NCBI GenBank assembly: GCA_946548065.1 | Contig: CAMNPM010000004.1 | Coordinates: forward strand, 28,769 to 92,768 | Length of the DNA: 64,000 nt | Direction of reading: 5' to 3' | From: an uncultured Prevotella sp. | Lineage (GTDB): Bacteria > Bacteroidota > Bacteroidia > Bacteroidales > Bacteroidaceae | Part shown: positions 1 through 64,000 of the stretch, in pieces | Numbering within the stretch: position 1 is the first letter of the stretch | Layout of the letters: the number at the start of each line of letters is the position of its first letter | Made by a program: the position numbers and the translations under genes | The notes under the pieces: model-generated | Told to the model about the DNA's origin: nothing | Databases searched by the model: none | The model's input: only the letters and a program-made list of their open reading frames with translations

Positions 1-1407
1 ATCGGCATCGACACCTGGGGCGTCGACTTCGTCTTCATCGGCGACGACGGGGCCATCCTGCGCAATCCCATGGCCTATCGCGACCCGCATACCTTCGGGC
101 GCATGGACGAATACTTCGAGAAAGTGGTAGACCGCAAGACCGTCTACGACATCACCGGCATCCAGTTCATGAACTTCAACTCGCTCTTCCAGCTCTATGC
201 CATGCAGCAGGCCGGCAACTCGGCGTTGAAGCATTGTCAGAAGATACTCTTCATGCCCGATGCACTGTCCTGGATGCTCACGGGCGAGGCCGTCTGCGAA
301 TACACCATCGCCTCGACCTCGCAGATGCTCGACCCGACGACGGGCGACCTCTCCGCGAAGCTGATAGACAGCGTGGGACTGACGCGCCAGCACTTCGGCC
401 GCATGGTGCAGCCCGGCACAACGGTGGGTGTGCTCACTCCCGAGGTGCAGAAGATGACGGGCCTGGGCCCGGTACCCGTCATCGCCGTTGCCGGTCATGA
501 CACGGCCAGCGCGGTGGCTGCCGTACCGGCCAGCGACGAGCGCTTCGCCTATCTCAGCAGCGGCACCTGGAGCCTCATGGGTATCGAGACAAAGGATGCC
601 ATCATCAACGAGCACTCCTACGAACTCAACTTCACCAACGAGGGAGGCATAGAGGGTACCACCCGATTCCTGAAGAACATCTGCGGCATGTGGCTCTATG
701 AGCGCTGCCGCAAGGAGTGGGCTGTAAGAGGTGAGCGGATAGAGGTGAAGGGCAAGAGTCTGCCCGTAAGCGAAGTATCGCATCCCGAACTGCAAGGCTC
801 GGCCATGGGCGTGGAACCGTTCCGCAGCATCATCAATCCCGACGACCCTGCCTTTGCCAATCCGCCCAGCATGATAGAGGCCATCCAGGGCTATTGCCGA
901 CAGACGGGACAGCCCGTGCCGGAGACACCGGCCCAGATATGCCGCTGCATCTTCGATTCGCTGGCCCTGAGGTATCGTCAGGTCTTTGGGTGGCTCAAGG
1001 AATTTAAAGCCTCGATGGGTAAACCATCGAGCACAGGGGGGCCATCGAGCGCAGGGGGACCGTCGAGCACGGGGGGACCGTCGAGCGCGGGGGAACCGTC
1101 GAGCGCAGGGGGACCATCGAGCGCGGGGATTCAGGTGCTGCATATCATTGGCGGCGGGTCGCTCAACAAGTACCTCAACCAGCTCACGGCCGATGCTACT
1201 GGCGTTGAGGTGCTGGCCGGTCCGCAGGAGTGTACGGCCATCGGCAATATGATGCTGCAGGCCAAGGCTGCCGGGGCGGTCAGCGACGTATGGCAGATGC
1301 GCCGCATCATTGCCGACTCCGTGGAGATGGTGCCCTATCATCCACAAGGCGACGAGACCGCATGGGCTGCTGCCTACGAGAAATACTTAAAAGTAACTAA
1401 TCAATAA
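1..1407 (+). CDS. rhaB: Rhamnulokinase (FGGY carbohydrate kinase), 5' end outside window
   Basis: Frame open from base 1 (IGIDTWGVDFVFIGDDGAILRNPMAYRDPHT); FGGY motifs AGHDTASAVAAVP, SSGTWSLMGIE, IGGGSLNKYLNQLTADATG; next to isomerase, permease and aldolase. Confidence 0.9.
   Translation: MGIDTWGVDFVFIGDDGAILRNPMAYRDPHTFGRMDEYFEKVVDRKTVYDITGIQFMNFNSLFQLYAMQQAGNSALKHCQKILFMPDALSWMLTGEAVCEYTIASTSQMLDPTTGDLSAKLIDSVGLTRQHFGRMVQPGTTVGVLTPEVQKMTGLGPVPVIAVAGHDTASAVAAVPASDERFAYLSSGTWSLMGIETKDAIINEHSYELNFTNEGGIEGTTRFLKNICGMWLYERCRKEWAVRGERIEVKGKSLPVSEVSHPELQGSAMGVEPFRSIINPDDPAFANPPSMIEAIQGYCRQTGQPVPETPAQICRCIFDSLALRYRQVFGWLKEFKASMGKPSSTGGPSSAGGPSSTGGPSSAGEPSSAGGPSSAGIQVLHIIGGGSLNKYLNQLTADATGVEVLAGPQECTAIGNMMLQAKAAGAVSDVWQMRRIIADSVEMVPYHPQGDETAWAAAYEKYLKVTNQ
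1024..1128. repeat. 18-bp in-frame tandem repeat (6 units) encoding PSS(A/T)GG inside rhamnulokinase
   Basis: CCATCGAGCACAGGGGGG / CCATCGAGCGCAGGGGGA / CCGTCGAGCACGGGGGGA / CCGTCGAGCGCGGGGGAA / CCGTCGAGCGCAGGGGGA / CCATCGAGCGCGGGG. Confidence 0.95.
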
Positions 1408-1419
1408 AACAGAATAATT

Positions 1420-2850
1420 ATGGCAAAACCATTAGTAGAAACCAAAGCAAGAGTAGGCGTATTCAGTATCGCCCTTCAGGCATACCTGCCCCAGTTCCCA
1501 CAGCTCGTTCCTGAGTTCGAGGCTCAGTATGCGGCATTCAAGAAGACACTGCCCGATAGCATTGAGATTATCGACGGCGGCATGGTGACCACCAAGGAGC
1601 AGTCGATGGCGGCTGGCGACAAGTTCCGTGCTGCCGATGTCGACCTGGTCATCCTACAGATGCTCACCTATTGCACCTCTTATAATATGTTGCCCGCCGT
1701 GCGCGACCTCGATGTACCGGTGGTCATCGTCAACGTGCAGAAGAAGCTGGCTCCCGACTACGCCAAGACCGACATCCCCACCTGGCTGGGCGAGCTCTAT
1801 GCCTGCGGGGCCATTGGCGAGATGGTGGCCGACTTGAATCGTGCCGGCAAGCGGTCGGCAGTCATCACGGGTGTTGTCGAGGGTGGCGACCCCGAGGTGC
1901 AGGCTGAGATTGAGGACTGGTGCCGCGCCGCCCAGGTGCGCCGCCGCTTCCGCGATACCAATATCGCACAGATCGGACGTCCCTATCCTGGCATGATGGA
2001 CCTCTACATCGACGAGACCAATCTCTACCATCGCATGTTCGTCTACACCAAGCAGTTCGACTGGGAGCAGATGTGGGCCATTGCAGACAACGTCACTGAC
2101 GAGGCTGCCATCCGCGCCAAGGCGCAGGACATCCTCGACACCTTCGACATCGAGGGCGGCGGTACCATCGAGAAGGTGTGGGACATGGCGAAGTATGTCG
2201 TAGCCTTCGAGCAGTGGGTGAAGGACGAAAAGTTGGGCATGATTGCTTCCCACTATGCAGGCTTCGCACAGGGCGTGGCCGGCAAGCTCGACTCGATGCT
2301 GATTCCTGCCTTCTCGATGCTCATCAAGCAGCATACCGCCTGTGCCGTAGAGGGCGACATGAAGGTGGCGATGGCCATGTCGATACTGAAGACTATCTCT
2401 GGCACGGGAACCCTGGCCGAGATGTATAGCATCGACTTCCCCAAGGACATCTGTATCATCGGACACTCCGGATCGGGCGACTTCGACATCTCGCAGGCTC
2501 ACAAGCCCACGATGAAGATTGTGCCTGTGTTCCACGGAAAGACGGGTGGTGGCTATCTCACCCAGTTCTATCCCCCCACGGGGCCTGTCACCTATCTGGC
2601 CATCACACAGGACAAGAATGGTGTCTTCAAGTTTGTGGTGGCTGATGGCATCAACGAGGAGGGACCCATCTTCATGTTTGGCGACACCAATATGCGCACC
2701 AAGTTCTCGCTGCCCTGCCGCGAGTTTGTCAACAAGTGGAGCGAGGCCGGTCCTACCCACCACATGGCAGCCGCCGTGGGCCATCATATTGATACCATCC
2801 TCAAGGTGGCGAAGATTCTGAACATCGAGTGTGACATCGTTTGCAGATAA
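1420..2850 (+). CDS. L-fucose/L-arabinose isomerase-family sugar isomerase
   Basis: 476 aa; FucI/AraA-like fold features (GVFSIALQAYLPQFPQL, DGGMVTTKEQSMAAGDKF, DLVILQMLTYCTSYN); operon position between rhaB and permease. Confidence 0.75.
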   Translation: MAKPLVETKARVGVFSIALQAYLPQFPQLVPEFEAQYAAFKKTLPDSIEIIDGGMVTTKEQSMAAGDKFRAADVDLVILQMLTYCTSYNMLPAVRDLDVPVVIVNVQKKLAPDYAKTDIPTWLGELYACGAIGEMVADLNRAGKRSAVITGVVEGGDPEVQAEIEDWCRAAQVRRRFRDTNIAQIGRPYPGMMDLYIDETNLYHRMFVYTKQFDWEQMWAIADNVTDEAAIRAKAQDILDTFDIEGGGTIEKVWDMAKYVVAFEQWVKDEKLGMIASHYAGFAQGVAGKLDSMLIPAFSMLIKQHTACAVEGDMKVAMAMSILKTISGTGTLAEMYSIDFPKDICIIGHSGSGDFDISQAHKPTMKIVPVFHGKTGGGYLTQFYPPTGPVTYLAITQDKNGVFKFVVADGINEEGPIFMFGDTNMRTKFSLPCREFVNKWSEAGPTHHMAAAVGHHIDTILKVAKILNIECDIVCR

Positions 2851-2856
2851 AAGATT

Positions 2857-4197
2857 ATGGGACAGAATAGTGGAAGCTTGAAGAGCACGATAGCCGTGTC
2901 TCTCACCAATTACCTGGATGCCGGGGCCATCGTGGCCGGCGCGTCGGGACTGACTCTGTGGCAGCAGTATTTAGGACTCTCCGAGGTGCACCTGGGGTGG
3001 CTGAACTTCATCTCGGCCAACTGTCTGGGGGCAGCCGTCGGTGCCATCATTGGCGGTTTCCTGGCAGACAAGTACGGACGTAAGTTCATCTTTACCTACA
3101 ACCTGCTGGTCTATATGACGGGTGTGCTGCTCATCATGCTGAGCGTGAACTTTCCCATGCTGCTGTGCGGATTCCTTGTGACGGGAATCTCCGTCGGAGT
3201 AGGTGTGCCAGCGTCATGGACCTATATCTCGGAAAGCTCGGAGAACAACAACCGCGGACGCAACATCTGTATCTCGCAGATGTCGTGGGGAGTAGGCCCG
3301 ATGGTCATCCTCTTGTTGGGCATGCTGTTTGCCCCTGGAGGCTATCTGTTCGGATGGGTGGAGTCTGTAGCGCATGCTGTGGGCGGTGCCGACATGACGG
3401 AACAGGCTGTCAACGCCTTCTCGTCGCGACTGGTGTTCCTGTCGTTGTTTGTCGTTGCCTTCATTGCTTGGAACCTGCAGCGCCAGTTGCAGGAGAGTGC
3501 CGAGTTCACCAAGGGACAGGAGAGCGGCGAGAAGAAGGCCGGGCTGATGGACAATATCAAGGTGCTGTTCTCCAACAGCATTGCCGTGAAGACGGTTTGC
3601 TTCCTGGCCGTCATCTATCTGACGTGGAACCTCGTGGCCTCCGTGATGGGATTCTTCCAGCCGCATATCTATGAGACGGCGGGTGGCGTGAGCAACGAGC
3701 AGGCCAACTGGATGAACTTCATCCAGTGGGCCATCATCGTGGGCGTCACGTTCTGCACCTCGAAGCTCATCGACCACACCTCTCACAAGGCCATCTATGT
3801 CTTCGGACTCGTGGCAGCGCTCAGCGCCTGGCTCGTCATCGTCACCATCGGTGTCAACGGCCCTGCCGGATTGTGGGCCTTTGCCATCCTCTGGGGCATA
3901 CAGGGCGGTGCCTCGCCACAGATATTCTATGCGCTGTGGGGCTCGGAGCTGTTCCCTGCCAAGTTCCGTGCGGGAGCGCAGGGACTGATGTTCTTCATCG
4001 TGCGCGGACTGTCTGCCCTGTGGGGACTCGTCTTCACATATATATATGGAGAGAACGGCGAGGGCTTCACCATTGCCGCCTACTGCATGATAGCCTTGCT
4101 GCTCATCTCGCTCGTAGTGGGTGTCATCGGGGCTCCCAACACCCGTGGCCGCTCCCTTGACGACATCACCAAAGAAAGATATGGAGACAACTATTGA
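2857..4197 (+). CDS. MFS sugar permease
   Basis: 446 aa, 12-TM pattern, GGFLADKYGRKFIF MFS signature; within rhamnose-type operon. Confidence 0.85.
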   Translation: MGQNSGSLKSTIAVSLTNYLDAGAIVAGASGLTLWQQYLGLSEVHLGWLNFISANCLGAAVGAIIGGFLADKYGRKFIFTYNLLVYMTGVLLIMLSVNFPMLLCGFLVTGISVGVGVPASWTYISESSENNNRGRNICISQMSWGVGPMVILLLGMLFAPGGYLFGWVESVAHAVGGADMTEQAVNAFSSRLVFLSLFVVAFIAWNLQRQLQESAEFTKGQESGEKKAGLMDNIKVLFSNSIAVKTVCFLAVIYLTWNLVASVMGFFQPHIYETAGGVSNEQANWMNFIQWAIIVGVTFCTSKLIDHTSHKAIYVFGLVAALSAWLVIVTIGVNGPAGLWAFAILWGIQGGASPQIFYALWGSELFPAKFRAGAQGLMFFIVRGLSALWGLVFTYIYGENGEGFTIAAYCMIALLLISLVVGVIGAPNTRGRSLDDITKERYGDNY

Positions 4198-4213
4198 AGG
4201 AAATAAAATAACT

Positions 4214-5035
4214 ATGAAGAGTATTTTAGAAGGCCGCCCACAGTTGAAGGCCGTTATTGATCAGATTGCCGAGGTGACGGGCTACCTCTGGCAGAAAGGA
4301 TGGGCAGAGCGTAATGGCGGTAACATCACCGTCAACGTCACTGAGTATATGGACAACGAGTGCAAGCAGCTGCCTGCCATCTCGGAAGTGAAGCAGATAG
4401 GACTCACGCTGCCCCAGCTGAAAGGCAAGTATTTCTATTGCAAGGGAACCGGCAAGCGCATGCGCGACCTCGCCCGCGAGCCGATGCAGAACGGCAGCAT
4501 CATCCGCATCTGCGACGACTGCGCCTCCTACGTGGTCATTGCCGATGTCAACGTGGTACCCACCTCCGAGCTGCCCACCCATCTGGCCCTGCAGAACTAC
4601 CTGTTGGAGACGGGCTCGTGCTATAAGGCCACGCTCCACACTCATCCCATCGAACTGGTGGCAATGAGCCACATCCAGCGCTTTCTGAAGGGCGACGAGA
4701 TGACGCGCGTGCTCTGGTCGATGATTCCCGAGACCCTGGCCTTTGCTCCGCTTGGCATCGGCATCGTACCCTACGCCCTGCCGTCATCGGTGGCTCTGGC
4801 CGAGGCTACCCTCGAACAAATCAAGACCCACGACGTGGTGATGTGGGAGAAGCATGGCACCGTAGCCGTTGGTCAGGACATCATGGATGCCTTCGACCAG
4901 ACCGATGTGCTCTGTAAGGCTGCCAACATCTACATGTGCGCCCGCTCGATGGGCAGCGAGCCCGATGGCATGACCGAGGAGCAGATGAAGGAAGTTCAGG
5001 ACGTGTTCCAGTTGCCAAAGAAACGTCCTTGTTGA
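4214..5035 (+). CDS. rhaD: Rhamnulose-1-phosphate aldolase
   Basis: Class II aldolase features (WAERNGGNITVNVTE, LHTHPIELVAMSH, MWEKHGTVAVG); starts at ATG 4214 (or 4181); the ORF call at 4121 overlaps the permease. Confidence 0.88.
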   Translation: MKSILEGRPQLKAVIDQIAEVTGYLWQKGWAERNGGNITVNVTEYMDNECKQLPAISEVKQIGLTLPQLKGKYFYCKGTGKRMRDLAREPMQNGSIIRICDDCASYVVIADVNVVPTSELPTHLALQNYLLETGSCYKATLHTHPIELVAMSHIQRFLKGDEMTRVLWSMIPETLAFAPLGIGIVPYALPSSVALAEATLEQIKTHDVVMWEKHGTVAVGQDIMDAFDQTDVLCKAANIYMCARSMGSEPDGMTEEQMKEVQDVFQLPKKRPC

Positions 5036-5039
5036 ACGG

Positions 5040-5504
5040 CTATAGCTGGATGCTCTCAATGCGGAGCTTTATCAAACCTGCAGGCACACGGACCTCTACC
5101 GTGTCGCCTGCTTTTTTATTGAGCAGGGCTTGGGCGATGGGTGACTTGATAGAAATCTTTCCTTCCCTCAAATCGGCCTCATGTGGATTGACGATGGTAT
5201 AGGTCATCCTGCTGTTGGTCTTCAAGTTGGTCATCTCCACCTTGCTCAGTAATTGCACACAGTCTGTACCCAGTCGAGACATATCGATGACTCGGGCATT
5301 CTCGAGCACACGCTGTTTGAAGCGGATTCTACCCAGCAACCGGCCCTGCTCGCGCTTGGCTGCATGGTATTCGAAGTTTTCGCTCAAGTCGCCTTTGTCG
5401 CGTGCTTCAGCAATAGCCTCTCTGACTGCGGGCAGGTCGACCGTCTCCAACTGGCGTAGTTCGGCTACAAGCTTGTCGTAGCCCTCTTGTGACATATATT
5501 CCAT
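5040..5504 (-). CDS. greA: Transcription elongation factor GreA
   Basis: MEYMSQEGYDKLVAELRQLETVDLPAVREAIAEARDKGDLSENFEYHAAKREQ; start moved to 5504 because the longer ORF runs into the promoter. Confidence 0.93.
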   Translation of the reverse strand: MEYMSQEGYDKLVAELRQLETVDLPAVREAIAEARDKGDLSENFEYHAAKREQGRLLGRIRFKQRVLENARVIDMSRLGTDCVQLLSKVEMTNLKTNSRMTYTIVNPHEADLREGKISIKSPIAQALLNKKAGDTVEVRVPAGLIKLRIESIQL

Positions 5505-5561
5505 TTCTCGATTCTTTGTTCTATTTAGGTTTGCTGCTTTGTCATTCTTGCAAAAGCTGTG

Positions 5562-5569
5562 CAAAGGTA
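5562..5569 (-). promoter_or_regulatory. Bacteroidetes -7 element TACCTTTG for greA
   Basis: CAAAGGTA on + strand, ~57 nt before greA ATG. Confidence 0.6.
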
Positions 5570-5644
5570 CGCTTATTTTGGCAATAAAACAAGGAAGATG
5601 ATTGTATTTTCTTTCTTTTCTTTTGCACTTCTCTCGTTTTTTCG

Positions 5645-5652
5645 TAATTTTG
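5645..5652 (+). promoter_or_regulatory. -7 element TAATTTTG, 4 nt before ATG 5657
   Basis: TAATTTTG-CGCC-ATG. Confidence 0.6.
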
Positions 5653-5656
5653 CGCC

Positions 5657-6844
5657 ATGAAGACAGCGATTATAGGTGGTGGAGCGGCTGGTTTTTTCTT
5701 GGCCGTCAACCTTAAGGAGATGCTACCGGAGATGGAGGTCGACATTTTCGAGCGCAGCCAGCGTGTGCTGGCCAAAGTCGCCGTGAGTGGTGGCGGGCGA
5801 TGCAACTGTACAAACTCATTTCGCAGCGTCAGGGATTTGTCTGCCGTCTATCCTCGTGGACATCGGCTGATGAAGCGCTTGTTCAATGTGTTCAGTCCTC
5901 AGAATGCTTACCGCTGGTTCGAGAGTCATGGCGTGGAGCTTGTCATACAGGACGACGAGTGTGTGTTTCCCCAGGCGCAGAGTTCGCAGGCTATCATAGA
6001 TTGTTTCCTCTCTCTGGCACATCGTTACCATGTTCGTATCTTAAAGGGCAGGAAAGTGCAGTCCATGGCTGATGTATCCGACTATGATTTCGTGGCTGTT
6101 ACTACTGGGGGGTCTCCCAGCGGGGCAGGACTGAGGTGGCTGTCTGACCTTGGGCATCATATAGAGTCGCCCGTGCCTTCGCTCTTCTCTCTGCGTATCG
6201 ACGATTCTGGATTGTCATCTCTCCAGGGTATCGTGGTCAGCAATGCCATAGTTCATATTCCTGGCACGAAGTTGCGTGCTGCTGGGCCGTTGCTCATCAC
6301 CCATTGGGGTGTCAGCGGCCCTGCCATATTGAAACTCTCCAGCTATGCAGCGCGTTATCTGGCAGTCAATGGCTACCAGGCCGCTTTGTCTGTTAACTGG
6401 GTAGCATTGAGTGAACAGGAAACCCAGACGGCACTTTATGACATGATAGTACGGCAGCCGCAGAAGCAGCTCTCTACCTACAACCCCTTCGGACTGTCAC
6501 AACGTCTGTGGACTATCCTCTTGCACAGGGCTTTAGAGCTACGCTCACAGCTACGCTGGGTGGATGTCGGCAAAAAGAACATCAACCGTTTGGTCAATGT
6601 CCTTGTTAACGATACCTGTCAGATTGCAGGCCGCGCACCTTTCCATGACGAATTCGTCACTTGTGGCGGGGTGTCGCTGAAATCCGTGAACCCTTCAACC
6701 TTGGAAAGCCGACAAGTGCCACATCTCTATTTTGCGGGCGAGGTGCTCGATGTGGATGGCATCACGGGAGGCTTTAATTTTCAGGCAGCCTGGACTACGG
6801 CTTACACCGTAGCCCGTGCCATCCAGTCTGCGGCTACTCTTTAG
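5657..6844 (+). CDS. HI0933/YhiN-family FAD-dependent oxidoreductase
   Basis: MKTAIIGGGAAGFFLAVNLKE dinucleotide fold; VAVSGGGRCNCTN; YFAGEVLDVDGITGGFNFQAAWTTAY. Confidence 0.9.
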   Translation: MKTAIIGGGAAGFFLAVNLKEMLPEMEVDIFERSQRVLAKVAVSGGGRCNCTNSFRSVRDLSAVYPRGHRLMKRLFNVFSPQNAYRWFESHGVELVIQDDECVFPQAQSSQAIIDCFLSLAHRYHVRILKGRKVQSMADVSDYDFVAVTTGGSPSGAGLRWLSDLGHHIESPVPSLFSLRIDDSGLSSLQGIVVSNAIVHIPGTKLRAAGPLLITHWGVSGPAILKLSSYAARYLAVNGYQAALSVNWVALSEQETQTALYDMIVRQPQKQLSTYNPFGLSQRLWTILLHRALELRSQLRWVDVGKKNINRLVNVLVNDTCQIAGRAPFHDEFVTCGGVSLKSVNPSTLESRQVPHLYFAGEVLDVDGITGGFNFQAAWTTAYTVARAIQSAATL

Positions 6845-8237
6845 TGCGGCTCAGCGTGTTCTGGCGCAGTGCCTCCACGTAGTTGCTGATCTTATACAAC
6901 TCCCTGGGGATGCGAATGCTCTGTGGGCAGTGGGGCGTACACTGTCCACATTGTATGCAGTGGTCGGCCTGTCGCAGCCGAGGAACCGAACGGTCCAGCC
7001 CGATGAGGTAATTGCGGCGCAGCGTCTTGTAGTTCTCGTCAGTACGGTCGGTAGGCAGCAAGCCCTCATTCTTGCACTTGTTATAATGTACGAAGATGGC
7101 AGGGATGTCAATGCCGTAGGGGCAAGGCATACAGTACTTACAGTCGTTGCAGGGAATATTCTCCAGACCAACGATTCGCTCTGCAACCTGCTCGTCAAGG
7201 TAACGCATCTCCGACTTCTTAAGCGGAACCAGCGGACAATACGACAACAGGTTGTCCTTGAGATGCTCCATATAGGTCATGCCTGAGAGCACCGTGAGCA
7301 CGCCCTCTGGTGTGCCGGCGTAGCGGAAAGCCCATGAGGCTACGCTGCGCTCCGGATTGCGTCGCTTCAGCTCAGTGGCCATAAACTGTGGCAGATTGGC
7401 CAGACGGCCGCCCAGCAGGGGCTCCATGATGACAGCTGGAATGTTCAGCTTGTGCAGTTCGTCATACAGATAGCTGGCATCCACATTGCTGCTGTTAATT
7501 TCGTTGGCGAAACTCCAGTCCAGGTAGTTCAGCTCAATCTGCACGAAGTCCCAGTGGTACTTGTCGTGCATGGCCAGTATCTCGTCGAACACAGATTTCA
7601 GTCCGTGGAAAGAGAATCCGAGGTTGCGTATACGACCGGCCTTGCGCTCCTCCATCAGGAAGTCCATCATTCCGTTGTCAACGTATCGGCGGTTGAACTC
7701 TTCCGTGCTGCCGCCAACAGCGTGCAGCAGGTAGTAGTCGATATAGTCTACCTGCAGTTGCTTCATCGAGTTCTTATACATGCCGATGCTGCCCTCGCGC
7801 GAATGGAAGGCGGGGTTGAAGTTCGACAGCTTGGTGGCGATGAAATATTCTGAGCGCTTGTGGCGGCTGAGGGCGATGCCTGTGCAGGCCTCCGACTTGC
7901 CCTGGCAGTAGACGGGCGATGTGTCGAAGTAGTTGACACCGTGTTCGATGGCATAGTCCACCTGTCGGTTGATCATCTCCTGGTCGTAGTCGTCTTGGTT
8001 CTCCGTCTTCGATGGCAGACGCATCATGCCATAACCGAGCAGGGAAACCTTGTCACCCGACACAGGATTGGTACGGTAGGTCATCTTGCCTATGGGGGGC
8101 TCCACTTGTTTGGTGTATTCACTGACAGCCTTCGTCTCTGTCTTTGACTTGCAGCCGGTCATGACGGCAGCTGTAGCCACAGCTCCACCACCCAGCATTT
8201 TCAGGAACGAACGGCGTGATATATCGTGCTTGCTCAT
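6834..8237 (-). CDS. Tat-exported, lipobox-bearing aldo/keto reductase with C-terminal 2[4Fe-4S] domain
   Basis: SRRSFLKMLGGGAVATAAVMTGC signal; AKR motifs VNYFDTSPVYCQGKSE, DYYLLHAVGG; CNDCKYCMPC and CIQCGQCTPHC clusters. Confidence 0.9.
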   Translation of the reverse strand: MSKHDISRRSFLKMLGGGAVATAAVMTGCKSKTETKAVSEYTKQVEPPIGKMTYRTNPVSGDKVSLLGYGMMRLPSKTENQDDYDQEMINRQVDYAIEHGVNYFDTSPVYCQGKSEACTGIALSRHKRSEYFIATKLSNFNPAFHSREGSIGMYKNSMKQLQVDYIDYYLLHAVGGSTEEFNRRYVDNGMMDFLMEERKAGRIRNLGFSFHGLKSVFDEILAMHDKYHWDFVQIELNYLDWSFANEINSSNVDASYLYDELHKLNIPAVIMEPLLGGRLANLPQFMATELKRRNPERSVASWAFRYAGTPEGVLTVLSGMTYMEHLKDNLLSYCPLVPLKKSEMRYLDEQVAERIVGLENIPCNDCKYCMPCPYGIDIPAIFVHYNKCKNEGLLPTDRTDENYKTLRRNYLIGLDRSVPRLRQADHCIQCGQCTPHCPQSIRIPRELYKISNYVEALRQNTLSRTKE

Positions 8238-8262
8238 AATGCTTAACTCTAAATTCTTAATT
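8238..8262. repeat. Heptamer array between FeS protein stop and AKR start
   Basis: Minus strand AATTAAG AATTTAG AGTTAAG CATT-ATG. Confidence 0.7.
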
Positions 8263-9759
8263 CTATATTTCTTTATGCACCTCGTGTCCTTCTACGTAGA
8301 TGGCAGAGAACGGACGTGCGGGACACAGGTTTTCGCACGCGCCGCATCCTATGCATCGCGCCTCGTTGACGACAGGGATCATTGCCGACTCCTCGTCGTC
8401 GGGGTCAGAGAACACCATCTCGATGGCTCCCGTCGGACAGTGGCGTGCACAGTTGCCACACGACACACCGTCGGTCAGCGGGATGCAGTTTTTCTTGACC
8501 CATACCGCGTGACCTATCTGCGTCGAGGCTTTCACTTCTACTGCTATGGGCTTGATGGCTCCTGCCGGGCATACCTCCGAGCAGCGGTTGCACTCCGGGC
8601 GGCAATAGCCGCGCTCGTATGACATCACGGGCTGCATCAGGTGCCAGATGTCGTCAGAGGGTCGTAGCACCTGGTTGGGACATTCCGAGATACAGAGCTG
8701 GCATCCCGTGCAGCGGGTCTGCATGTTCTTCATCGACATCGATCCGGGAGGCGACAGCGGTGTCTGTCGCTCCGGGGCTACCTTGTCTTCGATTTCAGCC
8801 AGTCCGCCATCCATTACCTTGTCTTTCTGCTGCGCCATAGCCGTGCCGGCCAGCAGTGCCGATGAGAGAAGGAATGAGCGGCGCGAGCTGTCTTTAGGCT
8901 CACTGGTCTCACTAGTTTTACTAGGATTACTAGTGCTATTAGCTTTCCTTGCGTAGCTCAGTGCGCCATGCTTGCAGCTCTCTATGCAGTCGCCGCATAC
9001 CACACAGCGGGTGCTGTCTACCGTGTGCGTCTTGAAGTCGATGCACGAGGCCTTGCAGTTCTTGGTACACATCGAGCAGTTCTTGCACTTTGCTTCGTCG
9101 AAGCGAATCTTCAGCCATGAGAACTTGGCGAAAACCGATAGAATGGTGCCTACCGGGCAGATGGTGTTACACCAGGTGCGTCCGTTCCTCCAGGCCAGCA
9201 CGGCCAGCAGCACCAGCGTGACGGCGGCAATGCCGAGCGAGATGCCCGAGCGCAGCCACACCTCTGAGTGGTAGAACGCATAACTGTCGTAGTGCTCGGC
9301 AATGCTGGCCAGCACGTTGTTGCCCGCCACGTAGACGGGCTGCAGCAGGTTGGTGGCTATGCGCCCGAAGGCAGAATAGGGAGCCAGCAGCTGCACCAAC
9401 GAGCCGACACCCAGCACCAGGGCGATGAGAAAGGCGGTGAAGACTCCACAGTGCAATGCCGTCAGGGCCTTCGAGTACGTGTAGCGATTCTTCTTGGCCC
9501 GCTTGCCCAGCCATCCGAAGATGTCCTGCATGATGCCCAGCGGGCAGATGACGGAGCAGTAGATGCGTCCGAAGACGAGCGTCAGCACTACGAGTGCCGC
9601 GATGACCACCACGTTGACGGCCAGCACAGCCTCCAATAGCTGTACTTTAGCCATCCATGCGAGGAAGGTGTGGGCGGTTCCCGTGAAGTCTAAGAAGAGC
9701 CATGTAATGCCTAAGATCATCACTGTAGCCAGAATGATTCTGATTTTCCTTAAAGTCAT
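8263..9759 (-). CDS. NapH-like/NapG-like fused polyferredoxin membrane protein with internal twin-arginine motif
   Basis: NapH-type CSVICPLG and CNTICPVG, two cytoplasmic-type ferredoxin clusters, then SSRRSFLLSSALLAGTAMAQQ, then four more Cys clusters. Confidence 0.85.
   Translation of the reverse strand: MTLRKIRIILATVMILGITWLFLDFTGTAHTFLAWMAKVQLLEAVLAVNVVVIAALVVLTLVFGRIYCSVICPLGIMQDIFGWLGKRAKKNRYTYSKALTALHCGVFTAFLIALVLGVGSLVQLLAPYSAFGRIATNLLQPVYVAGNNVLASIAEHYDSYAFYHSEVWLRSGISLGIAAVTLVLLAVLAWRNGRTWCNTICPVGTILSVFAKFSWLKIRFDEAKCKNCSMCTKNCKASCIDFKTHTVDSTRCVVCGDCIESCKHGALSYARKANSTSNPSKTSETSEPKDSSRRSFLLSSALLAGTAMAQQKDKVMDGGLAEIEDKVAPERQTPLSPPGSMSMKNMQTRCTGCQLCISECPNQVLRPSDDIWHLMQPVMSYERGYCRPECNRCSEVCPAGAIKPIAVEVKASTQIGHAVWVKKNCIPLTDGVSCGNCARHCPTGAIEMVFSDPDDEESAMIPVVNEARCIGCGACENLCPARPFSAIYVEGHEVHKEI
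8896..8949. repeat. In-frame nonamer array (6 x 9 bp) in the inter-domain linker
   Basis: AGGCTCACT GGTCTCACT AGTTTTACT AGGATTACT AGTGCTATT AGCTTTCCT; encodes NSTSNPSKTSETSEP on minus strand. Confidence 0.8.
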
Positions 9760-9766
9760 AAAGTCG

Positions 9767-10516
9767 TTATTTGTTTCGTTTAGTCAATTTTACAATCCAG
9801 ATGCTCAGTTCGTAGAGCAGATAAATAGGTAGGGCCACGATGAAGAGCGTAAAGACATCGGTCGTGGGAGTGATGATGGCGGCAACGATGAGTATTGCCA
9901 CAACAGCATGGCGGCGGTATTCGCTCATCCACTCGTCGGTCAGCAGTCCCATGCGGCCCATCAGCCCGCACACCACGGGCAGTTCGAAGACGATGCCCAT
10001 CACCAGGCTCATGCCCAGCAGTGTGTCAATATACGATTGCAGTGTCAGCATGTTGGCTACATCGGGACTCACCTGATAGGTACCCAGGAAACGCACCGTC
10101 AGTGGGAACACTACGAAGTAGTTGACCAGTGTACCCAGAAGAAACATTGCGTAGGCTGCCCCTACTATCCATACAGCATAGCGTTGCTCATTCTTGTAGA
10201 GAGCTGGCGACACAAAGCTGAACAGCTCGTATAGGATATAGGGCGAAGCCACCAGCAGTCCGGCATACATGGCGGTACGCATGTGAATCATGAACTGCTC
10301 GGTCAGTCCAGTGTTCATCAGATGTAGCTTAAAAGGTGCTGCGTCCAGCAACCTATAGGTCAGAAAGTCACTGCTTCGTGGGGCCAGTACCACGCCGAAC
10401 AGCTCGTCTTTCATCAAGAATGCTGCAACGGCGAACACCACTATAGCCGCAGCGATACGTATCAATACCGAACGCAATACGTCCAGATGGTCCCAGAATG
10501 TCTGTGGCTCATTCAT
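9767..10516 (-). CDS. tatC: Twin-arginine translocase subunit TatC
   Basis: [21 protein letters not shown]; six-TM TatC pattern, [22 protein letters not shown]-type end ([22 protein letters not shown]). Confidence 0.93.
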
Positions 10517-10703
10517 TCTTTACGGGCTTGTTCTTGGTCTCGTCTTCCGTTGTGTTGTCATCGTCTGTACCCTTCATGCCGTCCTTGAAGCTTTTCACAC
10601 CCTTGCCAAGACCACTCATCAGTTCGGGAATCTTCTTGCCCCCAAACAGCAACAGCACAATCAGGGTAATGACGATAATCTCCTGCATTCCTATTCCAAA
10701 CAT
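10509..10703 (-). CDS. tatA: Sec-independent translocase TatA/E
   Basis: 64 aa, [45 protein letters not shown]; overlaps tatC by 8 bp. Confidence 0.93.
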
Positions 10704-10865
10704 ATCCTTTGATTTTTGTTTCTAGTTCCTTTATGGCAGCAAAGTTACGAAAAATCGTGTGATAAGCCAAATTTCTTTGTGTTTTTTTGACGTGCAGTAA
10801 CTTCTCTGGGTAAAAGTAGGTTCGATTTTGCCAAATAGACAATATATTTCTGGACTGCACACAAA

Positions 10866-10915
10866 AAATATTTCCCCTGCACTCGAAAAAGTTTTTGAGT
10901 GCAGGGGAAATATTT
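10866..10915. terminator. 19-bp perfect inverted repeat (long hairpin)
   Basis: AAATATTTCCCCTGCACTC-gaaaaagttttt-GAGTGCAGGGGAAATATTT, downstream of the gene ending at 10938. Confidence 0.75.
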
Positions 10916-10937
10916 GCTGAGTATTATATTACTTTCA

Positions 10938-12038
10938 TTATCTGCGTCCGCCGAAGGAACGTCCTCCGCCCATGCTCCGTCCACCACCGCTGTGGCCTCC
11001 TCCGCTGAAGCTTCCACCACCGCGTGTACCGCCTCCGCCAAAGCTTCCGCTGCTACCGAAGGACCGGCCTCCGCTGCCATAGGAGCTGCTGCGCCCACCT
11101 CCGCTGAAGCCTCCGCTGCTGTGGCTTCTGCCGCTAAAGCTTCCGCTGCCATAGGAGCTGCTGCGCCCGCCTCCACTGAAGCTTCCGCTGCTCTGGCTTC
11201 TGCCGCTAAAGCTTCCGCTGCCATAGGAGCTGCTGCGCCCGCCTCCGCTAAAGCTTCCGCTGCCATAAGAGCTGCTGCGCCCGCCTCCGTTGAAACTGCC
11301 GCTGCTGTGGCTTCTGCCGCTAAAGCTTCCGCTGCCGTAGTTGCCCGAGGTGCTGCCCGAGGGACGGCTACCGAAGGTGCGACCGCTGTTGTATGTGGTG
11401 CGACGTCCGCTGCTGCCTATGCCGGTTCGTCCGTGAACGGTGGTGCGGGTCGAGCTGATGCGGTAGCCGCCACCGTATGTGACGTGATGTCTGCTACTGT
11501 GGTGAACGCTGCGGAAGTCACCGCGGTTCCAACGGTCGAGCATTCCGAAGTGGCTTCGTCCTACGGGACGGAAGTGTTCGCGACGGCTGTGGTACCATCC
11601 GCGTCCGCCAACGACATGCCAAGCGTGTCCGCCTCTGTAGCTGGCGTAGAACGCCGGGCGTCCGAAGTAGAAATAGTCGCGGTGTGGATAGCGGGCGTAT
11701 ACGGCAAAGTGCCAGTAGCCGGCATCCCAGTAGAGTGGGCGGTAGAAATAGGTGGCGGCACAGAAAGCCTGCCACTGCCAGTCGAGCAGGATATAGCTCA
11801 TGTCGAGATTGCGACGCTCCCAATAGGTGGCGTAGACATCGTCGTAGCTGGTCACGCCCATCAGGTAGTCGAGGTTAATCTCGTAGGCAGCCTCATACTG
11901 CTCGTCGGTGAGATTAAGCTCATAGGCCATCTTGTCGGTCAGGAACAGAGCCTCGTTGCGAGCCTGCTCGTAGCTCATTGCCTTGCCCGTTGCTGCTATC
12001 GTCAGCAATGCTATCAGGGTCATCATCAACTTCTTCAT
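10938..12038 (-). CDS. Secreted Ser/Gly-rich repeat protein
   Basis: Signal peptide MKKLMMTLIALLTIAATGKA; C-terminal half GRSSSYGSGSFSGRSHSSG repeats. Confidence 0.75.
   Translation of the reverse strand: MKKLMMTLIALLTIAATGKAMSYEQARNEALFLTDKMAYELNLTDEQYEAAYEINLDYLMGVTSYDDVYATYWERRNLDMSYILLDWQWQAFCAATYFYRPLYWDAGYWHFAVYARYPHRDYFYFGRPAFYASYRGGHAWHVVGGRGWYHSRREHFRPVGRSHFGMLDRWNRGDFRSVHHSSRHHVTYGGGYRISSTRTTVHGRTGIGSSGRRTTYNSGRTFGSRPSGSTSGNYGSGSFSGRSHSSGSFNGGGRSSSYGSGSFSGGGRSSSYGSGSFSGRSQSSGSFSGGGRSSSYGSGSFSGRSHSSGGFSGGGRSSSYGSGGRSFGSSGSFGGGGTRGGGSFSGGGHSGGGRSMGGGRSFGGRR
11045..11345. repeat. Modular tandem repeat within Ser/Gly-rich gene
   Basis: Repeated GCTTCCGCTGCCATAGGAGCTGCTGCGCCCGCCTCC and GGCTTCTGCCGCTAAAGCTTCCGCTG modules. 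Confidence 0.85.
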
Positions 12039-12154
12039 TGTTTTTATCTTTTAAGCGTTATACATACTTTTTTATCTGTTCACGCTGCAAAATTACGAAG
12101 AATATGATGGAAAAGAAAAGGAATTCCCCTAAACCCAGTGGGGGAAATCCCTAT

Positions 12155-12175
12155 AGATGACAGATGAGAGATGTC
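12155..12175. repeat. Short heptamer run
   Basis: AGATGAC AGATGAG AGATGTC. Confidence 0.45.
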
Positions 12176-12189
12176 TCACCTCTTGCTTC

Positions 12190-12579
12190 TTACCATTTAG
12201 TGAAGACCCATTGTCGGCCGTCCTTGCTCAGCAGCAGACGGTCGGAGTCGAGCTGGTCTATCTTCAGGCGGATGTCGGTGAAGGGCTTGAAGCCGAAGTC
12301 CTGTTCTATCAGCAAGGTGTCGGAGGGCAGGCTTTCGGTGGATACACACTGTATGAAGATACTGTCGCCCCGATGCTGGAAGTTGCCATATACGTTGCAC
12401 TGGTCAACTATTTGCAGTCGTGTGACCGCTCCTGAGAAGCTGATATATTGGTCGTCGGCTCCGTTGAGTCGCCACTGTCCGAAGAGGTCGCCAGCCTCGC
12501 TCCCTTCCTGACAGGAAAATAGAAGCAGGAGGGAAGTGGCAAGAAGTAAGAGACGGGTATGTCTATAGAATTTTTCCAT
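12190..12579 (-). CDS. Small lipoprotein (lipocalin-like?)
   Basis: Lipobox LLLFSC; FGQWRL..DDQYISF; overlaps start of upstream Wzi-type gene. Confidence 0.55.
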   Translation of the reverse strand: MEKFYRHTRLLLLATSLLLLFSCQEGSEAGDLFGQWRLNGADDQYISFSGAVTRLQIVDQCNVYGNFQHRGDSIFIQCVSTESLPSDTLLIEQDFGFKPFTDIRLKIDQLDSDRLLLSKDGRQWVFTKW

Positions 12580-14095
12580 GATAGCCTATTCTAAAGTTGA
12601 AAGTGGTACAATTGCCGAATGTGTTGCCTCGGTCGAAGGCGAAGGCAGCTGAGAACTGCCAGGGTCCAAGCTGATAGTTGCCCTGCAGGAGCGCGTCGAA
12701 AGAGTGGCTCTTTCGGGTGAGCGGATGCGTATAGGTGCCCAGTCCCTCGCGGTAGGAGCCTTTGACAAGATAGGACAGCCGTGGGGTCAGCTCGCCGTTG
12801 ACGGCCAGGTGCCAAGCGCGGACGCGGTTGTCGCGGAACGAGGTGTAGCCATCCTTATTATATATAGGTGAGGTGATGAACCCGATGCCGGGTGTCATAC
12901 CGTAATGGGAATAGCCGTCGTAGAACCTGTGATAGTAATAGTCGTCATTGCCCACAACCAGATCAGTAATCTGACTGCGAATGGGCTCTGGATAGTCACC
13001 GCTGTCCCAATGTAATGGTCCGCCCTGATTGGTGCTCTGGAAGTATTCGAACACGGCCCCGCGCACATACTGACGGCCAGGGGTCTTGTTGGAGTATTGC
13101 AATCCCCAAAGTCCGTCCCATCCGTTGCCTTTACGCATACCAGACCCGTCTTCGAAAGGATTGTCGAGATAGGCTTGCACCTGGTGGTACTTGTTGATGT
13201 TCCAGCCAGCCTGGAAGGTGAGCACTCCCAGATGGTTGCCGTAGACCCAGTCTTCCATTGCATTGTGCTCCTGGTATTTGCTGTCGCCCACAGGCAGGAT
13301 GACTTTCCAGAAGGCTTTCAGGTTGGTGGGCTTGCTCTTGGCGGTCAGCACACCGTCGACATAGCTGTAGTTGGTGCCGCCAAACTGTGCCACATGCTCA
13401 ATGCCGGCCGTCACAAAGAAACGCTTTGTGGGGTTAGAGCGGATGTAGAGGTGCTTCTGGTGATAGTAGATTCCGGTGGCATACTGTTGGTTGATGTGGT
13501 CGGCCTCGGTCTGATGGAACCTGTCCTCGCGATAGCCGCTGTCCAAGTACTTGCCGTAGCCGAAGTCGACGTTAATCTGCACCCACCTCTTGGTGAAGGG
13601 AACGTCCCAGAACCCGTTGGTTCCAAAGTGTACCTGAGGAACAGGCTTGGCATTGGTGCCTTTTACAAACGAGCCTACTGAGAGCAGGTTGTCGCGTATC
13701 ACCTGAGGCTGCTCGCGACTGCCCACTTCGAGAAAGAAGTGCTTCCAGCTCAGGTTGACGTAGCATTGCTGCAGATACGCCTTGTGGTCGGCATGTACGG
13801 AGGCCAGGGCGTCGACGGCTCCCGACAGCTTCCAGTCCTTGCTGAAAGTATGCTCCACACGGACTGCTCCGCGCAGATAGGCGGTATTGGGTCGGGTGGC
13901 CAGCACGTGATGGCGGTTGGCCGTAAGCTGGTAGGCGGTGTAGTCGCCGCTGCCCACGCTGACCTCCGTGCCCAGGTCGTAGGTGATGTGCGTAGCCAAA
14001 GTGTCCTGAGCTTGTACAAGAGAAGGAAACTGCAAGAAGCAAGCGCAGAATAGGGTATATTTATAATTCATACTGGAATTAGAATTTCTTGCCAA
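12563..14095 (-). CDS. Capsule assembly Wzi family outer-membrane protein
   Basis: 510 aa; LGTEVSVGSGDYTAYQLTANRHHVLATRPNTAYLRG; end of polysaccharide locus. Confidence 0.8.
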   Translation of the reverse strand: MARNSNSSMNYKYTLFCACFLQFPSLVQAQDTLATHITYDLGTEVSVGSGDYTAYQLTANRHHVLATRPNTAYLRGAVRVEHTFSKDWKLSGAVDALASVHADHKAYLQQCYVNLSWKHFFLEVGSREQPQVIRDNLLSVGSFVKGTNAKPVPQVHFGTNGFWDVPFTKRWVQINVDFGYGKYLDSGYREDRFHQTEADHINQQYATGIYYHQKHLYIRSNPTKRFFVTAGIEHVAQFGGTNYSYVDGVLTAKSKPTNLKAFWKVILPVGDSKYQEHNAMEDWVYGNHLGVLTFQAGWNINKYHQVQAYLDNPFEDGSGMRKGNGWDGLWGLQYSNKTPGRQYVRGAVFEYFQSTNQGGPLHWDSGDYPEPIRSQITDLVVGNDDYYYHRFYDGYSHYGMTPGIGFITSPIYNKDGYTSFRDNRVRAWHLAVNGELTPRLSYLVKGSYREGLGTYTHPLTRKSHSFDALLQGNYQLGPWQFSAAFAFDRGNTFGNCTTFNFRIGYHGKIL

Positions 14096-14747
14096 AAGAA
14101 ATATTCAAGAAAGTAAGACCAATGATTTTAAGGTCCAGCCACCAAGAGCGATTTTTCAGATATTCCAGGTCCATTTCCAGTCGTTTCAGCATCTTCTCCA
14201 TGCTGTCAGTATAGCCATTGTAGATGGTGGCCATGGAAGTAATACCTGGGCGAATCTGGTATAGGAATTCGTAGCGTGGGTCATGCTCCATGATTTGTTG
14301 GATATAGAATTTGCGTTCTGGGCGTGGCCCTACAAATGACATGTCGCCTTTCAGCACATTCCAGAATTGCGGCAGCTCGTCCAGATGGTGGTCACGCAGA
14401 AACTTTCCAGTTTTTGTGATGCGTTCATCCGATTCAGTATTCCTCAACTGCGGACCGTCGCTTTCTGCGTCTACTCGCATACTGCGGAATTTATAGATGA
14501 AGAAAGGTCGCCCAAATCGCCCTATGCGTACTTGCTTATAGATAACAGGCCCGTCATGGTCTCTCTTAATGGCAATGTAGCAGATTAGGAAAAGCGGTGA
14601 GAAGATGATAAGGCAAAATAGTGCTGCAAAGAAATCAAACCATCGTTTGACCTCTCTTTCAAAAGCATTCATTTTGTCATATATGTAGAATTTATCGTAG
14701 TTTTGTTCCATTGGCATATCTTTGCGCGTTTGTATTAAAACGCTCAC
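14079..14747 (-). CDS. Undecaprenyl-phosphate sugar phosphotransferase (bacterial sugar transferase)
   Basis: KRWFDFFAALFCLIIFSPLFLICYIAIK..GPVIYKQVRIGRFGRPFFIYKFRSM..LDELPQFWNVLKGDMSFVGPRP. Confidence 0.92.
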   Translation of the reverse strand: MSVLIQTRKDMPMEQNYDKFYIYDKMNAFEREVKRWFDFFAALFCLIIFSPLFLICYIAIKRDHDGPVIYKQVRIGRFGRPFFIYKFRSMRVDAESDGPQLRNTESDERITKTGKFLRDHHLDELPQFWNVLKGDMSFVGPRPERKFYIQQIMEHDPRYEFLYQIRPGITSMATIYNGYTDSMEKMLKRLEMDLEYLKNRSWWLDLKIIGLTFLNISFGKKF

Positions 14748-14787
14748 GATCGTCTTTTATTGTATTTTCCGATGATAATTCTTCGCT

Positions 14788-15933
14788 TTATTGAAAACGG
14801 TTAATCTGTTGGACGATTTCTTGCATTTCTTGTATTGTCGATACCGGGCTGATGGGCAGGCTCAGCTCCTCGCGGTGAATCTGTTCGGTGATGGGCAGGC
14901 TGAGTCCGCGCCACTCTTGATAGCACGACTGCTGGTGAGGTGGGATGGGGTAGTGTACCATCGTCTCAATACCCTGCTGCCTCAGATGCTGCTGCAGCTG
15001 GTCGCGCCGGGAGCATAGTATGGGAAAGATGTGGTAGACGTGCTGGCCGTTTGCCGACTTTCGTGGCAGTCTGACGAGCGGGTTGTCCAGGCGGTCGTAG
15101 TAATACTGGGCTATCTGCTGTCGCCGCTGGTTGTCGCTGTCCAAATGGCGCAGCTTCACATCCAGCACGGCAGCCTGAATCTCATCCATCCGGCTGTTGC
15201 GACCCTTGTACTCAAACACGTACTTCTTGGCAGAACCGTAGTTGGCCAATGCGCGGATGCAGTCTGCCAGCTCTTTGTCGTCGGTGGTCACGGCTCCCGC
15301 GTCGCCTAGAGCCCCCAGGTTCTTGGTGGGGTAGAAGCTGTGGCCCGCCGCATCGCCCAGCGAACCCGTACGTATTCCGCTATCCTTCTCAGCTCTTTCC
15401 TCTGGCTTCTCATCTCCTGCCCCTATATATCTGCACCCGTGGGCCTGGGCATTGTCCTCCACCAGCTTCAGTTTGTATTTCTTGCACAGTTGTCCGATGC
15501 GCTCGGTAAAGGCACAGCGGCCATACAGATGGACAATCATGATGGAACGGGTGCGTGGAGTAATATGCTGCTCGATGAGGCTGTCGTCAATCTCCAGCGT
15601 GTCGATGTCGGGCTCTACCAGCACGGGCTTCAGCCCGTTCTCCGTGATGGCCAGTATGGAGGCGATATAGGTGTTGGCAGGCACGATGACCTCGTCGCCC
15701 GCCTGCATCACTCCCATCTCGATATAGGCGCGATAGATGAGCGTCAGCGCGTCGAGTCCGTTGCCCACACCCACGCAGTATTTTGTCCCGATGTATCCGG
15801 CATAGTGTTCCTCGAACGCGGCATTCGCCTCGCCCTGCAGATACCAGCCCGAGCTGACAACCCTCCGGACTGCCTGCTCTATCTCGTCAACATACTGCTG
15901 GTTCACGCGTTTCAGGTCTAAAAACTTTATCAT
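14788..15933 (-). CDS. DegT/DnrJ/EryC1/StrS PLP-dependent aminotransferase
   Basis: [44 protein letters not shown]; start set to ATG 15933 (longer ORF crosses promoter). Confidence 0.9.
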
Positions 15934-15938
15934 GGCTG

Positions 15939-15946
15939 CAAAGGTA
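15939..15946 (-). promoter_or_regulatory. -7 element TACCTTTG, 5 nt before DegT ATG
   Basis: Minus strand TACCTTTG-CAGCC-ATG. Confidence 0.65.
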
Positions 15947-16043
15947 CGATTAAACGAGGAAAATGCAAAGGAAAAGCGCTTTTTTCTTCTCATTTGGACG
16001 ACTTGGAATCCTCAGTGCATCCAGTTTGAAGGATGTTTTTTCT

Positions 16044-16119
16044 GAGTTAACTCAAGTCTTCAGATGAGCTAACTCGCAAAAAGTTTTGAGCTAGCTCGTG
16101 AACCCGTCTGAGTTAACTC
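16044..16119. promoter_or_regulatory. Four 10-bp palindromes at exact 22-bp spacing (putative operator array)
   Basis: GAGTTAACTC 16044, GAGCTAACTC 16066, GAGCTAGCTC 16088, GAGTTAACTC 16110; all spacers 12 nt. Confidence 0.75.
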
Positions 16120-16176
16120 AACTTTTTGCTGGCGATAATTTATCTAAAGAATATTTTTTTTCTAATTAATTATTTG

Positions 16177-16184
16177 TACCTTTG
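16177..16184 (+). promoter_or_regulatory. -7 element TACCTTTG for GT4 gene
   Basis: TACCTTTG-CAGGCAGATT-ATG. Confidence 0.65.
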
Positions 16185-16194
16185 CAGGCAGATT

Positions 16195-17313
16195 ATGAAA
16201 ATACTGCATTTAGGTAAGTTCTATCCCGTTGGTGGCGGCGTGGAGAAAGTCATGCTGGATATTGTTAAAGGCTTGTCGGAGAGAGACATTGCTTGTGATA
16301 TGTTGTGCGCCAATGTAGGGAAAGGCAGTAGGGAAATCGTTTTGACTCCTCAGAACCGCATAATCTGTACCCGGACACTTCTGAAGAAATATGCTACGAT
16401 GATATCGCCGCAGATGATTACGACATTGAGAAGGATTGCGGCATCGTATGATATCGTGCATGTTCACCATCCTGATCCGATGGCCGCTCTCAGTCTATGG
16501 CTGTCGGGATACAAAGGTAGGGTAGTGCTACACTGGCATAGCGACATTGTCAAGCAAAAGAAGCTGCTGGGCCTCTATCTGCCCCTGCAGAGCTGGCTCA
16601 TACGCAGAGCCGACTTGATTGTGGGTACCACTTCTGTCTACATCGCAGCATCAAGATACCTGACAGAGGTGCAGCACAAATGTACTCATCTGCTTATTGG
16701 CATACCTCCAGTAGTGCCAAAGGCCGATGCCGTGGAGCTAATCCGCCGTCGATATGCTCATAAGAAGATTGTTTTCTCTCTTGGAAGGTTGGTGCATTAC
16801 AAGGGTTACCGTTATCTCATAGATGCTGCCGGGCATCTGGACGACAGCTATGTGGTACTGATAGGCGGCTCAGGGCCCTTGCGCGATGAACTGCAGCAGC
16901 AGATAGACGACAATGGGTTGAACAATCGCGTCAGGTTGCTGGGATCTCTGACGGACGAAGAGTTGCCGGCATACTATGGCGCCTGCGATGTCTACTGTCT
17001 GAGTAGTATTATGAAGACAGAGGCCTTTGCCATTGTGCAGATTGAGGCGATGTCGTGTGGAAAGCCTGTCGTGTCTTGTAACATAGAAGGGTCTGGAGTA
17101 CCCTGGGTCAATGCTGATGGTGAGTCGGGCCTGGTGGTCGAGGTAGAGGACGGGCAGGCACTGGCAGATGCCATTCGTCGTATTATGGACCGTCCTGACT
17201 TCTACGAGCAACTCTCCGCAGGCGCACTCAACCGCTATCAGAAGTTTTTTACCAAGGAAAAGATGATAGACCGCTGCGTTGAGCTCTATCAGCAGTTACT
17301 CCGCCGGGCTTAA
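16195..17313 (+). CDS. Glycosyltransferase family 4
   Basis: MKILHLGKFYPVGGGVEKVMLDI; FSLGRLVHYKGYRYLIDA; EAFAIVQIEAMSCGKPVVSC; start moved from 16126 to 16195. Confidence 0.9.
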   Translation: MKILHLGKFYPVGGGVEKVMLDIVKGLSERDIACDMLCANVGKGSREIVLTPQNRIICTRTLLKKYATMISPQMITTLRRIAASYDIVHVHHPDPMAALSLWLSGYKGRVVLHWHSDIVKQKKLLGLYLPLQSWLIRRADLIVGTTSVYIAASRYLTEVQHKCTHLLIGIPPVVPKADAVELIRRRYAHKKIVFSLGRLVHYKGYRYLIDAAGHLDDSYVVLIGGSGPLRDELQQQIDDNGLNNRVRLLGSLTDEELPAYYGACDVYCLSSIMKTEAFAIVQIEAMSCGKPVVSCNIEGSGVPWVNADGESGLVVEVEDGQALADAIRRIMDRPDFYEQLSAGALNRYQKFFTKEKMIDRCVELYQQLLRRA

Positions 17314-18133
17314 AGTCTTTTCTATAAGCCGGATGGCTGTTTCTGCCGTCTTCATGAAATTGTATTTGTTCTCTACCCAGTCGTCAACGTTGCAGTCGCC
17401 CGAAGGAATATGCATCAGCTTTTCTGCCAAGTCATCGCTGTCGCCACAATGGAAGAAGATGGCGGGAGTGCCTTGGTAGATTTCCCGATGCGTGGGGATG
17501 TCGGAAACTATAGCGGGTGTCCCAAGATACATTGCTTCCAATGGCGGGATGCCAAAACCTTCATAGTGTGAAGGGGATACTAAGGCCCGAGCTCCCGACA
17601 GCAGTTGGAAGAGCCGGAAGTTGTCTGCATCGGTGACAAACTCGATGTCATCATCGTGTTGCTCCATCAGTCGCAGCACGTCTGCATCCATTGTACGGGC
17701 ATCTTTGCGCCCTATAATCAGAAGCCTGCAGTCAAAACGCCCCGTAGCCCGTGCTTTGTGGTAGGCTTCTGTCAGGTCCTTGATGCCTTTGTATATCTTC
17801 AGGTTGCCAAGATATACGATGTAGTTGCCTTTCTGTTCCTTGCATCCGTATTCCTGCCGGTATTGTTTCAACTCTTGTCCGATGCCGTTGTACACTACTT
17901 GTACGTCACCCCGAAGCAGAAGAGTTCCTGCAGTGTGAAACTCTAAACAATGGAGCTATGCGATACACCTCTATGCCGTTGACGGTGTCCATGCGCGTGA
18001 TGCCGTCTTGACTGAAGCATACCACATAGTTGTCAAAGGAACTCAGCCCCTCGGCCATATATTTCGTAACCGTCTCAATGCCGCCCTCCACAGGGGAATA
18101 GTATTTTGCAATCTGGAGTATCGTTTTTTTCAT
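17296..18133 (-). pseudogene. Glycosyltransferase family 4, internally deleted and frameshifted
   Basis: N-terminal MKKTILQIAKYYSPVEGGIETVTKYMAEGL (17906-18133) and C-terminal VQVVYNGIGQELKQ..GFGIPPLEAMYLGTPAIVSD (17296-17895) lie in different frames with the central region missing. Confidence 0.8.
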
Positions 18134-18214
18134 GAAGAATCTGTTATTACTTATAACACCTTTTTACTTTGAATATTGTTGAGATACACGGTCTGTTTGT
18201 TATATATGAAAGGG

Positions 18215-19111
18215 TCAACCCAGAAATTTACAGATTATTTGTTGTGCTTTTTGTGCTAAATAGATTTCCCATAGAGGATATTTCATATATTTGTGGTAGT
18301 AGATTATGTCGGAGTCGCGAATGATTTGATTCACGAAATTATAATGGCGCTTGGATTCCTTGTAGCTACTTTGACCTCCAAGGTGGGTTACGCTTACAGA
18401 TGCTTCATAGTAGCTACGTTTACCGATGGCTTTCATGCGTTCAGCCAATATTTCTTCTTCGCGATATAGGAAAGTACTATTGTCCATCATGCCTACACGT
18501 ATGTAATCGGAAAGTTCAACCATAAAGAAACACCCAACAAGCGTGTTATAAAAGCCGCTAACTAATTGTTTCGTTTGTTTCTCGCTTCTTTTTTTTAGAA
18601 GATTTGGAACCCAGCGCATGCTAATGGGATAGATGGTATAAAGCATATAGCGTTTCCATAATGACCAATAAGGAAAGGGTCCTTGGGCGTTTCCGCCTGG
18701 CTTTAATATCTTTGGGGCAAAGCATCCTATTGAGTTGTCGTTTGCCCGTCGGTTGATGAGATGAGATATTACATCGGTATCATTGATGATGATATCGTCG
18801 TTGGAAAATAAAATATACTTAGAATGAATAAAGCGTTCAACAAAAAAAGCACCTTGATTGTTCCCTCGGGCAAAGCCTTGATTATCCTCGTTGTACAAGA
18901 TGATAACTTTGGAACCGTTATATTCGTTTCCTGTCGAAATCTCGGAATTTGGAATCGATGTATGTAAGTTATCGTTTGATTCCTTTGTTGCTTCATTGTT
19001 TACGATGACAATGTGATCAACCTCAGGACACTTGTTAAGTTCCTGGTTGACATATTTGCATGTCATTTCTTCGTTTCTATAGCTTACTATAATGGCAGAG
19101 ACCAAACTCAT
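18215..19111 (-). CDS. Glycosyltransferase family 2
   Basis: SLVSAIIVSYRNEEMT..DHIVIVNNEA..QGFARGNNQGAFF..YILFSNDDI. Confidence 0.85.
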   Translation of the reverse strand: MSLVSAIIVSYRNEEMTCKYVNQELNKCPEVDHIVIVNNEATKESNDNLHTSIPNSEISTGNEYNGSKVIILYNEDNQGFARGNNQGAFFVERFIHSKYILFSNDDIIINDTDVISHLINRRANDNSIGCFAPKILKPGGNAQGPFPYWSLWKRYMLYTIYPISMRWVPNLLKKRSEKQTKQLVSGFYNTLVGCFFMVELSDYIRVGMMDNSTFLYREEEILAERMKAIGKRSYYEASVSVTHLGGQSSYKESKRHYNFVNQIIRDSDIIYYHKYMKYPLWEIYLAQKAQQIICKFLG

Positions 19112-19117
19112 AGAATG

Positions 19118-20284
19118 TTAATCCTTTAAAATTTTGGAGTAAACATTTGTAACGATGTCTAATGTGATGCTTTTCCACGAATTGTTGCCCGTTTCAAAGT
19201 CGGAATGGATATTTTTTGCAAATTCTTCTACAAGTTTTGGATTTTCCAGCAAGTAGTTAATTCCTTTGCGGAGAGAGTCGGTATCGTTGGGGGACACAAT
19301 TTTTCCGTATCTGCCGTCAATGACCTCATTAGGTAGATTCCCTACGTTGGTACAAATCATGGGCTTGTCAAGGGCGATGGCTGATTTTGTAACACCACTT
19401 TGCGTCGCAGATTTATAGGGCAGTATGACAAATAGACTATTTACTATGAGCGTAGCAAGTTCACCATTCTCTATGTATCTGTTCAGGACAATGATATCGT
19501 CATCGTGGGTGTTATGCAGAACGTTGCCTTCAATGTCTTTTCCAGCTATCACTAATTTTACTTGATGATTCTTGCAATTTGACATTTTAAAGGCTTTGAT
19601 AAGAATGTCAATACCTTTATATGGTCTGATGGTTCCAAAAAACAGTATGTATTTGCCGTATTTATTACGTTCGATAGGATAGCCTCTCAGGTATGTATAG
19701 GGGCCAAGTTTTGAAAAAAATATTTGATGGGTGTTAGGATTCAGATTTTTTTCCAAAAGATTGGCGTCTACGTGTGATAGCAATAGGATATTGTTGAAAT
19801 GCTTTAGCGTAAGACTGCGGCAAATTCTATCATACCAATAATGTGTAAAAGAAGGCTTGTCGTGAGGGACTATGTCATGGATGGTAACTATTTTTTTGAT
19901 ATTTTTGGAAATATGTTTGGTCAGCAATACTTGTAAAAGTCCATACATGGTTATGTGCAGAATATCTGGTTGATATTCATTGATAACCTCGGCGACTTTC
20001 TTGGCCAGAATTGATGAAGTTTTATAATTGGAGCCTTTTGGATTGTTTACGATGGACCAATGCTCAAGTGTTAGCATGTTGGTATATTTTTCCATGCCAG
20101 GATATTGGGTAGCAGGTATTACACCCAATTCGTCAAGCTGACTTTCCAGACTGATAGCTCCTGACTTTTTCGTCTTAGGCAATATTAACATCAATACCTT
20201 TACATCGACAAGCTTTTCAAGCTCGGCAACATAAGAAATCTCTAAATCAGAGAATGGAATATTTGTGAAATATAATACTTTCAT
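19118..20284 (-). CDS. Glycosyltransferase family 4
   Basis: ILFFGTIRPYKGIDILIKAF; KSATQSGVTKSAIALDKPMICTNVGNLPN. Confidence 0.85.
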   Translation of the reverse strand: MKVLYFTNIPFSDLEISYVAELEKLVDVKVLMLILPKTKKSGAISLESQLDELGVIPATQYPGMEKYTNMLTLEHWSIVNNPKGSNYKTSSILAKKVAEVINEYQPDILHITMYGLLQVLLTKHISKNIKKIVTIHDIVPHDKPSFTHYWYDRICRSLTLKHFNNILLLSHVDANLLEKNLNPNTHQIFFSKLGPYTYLRGYPIERNKYGKYILFFGTIRPYKGIDILIKAFKMSNCKNHQVKLVIAGKDIEGNVLHNTHDDDIIVLNRYIENGELATLIVNSLFVILPYKSATQSGVTKSAIALDKPMICTNVGNLPNEVIDGRYGKIVSPNDTDSLRKGINYLLENPKLVEEFAKNIHSDFETGNNSWKSITLDIVTNVYSKILKD

Positions 20285-20293
20285 ATTTGCTTA

Positions 20294-20842
20294 TTATCTT
20301 AACCAAGGTCTGTAATATAGCTCATATGTTAACGGGTTATTCCGTAGACCTATTCGCTTGGCAGGCACTCCTCCCCAAATCTCATTGGCGGGAATGTCTT
20401 TTGTTACGATAGCGCCAGCTGCAATAATAGCCCCTCGTCCTATTTTAACTCCTGGAAGAATTTGGGCGCGGCATCCCACCCATACATGGTCTTCTATGAC
20501 CACTGGAGCAGATGTCGTTTGATGAGAAATTGAAGATACATCGTGTTCTAGTGTCCATATCATAGCCTCCGCAGCAATGTCAACATTGTCGCCAATGGTC
20601 AGTGTGGAGCCTCTTCCGTCAAGAAATACTCTTTGATTGATAATGACATGATTGCCGATGAATATGTTTTTAGGATTCCACAATTCTACGTGACGGAGTA
20701 CTGATGAACTTGAACCGAAGTGGCCGGAAAAAATACGCATGAAAAGAATCCTAACCCAATGGAAATGTGACCACATAACTATGTCCGTGAGTAGCTGTCG
20801 AACTCCCTCTTTAATAGACCATATTTCGTATCGGATATTCAT
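20294..20842 (-). CDS. Hexapeptide-repeat acyltransferase
   Basis: Left-handed beta-helix repeats: PVVIEDHVWVGCRAQILPGVKIGRGAIIAAGAIVTKDIPANEIWGGVPAKRIG. Confidence 0.9.
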   Translation of the reverse strand: MNIRYEIWSIKEGVRQLLTDIVMWSHFHWVRILFMRIFSGHFGSSSSVLRHVELWNPKNIFIGNHVIINQRVFLDGRGSTLTIGDNVDIAAEAMIWTLEHDVSSISHQTTSAPVVIEDHVWVGCRAQILPGVKIGRGAIIAAGAIVTKDIPANEIWGGVPAKRIGLRNNPLTYELYYRPWLR

Positions 20843-20865
20843 ATTGGTTTGTTTTAATAGATTTT

Positions 20866-22026
20866 TTATTGTTCGCCGTAACGATTGTGGATATATAATC
20901 GCTCCTCGTATGACTTAGCACCGAAAAGAACATTATCATATTGGCTTGTTATGACATTGGTATGACCTATCATTTTAAGCATGCAATAGAAGAAAAGAAA
21001 ACCAACGAAGAGCCTTCTGTTGTTTTCTATCGAATAACACTTAATAATATCTCGCCACAATATCCAATAGGCGAAAATGAACAAGTAAGACATTCGCAAA
21101 CTGGCTTCCTTGAACTCGCTGAAATAAAAAGTCAACACGAAGTAGATGATGAAAGAGTTGATGAAAATAGCATTGTTTTTTCTCACCTCCACCAGTTTGT
21201 CATAATAGCAGAAGACAAGAAAACAAGAAAAAAGACGTTCCAAATATCCTATTGAAATACCGCTAGCTACATCCATAGTTCCAGAAGTATATGCTTTAAG
21301 CATATCTGAAAGTCGTCCACTGTCTGTGCCTATGAAAATGGACATTATTTTCAGAAAAATAGAAGTGTGTGTGAGGAAAATGTAATTGCCTAAGAGAAAA
21401 ATGCCTACAAAAATCCATTTATTGATTCTTTTGTGGAGAAAGAAGTAGGTTGGTAGGTACATTAAGGCTGATAGATGAAATGTGATTGCAAGAATACATA
21501 ATAGGAAAAATTGGATGGGTTTGCGTTCGTCAATGTATTTAATTGCGTTAATAAAAATCATAATGGCGATGGTGTTTCGCATTAGATTTGTACTCATGAT
21601 GATACCTCCGAAACAGAGATACAGAATAGCCGCAAAAGGGAAATTGTCAAATTTCTGCTGTTTAAAGAAATTAAATAGTAAGGCAGTGCTTATAGCAGTG
21701 CATACAAAATTGAAAAAATAATAGTTGTCGAAGATGCTCTTGCATGTAGCCATTAAAAAAGTAAAACCAGGCTCGCATGTCCATTGTGAGTTTTTATACG
21801 TATAAACGTTATACCATACATTTTCAAAAGAGCATTTCTGGAATAGAGTATAGTATATCTGCCAGTCATCAAAGATAAATCCCCTAAATCCGAAAAATAC
21901 GAGCATGACCGCAAAGCAGAAAAAAATAATCTTGCTTTGTGTATCTTTGTCTTCTGTCTGTTCATAATGCATGGACAGATAGAAGAGAAACAGCAGGAGT
22001 ATCAGATATGGGATTGTGTAAATCAT
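20866..22026 (-). CDS. EpsG-like polysaccharide polymerase (Wzy candidate)
   Basis: 386 aa multi-TM; FRGFIFDDWQIYYTLF, EPGFTFLMA, STNLMRNTIAIMIF, FHLSALMYLP typical of EpsG. Confidence 0.8.
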   Translation of the reverse strand: MIYTIPYLILLLFLFYLSMHYEQTEDKDTQSKIIFFCFAVMLVFFGFRGFIFDDWQIYYTLFQKCSFENVWYNVYTYKNSQWTCEPGFTFLMATCKSIFDNYYFFNFVCTAISTALLFNFFKQQKFDNFPFAAILYLCFGGIIMSTNLMRNTIAIMIFINAIKYIDERKPIQFFLLCILAITFHLSALMYLPTYFFLHKRINKWIFVGIFLLGNYIFLTHTSIFLKIMSIFIGTDSGRLSDMLKAYTSGTMDVASGISIGYLERLFSCFLVFCYYDKLVEVRKNNAIFINSFIIYFVLTFYFSEFKEASLRMSYLFIFAYWILWRDIIKCYSIENNRRLFVGFLFFYCMLKMIGHTNVITSQYDNVLFGAKSYEERLYIHNRYGEQ

Positions 22027-23090
22027 TTCTTATATTTCGCTTTCAGCTTATTGACAGCTTCTCTAAGATACATAATCCATAGGGCGCATAATATTGCTCC
22101 AAAAATCATGTAGCCAATAACCATAAGCGAGCGTGGAAAACTCGAGGCCTTTAATGGAATACTGGCTTCTTGTATGACAGAGAAAGCAGGCATTCTCTCT
22201 TGAAGTTTGGCACGTGCAACGTGGAGTTGCTTTGTCATTTGCTGATATACACCGTATTTTAGCTGCATATCATTCTCTAATTCTTCCAATTTCGATTGAT
22301 ATGAAGCCATTACAACATTTGTACTGGCATCAGCAGTGTTGGCATATTTGCGTCGTGCATTTTCATAATCCTGCTTGGCGTCGTTGAATAATGATTCATA
22401 ATAATTCACATCTATGCGGGATTTTTTTGTCCTGTATTGGATGATGTACTGTTGAAGGCGGGAGAGAATGGTGTCAGCCATGATGGCAGAAACCACGGGG
22501 TCGTTGTCCTCAAAGGAGATAGAGATTACACTGGTTTTCTTGTCAACGATACAGGAAACCCGCGAACGAAAGAGCGTACAAACATTAGACTGTTCTTTCG
22601 TTAGGCAGAAGGGGTCTATTTCTTTAGAACTTGTTCCACCGTCTTTTTCAAATAGTTGAGAAATCCAAATCGTAGGCCAAGACCAGAAAGGGACTTTAAT
22701 ATCTTCTATAATGTGATTGTAGTATGTTTTTTCTGTGCTGTCCTTTAATCGAACTTTAACATTGAATAAATTTATGATAAAGCGTGATGAGGCAATAACA
22801 TCTGGATAAATTTCAGGATAGATAGCGTCGATACTTGAATTATTAGAGTTAAAATTCACGCCAACCATTGATGCCAGATCACTCAAGTTATCCAACATAC
22901 CTCCTGCTCCTGATACTTCAGGTGCCAAAAGGACGTTTGTCGTGTATGACTTGGGCGTGTTTAAAGCAATCACTACGCCAACCACAGCCGAAACTCCTAC
23001 AAACTTCAATAGCAGTTTCCATTCCGTAAGTACCCGCTTGACGATGCCTATGATGTCAATTTCAAGACTTTTCTTTTTGTTTTCTTCCAT
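22023..23090 (-). CDS. Wzz/chain-length determinant family protein
   Basis: Two terminal TMs flanking coiled coil; LNTPKSYTTNVLLAPE; VIQEASIPLKASSFPRSLMVIGYMIFG. Confidence 0.85.
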   Translation of the reverse strand: MEENKKKSLEIDIIGIVKRVLTEWKLLLKFVGVSAVVGVVIALNTPKSYTTNVLLAPEVSGAGGMLDNLSDLASMVGVNFNSNNSSIDAIYPEIYPDVIASSRFIINLFNVKVRLKDSTEKTYYNHIIEDIKVPFWSWPTIWISQLFEKDGGTSSKEIDPFCLTKEQSNVCTLFRSRVSCIVDKKTSVISISFEDNDPVVSAIMADTILSRLQQYIIQYRTKKSRIDVNYYESLFNDAKQDYENARRKYANTADASTNVVMASYQSKLEELENDMQLKYGVYQQMTKQLHVARAKLQERMPAFSVIQEASIPLKASSFPRSLMVIGYMIFGAILCALWIMYLREAVNKLKAKYKK

Positions 23091-23095
23091 ATAAT

Positions 23096-23863
23096 TTAAG
23101 TAAATATCCCTTTAATGAGGGACTGAGTTGTTATTTTGATGAAATGAATGAATTTCCTTAGATTAAACCTTCTTTCGGAGGTAATGAGGTAGTTGTACCA
23201 AAAACTCCGGATGGTATGGTCAGAGATGCCTTCCTTTAGGAAAGACTGTATTTCCAAATTTAATTTGTAAAATCTGAAACCTTGTTTGTAAAGACGATGA
23301 ATGAGTTCCCAGTCTAGTGCATATCCCAGTTGATTGTGCTTGCTGAGGTCGAACTTGTTGGCCTTGTGGACCTTTGCTCTTACGAATGAGGAACCGTGTC
23401 TATAGGCAGGCACTAAATCCATGATACCAGGATTGGCATAGGCTTCGATGTGACGGGATTTTCCGTGGCGGATTTCCCGTGAATTACCATAGATGATATC
23501 AGCCTCTATTTTATGGCTTAGTTCCATGCAACGCTGTAGTACGTTCTTATTTGCAAACAAGTCGCCACTATTCAGAAAGTTTATCCAGTCACCGGTTGCA
23601 TGCTCAATCCCTTTGTTCATTGCGTCATAAATACCTGCATCTGTCTCCGAACACCAAAAAGCAAGTTGGTCTCCATATTCACGGATAATGTCAACAGTGC
23701 CGTCAGTACTTCCACCGTCTATGACAATGTATTCCTTTTCTTCCCACGTTTGTGAAAAGAAACTCTCCATGGTTTCCCTGATATGTGTTACATCATTGAA
23801 TACAACTGTAATGACACTAATCTTATTGCCTATTTTTTCCATATTCCCGTGGCTTTTTGACAA
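23096..23863 (-). CDS. Glycosyltransferase family 2
   Basis: ISVITVVFNDVTHIRETMESFFSQTWEEKEYIVIDGGSTDGTVDII. Confidence 0.9.
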   Translation of the reverse strand: MSKSHGNMEKIGNKISVITVVFNDVTHIRETMESFFSQTWEEKEYIVIDGGSTDGTVDIIREYGDQLAFWCSETDAGIYDAMNKGIEHATGDWINFLNSGDLFANKNVLQRCMELSHKIEADIIYGNSREIRHGKSRHIEAYANPGIMDLVPAYRHGSSFVRAKVHKANKFDLSKHNQLGYALDWELIHRLYKQGFRFYKLNLEIQSFLKEGISDHTIRSFWYNYLITSERRFNLRKFIHFIKITTQSLIKGIFT

Positions 23864-25167
23864 ATTATTAGTCTACACTGATAAAGGTGTATAAGGCTCA
23901 TTATAGCATAGCATATAGCCATACTAAGCACAATGCCTTCAATTCCCCATATACGACCGTAAATAACGATTGCTATTAGGTATGCAACAGTACAAAATAT
24001 AGATGTAAGAATTTGCACCCGTATTGTGTTTAAACCATTAAGGAGGTAGGTAACACAGTTGTTCAGGTTAAAGAATGTGATGAAGGTTAGCACGGCTGCT
24101 GATACAGAAAGAGGAATCGTAACTGAGCGTCCAATCCAAAAAAGGTAAAAAATATTACATATCGAAAGCATGATAAGTCCGGCAAAAACTGTTAACCCCC
24201 AAAAAAATAATGTTTTGCTGAAAGTCTGACGAATCCATGTCCAGTCATTTTTGACGTATGCATCAGTATAAGCATTCCATATCGGTGCAATTATAATTGT
24301 ATACCCTATAATCAAAAGGTTAAAGAACTTATATGCAATGTTGTATGTTGTTACTGCTTCTGGCCCTTGATAATGGGAAATAAAGAAGTTTGACCCACCA
24401 AAAATAATCAGGCAACTGGTTATCTGTATGATAAAGAAACCAGAACCTTTCATAATAATGTTTTTACTAAAATCAATGTCGATGCATTTTAAGGATGGTC
24501 TAAAGGCTGGATATTTTGTAAAGAGGGGAAGTCCTCCTAAAAGGAAAACTAGAACAGGAATGCCCATAAAGGTGGTGACAACGTAAATGAGATTGCCTGT
24601 GGTAGTTTTTGATAGAATGAATATTGTAATTAGTGCTAATACAGAACCTCCAACTGTTAGGAGGTCATTGATTGCATATTTCTGCATAGCGACATAGATG
24701 AATCCGATATTTTTGGCTACAAATTGAATGAGCGTCAGTATAAGTGCGGATAATATCACAGTCTGTAGAGTACTATTATTGATATTTGAGGTATTGAGTA
24801 TCTGGCAAAAATCAAGGTTCTTGATTAAAAGGGCTGATATGAGTCCAATAATAAATGCCCCCAAAAACAGCATGGCAAAAGCTGAACTTATATATGCTCG
24901 TGCTGCTTTATAGTCATTGATAGATATTGCCGCTGTAAGATAGTTGCGCATACCATTGCCTAGTCCAATATCAAAAGTGTAGATCCAAAAAGCCATAGAC
25001 GAGATCGCCATCCATAGACCGTACGGTTCTTTGTCCAAATAATCAAGTGTTACAGGAACAACTAAAAAGGAAGTACAAAGACTAACAGCTTTTAATACGC
25101 CAGAGAATATAATGTTATTGCGTAACATTGTATTTCTGTTGTTAAGCTTAATCTTTTTTTCTTCCAT
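23830..25167 (-). CDS. Polysaccharide flippase (Wzx-like)
   Basis: 445 aa, ~12-14 TM, MLRNNIIFSGVLKAVSLCTSFLVVPVTLDYLDKEPYGLWMAISS. Confidence 0.85.
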   Translation of the reverse strand: MEEKKIKLNNRNTMLRNNIIFSGVLKAVSLCTSFLVVPVTLDYLDKEPYGLWMAISSMAFWIYTFDIGLGNGMRNYLTAAISINDYKAARAYISSAFAMLFLGAFIIGLISALLIKNLDFCQILNTSNINNSTLQTVILSALILTLIQFVAKNIGFIYVAMQKYAINDLLTVGGSVLALITIFILSKTTTGNLIYVVTTFMGIPVLVFLLGGLPLFTKYPAFRPSLKCIDIDFSKNIIMKGSGFFIIQITSCLIIFGGSNFFISHYQGPEAVTTYNIAYKFFNLLIIGYTIIIAPIWNAYTDAYVKNDWTWIRQTFSKTLFFWGLTVFAGLIMLSICNIFYLFWIGRSVTIPLSVSAAVLTFITFFNLNNCVTYLLNGLNTIRVQILTSIFCTVAYLIAIVIYGRIWGIEGIVLSMAICYAIMSLIHLYQCRLIICQKATGIWKK

Positions 25168-25176
25168 ACTTTCTCT

Positions 25177-25629
25177 TTATTTCTTCAACAGGTTTGTTAC
25201 CTTTTCTATTCTGCACTCATGTCTCTTGGTTTTGGGGTCGTAGTTAATGCCTACGAGGATAACCTGACCGTCGTATTGGGCAACTTTGCCTGTATACTCT
25301 TTCTTATGTATCTGGCTGATGGCAGCATTGGCCGAGTTGTCATACTTCGGCTCAAGCAGTATTTTGTTCAGGTGTTGCTCGAATGAGGCATCGCCTGTTA
25401 TCTTCAAGTCTTCGAACAGGTGGCGTGAGTCGCATGACTGGTCGTAGTATGCAAACAGCATCTTGGCCGCCATCGACTTGCCGAAGCGACGGCAACGACT
25501 GACACAGCTCATGCAGTGTTCGGTGTTCAGCGTACTGTTGATGACGGAGATCAGCGCAGACTTGTCGACATATTCTCCGTTGCGTGCTCTCTGGAATCCC
25601 GAGTTGCCAGTGTTGATATATGTTCCCAT
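25177..25629 (-). pseudogene. AAA-ATPase/PD-(D/E)XK (DUF1703-type) protein with large in-frame internal deletion
   Basis: N-terminal EYVDKSALISVINSTLNTEHCMSCVSRCRRFGKSMAAKMLFAYYD joined directly to C-terminal LLEPKYDNSANAAISQIHKKEYTGKVAQYDGQVILVGINYDPKTKRHECRIEKV; only ~150 codons. Confidence 0.75.
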
Positions 25630-25646
25630 ACCTTTGTCCTCTCTCC

Positions 25647-28178
25647 TTATTTCTTCAGCAGGTTGGCAATGGTGGCGAACATGGTGCCGAGCGAGGCTGC
25701 ACTGGTGCCTATGCTCATCCATTCGGTGATGCCCAGTGTGCGTCCGCGGCGTTTGGTGGGTACTACTATCTGGCATCCTGGGGCAGGCTTGTGCTTGCGG
25801 TCGGCACGGGCCACCATACCGTTCATGTAAATAATGATGGTCTGGCTCTTCTTGGCTGTCGAGGTGGTGCCGCCTGCCAGGTCGATGTAGTAGTCGGTGT
25901 TCTTTCCTTCCTTAAAGTATACGGTGTTGGGATAGAGCACCTCTCCGTTGATTTTCACCGTGCCGTCATAGCGTGGCACTACGATGCGGTCGCCTTCGCG
26001 CAGGATTGGGTCGTCTTCGCTGCCGGGGTTCTTCATGGCTTTGTCCAGCTCGATGCCTACAGGGTAGTTGGCGTTGGTCATCAGCTTCTTCACGTCGATG
26101 GAGTCTTTGCCCGAGTTGCGCTGAGCGGTGCGCAGCACAGTCTCCATCATGTCGCGCTCTTCAGGGGTCATCAGTCGCAGCAGCTTGGCACCTTCGGGGT
26201 AGGCACGCTTGGTCAGTCCGCCTGCCAGCTTGATGACCTCGCTCAGCCGCTGTCCTTTGTTGGCCAGAGCATAGGTGCCTTCAAACTGAACTTCGCCCTC
26301 TACGATTACATTCTGCTGCTCGGTATAGTTGGGCGAGCGGCGCACGTACACCTCGTCGAAGGGCTGCAGCCGGAACTCGGGCTGCTCGGCTATCGAGAAG
26401 TCGGAGGTCAGCCGGAAGCTAAAGGTCTGTGCTATCTGGTCTTCAGCTTCGGTGGCCAGGGGGTTGGTGATGCGTCGGGCCACGTCGACCTTTACCAGCG
26501 AGGCCGCCTCTGTGGGACCGCCAGCCTGCAGGATAAGGTCTTCCACGGTCTCGTTCTCAGCAAAGCGATAGACGCCGGGGTAGAGCACCTCACCGCTGAT
26601 GGTCACTGTCTTCTGCTCGTTGCGCTCCTCGCGGCTGGCTATGTATATCACGTCTTCGTTTCTCAAAGGCACATCGGGTGCGGTGCCTTCCAGAATGCCG
26701 CTAATGTCTACGCTCTGCACCTCCAGTGTGCGGTCGGCTCGCATGCGGTGCATCACGGCATGCTGGCCGATGGCTTCCTCGGTCAGTCCGTCGGCAGCTT
26801 CAACCAATGCCTTGACGGTGCTGATGTTGCCGCCCACCTGATACATACCAGGACGGAACACGGCACCCTTGATTTCCACCATGTTCTGATAGCGGGTCAG
26901 TGTGGAGTCTACGCTCACCGAGTCTTCATCCATCAGTCGGAAACTGTTCAGGTCGAATTCGCCCACGCTGAACACAGAGTATTGTTGTCCTGCCTTTCGA
27001 TTGATGCGGACGGCTTTCCGATAAGCGTCGCCCGTGAATCCGCCGGCATAGCGAATCAGCGTGGCGGCACTCTCCGAAGTCTTCATTTCGTAGAACATAG
27101 GGCGCTTCACCTTGCCCGTGATGTTCACCAGCGCCTCGTAGGGCGACACGGTGATGACATCGTTGTCCTGCAGCCGTACGTCGCCTGTCAGCTTGCCGTT
27201 CAGCAGGAAGTCATAGACATCCACGTTGCTTAGCAGTCTGCCCTGTCGGTATACCTTCACGTTGCGCAGCGTACCAATCTCGTTCGGGCCGCCCGCCATG
27301 TAGAGGGCATTGTATACGGTGGCGAAAGCCGACATGGTATAGGTGCCTGGTACCTTCACCTCGCCCATCACGCTGACGGTGATGGTGCGCGTCTGACCCA
27401 GTGTCAGTTCAATCTTCGACCCCTGGAAGCGCGGACCCAGCACCTGGCGCAGACGAGCCTTGGCCTGGCTCACCGACAGTCCTCCCAGCTGCACCACGCC
27501 GATGGCCTCGATGGTGATGGTGCCGTCGGGCGAGATAGTCTCAGTGATGCTCTCCTGCGAGGCCCCCCAGATGTCTATGTTCACGGCATCGCCCGGACCC
27601 AGACGGTAGTTCTGGGGTGTGGCCAGGTTCATCGAGCTCTCGAAAGTAAGGTTTTTGTTGTTGAACACGTCGTGTCCGAAGATTTTGCGCTTCTCCGGCT
27701 TCTCGTCTTCCAGGTAGTATTTCAGCGAGTCGGGCATCATAAAGTCCATCGCCTCGTCCATCTCCACAAAGTCGGGATCGTCTTCGTCATAGGTGTGGCG
27801 CACCTGCTGGTTTTGCTTCTTGGTGTCTTTCACGCGATATTGAGAAGCTTTCTGGCGGTCGCTCTTCTTCTGTTCCTCGCGTAGCTCTCCGTTCTGCTGG
27901 CGCATGCGCGTCTTCACCTCCTTCGAACCCGCCGTGATGTCGTCGGCTCCCAGCGCTCCGTTCTTCATCTGCTTCTGGTACTTCTTCTGTATGCGGCGTA
28001 TCTGCTCGATGGTCACACCGCGCTGCATCAACTGCGTCACTATCTTCTGGCGCGACACGCCCTGGGCATTCTGCTCTATCACATAGTCCATCACCTGATT
28101 GTCTGTCATGCCTGACTGAGCCCAGCCCGACAAAGCCGACAGCATCGCAAAGAGTAGTGTGATTGTTATCTTTTTCAT
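25647..28178 (-). CDS. Polysaccharide export outer membrane protein (Wza-like, multiple SLBB domains)
   Basis: Signal peptide MKKITITLLFAMLSALSGWAQ; YRLGPGDAVNIDIWGASQESITETISPDGTITIEAIG; repeated SLBB motifs. Confidence 0.9.
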   Translation of the reverse strand: MKKITITLLFAMLSALSGWAQSGMTDNQVMDYVIEQNAQGVSRQKIVTQLMQRGVTIEQIRRIQKKYQKQMKNGALGADDITAGSKEVKTRMRQQNGELREEQKKSDRQKASQYRVKDTKKQNQQVRHTYDEDDPDFVEMDEAMDFMMPDSLKYYLEDEKPEKRKIFGHDVFNNKNLTFESSMNLATPQNYRLGPGDAVNIDIWGASQESITETISPDGTITIEAIGVVQLGGLSVSQAKARLRQVLGPRFQGSKIELTLGQTRTITVSVMGEVKVPGTYTMSAFATVYNALYMAGGPNEIGTLRNVKVYRQGRLLSNVDVYDFLLNGKLTGDVRLQDNDVITVSPYEALVNITGKVKRPMFYEMKTSESAATLIRYAGGFTGDAYRKAVRINRKAGQQYSVFSVGEFDLNSFRLMDEDSVSVDSTLTRYQNMVEIKGAVFRPGMYQVGGNISTVKALVEAADGLTEEAIGQHAVMHRMRADRTLEVQSVDISGILEGTAPDVPLRNEDVIYIASREERNEQKTVTISGEVLYPGVYRFAENETVEDLILQAGGPTEAASLVKVDVARRITNPLATEAEDQIAQTFSFRLTSDFSIAEQPEFRLQPFDEVYVRRSPNYTEQQNVIVEGEVQFEGTYALANKGQRLSEVIKLAGGLTKRAYPEGAKLLRLMTPEERDMMETVLRTAQRNSGKDSIDVKKLMTNANYPVGIELDKAMKNPGSEDDPILREGDRIVVPRYDGTVKINGEVLYPNTVYFKEGKNTDYYIDLAGGTTSTAKKSQTIIIYMNGMVARADRKHKPAPGCQIVVPTKRRGRTLGITEWMSIGTSAASLGTMFATIANLLKK

Positions 28179-28233
28179 AAATCTATCGTATACATTATTT
28201 AATAAATAACACCCTTGGGGGTGAAATATTGCG

Positions 28234-28241
28234 CAAATATA
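28234..28241 (-). promoter_or_regulatory. -7 element TATATTTG for Wza-like gene
   Basis: CAAATATA on + strand, ~56 nt before ATG. Confidence 0.5.
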
Positions 28242-28284
28242 AATAAAAAAAGCGAAAAACACTTGCTTTCTTGGAAAAAATTCG

Positions 28285-28292
28285 TAACTTTG
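28285..28292 (+). promoter_or_regulatory. -7 element TAACTTTG for ssrA
   Basis: TAACTTTG 28 nt upstream of mature tmRNA 5' end. Confidence 0.6.
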
Positions 28293-28320
28293 CAGCGATT
28301 TCGTACGGAATCTCACACTT

Positions 28321-28717
28321 GGGGTTGACTGGATTTGACAGCAAGACGAGATGGTACGTAAGCATGCGGAGCGACGGCTGTAGGCTCCATAATCTCTTCG
28401 GTCGAACAATTAATTGGCGAAAACAAGTACGCTCTCGCTGCCTAATCGAAGTACAGTAGATTACTGGCTTTATCCTCTTACAAGGTAGGAGGACGAGACA
28501 TCGCTCCAAGGATGTGGTTCCGAATCTGAGGGTTCAGCGGTGCAGGTAAATCGGAAATAGCCAAAGGGGTGCTCCGACCCTTCGGTGAAGCTTTAGGAGA
28601 TAAGGCTGCAGTTGGTGGCTTGGGTCTTGCTGCAGCACGAAAACGAAGGCCAAGATAAGCATGTAGAAAGCGTATGGTTTCCTTGTTTGGACGAGGGTTC
28701 GACTCCCTCCAGCTCCA
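28321..28717 (+). ncRNA. ssrA: tmRNA (ssrA)
   Basis: 5' GGGGUUGACUGGAUUUGACAGC; tag GGC GAA AAC AAG TAC GCT CTC GCT GCC TAA (GENKYALAA) at 28416-28445; 3' T-arm GAGGGTTCGACTCCCTCCAGCTCCA; CCA not encoded. Confidence 0.97.
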
Positions 28718-28736
28718 CTAGCGTCCCGCTTACGCA

Positions 28737-28770
28737 GAGTTCTCACTCTTGTGAGAGCTCTTTTTGTTTT
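28737..28770 (+). terminator. Rho-independent terminator after ssrA
   Basis: GAGTTTCTCAC-TCTT-GTGAGAGCTC followed by TTTTTGTTTTT. Confidence 0.75.
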
Positions 28771-28932
28771 TAAATCAAGAAAACACGAGCAGGGAAGGAA
28801 TATTTGCAAAATTATTTGGTGAAATAAAATTAAAGTCGTACATTTGCAGTCTGAAATATAATTATGATTATATGGTGTTGTAATAATGGCCTGCGAGGGC
28901 TGTATGGTGAAGCGTAGAAGAAAGAAGAGCTT

Positions 28933-30921
28933 ATGGGTAAACTCATTGACAGAATACTGAATTGGTATTTTAAGAGGGATTCGCTGCCCTATTGGTGCAT
29001 TATAATACTCGACAGTCTGTTGCTATTTATGTCGGGATTCTTTGTCTATTGGGTATTCCACAAAACTAATATACTGGTGGAGATGCGCTTTGAGGTGCTC
29101 TACACCATGCTAATCTATGTGGCCTTTGGATGGGTGGGTTTCCGCCTCTTCCATACCTATTCGGGCATCGTGCGCTACAGCTCGTTTGTTGACCTGATGC
29201 ATGTGGCCTATGGCAGTTCGGTATCGATGGTGCTGGCACTGGTCTACTCGCTGTTGATGGAGCATCAGGGACTGACCCTCCTGACGGCACTCTCGCAGAC
29301 TGAGACGGTGTTGACTTTTACCGTAGCTACGCTGCTGATGTGGGCAGAGCGCATCCTGGTGAAGACGCTCTACGATATTTCGTTCATGAACAGTCGTGCC
29401 AAGCGGGTGCTCATCTACGGTGCAATGTCGGGTGGCATCGGGCTGGCCAAGAACATCAATACCCAGCGGCCGCGGCGTTTCTCGCTGCAAGGCTTTATCT
29501 CTCATGACAACCGCGCCCGCCACCTGCTGCTTATGGGCCGCAAGGTGTATAACATCGATGACGACCTTGCCGGTATCATCGACCGTGAACGCATTGAGGC
29601 TATTCTGGTATCTCCCTTGCGCAACCGCGACTTTCAGCGCAATCAGGAGCTTCAGGACATGCTGATTGGCAAGGGCATCAAGATATACATGGCTGAGAGT
29701 GCCAAAGAGTGGAAGGAGGATGAGGACGACTTCGAGCATGTCAGCATGAAAGAAGTGTCGGTGGAAGACCTGCTGCCGCGCGACGAAATCAAGGTAGACA
29801 TGGACTCTGTGGGTAGCGAGCTCACCGGTAAGCGCATACTCATCACGGGTTCGGCCGGGTCGATAGGCTCAGAGATGGTGCGCCAGGTGGCCGTCTACAA
29901 ACCTGCTGCGATGATGCTCATCGATCAGGCCGAGACACCACAGCACGACATACGGCTGATGATGGCCAAGGACTTCCCCGATATCCCGGCCGAGACGGTG
30001 GTGACGAGCATCAGCCGTCAGCGCCGCATGGAGAAAGTGTTCAGCACGTTCCGTCCTGACTATGTGTTTCATGCTGCTGCCTACAAGCACGTGCCGATGA
30101 TGGAGAACAATCCATCGGAGGCGGTCATCAATAATATACATGGTACGAAGATTATAGCTGACATGTCGGTGAAATATGGTGTGAAGAAATTCGTTATGGT
30201 GTCGACCGACAAGGCTGTCAATCCCACCAATGTCATGGGATGTTCGAAGCGCATCTGCGAGATTTACGTCCAGTCGCTGGATAAAGCCGTGAAGGAGCGT
30301 CGCATTGGCGGGTTCCTTGACAAGCTCGGTAATCTGGCCAGCTTTGTCACCGCTTCACAGATGGCAAGTCCTACCGCTCGGACTCAGTTTGTGACTACAC
30401 GCTTCGGCAATGTATTGGGGTCGAACGGTAGTGTGATACCCCTGTTCCAAGAGCAGATTAAGCGAGGCGGTCCTGTGACGGTGACCCATCCTGACATCAT
30501 CCGCTTCTTCATGCTCATTCCCGAGGCTTGTAAACTGGTGCTGGAGGCTGGCACTAAAGGACACGGAGGCGAGATTTTCGTCTTCGACATGGGCAAGCCC
30601 GTGAAGATAGCCGACCTGGCCAGGCGCATGATTCAGCTGTCGGGTGCCAAGAATGTGGAGATCAAGTTTACTGGTCTGCGTGCCGGAGAAAAACTCTATG
30701 AGGAAGTGCTCAACGAGTTGGAGGGTACCAAGCCCTCGTTCCATGAGAAGATACGTATTGCCGAGGTGCGCGAGTACGATTATGCGAAGGTGAACAAGGA
30801 TATAGAAGAACTGATAGAGATAGCCAAGCATTACGATGATATGGCTACCGTGAAGAAGATGAAGGATATAGTGCCAGAATACAAGAGCAACAACTCTATC
30901 TATGAGCAGTTGGACAAATAA
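28933..30921 (+). CDS. Membrane nucleoside-diphosphate sugar 4,6-dehydratase (CapD/FlaA1 type)
   Basis: 662 aa; N-terminal TMs; GKRILITGSAGSIGSEMVRQV; VSTDKAVNPTNVMGCSKR; TTRFGNVLGSNGSVIPLF. Confidence 0.92.
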   Translation: MGKLIDRILNWYFKRDSLPYWCIIILDSLLLFMSGFFVYWVFHKTNILVEMRFEVLYTMLIYVAFGWVGFRLFHTYSGIVRYSSFVDLMHVAYGSSVSMVLALVYSLLMEHQGLTLLTALSQTETVLTFTVATLLMWAERILVKTLYDISFMNSRAKRVLIYGAMSGGIGLAKNINTQRPRRFSLQGFISHDNRARHLLLMGRKVYNIDDDLAGIIDRERIEAILVSPLRNRDFQRNQELQDMLIGKGIKIYMAESAKEWKEDEDDFEHVSMKEVSVEDLLPRDEIKVDMDSVGSELTGKRILITGSAGSIGSEMVRQVAVYKPAAMMLIDQAETPQHDIRLMMAKDFPDIPAETVVTSISRQRRMEKVFSTFRPDYVFHAAAYKHVPMMENNPSEAVINNIHGTKIIADMSVKYGVKKFVMVSTDKAVNPTNVMGCSKRICEIYVQSLDKAVKERRIGGFLDKLGNLASFVTASQMASPTARTQFVTTRFGNVLGSNGSVIPLFQEQIKRGGPVTVTHPDIIRFFMLIPEACKLVLEAGTKGHGGEIFVFDMGKPVKIADLARRMIQLSGAKNVEIKFTGLRAGEKLYEEVLNELEGTKPSFHEKIRIAEVREYDYAKVNKDIEELIEIAKHYDDMATVKKMKDIVPEYKSNNSIYEQLDK

Positions 30922-31004
30922 GTGTGCGGATGATTGATACCGTCAAGCACTAAAGGCGGCTACTGCTGGTCAGCCAAAGGGACATAAAGAAAAAGGGCTC
31001 TCAC

Positions 31005-33868
<2,864 letters not shown>

Positions 33869-33872
<4 letters not shown>

Positions 33873-34576
33873 TGCTCACCTCCTGTTCCGTTGCTGGTTT
33901 TGTTGAAGTCGCGTATCAAGTTGACATCGCGCCGGATGTTGTATTCTATCCCGTCAGCACCACGTGCTTTCACCACGACGAAGTAGACACCGTCCTTGAC
34001 TGGTGAACCGTTGTAGGTGCCGTCCCAGCCTGTACTGATGTCGGTCCATTCAAAGAGCTTGTGGCCCCAGCGGTTAAAGATATAGGCATGGAAACTGACA
34101 ATACTCCTGTAGTGATCGCTGCTTTCCGGATTGCATACCCCCTTGGCTGCATATATATCATTGGTGCCGTCGCCATTGGGCGAGAAGGCGTTGGGCATTT
34201 CCAGATGGCTCTCGCTGATGGTGATATTGATACTGCCCTCGTCCACCACCTCGTCGCCCTCCTTGACCAGTAGCGTCACAATGGTCACTCCAGACTGCGT
34301 GAAGTCGAACTCCGGACTCTCTTCGTAGCGCGTTACCTCACTGATGCTTCCTGCTGACTGATGCTGGAAGTGCCACTCGATGATGGAGCCTGAAGCAAAC
34401 AACGAAGTGTCGAACTCGAAACGTACATGCAGGGGAGCCTCTTCAGTGAAACCGTCGGTAGTAGTCACTGGCTGCCCTTTGCTGTCTGTATAGATGGCGG
34501 TGATGTCAATGGTGGCAAAGCTGCACAGAGGTATCAACAAAACCGCGAAAAGACTATAAAATCTGCTTTTTTTCAT
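33869..34576 (-). CDS. Secreted protein with gliding-motility-associated (CHU_C / T9SS type B) C-terminal domain
   Basis: LEMPNAFSPNGDGTNDIYAAKG..FHAYIFNRWGHKLFEWTDISTGWDGTYNGSPVKDGVYFVVV; ATGA overlap with uvrA start. Confidence 0.85.
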
Positions 34577-34673
34577 CTTGATGTGTGATAATTTGTGCAA
34601 AATTACGGAAAAAAGTAGAACTTCCGCATCTTTTTTTGTAATTTTGTAGCGCAAAAGAGAAAAAAGTAAGATT

Positions 34674-36059
34674 ATGAGACATACCTTAAAGCGTTTTCTG
34701 CTGTTTGCTGTCGTTTCGTTTGTAGCTGAGACACTGGCAGCACAGCAGATTTTCAAGGACCTTCACGAAGTAAAGCGCAAGGAGACCCTCTTCGGCATTG
34801 CCCGCGACAACGGCTTGACAGTGCAGGAACTGTTGGATGCGAATCCGGAAATGAACACACCGGGCTATGAACTAAAAAAAGGAACCATCATCAAAATACC
34901 CTTTCCGAAGGGGCAACAGGTGCAGCGCATACAAGAAAACTATGCGCCGGCTACGGGGGCGGCGACTCCCTCAGGGCAGCGGACAGCAGCTACGGATATG
35001 CGCCAGCGCGCCATCCGCCTTGGGGTGATGCTGCCGTTGCACAATATCAATGGCGACGGTAAGCGCATGGTAGAGTACTACCGAGGTGTGCTGATGGCAT
35101 GCGACAGCTTGCGAGCCAATGGCATTTCGGTAGATGTACGGGCGTGGAACGTACACGAAGACGCTGATGTCCAACAGGTGCTGCGCGACCCGCAAGCTGC
35201 CAACCGCGACTTGATTATCGGACCGCTCTATACCAAGCAGGTGAAACTCCTGGGCGACTTTGCCAAGGCTCAGGGCATCAGGGTGCTCATTCCCTTCAGC
35301 ATCAACTCGACCGAGGTGTTTAACAACGGCAGCTTGTTTCAGGTCTATCAGAGTTCGACCCGACTGAATGAAGCCTATATCCATCATTTCTTTGAGCGCT
35401 TCAGAAACTATCATCCCATCATCGTCGACTGCAACGATACGACAAGTACCAAGGGTAGTTTCACTACCGCCCTGCGAAGAAAACTGGAACAGGAGGGTAT
35501 TGTCTACTCGATTACCAACCTGAGGTCGAGCGAGGCGATGTTCCAGAAATGCTTCTCGACGACGAAGACCAACATCGTCATCCTGAATACCAGCCGTTCG
35601 GCCGACCTGAATGTGGCCTTTGCTAAGCTCAACGGACTCTTGATGACTGCACCCGGTGTGAAGATTTCTATGTTCGGATATACCGAATGGCTGCAGTACA
35701 CGCGCTCGCATCTGGAGAATTTCTATAAATTCGATGTCTACGTGCCTTCCACCTATTTCATGAATCCGCTGGCACTGAACATTCAGCGCTTCAGTCAGAA
35801 ATATCGCAGGAACTTCCATCAAGATATGCAACCCTATCCGCAGCGCTTCGCTGTAACGGGCTTCGACCAGACGTATTTCTTCATCAAGGGACTCCATCTG
35901 TATGGCAACCGATTCACGGGCGCATCGGGGATGGTGGGATATTCGCCATTGCAGACACCCCTGCACTTCGAACGCATTGGAAACGGAGGCATGCAGAACA
36001 GGGCTTTGCTCTTTGTACACTATATGCCAACGCATAAGATAGAAACCATTAAATTTTGA
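34674..36059 (+). CDS. LysM domain plus periplasmic-binding-protein-like domain protein
   Basis: LHEVKRKETLFGIARDNGLTVQELLDANPEM LysM; then LGVMLPLHNINGDGKRMVEYYRGVLMA. Confidence 0.8.
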   Translation: MRHTLKRFLLFAVVSFVAETLAAQQIFKDLHEVKRKETLFGIARDNGLTVQELLDANPEMNTPGYELKKGTIIKIPFPKGQQVQRIQENYAPATGAATPSGQRTAATDMRQRAIRLGVMLPLHNINGDGKRMVEYYRGVLMACDSLRANGISVDVRAWNVHEDADVQQVLRDPQAANRDLIIGPLYTKQVKLLGDFAKAQGIRVLIPFSINSTEVFNNGSLFQVYQSSTRLNEAYIHHFFERFRNYHPIIVDCNDTTSTKGSFTTALRRKLEQEGIVYSITNLRSSEAMFQKCFSTTKTNIVILNTSRSADLNVAFAKLNGLLMTAPGVKISMFGYTEWLQYTRSHLENFYKFDVYVPSTYFMNPLALNIQRFSQKYRRNFHQDMQPYPQRFAVTGFDQTYFFIKGLHLYGNRFTGASGMVGYSPLQTPLHFERIGNGGMQNRALLFVHYMPTHKIETIKF

Positions 36060-36886
36060 ACCACGATATGACGGCTTACTTTATATATAAGGTTGCAATG
36101 CAGAGGAAGTGTCTTCTGCTTTTCGGCTTGTTATCCCTTTTACCCTTAGCCTCGAAGGCCCAGGTGGGCCAGTATCGTAACGACCTTGCCGTGGGTGTCA
36201 ATGGCGGATACCTGCTCAACAAGATTTCGTTCACCCCAGAGGTTCCGCAGGATATGATGGGCGGTATGACAGCCGGTCTGACCGTTCGCTATACCTGTGA
36301 GAAGTATTTCAGTAGTATCTGTGCCATCACGGCAGAAGTGAACTATGCGCAGATGGGTTGGAAGGAGAGTATCCTTGATATGGACAACCAACCGGTGATT
36401 AACAACGACACTGGGGTTGCTGAAGAGTATAGTCGTCGGGTCACTTACATCCAGGTACCGCTGATGGCCCGGCTGGGATGGGGGCGGGAACGGAAGGGTT
36501 TTCAGGCTTTCGTTCAGGTAGGACCACAGCTGGGATTCTACCTCAGCGAATCGACCAACTGCAACTTTGATATTGACCATCCCAATATTAACGACCGCGC
36601 GTCGCACATCTCCGGACCCACCATCGGTGACAATGTCTTTTCCAATATGTACCATTTGCCCGTAGAGAAAAAGTTCGACTATGGTATCATAGGCGGTGCC
36701 GGACTGGAGTACTCGCATCCCAAGGTAGGACACTTCCTGTTGGAAGCCCGCTACTATTTCGGACTGGGTAATATCTATGGCAACACGAAGCAGGACTATT
36801 TTGGCAAGTCGAACAATGGAGCCATCGTCATCAAAATGAGCTATCTGTTTGATGTAATCAAAACGAAAAACCCTAAAATAAAATAA
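36056..36886 (+). CDS. PorT-family outer membrane beta-barrel protein
   Basis: Signal MQRKCLLLFGLLSLLPLASKAQ; VGVNGGYLLNKISFTPEVPQ beta-barrel pattern; start may be 36068 or 36098. Confidence 0.7.
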   Translation: MNHDMTAYFIYKVAMQRKCLLLFGLLSLLPLASKAQVGQYRNDLAVGVNGGYLLNKISFTPEVPQDMMGGMTAGLTVRYTCEKYFSSICAITAEVNYAQMGWKESILDMDNQPVINNDTGVAEEYSRRVTYIQVPLMARLGWGRERKGFQAFVQVGPQLGFYLSESTNCNFDIDHPNINDRASHISGPTIGDNVFSNMYHLPVEKKFDYGIIGGAGLEYSHPKVGHFLLEARYYFGLGNIYGNTKQDYFGKSNNGAIVIKMSYLFDVIKTKNPKIK

Positions 36887-36889
36887 GTT

Positions 36890-38434
36890 ATGTTTGAAGG
36901 ACAACCGAAAGGACTATTTGCGTTGGCACTGGCCAACACGGGCGAGCGCTTCGGCTACTATACCATGCTGGCCGTCTTCGCCTTGTTTCTGAGAGCTAAC
37001 TATGGATTGTCACCTGCTCTGGCGGGTACTATCTATAGTGCGTTCCTCATGTTTGTGTATTTCTTCCCACTGTTTGGCGGCATGTTGGCCGACAAGTTCG
37101 GATTCGGGCGTATGGTCACTACTGGCATCATCATCATGTTTGCCGGCTATCTGCTGCTGAGTATTCCTCTTGGCGGCGATTCCTTTGCGCTTATCGTGAT
37201 GCTGGCTGCACTGCTGCTCATAGGTTTTGGAACGGGACTCTTCAAGGGAAACCTGCAAGTGATGGTGGGCGACCTTTATAATGATGCCCAATATTCTGAC
37301 AAGCGTGATGCCGGATTCTCTATCTTCTATATGGCTATCAACATCGGTGCACTCTTTGCACCCACTGCTGCCATCAAAATCAAGGAGTATGCCGAGGTGT
37401 CACTGGGCTATTCGAGCAACGATGCCTATCACTTCTCGTTTGCGGTAGCTTGTGCTTCACTGATACTGTCGATTGCTATCTACTACCTGTTCCGTGCTAC
37501 TTTCCGTCACGTAGAAGGAAATAAGGGCAGAGTCAATGCGGCAGCAGGCAGTCAGGCAGAAAAAGCTGCCGAGCCAGAACTCTCGAAGGAAGAGACCAAG
37601 CAACGCATCGTAGCATTGTGTCTTGTCTTTGCAGTGGTCATCTTCTTCTGGATGGCATTCCATCAGAACGGATTATCGCTCACCTACTTTGCCGACGAGT
37701 TTACCGCCCAGTCAGCGCAGGGGCTGCAGGCTATGTGCTTCGATGTATGGAACCTGGTGGCGGTCATCTTCATCGTCTATGCCTTGTTCTCGTTGTTCCA
37801 GTCGAAGACGGGCAAAGGTAAGGCTATTTCTGCATTTGTCATCGCTATGGCAGTGTGCTTCCTCTGCCTACAGTATGACGCAGAGGGGACGGTGAGTGTT
37901 TCTGCTCCTATCTTCCAGCAGTTCAACCCCTTCTATGTGGTGGCACTAACACCTGTTTCGATGGCAATCTTCGGCTCCTTGGCAGCCAAGGGTAAGGAAC
38001 CTTCCGCTCCGCGAAAGATTGCCTACGGTATGATTGTCGCTGCTGTGGCTTATGCCCTGATGGCATTCGGCTCGATGGGGCTTCCCATGCCCACCACCGA
38101 GATAGGTGCTGATGGCAATCCCACTGCTGTCCACATGGCTGACGTGACACCCAATCTGCTCATCAGTGTCTATCTGGTGCTGACCTTTGGCGAGCTATTG
38201 CTGTCGCCTATGGGTATCTCGTTCGTGTCAAAGGTGGCACCTCCAAAATATAAAGGTATGATGATGGGAGGCTGGTTTGTGGCTACTGCCATCGGCAACC
38301 AGCTTGTCGTCGTGGGCGGACTGCTTTGGGGTGCCGTACCCCTGTGGCTCTGTTGGAGCGTATTCATGGCTGTATGCCTTGTTGCTGCTGTCTTCATGTT
38401 TGTCATGATGAAGCGTCTGGAGAAGGTCTGTTGA
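36890..38434 (+). CDS. POT/PTR-family peptide MFS transporter
   Basis: GLFALALANTGERFGYYTMLAVFALFLRANYGLS; GTGLFKGNLQVMVGDLY. Confidence 0.9.
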   Translation: MFEGQPKGLFALALANTGERFGYYTMLAVFALFLRANYGLSPALAGTIYSAFLMFVYFFPLFGGMLADKFGFGRMVTTGIIIMFAGYLLLSIPLGGDSFALIVMLAALLLIGFGTGLFKGNLQVMVGDLYNDAQYSDKRDAGFSIFYMAINIGALFAPTAAIKIKEYAEVSLGYSSNDAYHFSFAVACASLILSIAIYYLFRATFRHVEGNKGRVNAAAGSQAEKAAEPELSKEETKQRIVALCLVFAVVIFFWMAFHQNGLSLTYFADEFTAQSAQGLQAMCFDVWNLVAVIFIVYALFSLFQSKTGKGKAISAFVIAMAVCFLCLQYDAEGTVSVSAPIFQQFNPFYVVALTPVSMAIFGSLAAKGKEPSAPRKIAYGMIVAAVAYALMAFGSMGLPMPTTEIGADGNPTAVHMADVTPNLLISVYLVLTFGELLLSPMGISFVSKVAPPKYKGMMMGGWFVATAIGNQLVVVGGLLWGAVPLWLCWSVFMAVCLVAAVFMFVMMKRLEKVC

Positions 38435-38460
38435 TAATGGACTATTAAAATAATGAGAAA

Positions 38461-39432
38461 ATGAGGGATGCTATATTTCGTTTTAGCTTGACGCTGATAT
38501 GTATCTCTCATTTTCTTGCTTTCTCTTTTTCTCAATCTCTTTCGATGGTCGAACTGAATTGCGAGAACCTGTTCGACTATCGACATGACTCGCTGAAACA
38601 AGACACTGAATGGTTGCCTACATCAGTGCGTTCTTGGACTCCCGCCCGCTATTGGAGAAAACTGAATAGCATAGGACAGGTTATCCTGTCGTGCCAGCAG
38701 GAGGGGGTTCCCGACTTGGTAGCACTGGTCGAGGTGGAGAACGATAGCGTATTGTTCGACCTGACGCGCAGATCACTATTGCGCAATGCTGGTTATGAGT
38801 TTCTTATCACACAGTCGCCCGACCTTCGTGGCATTGACGTCGCGTTGCTCTACCAGTCCTTTAGCTTCCGACCGATATGCTACGATTATCTTGAGGTAGA
38901 ACCGCTGAAGGGAATGCGGCCTACACGCGACATCCTGTATGTCAAAGGCGAAATGAGGAACCTCGACACGTTGCACATTTTTGTGGTTCATGCTCCAAGC
39001 CGGTTTGGAGGTGAACGCCAGACGCGACCCTATCGACGGCAGGTGGCCGACCGGCTCATGACAGTTGTCAGAGGGCTTCCGCCAACGGCTCATATTGTTG
39101 TGGCTGGAGATTTCAACGACTATGCAGACAGCCCGGTACTTCTCTATCTGGAGCAAGAAGGATTCTGCAATGTCACCCGACAGGCAAAGGGATGGCACGG
39201 ACAGGCGCTTGGCACCTATTGTTACGAAGGGCGCTGGGAAAGTATAGACCACATTCTCGTCAGCAAGACGTTGGCAGCTTCTGTGCAGTCGGTATATGTG
39301 AATGATGCTCCATTCCTGCTGGAGGTTGATCGGCATTATGGTGGTTTCAAACCGCTGCGCACCTATAATGGCCTGCGCTATCAGCGGGGCTTCAGCGACC
39401 ACCTGCCTCTGGTGGTACACTTTGGTCTATAG
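38461..39432 (+). CDS. Endonuclease/exonuclease/phosphatase family protein
   Basis: VELNCENLFDYRHD; VVAGDFNDYADSPV; GFSDHLPLVVHF. Confidence 0.85.
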   Translation: MRDAIFRFSLTLICISHFLAFSFSQSLSMVELNCENLFDYRHDSLKQDTEWLPTSVRSWTPARYWRKLNSIGQVILSCQQEGVPDLVALVEVENDSVLFDLTRRSLLRNAGYEFLITQSPDLRGIDVALLYQSFSFRPICYDYLEVEPLKGMRPTRDILYVKGEMRNLDTLHIFVVHAPSRFGGERQTRPYRRQVADRLMTVVRGLPPTAHIVVAGDFNDYADSPVLLYLEQEGFCNVTRQAKGWHGQALGTYCYEGRWESIDHILVSKTLAASVQSVYVNDAPFLLEVDRHYGGFKPLRTYNGLRYQRGFSDHLPLVVHFGL

Positions 39433-39526
39433 GCTTTATATATATTAATGTACGCGTGGTAATTAGTGATTGCCTGTTAATATTGCTTTTCTGGGGGGCA
39501 AATTTGGATATTTCAGGAGATTTTCT

Positions 39527-39534
39527 TACCTTTG
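39527..39534 (+). promoter_or_regulatory. -7 element TACCTTTG, 5 nt before ATG 39540
   Basis: TACCTTTG-CAAAC-ATG. Confidence 0.65.
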
Positions 39535-39539
39535 CAAAC

Positions 39540-41063
39540 ATGAAGAATAGTAATCTGACAAAACGTTTTTTTTTAGTGTGTTTACTGGTGGCTAGTCTGA
39601 CAGTGCAGCTGCAGGCTCAGCCGAGTTTCAACAGTCGTCCCAAGCTGGTCGTTGGCATCGTGGTCGACCAAATGCGATGGGACTATCTGTCGCGCTATTA
39701 CGACCGCTTCGGGGGGGATGGGTTCCGTAGGCTGATAGACCAAGGCTTCTCGTTCAACAACTGCTTGATTAATTATGTTCCGACAGTGACGGCAATCGGA
39801 CATACGAGTGTCTATACGGGTAGCACACCAGCGTTTCATGGCATTTGCGGTAACAACTTCAGCATCGACGGACGAGCAGTCTATTGCTGCGATGATGCGA
39901 GTGTGATGCCTGTGGGTAGTGACAACAAGAAAGACGGTCAGATGTCTCCTGTCAACCTGTTGACCACCACCATCGGTGACCAGCTGCGACTGCACACTGA
40001 CTTCCGTGCTAAGGTCATTGGGGTGTCGTATAAGGACCGTGCGGCAATCCTGCCTGCAGGACACTCGGCTAATGGTGCCTATTGGCTGGACCGGAAAAAT
40101 CGCTGTTTCATTACCAGTACCTATTATATGACTGAACTGCCTGAGTGGGCAAAGGTGTTTAATCACGATTTGAAGAACAACGAGGAGTTCAAGCGTTTGG
40201 GGCAGGATATCGGTTTGTCGCCTGAAGCAGGACATATCACTGTCGATATGGCCATTGCTGCCTTACGGGGTGAGAAGCTGGGGCAGGGTAGTGAGACCGA
40301 CATGTTGTGTGTGAGCTTTTCTCAGACCGATGTTATCGGTCATAAGTGGAGCACACGCGGGGAACATACCGACGAGGCTTATATGGGCGTAGACCGCGAT
40401 TTGGCTAAGCTCTTTCAGGTTCTCGACGAGAAGGTGGGCAAAGGTCAGTATCTGGTATTTCTTACTGCCGATCATGGAGCAGCCCACAATAGCCAGTTTA
40501 TGGTAGACAATCGGCTGCATGGTGGTCAATGGCTGTCGCGTGAGGTACGTGCTGACTTGGAGAAGTATATTGCTGATAAATTGGGCAACCGGCAGCCTGT
40601 GGTAGAGGCCATCCGCGACTACCGCTTTTACCTCGACCATGCCGCCATCGCCCAGCAGGGCCTCGACCTGCAACGAGTGAAAGACCTGGCCATCGAATTC
40701 TTGCGCAAGAGTCCATACCTGTCGTTCGTTGTAGACTTCGAGAAGGCAGCCTATGCACCGATTCCTCCCGTTTTGCGTGAACGTATCTTGATGGGATATC
40801 ATTATCGCCGCTCAGGTGACATCATCGTTGTGGTGGAACCTGGGTTCTATGAGTTTGGCCCTTGGTCGTCGCCAGTGGGAACCACTCATGGAGAATGGAA
40901 TCCCTACGATGCTCACATACCTCTGCTGTTTTATGGGTGGCAGGTTCCGCATGGACAATCGGAAGCTGAAGTATACATCACAGATATAGCACCTACGGTC
41001 TGTTCGTTGTTACATATTCAACAACCTAATGCTTGTGTAGGGCGCGCTCTGAAATTTAATTGA
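39540..41063 (+). CDS. Alkaline phosphatase superfamily (PafA-like) protein
   Basis: Signal MKNSNLTKRFFLVCLLVASLTVQLQAQ; KLVVGIVVDQMRWDYLSRYYDRFGGDGFRRL; FLTADHGAAHNSQFM; start moved from 39456. Confidence 0.88.
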   Translation: MKNSNLTKRFFLVCLLVASLTVQLQAQPSFNSRPKLVVGIVVDQMRWDYLSRYYDRFGGDGFRRLIDQGFSFNNCLINYVPTVTAIGHTSVYTGSTPAFHGICGNNFSIDGRAVYCCDDASVMPVGSDNKKDGQMSPVNLLTTTIGDQLRLHTDFRAKVIGVSYKDRAAILPAGHSANGAYWLDRKNRCFITSTYYMTELPEWAKVFNHDLKNNEEFKRLGQDIGLSPEAGHITVDMAIAALRGEKLGQGSETDMLCVSFSQTDVIGHKWSTRGEHTDEAYMGVDRDLAKLFQVLDEKVGKGQYLVFLTADHGAAHNSQFMVDNRLHGGQWLSREVRADLEKYIADKLGNRQPVVEAIRDYRFYLDHAAIAQQGLDLQRVKDLAIEFLRKSPYLSFVVDFEKAAYAPIPPVLRERILMGYHYRRSGDIIVVVEPGFYEFGPWSSPVGTTHGEWNPYDAHIPLLFYGWQVPHGQSEAEVYITDIAPTVCSLLHIQQPNACVGRALKFN

Positions 41064-41168
41064 GACTTGGCGAAACAATTTCTACAATAAAGTGCTGATA
41101 TTATGAGATTTATTCTGTACCTTTGCAGCCGAATAATACAGAAATAGCTAAATTTAAGCGCTGAAGGT

Positions 41169-41381
41169 ATGAACATAGGTAAGCACATTGAAGAAGTTTT
41201 GAGAAAGCAGGGCAGATCTGCGCAGTGGCTGGCTTCAGAAATTCCCTGCGAGCGAACGAATGTCTACAACATCTTTAAAAGAAAGAGTCTGGACGTGCGT
41301 CTGCTGATGAGAATCAGTATTATTCTGGAATACGATTTCTTTGCGGAACTATCGCAGGAAGCGTTTCCCAAGACTAAATGA
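41169..41381 (+). CDS. Small HTH DNA-binding protein
   Basis: 70 aa, GKHIEEVLRKQGRSAQWLASEIPCERTNVYNIFKRKSLDVRLLMRISIIL. Confidence 0.75.
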   Translation: MNIGKHIEEVLRKQGRSAQWLASEIPCERTNVYNIFKRKSLDVRLLMRISIILEYDFFAELSQEAFPKTK

Positions 41382-41386
41382 TACAG

Positions 41387-41420
41387 GCCGTTACCTTTGA
41401 GGTAACGGCTTTTATTTTCT
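41387..41420 (+). terminator. Rho-independent terminator
   Basis: GCCGTTACC-TTTGA-GGTAACGGC-TTTTATTTTCTTT. Confidence 0.85.
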
Positions 41421-41532
41421 TTATTTTTCCAGTTTTTATTCAAATTATTCTTCCTATATTCTTCATTATTCATTTTTTATTTGTAACTTTGCATCCGCTT
41501 AAGCGAGTACAATATTATAATATTATATTTTT

Positions 41533-41883
41533 ATGAACTTTACTTTGTTAATTACCGTCTTGTTGACGGCTGTAACATTGGTGGCAGGAGCTTACGTTGT
41601 TGCTAAGCTCATAGGACCCCGTTCTTATAACAAAGTGAAAGGCGAACCCTACGAGTGTGGTATTCCCACTCACGGCTCGTCTTGGCTTCCTGTAAGCGTG
41701 GGATTCTATCTGTTTGCTATCTTGTTCCTGATGTTCGACGTGGAGACAGTTTTTCTGTACCCGTGGGCAGTAGTTGTAAAGGAATTCGGTGCTGCCGCAT
41801 TGATGAGCATCGGATTCTTTTTGGTTGTTCTGGTGCTGGGCTTGGCTTATGCCTGGCGGAAAGGAGACTTGGAATGGAAGTAA
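41533..41883 (+). CDS. nuoA: NADH-quinone oxidoreductase subunit A
   Basis: ECGIPTHGSSWLPVSVGFYLFAILFLMFDVETVFLYPWAV. Confidence 0.95.
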   Translation: MNFTLLITVLLTAVTLVAGAYVVAKLIGPRSYNKVKGEPYECGIPTHGSSWLPVSVGFYLFAILFLMFDVETVFLYPWAVVVKEFGAAALMSIGFFLVVLVLGLAYAWRKGDLEWK

Positions 41884-42608
41884 GAAAACCGCACATCAAG
41901 AGTATTCCCTACGAGGAGTGGAATGACAACACCTCGCTGGAGAAGATTATTGACGAGCTCCATGAGGGCGGAGTCAATGTGGTGACTGGTTCGCTTGACC
42001 AGCTGATTAACTGGGGCCGTTCCAACTCGCTGTGGTCGCTTACCTTTGCTACTTCGTGCTGTGGCATCGAGTTTATGGCTTGCGGCTGCTCCCGTTACGA
42101 CTTTGCACGTTTCGGTTTCGAGGTGACGCGAAACTCACCTCGCCAGGCCGACTTGATTATGTGTGCAGGAACCATAACTCACAAAATGGCACCTGCATTG
42201 AAGCGTTTGTACGATGAGATGGCTGAGCCTAAATACGTGATTGCTGTTGGTGGATGTGCCATCAGCGGTGGACCGTTCAAGTCGAGCTATCATGTGGTGA
42301 AGGGTATCGAGGAGATTGTACCGGTAGATGTGTTCATTCCCGGCTGTCCTCCACGCCCAGAGGCTATCATGTATGGCATGATGCAGTTGCAGCGTAAGGT
42401 GAAGATTGAGAAATTCTTCGGTGGTGTCAACCATAAGCAGACAGCAGCAGAGAAAGAGTTGGGCGTGTCGAATGAAGAGCTGATCTTCCGCAATAAGTTG
42501 GGCGACCACCGCCGCGAGCCTATTGTGGTGACCGATGTCCCCAAGGAGTTTACGGACGAACTGAAGAATTCAAGTGTTGAAGAATTGAAGAAGGAGGACA
42601 AGGCATGA
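41874..42608 (+). CDS. nuoB: NADH-quinone oxidoreductase subunit B
   Basis: LWSLTFATSCCGIEFMA..DLIMCAGTITHKMAP..GGCAISGGPF..PVDVFIPGCPPRPEAI; true ATG 41874. Confidence 0.95.
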   Translation: MEVRKPHIKSIPYEEWNDNTSLEKIIDELHEGGVNVVTGSLDQLINWGRSNSLWSLTFATSCCGIEFMACGCSRYDFARFGFEVTRNSPRQADLIMCAGTITHKMAPALKRLYDEMAEPKYVIAVGGCAISGGPFKSSYHVVKGIEEIVPVDVFIPGCPPRPEAIMYGMMQLQRKVKIEKFFGGVNHKQTAAEKELGVSNEELIFRNKLGDHRREPIVVTDVPKEFTDELKNSSVEELKKEDKA

Positions 42609-44218
42609 AACTGGAATTCTTATCATTCGATTTTGACAAGTTCGCTCAGCAGATGCAGAACTTGAAAAGCCAGAAGGGTTTCGACTATCTGGTGACCATC
42701 GTGGGTGAAGACTTCGGATCCGAAGAGGGTCTGGGGTGTATCTATATCCTGGAGAATAGCCAGACCCATGAGCGTTGCTCGGTGAAGCAGCTGGCCAAGA
42801 CACAGGTTTGCGGCGACGGCATCGCTTCCAATGGTGCCGGTGAGACCGACGGACAGCTTATCCCCTATATCCCCACCGTATCGCATATATGGCGTGTTGC
42901 CGACTTGTTGGAGCGTGAGGTATATGACTTCTTTGGCATTGTGTTCTTGGGACATCCCGACATGCGTCGTCTGTTCCTGAGAAGCGATTTCAAGGGCTAT
43001 CCCTTCAGGAAGGACTGGAAATTCAACGATGAGTATACCCTTGAAGACGATGTAGAACCCGACTATGGTCTGGAGTATTTCCTCGACAAGGACGGCAATC
43101 TGCAGTCTAAGCAGAACAAGCTGTTCACGGCCGACGACTATGTCATCAACATCGGTCCGCAGCACCCCTCTACTCATGGAGTGCTCCGTCTGCAGACAGT
43201 GCTCGACGGTGAGACTGTGAAGCGTGTCTACCCGCATCTGGGCTATATCCATCGCGGTATCGAGAAGATGTGCGAGTCGATGACTTATCCCCAGACACTG
43301 GCACTGACCGACCGTCTGAACTATCTCTCCGCCATGATGCACCGCCATGCATTGGTAGGTGTCATAGAAGAGGGTATGGGTGTGGAACTGACCGACCGCA
43401 TCAAGTATATCCGCACCATCATGGACGAGTTGCAGCGAATCGACTCCCACCTGTTGTATGTGGGTTGCTGCGCTCAGGATATGGGTGCTTTGACAGCCTT
43501 CCTCTACTCCATGCGCGACCGTGAGCATGTGCTCAACTGCATGGAGGAGACCACGGGTGGCCGTCTGATTCAGAACTACTACCGCATCGGTGGCTTGCAG
43601 GATGATATCGATCCTAACTTCGTGAAGAACGTGAAGGACTTGGTGAAGTATCTGAAGCCTATGATTCAGGAGTATGTCGATGTGTTTGGCGACAACGTGA
43701 TTACTCACAACCGTTTCGAGAAGGTGGGACCGATGTCGCTCGACGATTGCATCTCGTATGCTGTTACAGGTCCTGCCGGTCGTGCTTCTGGTTGGAAGAA
43801 TGACGTGCGCAAGAATCATCCTTATGATATGTATGACAAGGTAGAGTGGGAGCAGGTTACGATGAACGGTTGCGATACGATGGACCGTTATACTTGCCAT
43901 ATCACTGAGATGTATCAGAGCCTGCATATCATAGAGCAGCTGATAGACAACATTCCCGAGGGCGACTTCTATGTGAAGCAGAAGCCCATCATCAAGGTTC
44001 CTGAGGGACAGTGGTACTTCTCTGTCGAAGGTGCCAGCGGTGAGTTCGGTGTCTATCTCGACTCGCGTGGAGACAAGTCACCCTATCGCTTGAAGATGCG
44101 TCCCATGGGTCTCTCGCTCACCGGAGCACTTGATCCCATGTTGCGCGGACAGAAGATTGCCGACCTCGTTGCTACCGGTGCTGCTATCGACTTTGTGATT
44201 CCTGATATCGACAGATAA
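42605..44218 (+). CDS. nuoCD: NADH-quinone oxidoreductase fused subunits C/D
   Basis: NuoC-like N-terminus plus NuoD NIGPQHPSTHGVLRL..YIHRGIEKMCES; 537 aa single ORF. Confidence 0.95.
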   Translation: MKLEFLSFDFDKFAQQMQNLKSQKGFDYLVTIVGEDFGSEEGLGCIYILENSQTHERCSVKQLAKTQVCGDGIASNGAGETDGQLIPYIPTVSHIWRVADLLEREVYDFFGIVFLGHPDMRRLFLRSDFKGYPFRKDWKFNDEYTLEDDVEPDYGLEYFLDKDGNLQSKQNKLFTADDYVINIGPQHPSTHGVLRLQTVLDGETVKRVYPHLGYIHRGIEKMCESMTYPQTLALTDRLNYLSAMMHRHALVGVIEEGMGVELTDRIKYIRTIMDELQRIDSHLLYVGCCAQDMGALTAFLYSMRDREHVLNCMEETTGGRLIQNYYRIGGLQDDIDPNFVKNVKDLVKYLKPMIQEYVDVFGDNVITHNRFEKVGPMSLDDCISYAVTGPAGRASGWKNDVRKNHPYDMYDKVEWEQVTMNGCDTMDRYTCHITEMYQSLHIIEQLIDNIPEGDFYVKQKPIIKVPEGQWYFSVEGASGEFGVYLDSRGDKSPYRLKMRPMGLSLTGALDPMLRGQKIADLVATGAAIDFVIPDIDR

Positions 44219-44253
44219 TTAAGAGTTAAGAATAAAGAATTATAGAATATATG
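44217..44253. repeat. Heptamer array, nuoCD-nuoH junction
   Basis: AATTAAG AGTTAAG AATAAAG AATTATAG AATATATG. Confidence 0.75.
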
Positions 44254-45339
44254 TTCGACTTTTCTATCATAACACGATGGTTCGACGCTCTCCTGAGAGA
44301 CACATTGGGTCTGGGAGATTTTCTGTCGATATTGATTGAGTGCGTGCTGGTAGGCGTTGCCATCCTTGTGGGATATGCGCTGATAGCCATCGTACTGATA
44401 TTTATGGAGCGTAAGGTGTGTGCCTATTTCCAGTGTCGCTTAGGCCCGATGCGTGTAGGCCCCTGGGGCTTGCTGCAGGTGTTTGCCGATGTGCTGAAGA
44501 TGCTCATCAAGGAGATTTTCTTCGTCGACCGTGCCGACAAGTTGCTCTATGCCGTTGCTCCGCTGCTGGTGATTGTTGGCTCTGTGGGGGCTTTCTCGTT
44601 CTTGCCTTGGAACAACGGAGCCACTGTGCTCGACTTCAATGTAGGCGTGTTCCTGCTTACCGCCATCTCATCGATAGGCGTGGTAGGCATCTTCCTCGCC
44701 GGATGGGGCTCTAACAACAAGTACTCGGTAGTCTCAGCCATGCGTGGTGCCGTGCAGATGATATCCTACGAGATGTCGCTCTGTCTTTGTCTCATCACGG
44801 CTGTCATCTTGACGGGTACCATGCAGATGAGTGGCATCGTTGAGGCTCAGACTGGTCCTTGGAAGTGGCTTATCTTCCAGGGACATGTGCCTGCCATCAT
44901 CGCCTTCCTCGTCTTCCTCGTGGCTGGTAATGCTGAGGCCAACCGTGGCCCGTTCGATATGGCAGAGGCAGAGAGCGAGCTCACGGCCGGTCATCATACT
45001 GAGTATTCGGGTATGGGCTTCGGATTCTTCTATCTGGCTGAGTTCCTCAACCTCTTTATCATTGCAGGCATTGCTGCTACCGTGTTCCTCGGTGGCTGGG
45101 CACCCGTCAACATCGGTGTCGCTGCTTTCGATCAGGTGATGAACTATATCCCGGGCATCGTCTGGTTCATGGGTAAGGCCTTTGCGCTGGTGTGGATTCT
45201 GATGTGGATCAAATGGACATTCCCCCGTCTGCGTATCGACCAGATTCTGAAGCTGGAATGGAAGTATCTCATGCCGCTGGGACTCATCAACCTGGTGCTG
45301 ATGACTATTGTAGTGGCTTTAGGCTTATATATTAAATAA
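44251..45339 (+). CDS. nuoH: NADH-quinone oxidoreductase subunit H
   Basis: MERKVCAYFQCRLGPMRVGPWGLLQVFADVLKM; NRGPFDMAEAESELTAGHHTEYSGM. Confidence 0.95.
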   Translation: MFDFSIITRWFDALLRDTLGLGDFLSILIECVLVGVAILVGYALIAIVLIFMERKVCAYFQCRLGPMRVGPWGLLQVFADVLKMLIKEIFFVDRADKLLYAVAPLLVIVGSVGAFSFLPWNNGATVLDFNVGVFLLTAISSIGVVGIFLAGWGSNNKYSVVSAMRGAVQMISYEMSLCLCLITAVILTGTMQMSGIVEAQTGPWKWLIFQGHVPAIIAFLVFLVAGNAEANRGPFDMAEAESELTAGHHTEYSGMGFGFFYLAEFLNLFIIAGIAATVFLGGWAPVNIGVAAFDQVMNYIPGIVWFMGKAFALVWILMWIKWTFPRLRIDQILKLEWKYLMPLGLINLVLMTIVVALGLYIK

Positions 45340-45375
45340 GTAAACTAGAAATGCTAGCGATACTAGTTAAACTAG
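45340..45375. repeat. Nonamer array (4 x 9 bp, CTAG core), nuoH-nuoI junction
   Basis: GTAAACTAG AAATGCTAG CGATACTAG TTAAACTAG. Confidence 0.85.
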
Positions 45376-45382
45376 AAAAACA

Positions 45383-45928
45383 ATGGAAGAAAATAAAACA
45401 TATTTCGGAGAAATAGGACACGGCTTGAAGACGCTGGCTACGGGCATGAAGGTGACCTGGAAGGAATACTTCAAGGACTTCTTCACCAACAAGTCTACCG
45501 AGCAGTATCCTGAAAACCGCAAGACGACGCTGCATGTTTCCAGCCGCCACCGTGGACGCTTGGTGTTCAAACGCAACGAGGATGGTTCATATAAGTGTAC
45601 GGCTTGTACATTGTGTGAGAAATCTTGCCCCAACGGCACCATCAAGATTGTGAGCCACATGGCAGAAGATCCTGAGACGGGCAAGAAGAAAAAGGTGCTG
45701 GATGATTATCTGTACGACCTGGGCGACTGTATGTTCTGTCAACTCTGTACCAACGCCTGCAACTTCGATGCTATCGAGTTTACCAACGATTTCGAGAACG
45801 CGGTTTTCGATCGCAGCAAGCTGGTACTCCATCTGGACAAGGAAGTGTACAAAGGTGGTTCGCTGCCCCATCTGATTGATGGCGGAGCTCCGCTGACAGT
45901 CGGTAAGTTTAACACTAAAACGAAGTAA
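45383..45928 (+). CDS. nuoI: NADH-quinone oxidoreductase subunit I (2[4Fe-4S])
   Basis: KCTACTLCEKSCPNGTIKI; DLGDCMFCQLCTNACNFDAI. Confidence 0.93.
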   Translation: MEENKTYFGEIGHGLKTLATGMKVTWKEYFKDFFTNKSTEQYPENRKTTLHVSSRHRGRLVFKRNEDGSYKCTACTLCEKSCPNGTIKIVSHMAEDPETGKKKKVLDDYLYDLGDCMFCQLCTNACNFDAIEFTNDFENAVFDRSKLVLHLDKEVYKGGSLPHLIDGGAPLTVGKFNTKTK

Positions 45929-45934
45929 AAGACT

Positions 45935-46456
45935 ATGGCAAATATGATTATGTTTTGCATTCTCGCCGTTGTCATCCTCGGTTCTGCCGTGATGTGTGTG
46001 ACAACGACGCGCATTATGCGAGCCGCTACATTCATGTTGTTTGTGCTCTTTGGTGTGGCAGGTCTTTACTTCCTGCTCGACTATACCTATCTGGGTGCTG
46101 CCCAGATATCGGTCTATGCCGGTGGCGTGACCATGATTTATGTCTTCGCCATCCAGCTCGTTTCCAAGCGCACCCTGCAGGGCCTCACTGAGCGCATCAA
46201 GTGCAGTCGCGCCATCTGGGGTGGTCTGCTTGCAGTCATCGGATGTGCTACGGTCGTCCTGGTGCTGCTCAAGAATCAGTTCTTGTTTGTTGGAAATGCA
46301 GTCCCCGATGCCGAGTTGCCTATGAAGACCATCGGTAAGGCTTTGGTTGGTTCTGGCCGTTATGAGTATGTGCTGGCCTTCGAGTTCATCTCGCTGTTCC
46401 TGTTGGCATGTATCATTGGCGGTTTGGTTGTTTCACGTAAAGAGGAGGAGAAGTAA
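45935..46456 (+). CDS. nuoJ: NADH-quinone oxidoreductase subunit J
   Basis: LFGVAGLYFLLDYTYLGAAQISVYAGGVTMIYVFAI. Confidence 0.93.
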   Translation: MANMIMFCILAVVILGSAVMCVTTTRIMRAATFMLFVLFGVAGLYFLLDYTYLGAAQISVYAGGVTMIYVFAIQLVSKRTLQGLTERIKCSRAIWGGLLAVIGCATVVLVLLKNQFLFVGNAVPDAELPMKTIGKALVGSGRYEYVLAFEFISLFLLACIIGGLVVSRKEEEK

Positions 46457-46459
46457 ACT

Positions 46460-46768
46460 ATGGTACCTGTTGAATGTTATTTTGTGCTCAGTGCACTGTT
46501 GTTCTTTATCGGTGTCTTCGGCTTCGTCACTCGTCGCAACCTCATTGCTATGCTCATCTCTGTCGAGCTGGTGCTCAATGCCGTCGACCTCAACTTTGCC
46601 GCTTTCAACCGTCTGCTTTTCCCTGGCTCTATGGAGGGAATGTTCATGACGCTCTTCTCCATCGGTGTATCTGCTGCTGAGTCGGCAGTGGCCATTGCTA
46701 TCATCATCAATGTCTACCGCAACTTCCATAGCGACAGCGTTGACAGTATCACTGAAATGAAGTGGTAA
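46460..46768 (+). CDS. nuoK: NADH-quinone oxidoreductase subunit K
   Basis: LIAMLISVELVLNAVDLNFAAFNR; AAESAVAIAIIINVYR. Confidence 0.95.
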   Translation: MVPVECYFVLSALLFFIGVFGFVTRRNLIAMLISVELVLNAVDLNFAAFNRLLFPGSMEGMFMTLFSIGVSAAESAVAIAIIINVYRNFHSDSVDSITEMKW

Positions 46769-46813
46769 GGGATAAGAAATAAAGAATGTATAAACTGAAT
46801 AATTAAAGTTTTT
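46769..46813. repeat. Degenerate AT-rich short repeat, nuoK-nuoL junction
   Basis: GGATAAG AAATAAAG AATGTAT.. ..AATTAAAG resembles the 44217 heptamers. Confidence 0.4.
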
Positions 46814-48736
46814 ATGGATATATATAGTTATTCCTTCCTGATTCTTCTGCTGCCTGCGCTCTCCTTCGTGATTCTTGCGCTGGCGGGTATGAAGATGTCG
46901 CATAAGACCGCAGGCCTTATCGGCACCACCTCGTTAGGATTGGTTACCGTGCTGTCCTATCTGACGGCTTTCGCCTATTTCGGAGGCGACCGTCTGGCTA
47001 ATGGCACATTCCCCACATTGGTTCCCTACAACTTCACCTGGCTGCCGCTGGGCAACCTACACTTCGACATGGGCATCCTGCTGGATCCTATCTCGGTGAT
47101 GATGCTCATCGTCATCAGCACGGTGTCGTTTATGGTACATGTCTATTCCTTCGGCTATATGCACGGTGAGAAGGGTTTCCAGCGTTACTACGCCTTCCTC
47201 TCGCTGTTCACCATGTCGATGCTCGGACTGGTGCTTGCCACCAATATCTTCCAGATGTACACTTTCTGGGAACTGGTGGGCGTCAGCTCTTATCTGCTCA
47301 TCGGTTTCTACTATCCGCTGAAGCCGGCCATAGCAGCATCCAAGAAAGCATTTATCGTGACGCGCTTTGCCGATATGTTCTTCCTTATCGGTATTCTGCT
47401 CTTCGGTTTCTATTCCGGTACGTTCTCATTCGACTTCACCGTCGAGGGTTCGGTACGCGAGTATGCCGGTGCTGCCTTCGTCCTGCCTACTGCCCTGGTG
47501 CTGATGTTCATTGGTGGTGCCGGTAAGTCGGCCATGTTCCCGCTGCACATTTGGCTGCCCGACGCTATGGAGGGTCCTACGCCTGTCTCCGCACTCATCC
47601 ATGCCGCTACGATGGTGGTGGCCGGTGTGTTCCAGATTGCACGTATGTTCCCCTTGTGGATCAATTACGCACCCTCGTCACTGAGCATTGTGGTCTGGGT
47701 GGGTGTATTCACCGCTTTCTATGCTGCCGCTGTGGCGTGTGCACAGAGTGACATCAAGCGTGTGCTGGCTTTCTCCACCATCTCGCAGATTGCCTTCATG
47801 ATGGTGGCTCTCGGTGTTTGTCTGCCCGGACATCATGGCGCCGTGCTCGACAACCACGCTCAGCTGGGCTATATGGCCTCGATGTTCCACCTGTTCACTC
47901 ACGCCATGTTCAAGGCTTGCTTGTTCCTTGGGGCCGGATGCATCATTCATGCTGTCCACAGCAACGAGATGTCGATGATGGGTGGCTTGCGCAAGTACAT
48001 GCCTATCACTCACATCACGTTCCTCATTTCATGTCTGGCCATTGCCGGTATTCCACCGTTCTCGGGATTCTTCTCGAAGGATGAGATCCTGACTGCCTGC
48101 ATGCAGTACAGTCCTGTCTGCGGTTGGATTATGACGGGTGTGGCTGCGATGACGGCATTCTATATGTTCCGCCTTTACTACGGCATCTTCTGGGGAACAG
48201 AGAATAAGGAGGCTCATGCTCATCATACACCCCACGAGGCACCGTGGACCATGACCTTCCCGCTGATATTCCTTTCGGTGGTCACCTGTCTGTGTGGCTT
48301 CCTGCCCTTCGGACACTTCGTGTCTGCCAGCGGTCAGGCCTACGACATCCACCTCGACTGGACCGTTGCAGGAACCTCTATTGTCATAGCAGTCTGCTCC
48401 ATCTGTCTGGCCACCTATATATATAAAGGTGAGTCGCAGCCCGTTGCCGACCGTCTGTTCAAGACGTTCCCACGTCTGCACCAGGCAGCCTACAAGCGCT
48501 TCTATCAGGATGAGATCTGGCAGTATGTCACTCACCGCATCATCTTCCGCTGCATCTCCAAGCCCGTGGCCTGGTTCGACCGCCACGTGGTTGACGGAAC
48601 GTTCAATTTCTTGGCCTGGGGTGCCAACGAGGCCGGTGAGAGCCTCCGTCCCTGGCAGAGCGGTGATGTGCGCCAGTATGCTGTGTGGTTCCTCACGGGA
48701 ACGGTGGCTTTAACGCTGGTTCTTTTGGCGGTTTAA
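46814..48736 (+). CDS. nuoL: NADH-quinone oxidoreductase subunit L
   Basis: 640 aa; FWELVGVSSYLLIGFYYPLKPA; PLHIWLPDAMEGPTPVSALIHAATMV. Confidence 0.96.
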   Translation: MDIYSYSFLILLLPALSFVILALAGMKMSHKTAGLIGTTSLGLVTVLSYLTAFAYFGGDRLANGTFPTLVPYNFTWLPLGNLHFDMGILLDPISVMMLIVISTVSFMVHVYSFGYMHGEKGFQRYYAFLSLFTMSMLGLVLATNIFQMYTFWELVGVSSYLLIGFYYPLKPAIAASKKAFIVTRFADMFFLIGILLFGFYSGTFSFDFTVEGSVREYAGAAFVLPTALVLMFIGGAGKSAMFPLHIWLPDAMEGPTPVSALIHAATMVVAGVFQIARMFPLWINYAPSSLSIVVWVGVFTAFYAAAVACAQSDIKRVLAFSTISQIAFMMVALGVCLPGHHGAVLDNHAQLGYMASMFHLFTHAMFKACLFLGAGCIIHAVHSNEMSMMGGLRKYMPITHITFLISCLAIAGIPPFSGFFSKDEILTACMQYSPVCGWIMTGVAAMTAFYMFRLYYGIFWGTENKEAHAHHTPHEAPWTMTFPLIFLSVVTCLCGFLPFGHFVSASGQAYDIHLDWTVAGTSIVIAVCSICLATYIYKGESQPVADRLFKTFPRLHQAAYKRFYQDEIWQYVTHRIIFRCISKPVAWFDRHVVDGTFNFLAWGANEAGESLRPWQSGDVRQYAVWFLTGTVALTLVLLAV

Positions 48737-48739
48737 TAA

Positions 48740-48795
48740 CATCGAAATATCGAAGTCTCGAAACTTCGAAACCTCGAAATAACGAAACAACGAAA
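48740..48795. repeat. Octamer array (7 x 8 bp, CGAAA core), nuoL-nuoM junction
   Basis: CATCGAAA TATCGAAG TCTCGAAA CTTCGAAA CCTCGAAA TAACGAAA CAACGAAA-CA-ATG. Confidence 0.95.
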
Positions 48796-48797
48796 CA

Positions 48798-50279
48798 ATG
48801 AGTATATTAAGTTTATTTGTCGTAATTCCCGCCCTGATGCTCTTGGGCCTTTGGCTGGCCAAGAACCTTAGTCAGGTGCGTGGTGTGATGGTGGCAGGTG
48901 CCTCATGTCTGCTGGCCCTGTCCGTATGGCTTACCATCTATTTCGTTCAGCAGCGAGCCGCAGGCAATACCGACGTGATGCTGCTGACGGCTTCCACACC
49001 GTGGTTCAAGCCTCTGAATATAGCCTATTCCGTGGGTGTCGACGGCATTTCGGTGGTCATGCTGCTCCTGTCGAGCATCATCGTCTTCACCGGTACCTTC
49101 GCTTCCTGGCAGTTGAAACCTATGACGAAGGAGTATTTCCTTTGGTTCACCCTCCTCTCGACGGGTGTCTATGGCTTCTTCATCTGCACCGATATGTTCA
49201 CCATGTTTATGTTCTATGAGGTGGCTCTGATTCCCATGTACCTGCTGATAGGCGTGTGGGGCTCTGGCAACAAGGAGTATGCTGCTATGAAGCTGACCCT
49301 GATGCTGATGGGTGGCTCAGCCCTGCTGATTCTCGGCATCCTGGGCATCTATTACTTCAGTGGTGCCACTACGATGAATGTCAACGAGATTGCTGCCATG
49401 CACAATATCCCCGTTGAGACGCAGAAGATCTTCTTCCCGTTCATCTTCATCGGATTTGGCGTGCTGGGTGCGCTGTTCCCCTTCCATACATGGTCGCCCG
49501 ACGGTCATGCTTCAGCCCCTACGGCAGTGTCGATGCTGCATGCGGGTGTGCTGATGAAGCTGGGAGGCTACGGCTGTTTCCGTGTAGCCATGTACTTGCT
49601 GCCTGATGCTGCCAACGAACTGGCTTGGATATTCCTTATCCTGACCACCATCTCGGTAGTCTATGGTGCCTTCTCGGCTTGTGTGCAGACCGACCTGAAG
49701 TACATCAATGCTTATTCGTCCGTGTCGCACTGTGGACTGGTGCTCTTTGCTCTGCTCATGATGACCAAGACCTCTTGCACGGGTGCTATCCTGCAGATGC
49801 TGTCGCACGGTCTGATGACGGCCCTCTTCTTTGCCCTCATTGGTATGATCTATGGCCGCACCCACACCCGCGACATCCGCTACTTGGACGGTCTGATGAA
49901 GATTATGCCGTTCCTGGCCGTGGGCTATGTCGTGGCTGGTCTGGCCAACCTCGGTCTGCCGGGCTTCTCGGGCTTCATCGCTGAGATGACTATCTTCGTG
50001 GGTTCGTTCGAGAATGCCGACACCTTCCATCGTGTGGCTACCATCATCGCCTGTACGTCGATTGTCGTCACCGCTGTCTATATCCTGCGTGTCGTCGGTA
50101 AGATTCTGTATGGCGAGGTGAAGAACCCCCACTATCTGGAGCTCACCGATGCTACCTGGGACGAGCGTGTCGCCGTCATCTGCCTCATTGCTTGTGTGGC
50201 AGGCCTCGGACTCTTCCCCCTCTGGGCAAGCAATGTTATCAGCGATGCTGTAGGGCCCATCCTCGCGAACATCATATAA
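48798..50279 (+). CDS. nuoM: NADH-quinone oxidoreductase subunit M
   Basis: FYEVALIPMYLLIGVWG; PFHTWSPDGHASAPTAVSMLHAGVLMKLGGYG. Confidence 0.96.
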   Translation: MSILSLFVVIPALMLLGLWLAKNLSQVRGVMVAGASCLLALSVWLTIYFVQQRAAGNTDVMLLTASTPWFKPLNIAYSVGVDGISVVMLLLSSIIVFTGTFASWQLKPMTKEYFLWFTLLSTGVYGFFICTDMFTMFMFYEVALIPMYLLIGVWGSGNKEYAAMKLTLMLMGGSALLILGILGIYYFSGATTMNVNEIAAMHNIPVETQKIFFPFIFIGFGVLGALFPFHTWSPDGHASAPTAVSMLHAGVLMKLGGYGCFRVAMYLLPDAANELAWIFLILTTISVVYGAFSACVQTDLKYINAYSSVSHCGLVLFALLMMTKTSCTGAILQMLSHGLMTALFFALIGMIYGRTHTRDIRYLDGLMKIMPFLAVGYVVAGLANLGLPGFSGFIAEMTIFVGSFENADTFHRVATIIACTSIVVTAVYILRVVGKILYGEVKNPHYLELTDATWDERVAVICLIACVAGLGLFPLWASNVISDAVGPILANII

Positions 50280-50280
50280 A

Positions 50281-50336
50281 CGGTAAATTCGCCAAATAGT
50301 AAATAAATCGTAAATAGTAAATCGTTAAATCGTAAA
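50281..50336. repeat. Heptamer array (TMGTAAA), nuoM-nuoN junction
   Basis: CGGTAAA TTCGCCAAA TAGTAAA TAAA TCGTAAA TAGTAAA TCGTTAAA TCGTAAA. Confidence 0.9.
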
Positions 50337-50344
50337 TTACTTTT

Positions 50345-51826
50345 ATGGGATATAGTCAATTCTTAAATATGATTCCCGAGGCCTTCCTGGTTCTCGCATT
50401 GATTCTGGTGTTCTTTGCCGACTTCAGCCTGATGAAGAGCGAGCGCAAGAATGCCGTGCTCAGCAAGCTGACCGGAGCCTTGCTCATCTGTCTGATGCTG
50501 CTTACCACCACCGTGAGTCCCGCTCAGGCTTTTGGTGGCATGTACATCTCGTCCCAGGCCGCCAATGTGATGAAGATGATCCTGACCCTGGGAACGCTCA
50601 TCGTGGTTATCATGGCACAGCCCTGGCTCGAAGGCGGTTGCCAAATCGTAAATAGTAAATCGTCAAGTAGTAAATACAGTGGCGAGTTCTATCTGCTGGT
50701 GCTCTCGACACTGTTGGGCATGTTCATCATGATGTCCAGCGGCCACTTCCTGCTGTTCTTCCTCGGACTGGAGACAGCCTCGGTGCCTATGGCCTGTCTG
50801 GTGGCTTTCGACAAGTGGAAGCGAAACTCAGCTGAGGGTGCTGCCAAATACATTCTGACGGCTACCTTCTCCAGCGGCGTGATGCTTTATGGCCTGTCGT
50901 TCCTCTATGGCGGCGTGGGTACTCTCTACTTTGATGATGTGGCCCAGCGCATTGCCTATTTCGCTCAGTATAAGAGCCAGCTGCCCTTGCTCATCATGGG
51001 GCTGGTGTTCTTCTTCAGCGGCCTGGGCTTCAAGCTGTCGCTCGTACCCTTCCACTTCTGGACGGCCGACACCTATCAGGGTGCTCCCACACCCGTCACT
51101 GGCTATCTCTCGGTAGTCTCGAAGGGTGCTGCCGCTTTTGCTCTGATGATCATCCTTGTGAAGGCCTTCGGTCCGCTTACTCAGTATTGGGAGTATCTGC
51201 TCTACATCGTCATCGTGCTTAGCATCACCATTGCCAACCTGTTTGCCATCCGCCAGTTGGAGCTCAAGCGTTTCATGGCCTTCAGCTCTATCTCACAGGC
51301 CGGATACATCATGCTGGCCGTCATCGGTTCCGCACAGGTGGGCATGACCGCTCTGATGTATTATGTGCTGATCTATGTGGTAGCCAACATGGCTGTGTTC
51401 ACTGTCATCTCGACGGTCGAGCAGAATAATGGCGGCACCACCCAGATGTCGAGCTACGACGGACTATACCAGACCAACCCCAAGCTGGCGTTCCTCATGA
51501 CGCTCGCCCTCTTCTCGCTGGCCGGTATTCCTCCGTTTGCAGGTATGTTCTCCAAGTTCTTCGTCTTCATGGCCGCCGCCCAGCAGGGTTCCTTCTGGGC
51601 CTATTTCGTGGTGTTCATCGCTTTGGTCAATACGGTGGTGAGCTTGTACTACTATCTGCTCATTGTCAAGGCGATGTATATCAAGCAGACCGACAGCCCG
51701 CTGCCCACCTTCACGACGGCTGGCAGTACGCGTCTGGCTCTGGCCGTCTGCACCGCAGGCATCGTGCTCTTCGGCATCTGCTCTTGCATCTACGACTATC
51801 TCTTTGCAGCGTCTGCTACATTGTAG
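50345..51826 (+). CDS. nuoN: NADH-quinone oxidoreductase subunit N
   Basis: GLETASVPMACLVAFDKWKRNSAEGAAKYILTATFSSG; PFHFWTADTYQGAPTPVTGYLS. Confidence 0.95.
   Translation: MGYSQFLNMIPEAFLVLALILVFFADFSLMKSERKNAVLSKLTGALLICLMLLTTTVSPAQAFGGMYISSQAANVMKMILTLGTLIVVIMAQPWLEGGCQIVNSKSSSSKYSGEFYLLVLSTLLGMFIMMSSGHFLLFFLGLETASVPMACLVAFDKWKRNSAEGAAKYILTATFSSGVMLYGLSFLYGGVGTLYFDDVAQRIAYFAQYKSQLPLLIMGLVFFFSGLGFKLSLVPFHFWTADTYQGAPTPVTGYLSVVSKGAAAFALMIILVKAFGPLTQYWEYLLYIVIVLSITIANLFAIRQLELKRFMAFSSISQAGYIMLAVIGSAQVGMTALMYYVLIYVVANMAVFTVISTVEQNNGGTTQMSSYDGLYQTNPKLAFLMTLALFSLAGIPPFAGMFSKFFVFMAAAQQGSFWAYFVVFIALVNTVVSLYYYLLIVKAMYIKQTDSPLPTFTTAGSTRLALAVCTAGIVLFGICSCIYDYLFAASATL
50646..50674. repeat. Same TMGTAAA heptamer array, in frame inside nuoN
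   Basis: TCGTAAA TAGTAAA TCGTCAAG TAGTAAA; 21-nt exact match (50643-50663 = 50305-50325). Confidence 0.9.
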
Positions 51827-51852
51827 GCAGACTGTTCTCTCTTTGAGAGTGC

Positions 51853-51891
51853 AGCTTCGCAATCTTGCTTCGCGAGTGTCACCTCGCAGTG
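51853..51891. repeat. Three 13-bp degenerate repeats between nuoN and terminator
   Basis: AGCTTCGCAATCT TGCTTCGCGAGTG TCACCTCGCAGTG. Confidence 0.45.
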
Positions 51892-51909
51892 AGTGCCATT
51901 CATAAAATG

Positions 51910-51948
51910 AGAATCCCGCTGGGGCAGAGCCCTGGCGGGATTCTTTTT
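51910..51948 (+). terminator. Rho-independent terminator of nuo operon
   Basis: AGAATCCCGC-TGGGGCAGAGCCCTG-GCGGGATTCT-TTTT. Confidence 0.85.
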
Positions 51949-51964
51949 GCTGTGTCGTCACAGC

Positions 51965-53209
51965 TTATTTCTTCAAGTTGAATCGGATGCCCAGCTGTAG
52001 GTTCCAGTTGGCGGGGTGGTCTTTGAAGAAGTTCTGCACCTTGCTGCCGTTGTCCGGATAGTAGCGCAGTCCAGGCTCCACGTAGATGCCCAGCCACGGG
52101 GCTACATGATATTCAGCTCCTACGGCACCCCCCATCGACCATTGCGGACGGTCGCGCTGCATCTGTGTCTCCACGCCCTCAGTCACCGACTTGGCATGTA
52201 GGTTCCAGTCTATCTCCATACCCGCTGAGGCATACAGTCGCCATCGTTGTCTCTCCACGATGTCGTATTGTATGCTGAGGGGTACACCCAGATAGTGCAG
52301 TGTCTGGTCGGTACCGATGCTCACCTGTTTCATCGTGGTGCTGAAGTCCGACCGCAGTCGGGTATAAACCAGACCGGTGCCTATAGTCCATCGTGTGCTC
52401 AGCGGGTAGCTGACGGTCAGTCCTATGGATATGGGCTGACTGTGGTGCTGTCGCTCCTCATGTCCTACCAGCCAGATGGGTTCGTTGCTGTTAGCAGTGC
52501 GTGTGGGCAGATAGTCGGAGAAGTCGTAGTGCTTAGCCATCTCGGGACTCATCTGTACCCCATTGCTGTGTGTGTAGGCTAATAGTCCTCCGTTGGCATG
52601 CAGTCCGAGGCTCAGCGACTTACGCCCTTTCTTGGCTGGCTGTCGGGCTGTCGTGGGTTCCTGCTGTCGGGCTGTCATAGTTCCCTGTTGTCGGTTGGCA
52701 GGCTTGGTGCTCTGGGGGTGGGGTAGAGTGGGCTGTTGCGCTCCGTGTTGTTCACCGTTAGCATTGCCGTTGCTGGCGTCGACCATCTCGCTATGATCTG
52801 TCCTTGCATTATTGTCGGTCATCTCGCTATCATTGGTCGCCTCGCAGATCTGGCTGTCTGCGCGGTGTGGCAGGGGTGCTGTCGCCGTGCTGAGGGGGCG
52901 TTCTGCCTGTGCGGTGGCTTTCTCCATTGTCAGGACTGATGCTTGCTGCTGTGCTGTCGCTGGTGCCTGCTGCTGTGCTGTCAGTAGGGCTTGCTGTTGC
53001 TGCTTGTTGGCAGGCCATAGCCACCAGGCGGTGCTGCTGACCATTAACAGTACTGCTGCCGCACTGACCCAGCGGTGCCAGAGGGGTGTTGTCTTTGTGT
53101 GCTGCTGAGGCAACGACTGTTTGATGTCGGTCCACAGCCCTTCTGGGACGGCTGCTTCGTAGTCGGCCATCCTGTCGCGCAGTTTCTGGGTCCAGTCTTG
53201 TTGCTTCAT
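51965..53209 (-). CDS. Anti-sigma-like protein: cytoplasmic N-terminus, one TM, Q-rich linker, outer-membrane beta-barrel C-terminus
   Basis: MKQQDWTQKLRDRMADYEAAVPEGLWTDIKQSL; TM WVSAAAVLLMVSSTAWWLW; barrel SLGLHANGGLLAY..LQLGIRFNLKK; overlaps ECF sigma stop. Confidence 0.75.
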   Translation of the reverse strand: MKQQDWTQKLRDRMADYEAAVPEGLWTDIKQSLPQQHTKTTPLWHRWVSAAAVLLMVSSTAWWLWPANKQQQQALLTAQQQAPATAQQQASVLTMEKATAQAERPLSTATAPLPHRADSQICEATNDSEMTDNNARTDHSEMVDASNGNANGEQHGAQQPTLPHPQSTKPANRQQGTMTARQQEPTTARQPAKKGRKSLSLGLHANGGLLAYTHSNGVQMSPEMAKHYDFSDYLPTRTANSNEPIWLVGHEERQHHSQPISIGLTVSYPLSTRWTIGTGLVYTRLRSDFSTTMKQVSIGTDQTLHYLGVPLSIQYDIVERQRWRLYASAGMEIDWNLHAKSVTEGVETQMQRDRPQWSMGGAVGAEYHVAPWLGIYVEPGLRYYPDNGSKVQNFFKDHPANWNLQLGIRFNLKK

Positions 53210-53748
53210 AGCTTGTTGTTTTTTATATAGTTGTTGATGAGTCTGGCGAGTGTTTGTTTCGCCCTTGCGTATTGCGAGGCAGAGGTTTCGGGCTTGATGC
53301 CTAAGAGTTGGCCTATTTCGCGGTGCGACAGCTGTTGGAAGATGTATAGGTTGAGCACCGTTCTATAGCCAGTAGGCAGCTGTGCTATCAGCCTGTTGAG
53401 CACATCGGGAGGCACTCGCCCCACGTCGGGCTCCTCTTCTGCTGCCGCCTCTGGCAGATGGTCGGTCAGCAGTAGCCGGTCGTGTCGCTTCAGATGGTCA
53501 ATGGCCTGATGGGCCACTATTCGCAGCACCCACGCCTTGAGCGACCCCTCGCCGCGATAGCCAAATCGGCTGATGGTGGTCAGAATGCTGACGAAGCTGT
53601 CTTGCACCACGTCGCGAGCCGCGTCCTGGCTGCCCACATAGCGCAGTGCCGTGGCCATAGCCATGCCCGCAAAGCGTTCGTACAGTCGTTGCTGTGCGCC
53701 TTGTTCGCCACTCCTGATGCTCTCCAGCAGACGTTGCTCTGTCTCCAC
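53206..53748 (-). CDS. ECF-family RNA polymerase sigma factor
   Basis: LYERFAGMAMATALRYVGSQDAARDVVQDSFVSILTTISRF..LPTGYRTVLNLYIFQQLSHREIGQLLGIKPETSASQYARAKQTL. Confidence 0.92.
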   Translation of the reverse strand: METEQRLLESIRSGEQGAQQRLYERFAGMAMATALRYVGSQDAARDVVQDSFVSILTTISRFGYRGEGSLKAWVLRIVAHQAIDHLKRHDRLLLTDHLPEAAAEEEPDVGRVPPDVLNRLIAQLPTGYRTVLNLYIFQQLSHREIGQLLGIKPETSASQYARAKQTLARLINNYIKNNKL

Positions 53749-53764
53749 GGTATGCGTTCTCTTC

Positions 53765-54358
53765 TCAGTTCAGGCGTTTGGTGGTCACGAGTGTGAGGGG
53801 CAGTGGCGGCTCAAGTGTGTTGGCATCGTCGGTCACCAGCGAAGAATACATATTGTAAATCTTCACCTTCTGTACGCTCCACACGATGGTCCACGTGTCC
53901 TTTACCGTGTCCCACATCGAGAGAAGTGTTGCCTGTATGTCTACTCGGTATATTGTCTTGCCCACCTCCACCATGTAGTGGCTCCACTGCTCGGTGTCGT
54001 CCTGCTCGTTGTAGATGACGTCAAGCGTGTATCCATACGGACTGATGTGCCATTCTGGGTAGCTGATGTTTTTGATGTCGGCCGTCTGCTCGTTGGTGGG
54101 CAGGAAAGGACGTACCACGAATTCGTTGGGCATGTGGGCCACTGAGATGGTGTTGCCGTTGATGGTCATCTGCGTCTTGTCCACCACCTGTTGATTGACC
54201 ACCCACTGGGCTTCATACTGCGTTCCCTGCATGCTGTTCGTCATGTTGTTCTGCGCGTAGCCCGCAGGCAGTTCCGATTCTTCTTTGCTGCAGCTGCTGC
54301 AGAGGCCGAGTGTCAGCACGAGTAGCAGCAGACGGTTGAATGTTTTTTGTTTCATCAT
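53765..54358 (-). CDS. Hypothetical lipoprotein
   Basis: MMKQKTFNRLLLLVLTLGLCSSC lipobox; start reset to 54358 because the longer ORF overlaps the divergent serpin gene. Confidence 0.7.
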   Translation of the reverse strand: MMKQKTFNRLLLLVLTLGLCSSCSKEESELPAGYAQNNMTNSMQGTQYEAQWVVNQQVVDKTQMTINGNTISVAHMPNEFVVRPFLPTNEQTADIKNISYPEWHISPYGYTLDVIYNEQDDTEQWSHYMVEVGKTIYRVDIQATLLSMWDTVKDTWTIVWSVQKVKIYNMYSSLVTDDANTLEPPLPLTLVTTKRLN

Positions 54359-54509
54359 TGTGGTCGTTCGTTTTTTACTATATAAACTAATGTACGCGTA
54401 AATCCTTGCACCATACTCTCGCTGTTTAACTTTTATTAACCGATCGCCATGCAAGTTTTTTTTACTCAGCAGGTTTATGTCAATATAAACCATTTTAAAG
54501 TTAGCAGAT

Positions 54510-55769
54510 ATGATGAGAAATCTCTTAATTGCACTGCCCGTTGCCTTGGCGATGACAGCATGCAGCAGTAACAGTGACGACCAGCCCTCTCCGGTCATCT
54601 GTCCTACATCCGGTATCACCTTGACACGGACCGAGCAGGCACTCGTGGCATCGAACAACGACTTTGCCTTCAACCTCTTGCGGCAGGCCACCCCCCAGTA
54701 TGCCCCTAACGGCCCTCGCTCAGATGAAGCTGAGAAGAATCTGATACTGTCGCCCATCAGCATCACTTACGCGCTGGGCATGCTGAACAATGGTGCTGCG
54801 GGCGAGACACAGCAGCAGATTAATAAGGTGCTGGGATTCCAGGATGCCGGACAGGTCAACGAATTCTGCCGGAAGATGTACCATGAGGCTCCCCGTCTGG
54901 ATGAGAGCACCAAGGTGTCCATCGCCAACAACATCTATGTGAACCAGGGTTATGAGCTGCGCCCGGCATTCGTGGAGAAAGCTCTCAGCTACTACGATGC
55001 GCAGCCCGAGACGCGCAACTTCCACGACGGTCAGACCATGAACGTCATCAACCAGTGGGCCAGCAGCCACACCAACGGTATGATCAGCAAGGTGCTTAAT
55101 GAGGATACGTTCAACCCCGATGCGGTGAGCTATCTGCTCAATGCCACCTACTTCAAGGGCGAATGGAGTCGGAAATTTAATAAGTCGCAGACCCACAAGC
55201 AGCCGTTCCGTGGTTTAACGAGCGTCAGTCAGGTGGAGATGATGAGTCTGGAAGCCCGTTTCAGCTACACCAGCGATGATGACTGCAAACTGCTACAGCT
55301 GCCTTACGGCAACGGTGCCTACTGCATGACCATCCTGCTGCCCAACAGTCAGACGGCCACGCTTGCCCAGCTGAGAGCGAAGCTTACCTCTGTGTACTGG
55401 CAGCAGTTGCTGCGGCAGTGTACCAACGAGGATGTCGTGGTCCAGTTGCCCCGCTTTGAGGCACAGACCGACACCGACCTGATTAGCTACCTGTCTGCAC
55501 TCGGCATGTCCAGGGCTTTCGACCCATATAATGCTGAGTTCCCAGACTTCTGCAACCGCTCCACCTACATCGGAATGATGAAGCAGGCGGCCCGCATCCG
55601 TGTCGACGAGGAAGGTGCCGAGGCTGCTGCCGTCACTACCACAGGCATGTGTACGACTAGCATTGACTACTACAGGAAAAGTTTCATTGCCGACCATCCC
55701 TTCCTCTATGTCATCAGTGAGCAGTCTACCGGAGCCATCTTCTTCATTGGCCAGTACACCGGCAACTGA
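54510..55769 (+). CDS. Serpin-family protease inhibitor, lipoprotein
   Basis: MMRNLLIALPVALAMTACSS; LILSPISITYALGMLNNGAAGETQQQI; hinge RVDEEGAEAAAVTTTGM; FIADHPFLYVI. Confidence 0.93.
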   Translation: MMRNLLIALPVALAMTACSSNSDDQPSPVICPTSGITLTRTEQALVASNNDFAFNLLRQATPQYAPNGPRSDEAEKNLILSPISITYALGMLNNGAAGETQQQINKVLGFQDAGQVNEFCRKMYHEAPRLDESTKVSIANNIYVNQGYELRPAFVEKALSYYDAQPETRNFHDGQTMNVINQWASSHTNGMISKVLNEDTFNPDAVSYLLNATYFKGEWSRKFNKSQTHKQPFRGLTSVSQVEMMSLEARFSYTSDDDCKLLQLPYGNGAYCMTILLPNSQTATLAQLRAKLTSVYWQQLLRQCTNEDVVVQLPRFEAQTDTDLISYLSALGMSRAFDPYNAEFPDFCNRSTYIGMMKQAARIRVDEEGAEAAAVTTTGMCTTSIDYYRKSFIADHPFLYVISEQSTGAIFFIGQYTGN

Positions 55770-55851
55770 GCTCCGTCATAGCGAAGTCCAACTCACAACT
55801 GTTATACACAATTACGCCGGCTCGATGCGGACATCGGGCCGGCGTTTTGTC

Positions 55852-57912
55852 TTATAGATTGAAGTGGTATTTCGCTCCTACCTTGAGCCACAGACCTGGC
55901 TGCGGCACGTTGCCGTAGTCGACGTAGCGATGCGACAGCAAGTTGTTGGCCTCCATATAAACAGAATAGGTGTCGGCATTCCAACTGAGACGGCTGTCGA
56001 TGATGGAGTAGGGGTGATAAGCCTGCACCAGTCCATTAGTGTCGGTATACGACCCCATGCGGTCTTGCCATCGATAGCAGAGCGTCCAGTCAATGCGGCT
56101 GGTGAGGTGCATCAGCAGTTGTGCCGTCAGCTTGTGGCGCAGATACTCCAGCGAGTATTGCGACTGCAGATAGTCCTCCACATCCTTGTCCTGATGCAGG
56201 AAGCAGTAAGACAAGTTGAGAGTTGAGAGTTCAGAGTTGAGAGTGACAGTTGTCTCGAAGCCCACGGTGTTGATGCGCGTGAGGTTGACGCTCTGCCATA
56301 CGGGATCAGCTTCGCGGGTGTCGCGCACCCAGTCGATGGTGTTGCGCTGGTGATGATGGAAGACGCTGGCCTTGGCTGAGAGCCAGCGGTTGTTATACCT
56401 GATGCCTCCCTCTACGGCATGCAGCTCTTCAGGCTTCAGATACTTGTCTGCCTTATGTCCGCCCACGCTGTAGTAGAGCTCGGTAAACGAGGGCATGCGC
56501 AGCGAGGAGTTGTATGAGGCATACACCTTCCAGTTGTCGCCCAGCCGGTAGCTGGCATCAATACCTGGGTAGACCTTGAAGGGCATTTGGTTCCATGTGT
56601 TCTTGACGGCAATGAATCCGGCAGAGAGGGTGAAGCGCCGCAGCAGGATGTTGTGCTCCAGGTGGAACGAGAGGTTAGAACGGTTCAGTCCTACTTTATA
56701 ATGGCTAAATGCCTCATTGAGGGGTTCACCCAGATTGGTGCTGACAATGTCCTCGTTGCGAAACTCGGCACCGAAGGCCGTGCGGCCCAGCAGCCAGTCG
56801 AACCAGCTGTTCAGGTTGATGCCGAATACATCAGTGCGGTGGTAGTTGAAGGGTACTTTTGCCTCCGAACCCCGTATCAGTTCGAAGCGGTCGTGGCCGC
56901 GGTTCCAGCTGATGGCGGGCTTGAAGTGCCATTTCCCCACCACGATGTCGCCCTGAAGGGCGGTAAAGAGCTTGGTGGTATTCTCATACTGCTCGTCGTA
57001 CTTGGCACTGTAGAAGGTGTTGGATCCGAATCCCTTGGTGGAGAGTCCTGCGTGCCAGGAGAGGTGGGAAGCCTCTCCCCCTGCCCCTCCCTGTATGGCG
57101 GGGAGTAAAATGTGGCCTTGATAGAAGGCCTTGAAGCCCGAGTAGTCGCTGTTGAGTGCTCCACTCTTCGAGCGTGAGTAGCCATCGCTGCGCGTGAAGT
57201 TGGCACTCAGGCTGTGCTGTCCTAAAGCCACTCGGCCTGCCCCTGAGAGATAGCCATATGAGCCACCTTCTGCTCTTACCTCAGCCATCTTACATCCGAC
57301 ATCTTTCGTCACGATGTTAATCGCGCCTACCAATGAGCTGGTGCCATACACGCGTCCAGCAGGCCCCTCCAGCACCTCGATGCGCTCAATGTCTGAGAGG
57401 TCGCAGGGCAGGTCGAAGGCGTTGTGGCCCGTCTGCGGGTCGCAGATGTTGATGCCGTTGAGCAGGATGGTAATCTGCTCCTGTGTACCCCCTCGGATGC
57501 CCACGTCCGTCTGGGCACCAATAGGTCCGCGCTGACGTACGTCAACGCCTACGGCCATCTTCAGCAAATCGTTAATACTTTGTACTGGCGCCGCCTGAAT
57601 ATCCTCGCGGCTCAGTACAGTGACCATTCTCGCGGCTTGCCCGAGAGCAAGCGGTGCGCGTGAGCCCGTCACCTCGACATTGTCGAGGGTCGCCTCCTTG
57701 TCGATGCCGTCGTCGATAGCCGTCGTGCTGACTGAAGTGCCGTCAGCCACTGTCACATCATCGGCAGTGGTGCTGGCAGCAGCTCTGAGTGTTGCTACGC
57801 TGAGCACACCGATGGTGACCACGCGTCCCAGACAGGCAAACAGGGCATACCCTTTCCGCGAAAACTGGCGGAAACGGAGGGCCTTGCGCTGGTTGAATTG
57901 TGGTTTGTACAT
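55852..57912 (-). CDS. TonB-dependent outer membrane receptor (BtuB-like)
   Basis: Plug IRGGTQEQITILLNGINICDPQTGHNAFDLPCDLSDIERIEVLEGPAGRVYGTSSLVGAINIVTK; C-terminal GLWLKVGAKYHFNL. Confidence 0.9.
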   Translation of the reverse strand: MYKPQFNQRKALRFRQFSRKGYALFACLGRVVTIGVLSVATLRAAASTTADDVTVADGTSVSTTAIDDGIDKEATLDNVEVTGSRAPLALGQAARMVTVLSREDIQAAPVQSINDLLKMAVGVDVRQRGPIGAQTDVGIRGGTQEQITILLNGINICDPQTGHNAFDLPCDLSDIERIEVLEGPAGRVYGTSSLVGAINIVTKDVGCKMAEVRAEGGSYGYLSGAGRVALGQHSLSANFTRSDGYSRSKSGALNSDYSGFKAFYQGHILLPAIQGGAGGEASHLSWHAGLSTKGFGSNTFYSAKYDEQYENTTKLFTALQGDIVVGKWHFKPAISWNRGHDRFELIRGSEAKVPFNYHRTDVFGINLNSWFDWLLGRTAFGAEFRNEDIVSTNLGEPLNEAFSHYKVGLNRSNLSFHLEHNILLRRFTLSAGFIAVKNTWNQMPFKVYPGIDASYRLGDNWKVYASYNSSLRMPSFTELYYSVGGHKADKYLKPEELHAVEGGIRYNNRWLSAKASVFHHHQRNTIDWVRDTREADPVWQSVNLTRINTVGFETTVTLNSELSTLNLSYCFLHQDKDVEDYLQSQYSLEYLRHKLTAQLLMHLTSRIDWTLCYRWQDRMGSYTDTNGLVQAYHPYSIIDSRLSWNADTYSVYMEANNLLSHRYVDYGNVPQPGLWLKVGAKYHFNL
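56214..56241. repeat. Perfect/near-perfect AGTTGAG heptamer x4 inside TonB receptor gene
   Basis: AGTTGAG AGTTGAG AGTTCAG AGTTGAG. Confidence 0.9.
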
Positions 57913-57990
57913 GATGTTTTTTAATAAAAAGACGTGCAAAGGTACATAATTTCTCTTAACTTTCAGCAATTAATGGAAACAAAATGATAA

Positions 57991-58776
57991 TTATTCCTTC
58001 CTGTTTAGCACGTAAAAGCATGAAGTGGTATAGAAATTACGCACATACGGAATGCCGCCCAAACACTCAGGCACCTGCAGCGGATGCCATCCGAACTTCG
58101 TCTCATAATGAGGGTTGATGAACCAGAGAGTACGGTCGGTGATGGTCATATTGCCTATGCTTTTCAGTAAATGTTCAAACAGTTCTATCGATGTCCTTGT
58201 TTCTTTTATCGACATCATTTCCTTGATGCAGCCATCATTCTCTCCGCATGCTTTCAGAAGCAGGCGGTATAGCGCATTGGGAAAGAGATGTACAAAGGGC
58301 AGATGGCTGATTACCTTGCTCCTGCATATTTGCTGATGTCCACCGAAAGGCATGTGCCAGGCTGGAAACGACATGAAGATGATGCCGTCTTTGGCGAGAA
58401 ACTGCGGCAATAGCGAAAGGAAACGCTGTTTTTCACTAATGTGCTCAATCACATCATGGCAGATGATGATGTCGAACGTACCGTGCAGTTCTTCCAGTAA
58501 GAATACGTTCGATGCAATAAAGTCGCCTGTAGCGTTGCAGTCTCTAAAAAACTTCCGTGCATCAGCAATTCTCCCCTCCGCAATGTCCACCCCTAGCGTG
58601 TAGCATCCCATTTGGGAGAAAGGCAGCAGATTGCCGCCGTCGCCGCAGCCTATTTCCAATATGCGGCAGTCCTCTCCAAGGTGTTTGAACTGCTTGATAT
58701 ACGGAATAAAGTACTTTCGACTGGTCTGGGCCAGTTCGTTAAAATAGAGCCTCCTGTTCTTGTGACGTTCTTGCAT
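57991..58776 (-). CDS. Class I SAM-dependent methyltransferase
   Basis: CRILEIGCGDGGNLLPFSQMGCYTLGVDIAEGRIADAR; DIIICHDVIEHI. Confidence 0.88.
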   Translation of the reverse strand: MQERHKNRRLYFNELAQTSRKYFIPYIKQFKHLGEDCRILEIGCGDGGNLLPFSQMGCYTLGVDIAEGRIADARKFFRDCNATGDFIASNVFLLEELHGTFDIIICHDVIEHISEKQRFLSLLPQFLAKDGIIFMSFPAWHMPFGGHQQICRSKVISHLPFVHLFPNALYRLLLKACGENDGCIKEMMSIKETRTSIELFEHLLKSIGNMTITDRTLWFINPHYETKFGWHPLQVPECLGGIPYVRNFYTTSCFYVLNRKE

Positions 58777-58935
58777 ATCCTTTTTACTCTCTTTGAATTA
58801 GAAATAAAACTGGATGCAAAGTTACGACAATATTTCGCAAGCGATAACAGTTGACTATGGAAACGTGCAGACGCTAAATCATTGTAGTACAGTGGGTTGT
58901 GTGTCTGATGGGGTGCTGGTGGTGGAATCGTCATT

Positions 58936-60051
58936 TCATTTTGCAAAAACTTTTCGTCCGTTGACGATGTTCACGCCCTTTTGCAGGGAAATGATGCGCT
59001 GGCCTTGGAGGGTGTAGATAGCATCCTTTGCCTCCGTTTTTTTACTTTTTACCTCTGCAATGCCTGTTGTTTGTGTATCGAATTGGCCTGTGAATGACTC
59101 TTGGCTATTCTCTATATCAACGGTGTAGTGTCCTTTGGGGTAGGCTGAGATGTCAATGTTGAGTCCCACGATGGTGCCTGCATTGATAGCTTTCTCATAG
59201 AAGGACTTGCCCGTTTCGCCTGTGATGCGTACCTGATAGGCATCATCAATCGGGGCGAGGTCGATACTGAGCTGTTTGTCGTTGTATTCGCCATATAGCG
59301 ATTGGCTTGCACTCCTCCATAGGGGGGCTTTAGGCCTTTTCTTGGTGGTGTGGTTGAAGTCGATGCGTTGTTTGGAGGCGTTCGTTATCTCAGGGGTGGC
59401 TCCGTCTTCATACTCATGGTTGTGGTAGATGACTTCGCCATCAATGGTGCACGACATCAGGAGAGGCGCTGTATCTGTCATTGCACCATCAATGATGTTT
59501 ATAGTCGGGCCATAGAAACCTCCTACACTTTCCATCCAAGTGGTTTTATGTGACATATTGTCTTCAACTTCCCTGTAAAAACCCTTAAACCCTTGTATGC
59601 CTCCTGACTCCCTCTGGCCTATGACATAACGTTGATGATTAATCTGTAGTGTGTCATAGGCATCAAGGGAGAAGTCATACATCATCAGGAAATGTTCGTT
59701 AGCCGAGTTATATAGGTACACTTTCCTTTCCGCTTCGTACCATGCTCCTACATAGCTCGGTGATGGCTGTTGTGAAATGGCATCATAATCAGGATAGTCA
59801 GGGCTGGCATACCGCTGGCACATCATCTGCTTGCAGGACTTCCCGTCGATGATGGTATCACCATCGAAAAAATAGTACTCAACCCACTGCACAGGGTTAC
59901 CCGAATTGGCAGCTCCAACCTTCCATACCTTACCATCTTCGATGAATGGACGGTAGTCCATCTGCGTGGCGTGGTCAGGATTAGAACTTGCCTGAGCCAG
60001 CATGGCCAGTGTTGCCAGCGTGTTCACGATAAGTAATAATGTTCGTTTCAT
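58936..60051 (-). CDS. Secreted hypothetical protein with Bacteroidales C-terminal IYTLQGQR...NGRKV motif
   Basis: Signal peptide MKRTLLLIVNTLATLAMLAQA; C-terminus DAIYTLQGQRIISLQKGVNIVNGRKVFAK. Confidence 0.65.
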   Translation of the reverse strand: MKRTLLLIVNTLATLAMLAQASSNPDHATQMDYRPFIEDGKVWKVGAANSGNPVQWVEYYFFDGDTIIDGKSCKQMMCQRYASPDYPDYDAISQQPSPSYVGAWYEAERKVYLYNSANEHFLMMYDFSLDAYDTLQINHQRYVIGQRESGGIQGFKGFYREVEDNMSHKTTWMESVGGFYGPTINIIDGAMTDTAPLLMSCTIDGEVIYHNHEYEDGATPEITNASKQRIDFNHTTKKRPKAPLWRSASQSLYGEYNDKQLSIDLAPIDDAYQVRITGETGKSFYEKAINAGTIVGLNIDISAYPKGHYTVDIENSQESFTGQFDTQTTGIAEVKSKKTEAKDAIYTLQGQRIISLQKGVNIVNGRKVFAK

Positions 60052-60076
60052 ATCTGTCTTTTTTTTGTTTCACCTT

Positions 60077-61465
60077 TCATTGCTTAAGAATCTGCTCCAG
60101 CGTGATGTCAGGGCTGGTTTCTCCGAATACGTCCTTCTTCAGCTTGAGCTTGCGGTGCTGGACGGCTGAGATGGTAATGCAGTAGATGTTGCCAATGTTG
60201 CGGTTGCTGATACCGAGTCGGGTGAGAATGCACAGCCGGATGTCATCCTCCTGCATCATGGGATACTGCTTACGAAGGTTGGCGAAGCGGTTGTTGTCGA
60301 TGGCATTCAGCGTACGTTCTATTTCGTTCCACTCGTGGGGACTGAGATAGATGAGCGAATCGCCAGTTTGGTTGAGCTTCTTCATCACCTCCATGCGTTC
60401 GAGAATGAAGCTCTGAAGAAAGGCAACCACTTCGTTAGCTTGGTGAAGCAGGGCCTTCTGATGCTCTGCCTCCTGCTGCAGTTGGCGCTTCTCCTGGCGT
60501 TGTGCCTGCATTCTATATCGAACAACCAGCAGCATCGCTGAGATAACAAAGAACGATGCAATAATGATGATTATTAGTGTGCGCGCGTACATCTTCGAGC
60601 TGTATTCCAGTTGTTGGTTCTCCATTTCTTGGCGCAGTGTGTTCTGATAGTATTCGTCTTTCTGCTTGAGTGCCTTGTAATAGAAATCCTCTGCTTTCTC
60701 GAAGGCTTCTGCCACACTGTCTTCTACCTGTTTGGCGCCCATCCGTCGGAGTGCAATCTTGGCGAGGTTGCTCTGCACGATGTATGCCAGGTGCGGGTCA
60801 TCGCCCGGATTGATCTTCCGATAGGCTGCTTCTGCCGAATCAATCATGTTGAGACTGAGATAACTGCGAGCCTGTACTTGTAGTATGCCAGGTCGCAGGT
60901 CGTCTGTCGCTACCTGTTCTGCCTGATGGGCATATTTCAGAGCCTGTCGATAGTCCTCTTTTGCCCAGGCGATGTTTGCCAGGCTGGTCAGCGTCTGGCA
61001 CACCATGTCGTTCATCCTGCTTTTCTTGGCAATGTTGTATGCTCGATGAATGTATCTGAGTGCTTCGTCGTAAGTCCCTTCCTTGCTATAGGCTACTTGT
61101 GCAGCGAAGGTTCCTGCATAGTCGAGCAGGATGACGTAGTTGTGCTCGTTGTCAGGATGCTGTTCGTAAATGGTCAGCGCTTGCTTCATCAGTAATAGGG
61201 CTTCCTCTGGGTTGCTCTCCGACAGTGCTTCTGCCAGTCGCTGGTGTGCAATATAGTTGGTGTGCCAATCCTCTGACGCTTCAGCCAGATGGATGGCCTC
61301 TCGCAGCAAAGTCTCGCCCAGACGGATGCTGTCGCCGGCTAAAGCTGTCTCAGCCTCTTCCAGACAGTCTGTTGCAGTCTGGACCCTGATGTCCTGCTGC
61401 TGGCAAGCCGCCAGCAGAAAGGTTGTCATGAGTATGTACCACGTCTTAGTAAGCATAGTAAGCAT
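60077..61465 (-). CDS. TPR-TM-HTH membrane regulator with lipobox-like N-terminus
   Basis: LMTTFLLAACQQQ; TPR-like helices; TM RTLIIIIIASFFVISAMLLVV; C-terminal LCILTRLGISNRNIGNIYCITISAVQHRKLKLKKDVF. Confidence 0.7.
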   Translation of the reverse strand: MLTMLTKTWYILMTTFLLAACQQQDIRVQTATDCLEEAETALAGDSIRLGETLLREAIHLAEASEDWHTNYIAHQRLAEALSESNPEEALLLMKQALTIYEQHPDNEHNYVILLDYAGTFAAQVAYSKEGTYDEALRYIHRAYNIAKKSRMNDMVCQTLTSLANIAWAKEDYRQALKYAHQAEQVATDDLRPGILQVQARSYLSLNMIDSAEAAYRKINPGDDPHLAYIVQSNLAKIALRRMGAKQVEDSVAEAFEKAEDFYYKALKQKDEYYQNTLRQEMENQQLEYSSKMYARTLIIIIIASFFVISAMLLVVRYRMQAQRQEKRQLQQEAEHQKALLHQANEVVAFLQSFILERMEVMKKLNQTGDSLIYLSPHEWNEIERTLNAIDNNRFANLRKQYPMMQEDDIRLCILTRLGISNRNIGNIYCITISAVQHRKLKLKKDVFGETSPDITLEQILKQ

Positions 61466-61710
61466 AGCTACAGAATTTTGATGCAAAGTTACAATTTATT
61501 TTTTACATGTCGTGTTGTTGACTCATGGAAAATGTGCAAACAGCAGAAAATCAGAAACAGCTATTAATCAGATTGTTACAGAAATACAGCCTGCAATCAT
61601 TATGGAAAATTGTTGGTCTGGACATGGAAAGAAAGCAAAAATCATTGCCTGTTATTTCCTAATCTGATAAATAAGTTGTACCTTTGCACAAGACTATCGA
61701 CAAGCGTAAC

Positions 61711-62367
61711 ATGGAAAAAGATACAGTTTTGATATTGAGCGGTGGCGTGGATTCCACTACCTTATTATATGATGAGCAGGAGCGCATTGCCCTTGCCATC
61801 TCGTTCGACTATGGCAGCAAGCATAACGCCCGCGAGATACCCTTTGCCCGCTGGCACTGTGAGCAGTTAGGCATCCGCCATATCGTGATACCGTTGGACT
61901 TTATGACGCGCTATTTCAAGAGCTCGCTGCTGGAGGGGGGCGAGGAGATTCCTGAGGGACATTATGCCGACGACAACATGAAGTCGACGGTGGTGCCTTT
62001 CCGCAATGGCATCATGCTCTCGATAGCCGTAGGCATTGCCGAGTCGAACGGGTTGCGGTATGTGATGATGGCCAACCACGGGGGCGACCATACCATCTAT
62101 CCCGACTGCCGTCCGGAGTTCGTCGATGCCTTCGATGCGGCAGCCTCGGCAGGAACCTTTGTCAATGTACACCTGCGCTCGCCCTATACCCACCTCACCA
62201 AAGCCGACATAGCCCGTCGTGGTAAAGCCTTGGGCATCGACTATGCGAAGACCTGGTCGTGCTACAAGGGTGGCGACAGGCACTGCGGCCGTTGCGGCAC
62301 CTGTGTCGAGCGACGCGAGGCCTTCGCTGAAGCTGGCGTGGACGACCCTACAGCGTATGAGAGTTGA
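61711..62367 (+). CDS. queC: 7-cyano-7-deazaguanine synthase
   Basis: LILSGGVDSTTLLYD; SCYKGGDRHCGRCGTCVERREAFAEAGV; start at ATG 61711. Confidence 0.95.
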   Translation: MEKDTVLILSGGVDSTTLLYDEQERIALAISFDYGSKHNAREIPFARWHCEQLGIRHIVIPLDFMTRYFKSSLLEGGEEIPEGHYADDNMKSTVVPFRNGIMLSIAVGIAESNGLRYVMMANHGGDHTIYPDCRPEFVDAFDAAASAGTFVNVHLRSPYTHLTKADIARRGKALGIDYAKTWSCYKGGDRHCGRCGTCVERREAFAEAGVDDPTAYES

Positions 62368-62378
62368 GTAACCGACCC

Positions 62379-63764
62379 TTATCCGAACAGGGCGCGGAGG
62401 GCTTCTTCGACCTTGCGGACGGCGACGAGCTCTATCTTGAACTTCTTGCGGTTCAGGCCAGAGAGATTGTACTTGGGGATGATGATATGCTGAAATCCTA
62501 ATTTCTCAGCTTCGGAGATGCGCTGCTCGATACGCGCCACGGGACGAACCTCGCCCGACAGCCCCACCTCGCCGGCCATGCACCAGCCTTCATCGATAGG
62601 CGTATCGACATTGCTGCTCAGCACGGCGGCAATGACGGAGAGGTCCATCGCCATATCGGTGACTCGCAGGCCGCCGGCAATATTCAGGAAGACATCCTTT
62701 TGCATCAGCTTGAAACCCACCCGCTTCTCAAGCACGGCCAGCAGCATGTTCAACCGACGCTGGTCGAAACCGGTGGCCGAGCGCTGGGGAGTGCCGTAGG
62801 CTGCTGACGAGACCAGTGCCTGTGTCTCGACAAGGAAGGGGCGCACACCCTCGATGGCACTGGAGATGGCCACACCCGATAGTCCGTTGTGGTCTTCAGT
62901 GAGCAGCAGTTCTGAGGGATTGCTGACCTGCCGCAGTCCCGTCTGCTGCATCTCGTAGATGCCCAGCTCGGAAGTGGAGCCAAAGCGGTTCTTGATGCTG
63001 CGCAGGATACGGTACATATAATGCTGGTCGCCCTCAAACTGGATGACGGTGTCAACAATGTGCTCCAGGATCTTAGGACCAGCCAGCGAACCCTCTTTGG
63101 TGATGTGACCAATCAGGATGACGGGCACACCCGAGGTCTTGGCAAAGCGCAATAGGGCAGAGGCACACTCGCGCACTTGAGCTATGCTGCCCGCACTGCT
63201 CTCTACGTCTTCTGTCGATATGGTTTGTATCGAGTCGATGATGACCAGCTCGGGCTGTACCTCCTTGATATGGCTGAAGATGTTCTCCAGCGAGTTCTCA
63301 CATAGAATAAGGAAGTTGTCAGTTTCCTGATGTGGGATTCGTTCTGCGCGCATCTTCAGCTGGTGGGCACTCTCCTCACCGCTGACATACAGCACCCGCT
63401 TGTCAGTCAGTGCCAGCATCGTCTGCAGCGAGAGTGTAGACTTGCCGATGCCAGGCTCACCGCCTAAGAGCACAATGCTGCCCGGCACCAGTCCGCCGCC
63501 CAGCACACGGTTCAGCTCCTGGTCGTGCATGTCGATGCGTGGGTCATCGTGGGCGGAAATATCTTTCAGCCGCAGTATCTTGTTCTGTCGCAGCTGATGG
63601 CCTGCTGATGCCGCAGCCGAGGTGGCTGCCACCTGCTTGCGGGTCTCGGCAACCTTAATCTCCTTATACGTATTCCACTGCCCGCAGGCCGGACACTTGC
63701 CAATCCATTTTGCTGACTCCTGTCCGCAGTTGGAGCAGACATACATTGTCTTGTCTTTTGCCAT
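62379..63764 (-). CDS. radA: DNA repair protein RadA
   Basis: CSNCGQESAKWIGKCPACGQWNT Zn finger; GGEPGIGKSTL; Lon-like C-terminal domain. Confidence 0.97.
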   Translation of the reverse strand: MAKDKTMYVCSNCGQESAKWIGKCPACGQWNTYKEIKVAETRKQVAATSAAASAGHQLRQNKILRLKDISAHDDPRIDMHDQELNRVLGGGLVPGSIVLLGGEPGIGKSTLSLQTMLALTDKRVLYVSGEESAHQLKMRAERIPHQETDNFLILCENSLENIFSHIKEVQPELVIIDSIQTISTEDVESSAGSIAQVRECASALLRFAKTSGVPVILIGHITKEGSLAGPKILEHIVDTVIQFEGDQHYMYRILRSIKNRFGSTSELGIYEMQQTGLRQVSNPSELLLTEDHNGLSGVAISSAIEGVRPFLVETQALVSSAAYGTPQRSATGFDQRRLNMLLAVLEKRVGFKLMQKDVFLNIAGGLRVTDMAMDLSVIAAVLSSNVDTPIDEGWCMAGEVGLSGEVRPVARIEQRISEAEKLGFQHIIIPKYNLSGLNRKKFKIELVAVRKVEEALRALFG

Positions 63765-63863
63765 AATAATAAGACCAATTATTCACCAATCGTCTGCAAA
63801 ATTACAAAATTTCTCTTAGCTATCACTTCTAAATCGAGTAAAAAACATCATTTTTTTCATTTT

Positions 63864-64000
63864 TTAGAGTTCCTCTATGCCACGCAACACTGTGTCCGCG
63901 CTTGGGAAGCGGGTATGCGGACGCTCGGTAAGAACGTCCTTCAGATACAGGTTGAGGTCTTCCATACAGTCACCACCGCAGCAGAACACGGAGAAGATGG
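63864..64000 (-). pseudogene. IS1380-like transposase fragment (extends beyond window)
   Basis: Minus strand IFSVFCCGGDCMEDLNLYLKDVLTERPHTRFPSADTVLRGIEEL-stop resembles N-terminal IS1380 transposase but ends prematurely. Confidence 0.5.

Follow-up and report, generated by a model that had tools for sequence, protein, structure and literature searches.

In-frame heptamer-array insert in nuoN of an uncultured Prevotella shares the layout of a repeat family dispersed before start codons and inside genes

The nuoN gene of an uncultured rumen Prevotella sp. contains an in-frame array of TAAATnG heptamers whose layout recurs throughout the host genome, mostly directly before start codons and less often inside unrelated conserved genes. 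All copies found inside genes are sense-oriented and read in a single frame, the nuoN insert is restricted to few lineages and shared with a sister species, the inserts are under relaxed constraint, and in other species the same protein loops hold other heptamers. From the likeness among the copies we infer that the family has spread by copying. Our explanation, which we hold with good confidence, is that of a dispersed family of copied A-rich arrays acting as leaders between genes and carried as neutral passengers in protein loops, and the nuoN segment would be one such copy. Copies would have been pasted into permissive loops of conserved proteins with a net gain of a multiple of 3 nt; in NuoN, the copy would have replaced the short inter-helix loop, adding nine residues, before the split of the window species and its sister G229, and would now drift nearly neutrally as a tolerated passenger.

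The window, i.e., the whole 64 kb stretch of DNA that was analysed, contains the features listed in Table 1. As the initial annotation had reported, the 21-nt repeat AAATCGTAAATAGTAAATCGT is exact at 50305-50325 in the nuoM-nuoN gap and at 50643-50663 inside nuoN, and the likeness extends to a 91% match over 33 nt (50305-50337 vs 50643-50675), with a one-base phase slip before the fourth unit common to both arrays. Within 48501-52400 no exact repeat is longer than these 21 nt; in 300 order-2 Markov simulations of this stretch the maximum was 15 nt, and for the whole 64 kb the simulated longest repeat never exceeded 19 nt (60 simulations). The nuoN frame is open through the array, which is translated as WLEGGCQIVNSKSSSSKYSGEF, and the protein is intact (TIGR01770). 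No inverted repeat was found at either the gap array or the nuoN array.

Table 1. Heptamer arrays, related repeats and neighbouring genes in the window; positions are counted from its first letter.
Feature	Position	Strand	Remarks
Heptamer array, AATTAAG type	44217..44248	+	fills gap nuoCD-nuoH
Array of 8-nt unit (AACATCGA)	48738..48797	+	fills nuoL-nuoM gap, directly before nuoM start
nuoM	48798..50279	+	upstream neighbour of nuoN; NuoM-type match in the neighbour family
Extra partial units of gap array (AATTCGCCAAATAGTAAAT)	50286..50304	+	upstream of gap array
Intergenic TAAATnG-family copy	50305..50337	+	nuoM-nuoN gap; ends 7 nt before nuoN ATG
nuoN	50345..51826	+	493 aa; carries insert between two predicted membrane helices; NCBIfam TIGR01770 match
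Intragenic TAAATnG heptamer array in nuoN	50643..50675	+	33-nt family layout; in frame, part of QIVNSKSSSSKY
CTCAACT heptamer array (second intragenic one in the window)	56214..56252	-	TonB-dependent receptor gene; read as LNSELSTLNLS

Further repeats were observed in the window. Another short in-gene repeat, of the GAATTGAA type, lies at 42558-42592 at the 3' end of nuoB and is read as ELKNSSVEELKKED. TRF also found long tandem repeats, unlike the heptamer arrays, at 11070-11340 and 1023-1128; their periods range from 18 to 114 nt.

The host genome (G000) is a MAG of 2.28 Mb in 83 contigs, 74% complete, in which the 20-mer was found at 46 places at <=3 mismatches, with none for the reversed control. 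The family layout AAATMGTAAATAGTAAATCGTYAAATMGTAAAT has a unit spacing of 7-7-7-8-7 with the extra base before the fourth unit, and the 33-nt pattern AAATCGTAAATAGTAAATCGTYAARTMGTAAAT occurs at 18 places in G000 and, as a near-equivalent, at 35 places in the sister genome G229. The phase slip thus characterises the whole family and is not specific to the pair formed by nuoN and its gap. The 33-mer of the gap array has an identical counterpart in G229. Within the genus the family is patchy, with a match at <=2 mismatches in 123 of 300 genomes. Positions relative to genes, called by a simple script, were determined for ~454 kb of G000 enriched around matches, and this sample contained 37 clusters, 30 intergenic and seven intragenic. 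For all but one of the intergenic clusters (29/30), a gene on the same strand begins within 70 nt and the array is sense to it; the distance from the end of the last AAAT to this start is 0-13 nt in 28 of the 29. The first TAA of an intergenic array is often the stop codon of the upstream gene.

Bacteroidetes are described as a phylum largely without Shine-Dalgarno sites. In many Prevotella (L043-L051, L064) an AGGAGG-like sequence is seen 8-12 nt before the nuoN start. Among 65 relatives, the nuoM-nuoN gap holds an AGGAGG-like sequence in 30, TAAATnG arrays in six, AATTGAA-like arrays in five and something else in 24, thus the arrays occupy the ribosome-binding slot. In a Bacteroidetes model, adenines at -3, -6, -12 and -13 promote initiation (PMC6847099). 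Taken together with their position, such initiation studies (PMC6847099) suggest that the intergenic arrays are most likely unstructured A-rich leaders for translation initiation.

Comparison with relatives bears out the earlier view of the nuoN array as an insertion into a short loop, since the WLE-GEF spacing is 17 aa here and usually ~8 aa in relatives, and the flanking codons are intact. NuoN residues ~96-106 are non-helical and lie between two predicted helices in a structure model of low confidence (overall pLDDT 58), whose use was limited to placing these residues. The insert is absent from most relatives; the suggestion that it might be specific to the strain does not hold, as G229, the sister genome, carries it at the identical codon. 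The initial annotation had also named, as the finding that would speak against it, an insertion conserved genus-wide whose codon changes erase the DNA repeat. The genus does not show this; a partly erased version was found only in G384, where the loop filling is diverged. In the NuoN tree, the window and G229 are sisters (SH-aLRT 93) and G384 is placed near them, with four loci of the G384 clade (L039-L042) having no insert, so that the filling of G384 was either inherited in common, with several later losses, or gained independently, and the latter may be the case. A related, shorter filling is present in G129, which is distant in the tree. The loop of G034 contains another dispersed repeat, which is palindromic and has 51 matches in that genome. 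The insert of G174 looked palindromic as well and was considered as a further dispersed repeat of this kind; it was rejected, being not dispersed at <=3 mismatches. A second nuoM-nuoN pair was observed on contig C55 of G000 (L139), with a NuoN 77% identical to that of the window; it groups tightly with RUG785 (L071), therefore this contig probably comes from another species in the bin.

The seven intragenic copies in G000 lie in nuoN, mnmA, the genes for a GH35 beta-galactosidase and a GH3 xylosidase-like protein, rnr (RNase R) and, twice, guaA. All of them are read as xIVNSKSSNSKx or near forms; among the G229 copies examined, four are intragenic (both guaA sites, mnmA and one further ORF) and use the same frame. 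When the 33-mer is read directly, two of its sense frames are stopped early, by TAA or TAG in the first units, and the third stays open to the end owing to the 8-nt step; with this single stop-free sense frame, which encodes a polar Ile-Val-Asn-Ser-Lys peptide, the surviving inserts all read alike. Solved homologues of GuaA, RNase R and MnmA have no residues at the insert points, insert-free orthologues are short there, and no target-site duplication was seen in comparison with them. For the second guaA site, KKITDA[KR]WL or a close form is found in 27 other sequences, and G000, G229 and G384 have [KQ]KIVNS..S..KCRWL with a net gain of 21 nt; a few ancestral codons of guaA were replaced, which goes beyond mere splitting. 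The RNase R insert is present in G000 and G229 and absent from G384, indicating that the inserts were gained at different times. Codon changes between G000 and G229 in four genes amount to 12 replacement and 4 silent within the inserts, as against 141 and 516 in the rest (Fisher p = 1e-5), and on these counts the inserts appear to be near-neutral and the surrounding gene sequence strongly constrained. The antisense strand of the array would encode Tyr/Leu/Phe-rich peptides. We considered the all-sense orientation of the intragenic copies as proof of RNA-mediated copying and rejected it, because selection against such antisense peptides explains the orientation equally well.

Other species fill the same loops with other repeats. 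The heptamers are CTCAACT in the guaA and GH3 loops of G035, CTTCACT and GGAGCGA in G022, and TTGTCAA and CAAAAGC in G129. Over 31 long loops that do not belong to the TAAATnG group, self-matching of the DNA against codon shuffles reached z 12.2 at lag 7, 7.6 at lag 14 and 5.4 at lag 21, compared with no lag-7 excess (z 0.7) in 203 loops of normal length; the loops surveyed were selected for carrying inserts in the host, and these values are not a genome-wide insertion rate. TTGTCAA matches G129 at 47 places and G007 at 88, and the controls gave none. CTCAACT has 117 matches in G035, for which the reversed-pattern control is invalid, the reversed heptamer being a rotation of itself. Because related species have seven-base repeats of their own in these loops, heptamers appear to supply new protein segments again and again. 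Palindromic GC-rich repeats (e.g., CCCCCGAGGGGG) were also observed in variable loops that hold heptamers in other species, namely L311 (RNase R of G015), L229 (GuaA of G028) and L028 (NuoN of G034), and only the last of these was shown to be dispersed.

Copying, which the initial annotation had read from the sequence shared by the gap and nuoN, is upheld in the form of a dispersed family of copied arrays and not as a duplication of the neighbouring array. Derivation of the nuoN copy from the gap array 338 bp upstream would agree with the 21-nt exact and 33-nt 91% matches, with the phase slip in both arrays and with the presence of a gap array plus a loop insert in each of G229 and G384. Nevertheless, within sampled G000 two copies elsewhere are closer, C38:3532 with 32 of 33 positions (1 mismatch) and C4:4304 with 2 mismatches, compared with 3 for the gap neighbour (30/33), eight further copies match as well as that neighbour, and the phase slip is family-wide. 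Moreover, five further proteins hold inserts away from this neighbourhood, L046 combines a gap array with a normal loop, and G129 has the related filling with no gap array. Local duplication is thus a possible origin that nothing specially supports, and we consider it quite improbable. Somewhat more chance, though still a small one, can be given to independent replication slippage, by which each loop would have grown its heptamers locally out of short AT-rich seeds, no array being copied from one site to another. Bacterial simple repeats show an over-representation of heptamers, for which slippage is the proposed cause (PMC4692102), and the heptamer in one loop differs between species; however, slippage does not give the same 33-nt layout, 8-nt step and unit order at 18 sites of one genome, and the loop heptamer of a species is one of its abundant dispersed heptamers.

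It is very unlikely that NuoN and the other enzymes have acquired the peptide as a functional addition favoured by selection. The insert length is kept in G000 and G229, and for NuoN also in G384, but the codon changes are neutral-like, the same peptide occurs in unrelated enzymes and most relatives have no insert. An assembly artefact might be suspected in a MAG of 83 contigs with one, C55, that looks foreign to the bin; we find it scarcely credible, as G229, assembled separately, carries the insert at this codon too and has substitutions of its own there, G384 has a more diverged version, and the nuoN frame and the flanking protein are intact. Returning to the dispersed family of copied arrays, every copy found has the orientation of the gene that contains or follows it, which raises a transcript route. 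We offer as a speculation, to which we give little weight, that rumen Prevotella have a so far unrecognised copying process, which moves heptamer leader arrays, possibly via a transcript, and seeds both ribosome-binding regions and protein loops, the same loops being refilled repeatedly by heptamers of each species' own.

Several known repeat systems share traits with the TAAATnG arrays. Rickettsia palindromic elements (RPE) are tolerated as in-frame repeats in conserved proteins and also lie between genes (PMC2229807), and likewise the arrays are found both intergenically (30) and in frame inside unrelated conserved proteins (7). RPE are palindromes of 105-146 bp with terminal inverted repeats, whereas the arrays measure ~33 nt, have no inverted repeats and have their intergenic copies tied to start codons. 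The TAACTGA heptamers of Beggiatoaceae, some Cyanobacteria and Bacteroidetes are mostly intergenic and forward, a few nt before starts, with some in ORFs; their forward repeats contain stops in all frames and occur only at ORF ends, and the reverse repeats lie inside ORFs (PMC4679880). Forward heptamers just before start codons are common to both systems (here 29/30 intergenic clusters, 28/29 of them within 13 nt), but the unit here is TAAATnG and its forward copies occur mid-protein, because the 8-nt step opens one frame. The arrays therefore resemble RPE by outcome and TAACTGA by intergenic setting and unit length, and are a member of neither, as they differ from RPE in palindrome and size and from TAACTGA in unit sequence. 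REP sequences (GTAG/CGTC palindromes mobilised by RAYT) are likewise short, dispersed and mostly intergenic with some in genes, but they lie mostly downstream of genes (PMC3733652), which the arrays do not, nor are the arrays palindromic; the palindromic repeat in the loop of G034 NuoN may come closer to REP. In contrast to MITEs, the arrays have no inverted repeats and no target duplication relative to insert-free orthologues. As regards phase-variable simple sequence repeats, in which the number of units differs among strains and switches the frame, the nuoN insert has one and the same length in the species G000, G229 and G384. The A-rich, Shine-Dalgarno-independent initiation regions of Bacteroidetes also lie directly before the start codon (PMC6847099, PMC3155529), but these represent a positional base preference, whereas here dispersed tandem units of one family are present. 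Our literature search, limited in reach, found no report on point on heptamer or dispersed repeats in Prevotella.

Non-coding heptamer arrays turned into in-frame loop peptides provide a concrete and countable source of insertions in conserved proteins. Annotation should be cautious, as IVNSKSSNSK or LSTLNSQLST in unrelated Prevotella proteins reflects shared DNA repeats, not shared domains. A possible role of heptamer arrays as translation leaders is now testable in a phylum largely without Shine-Dalgarno sites.
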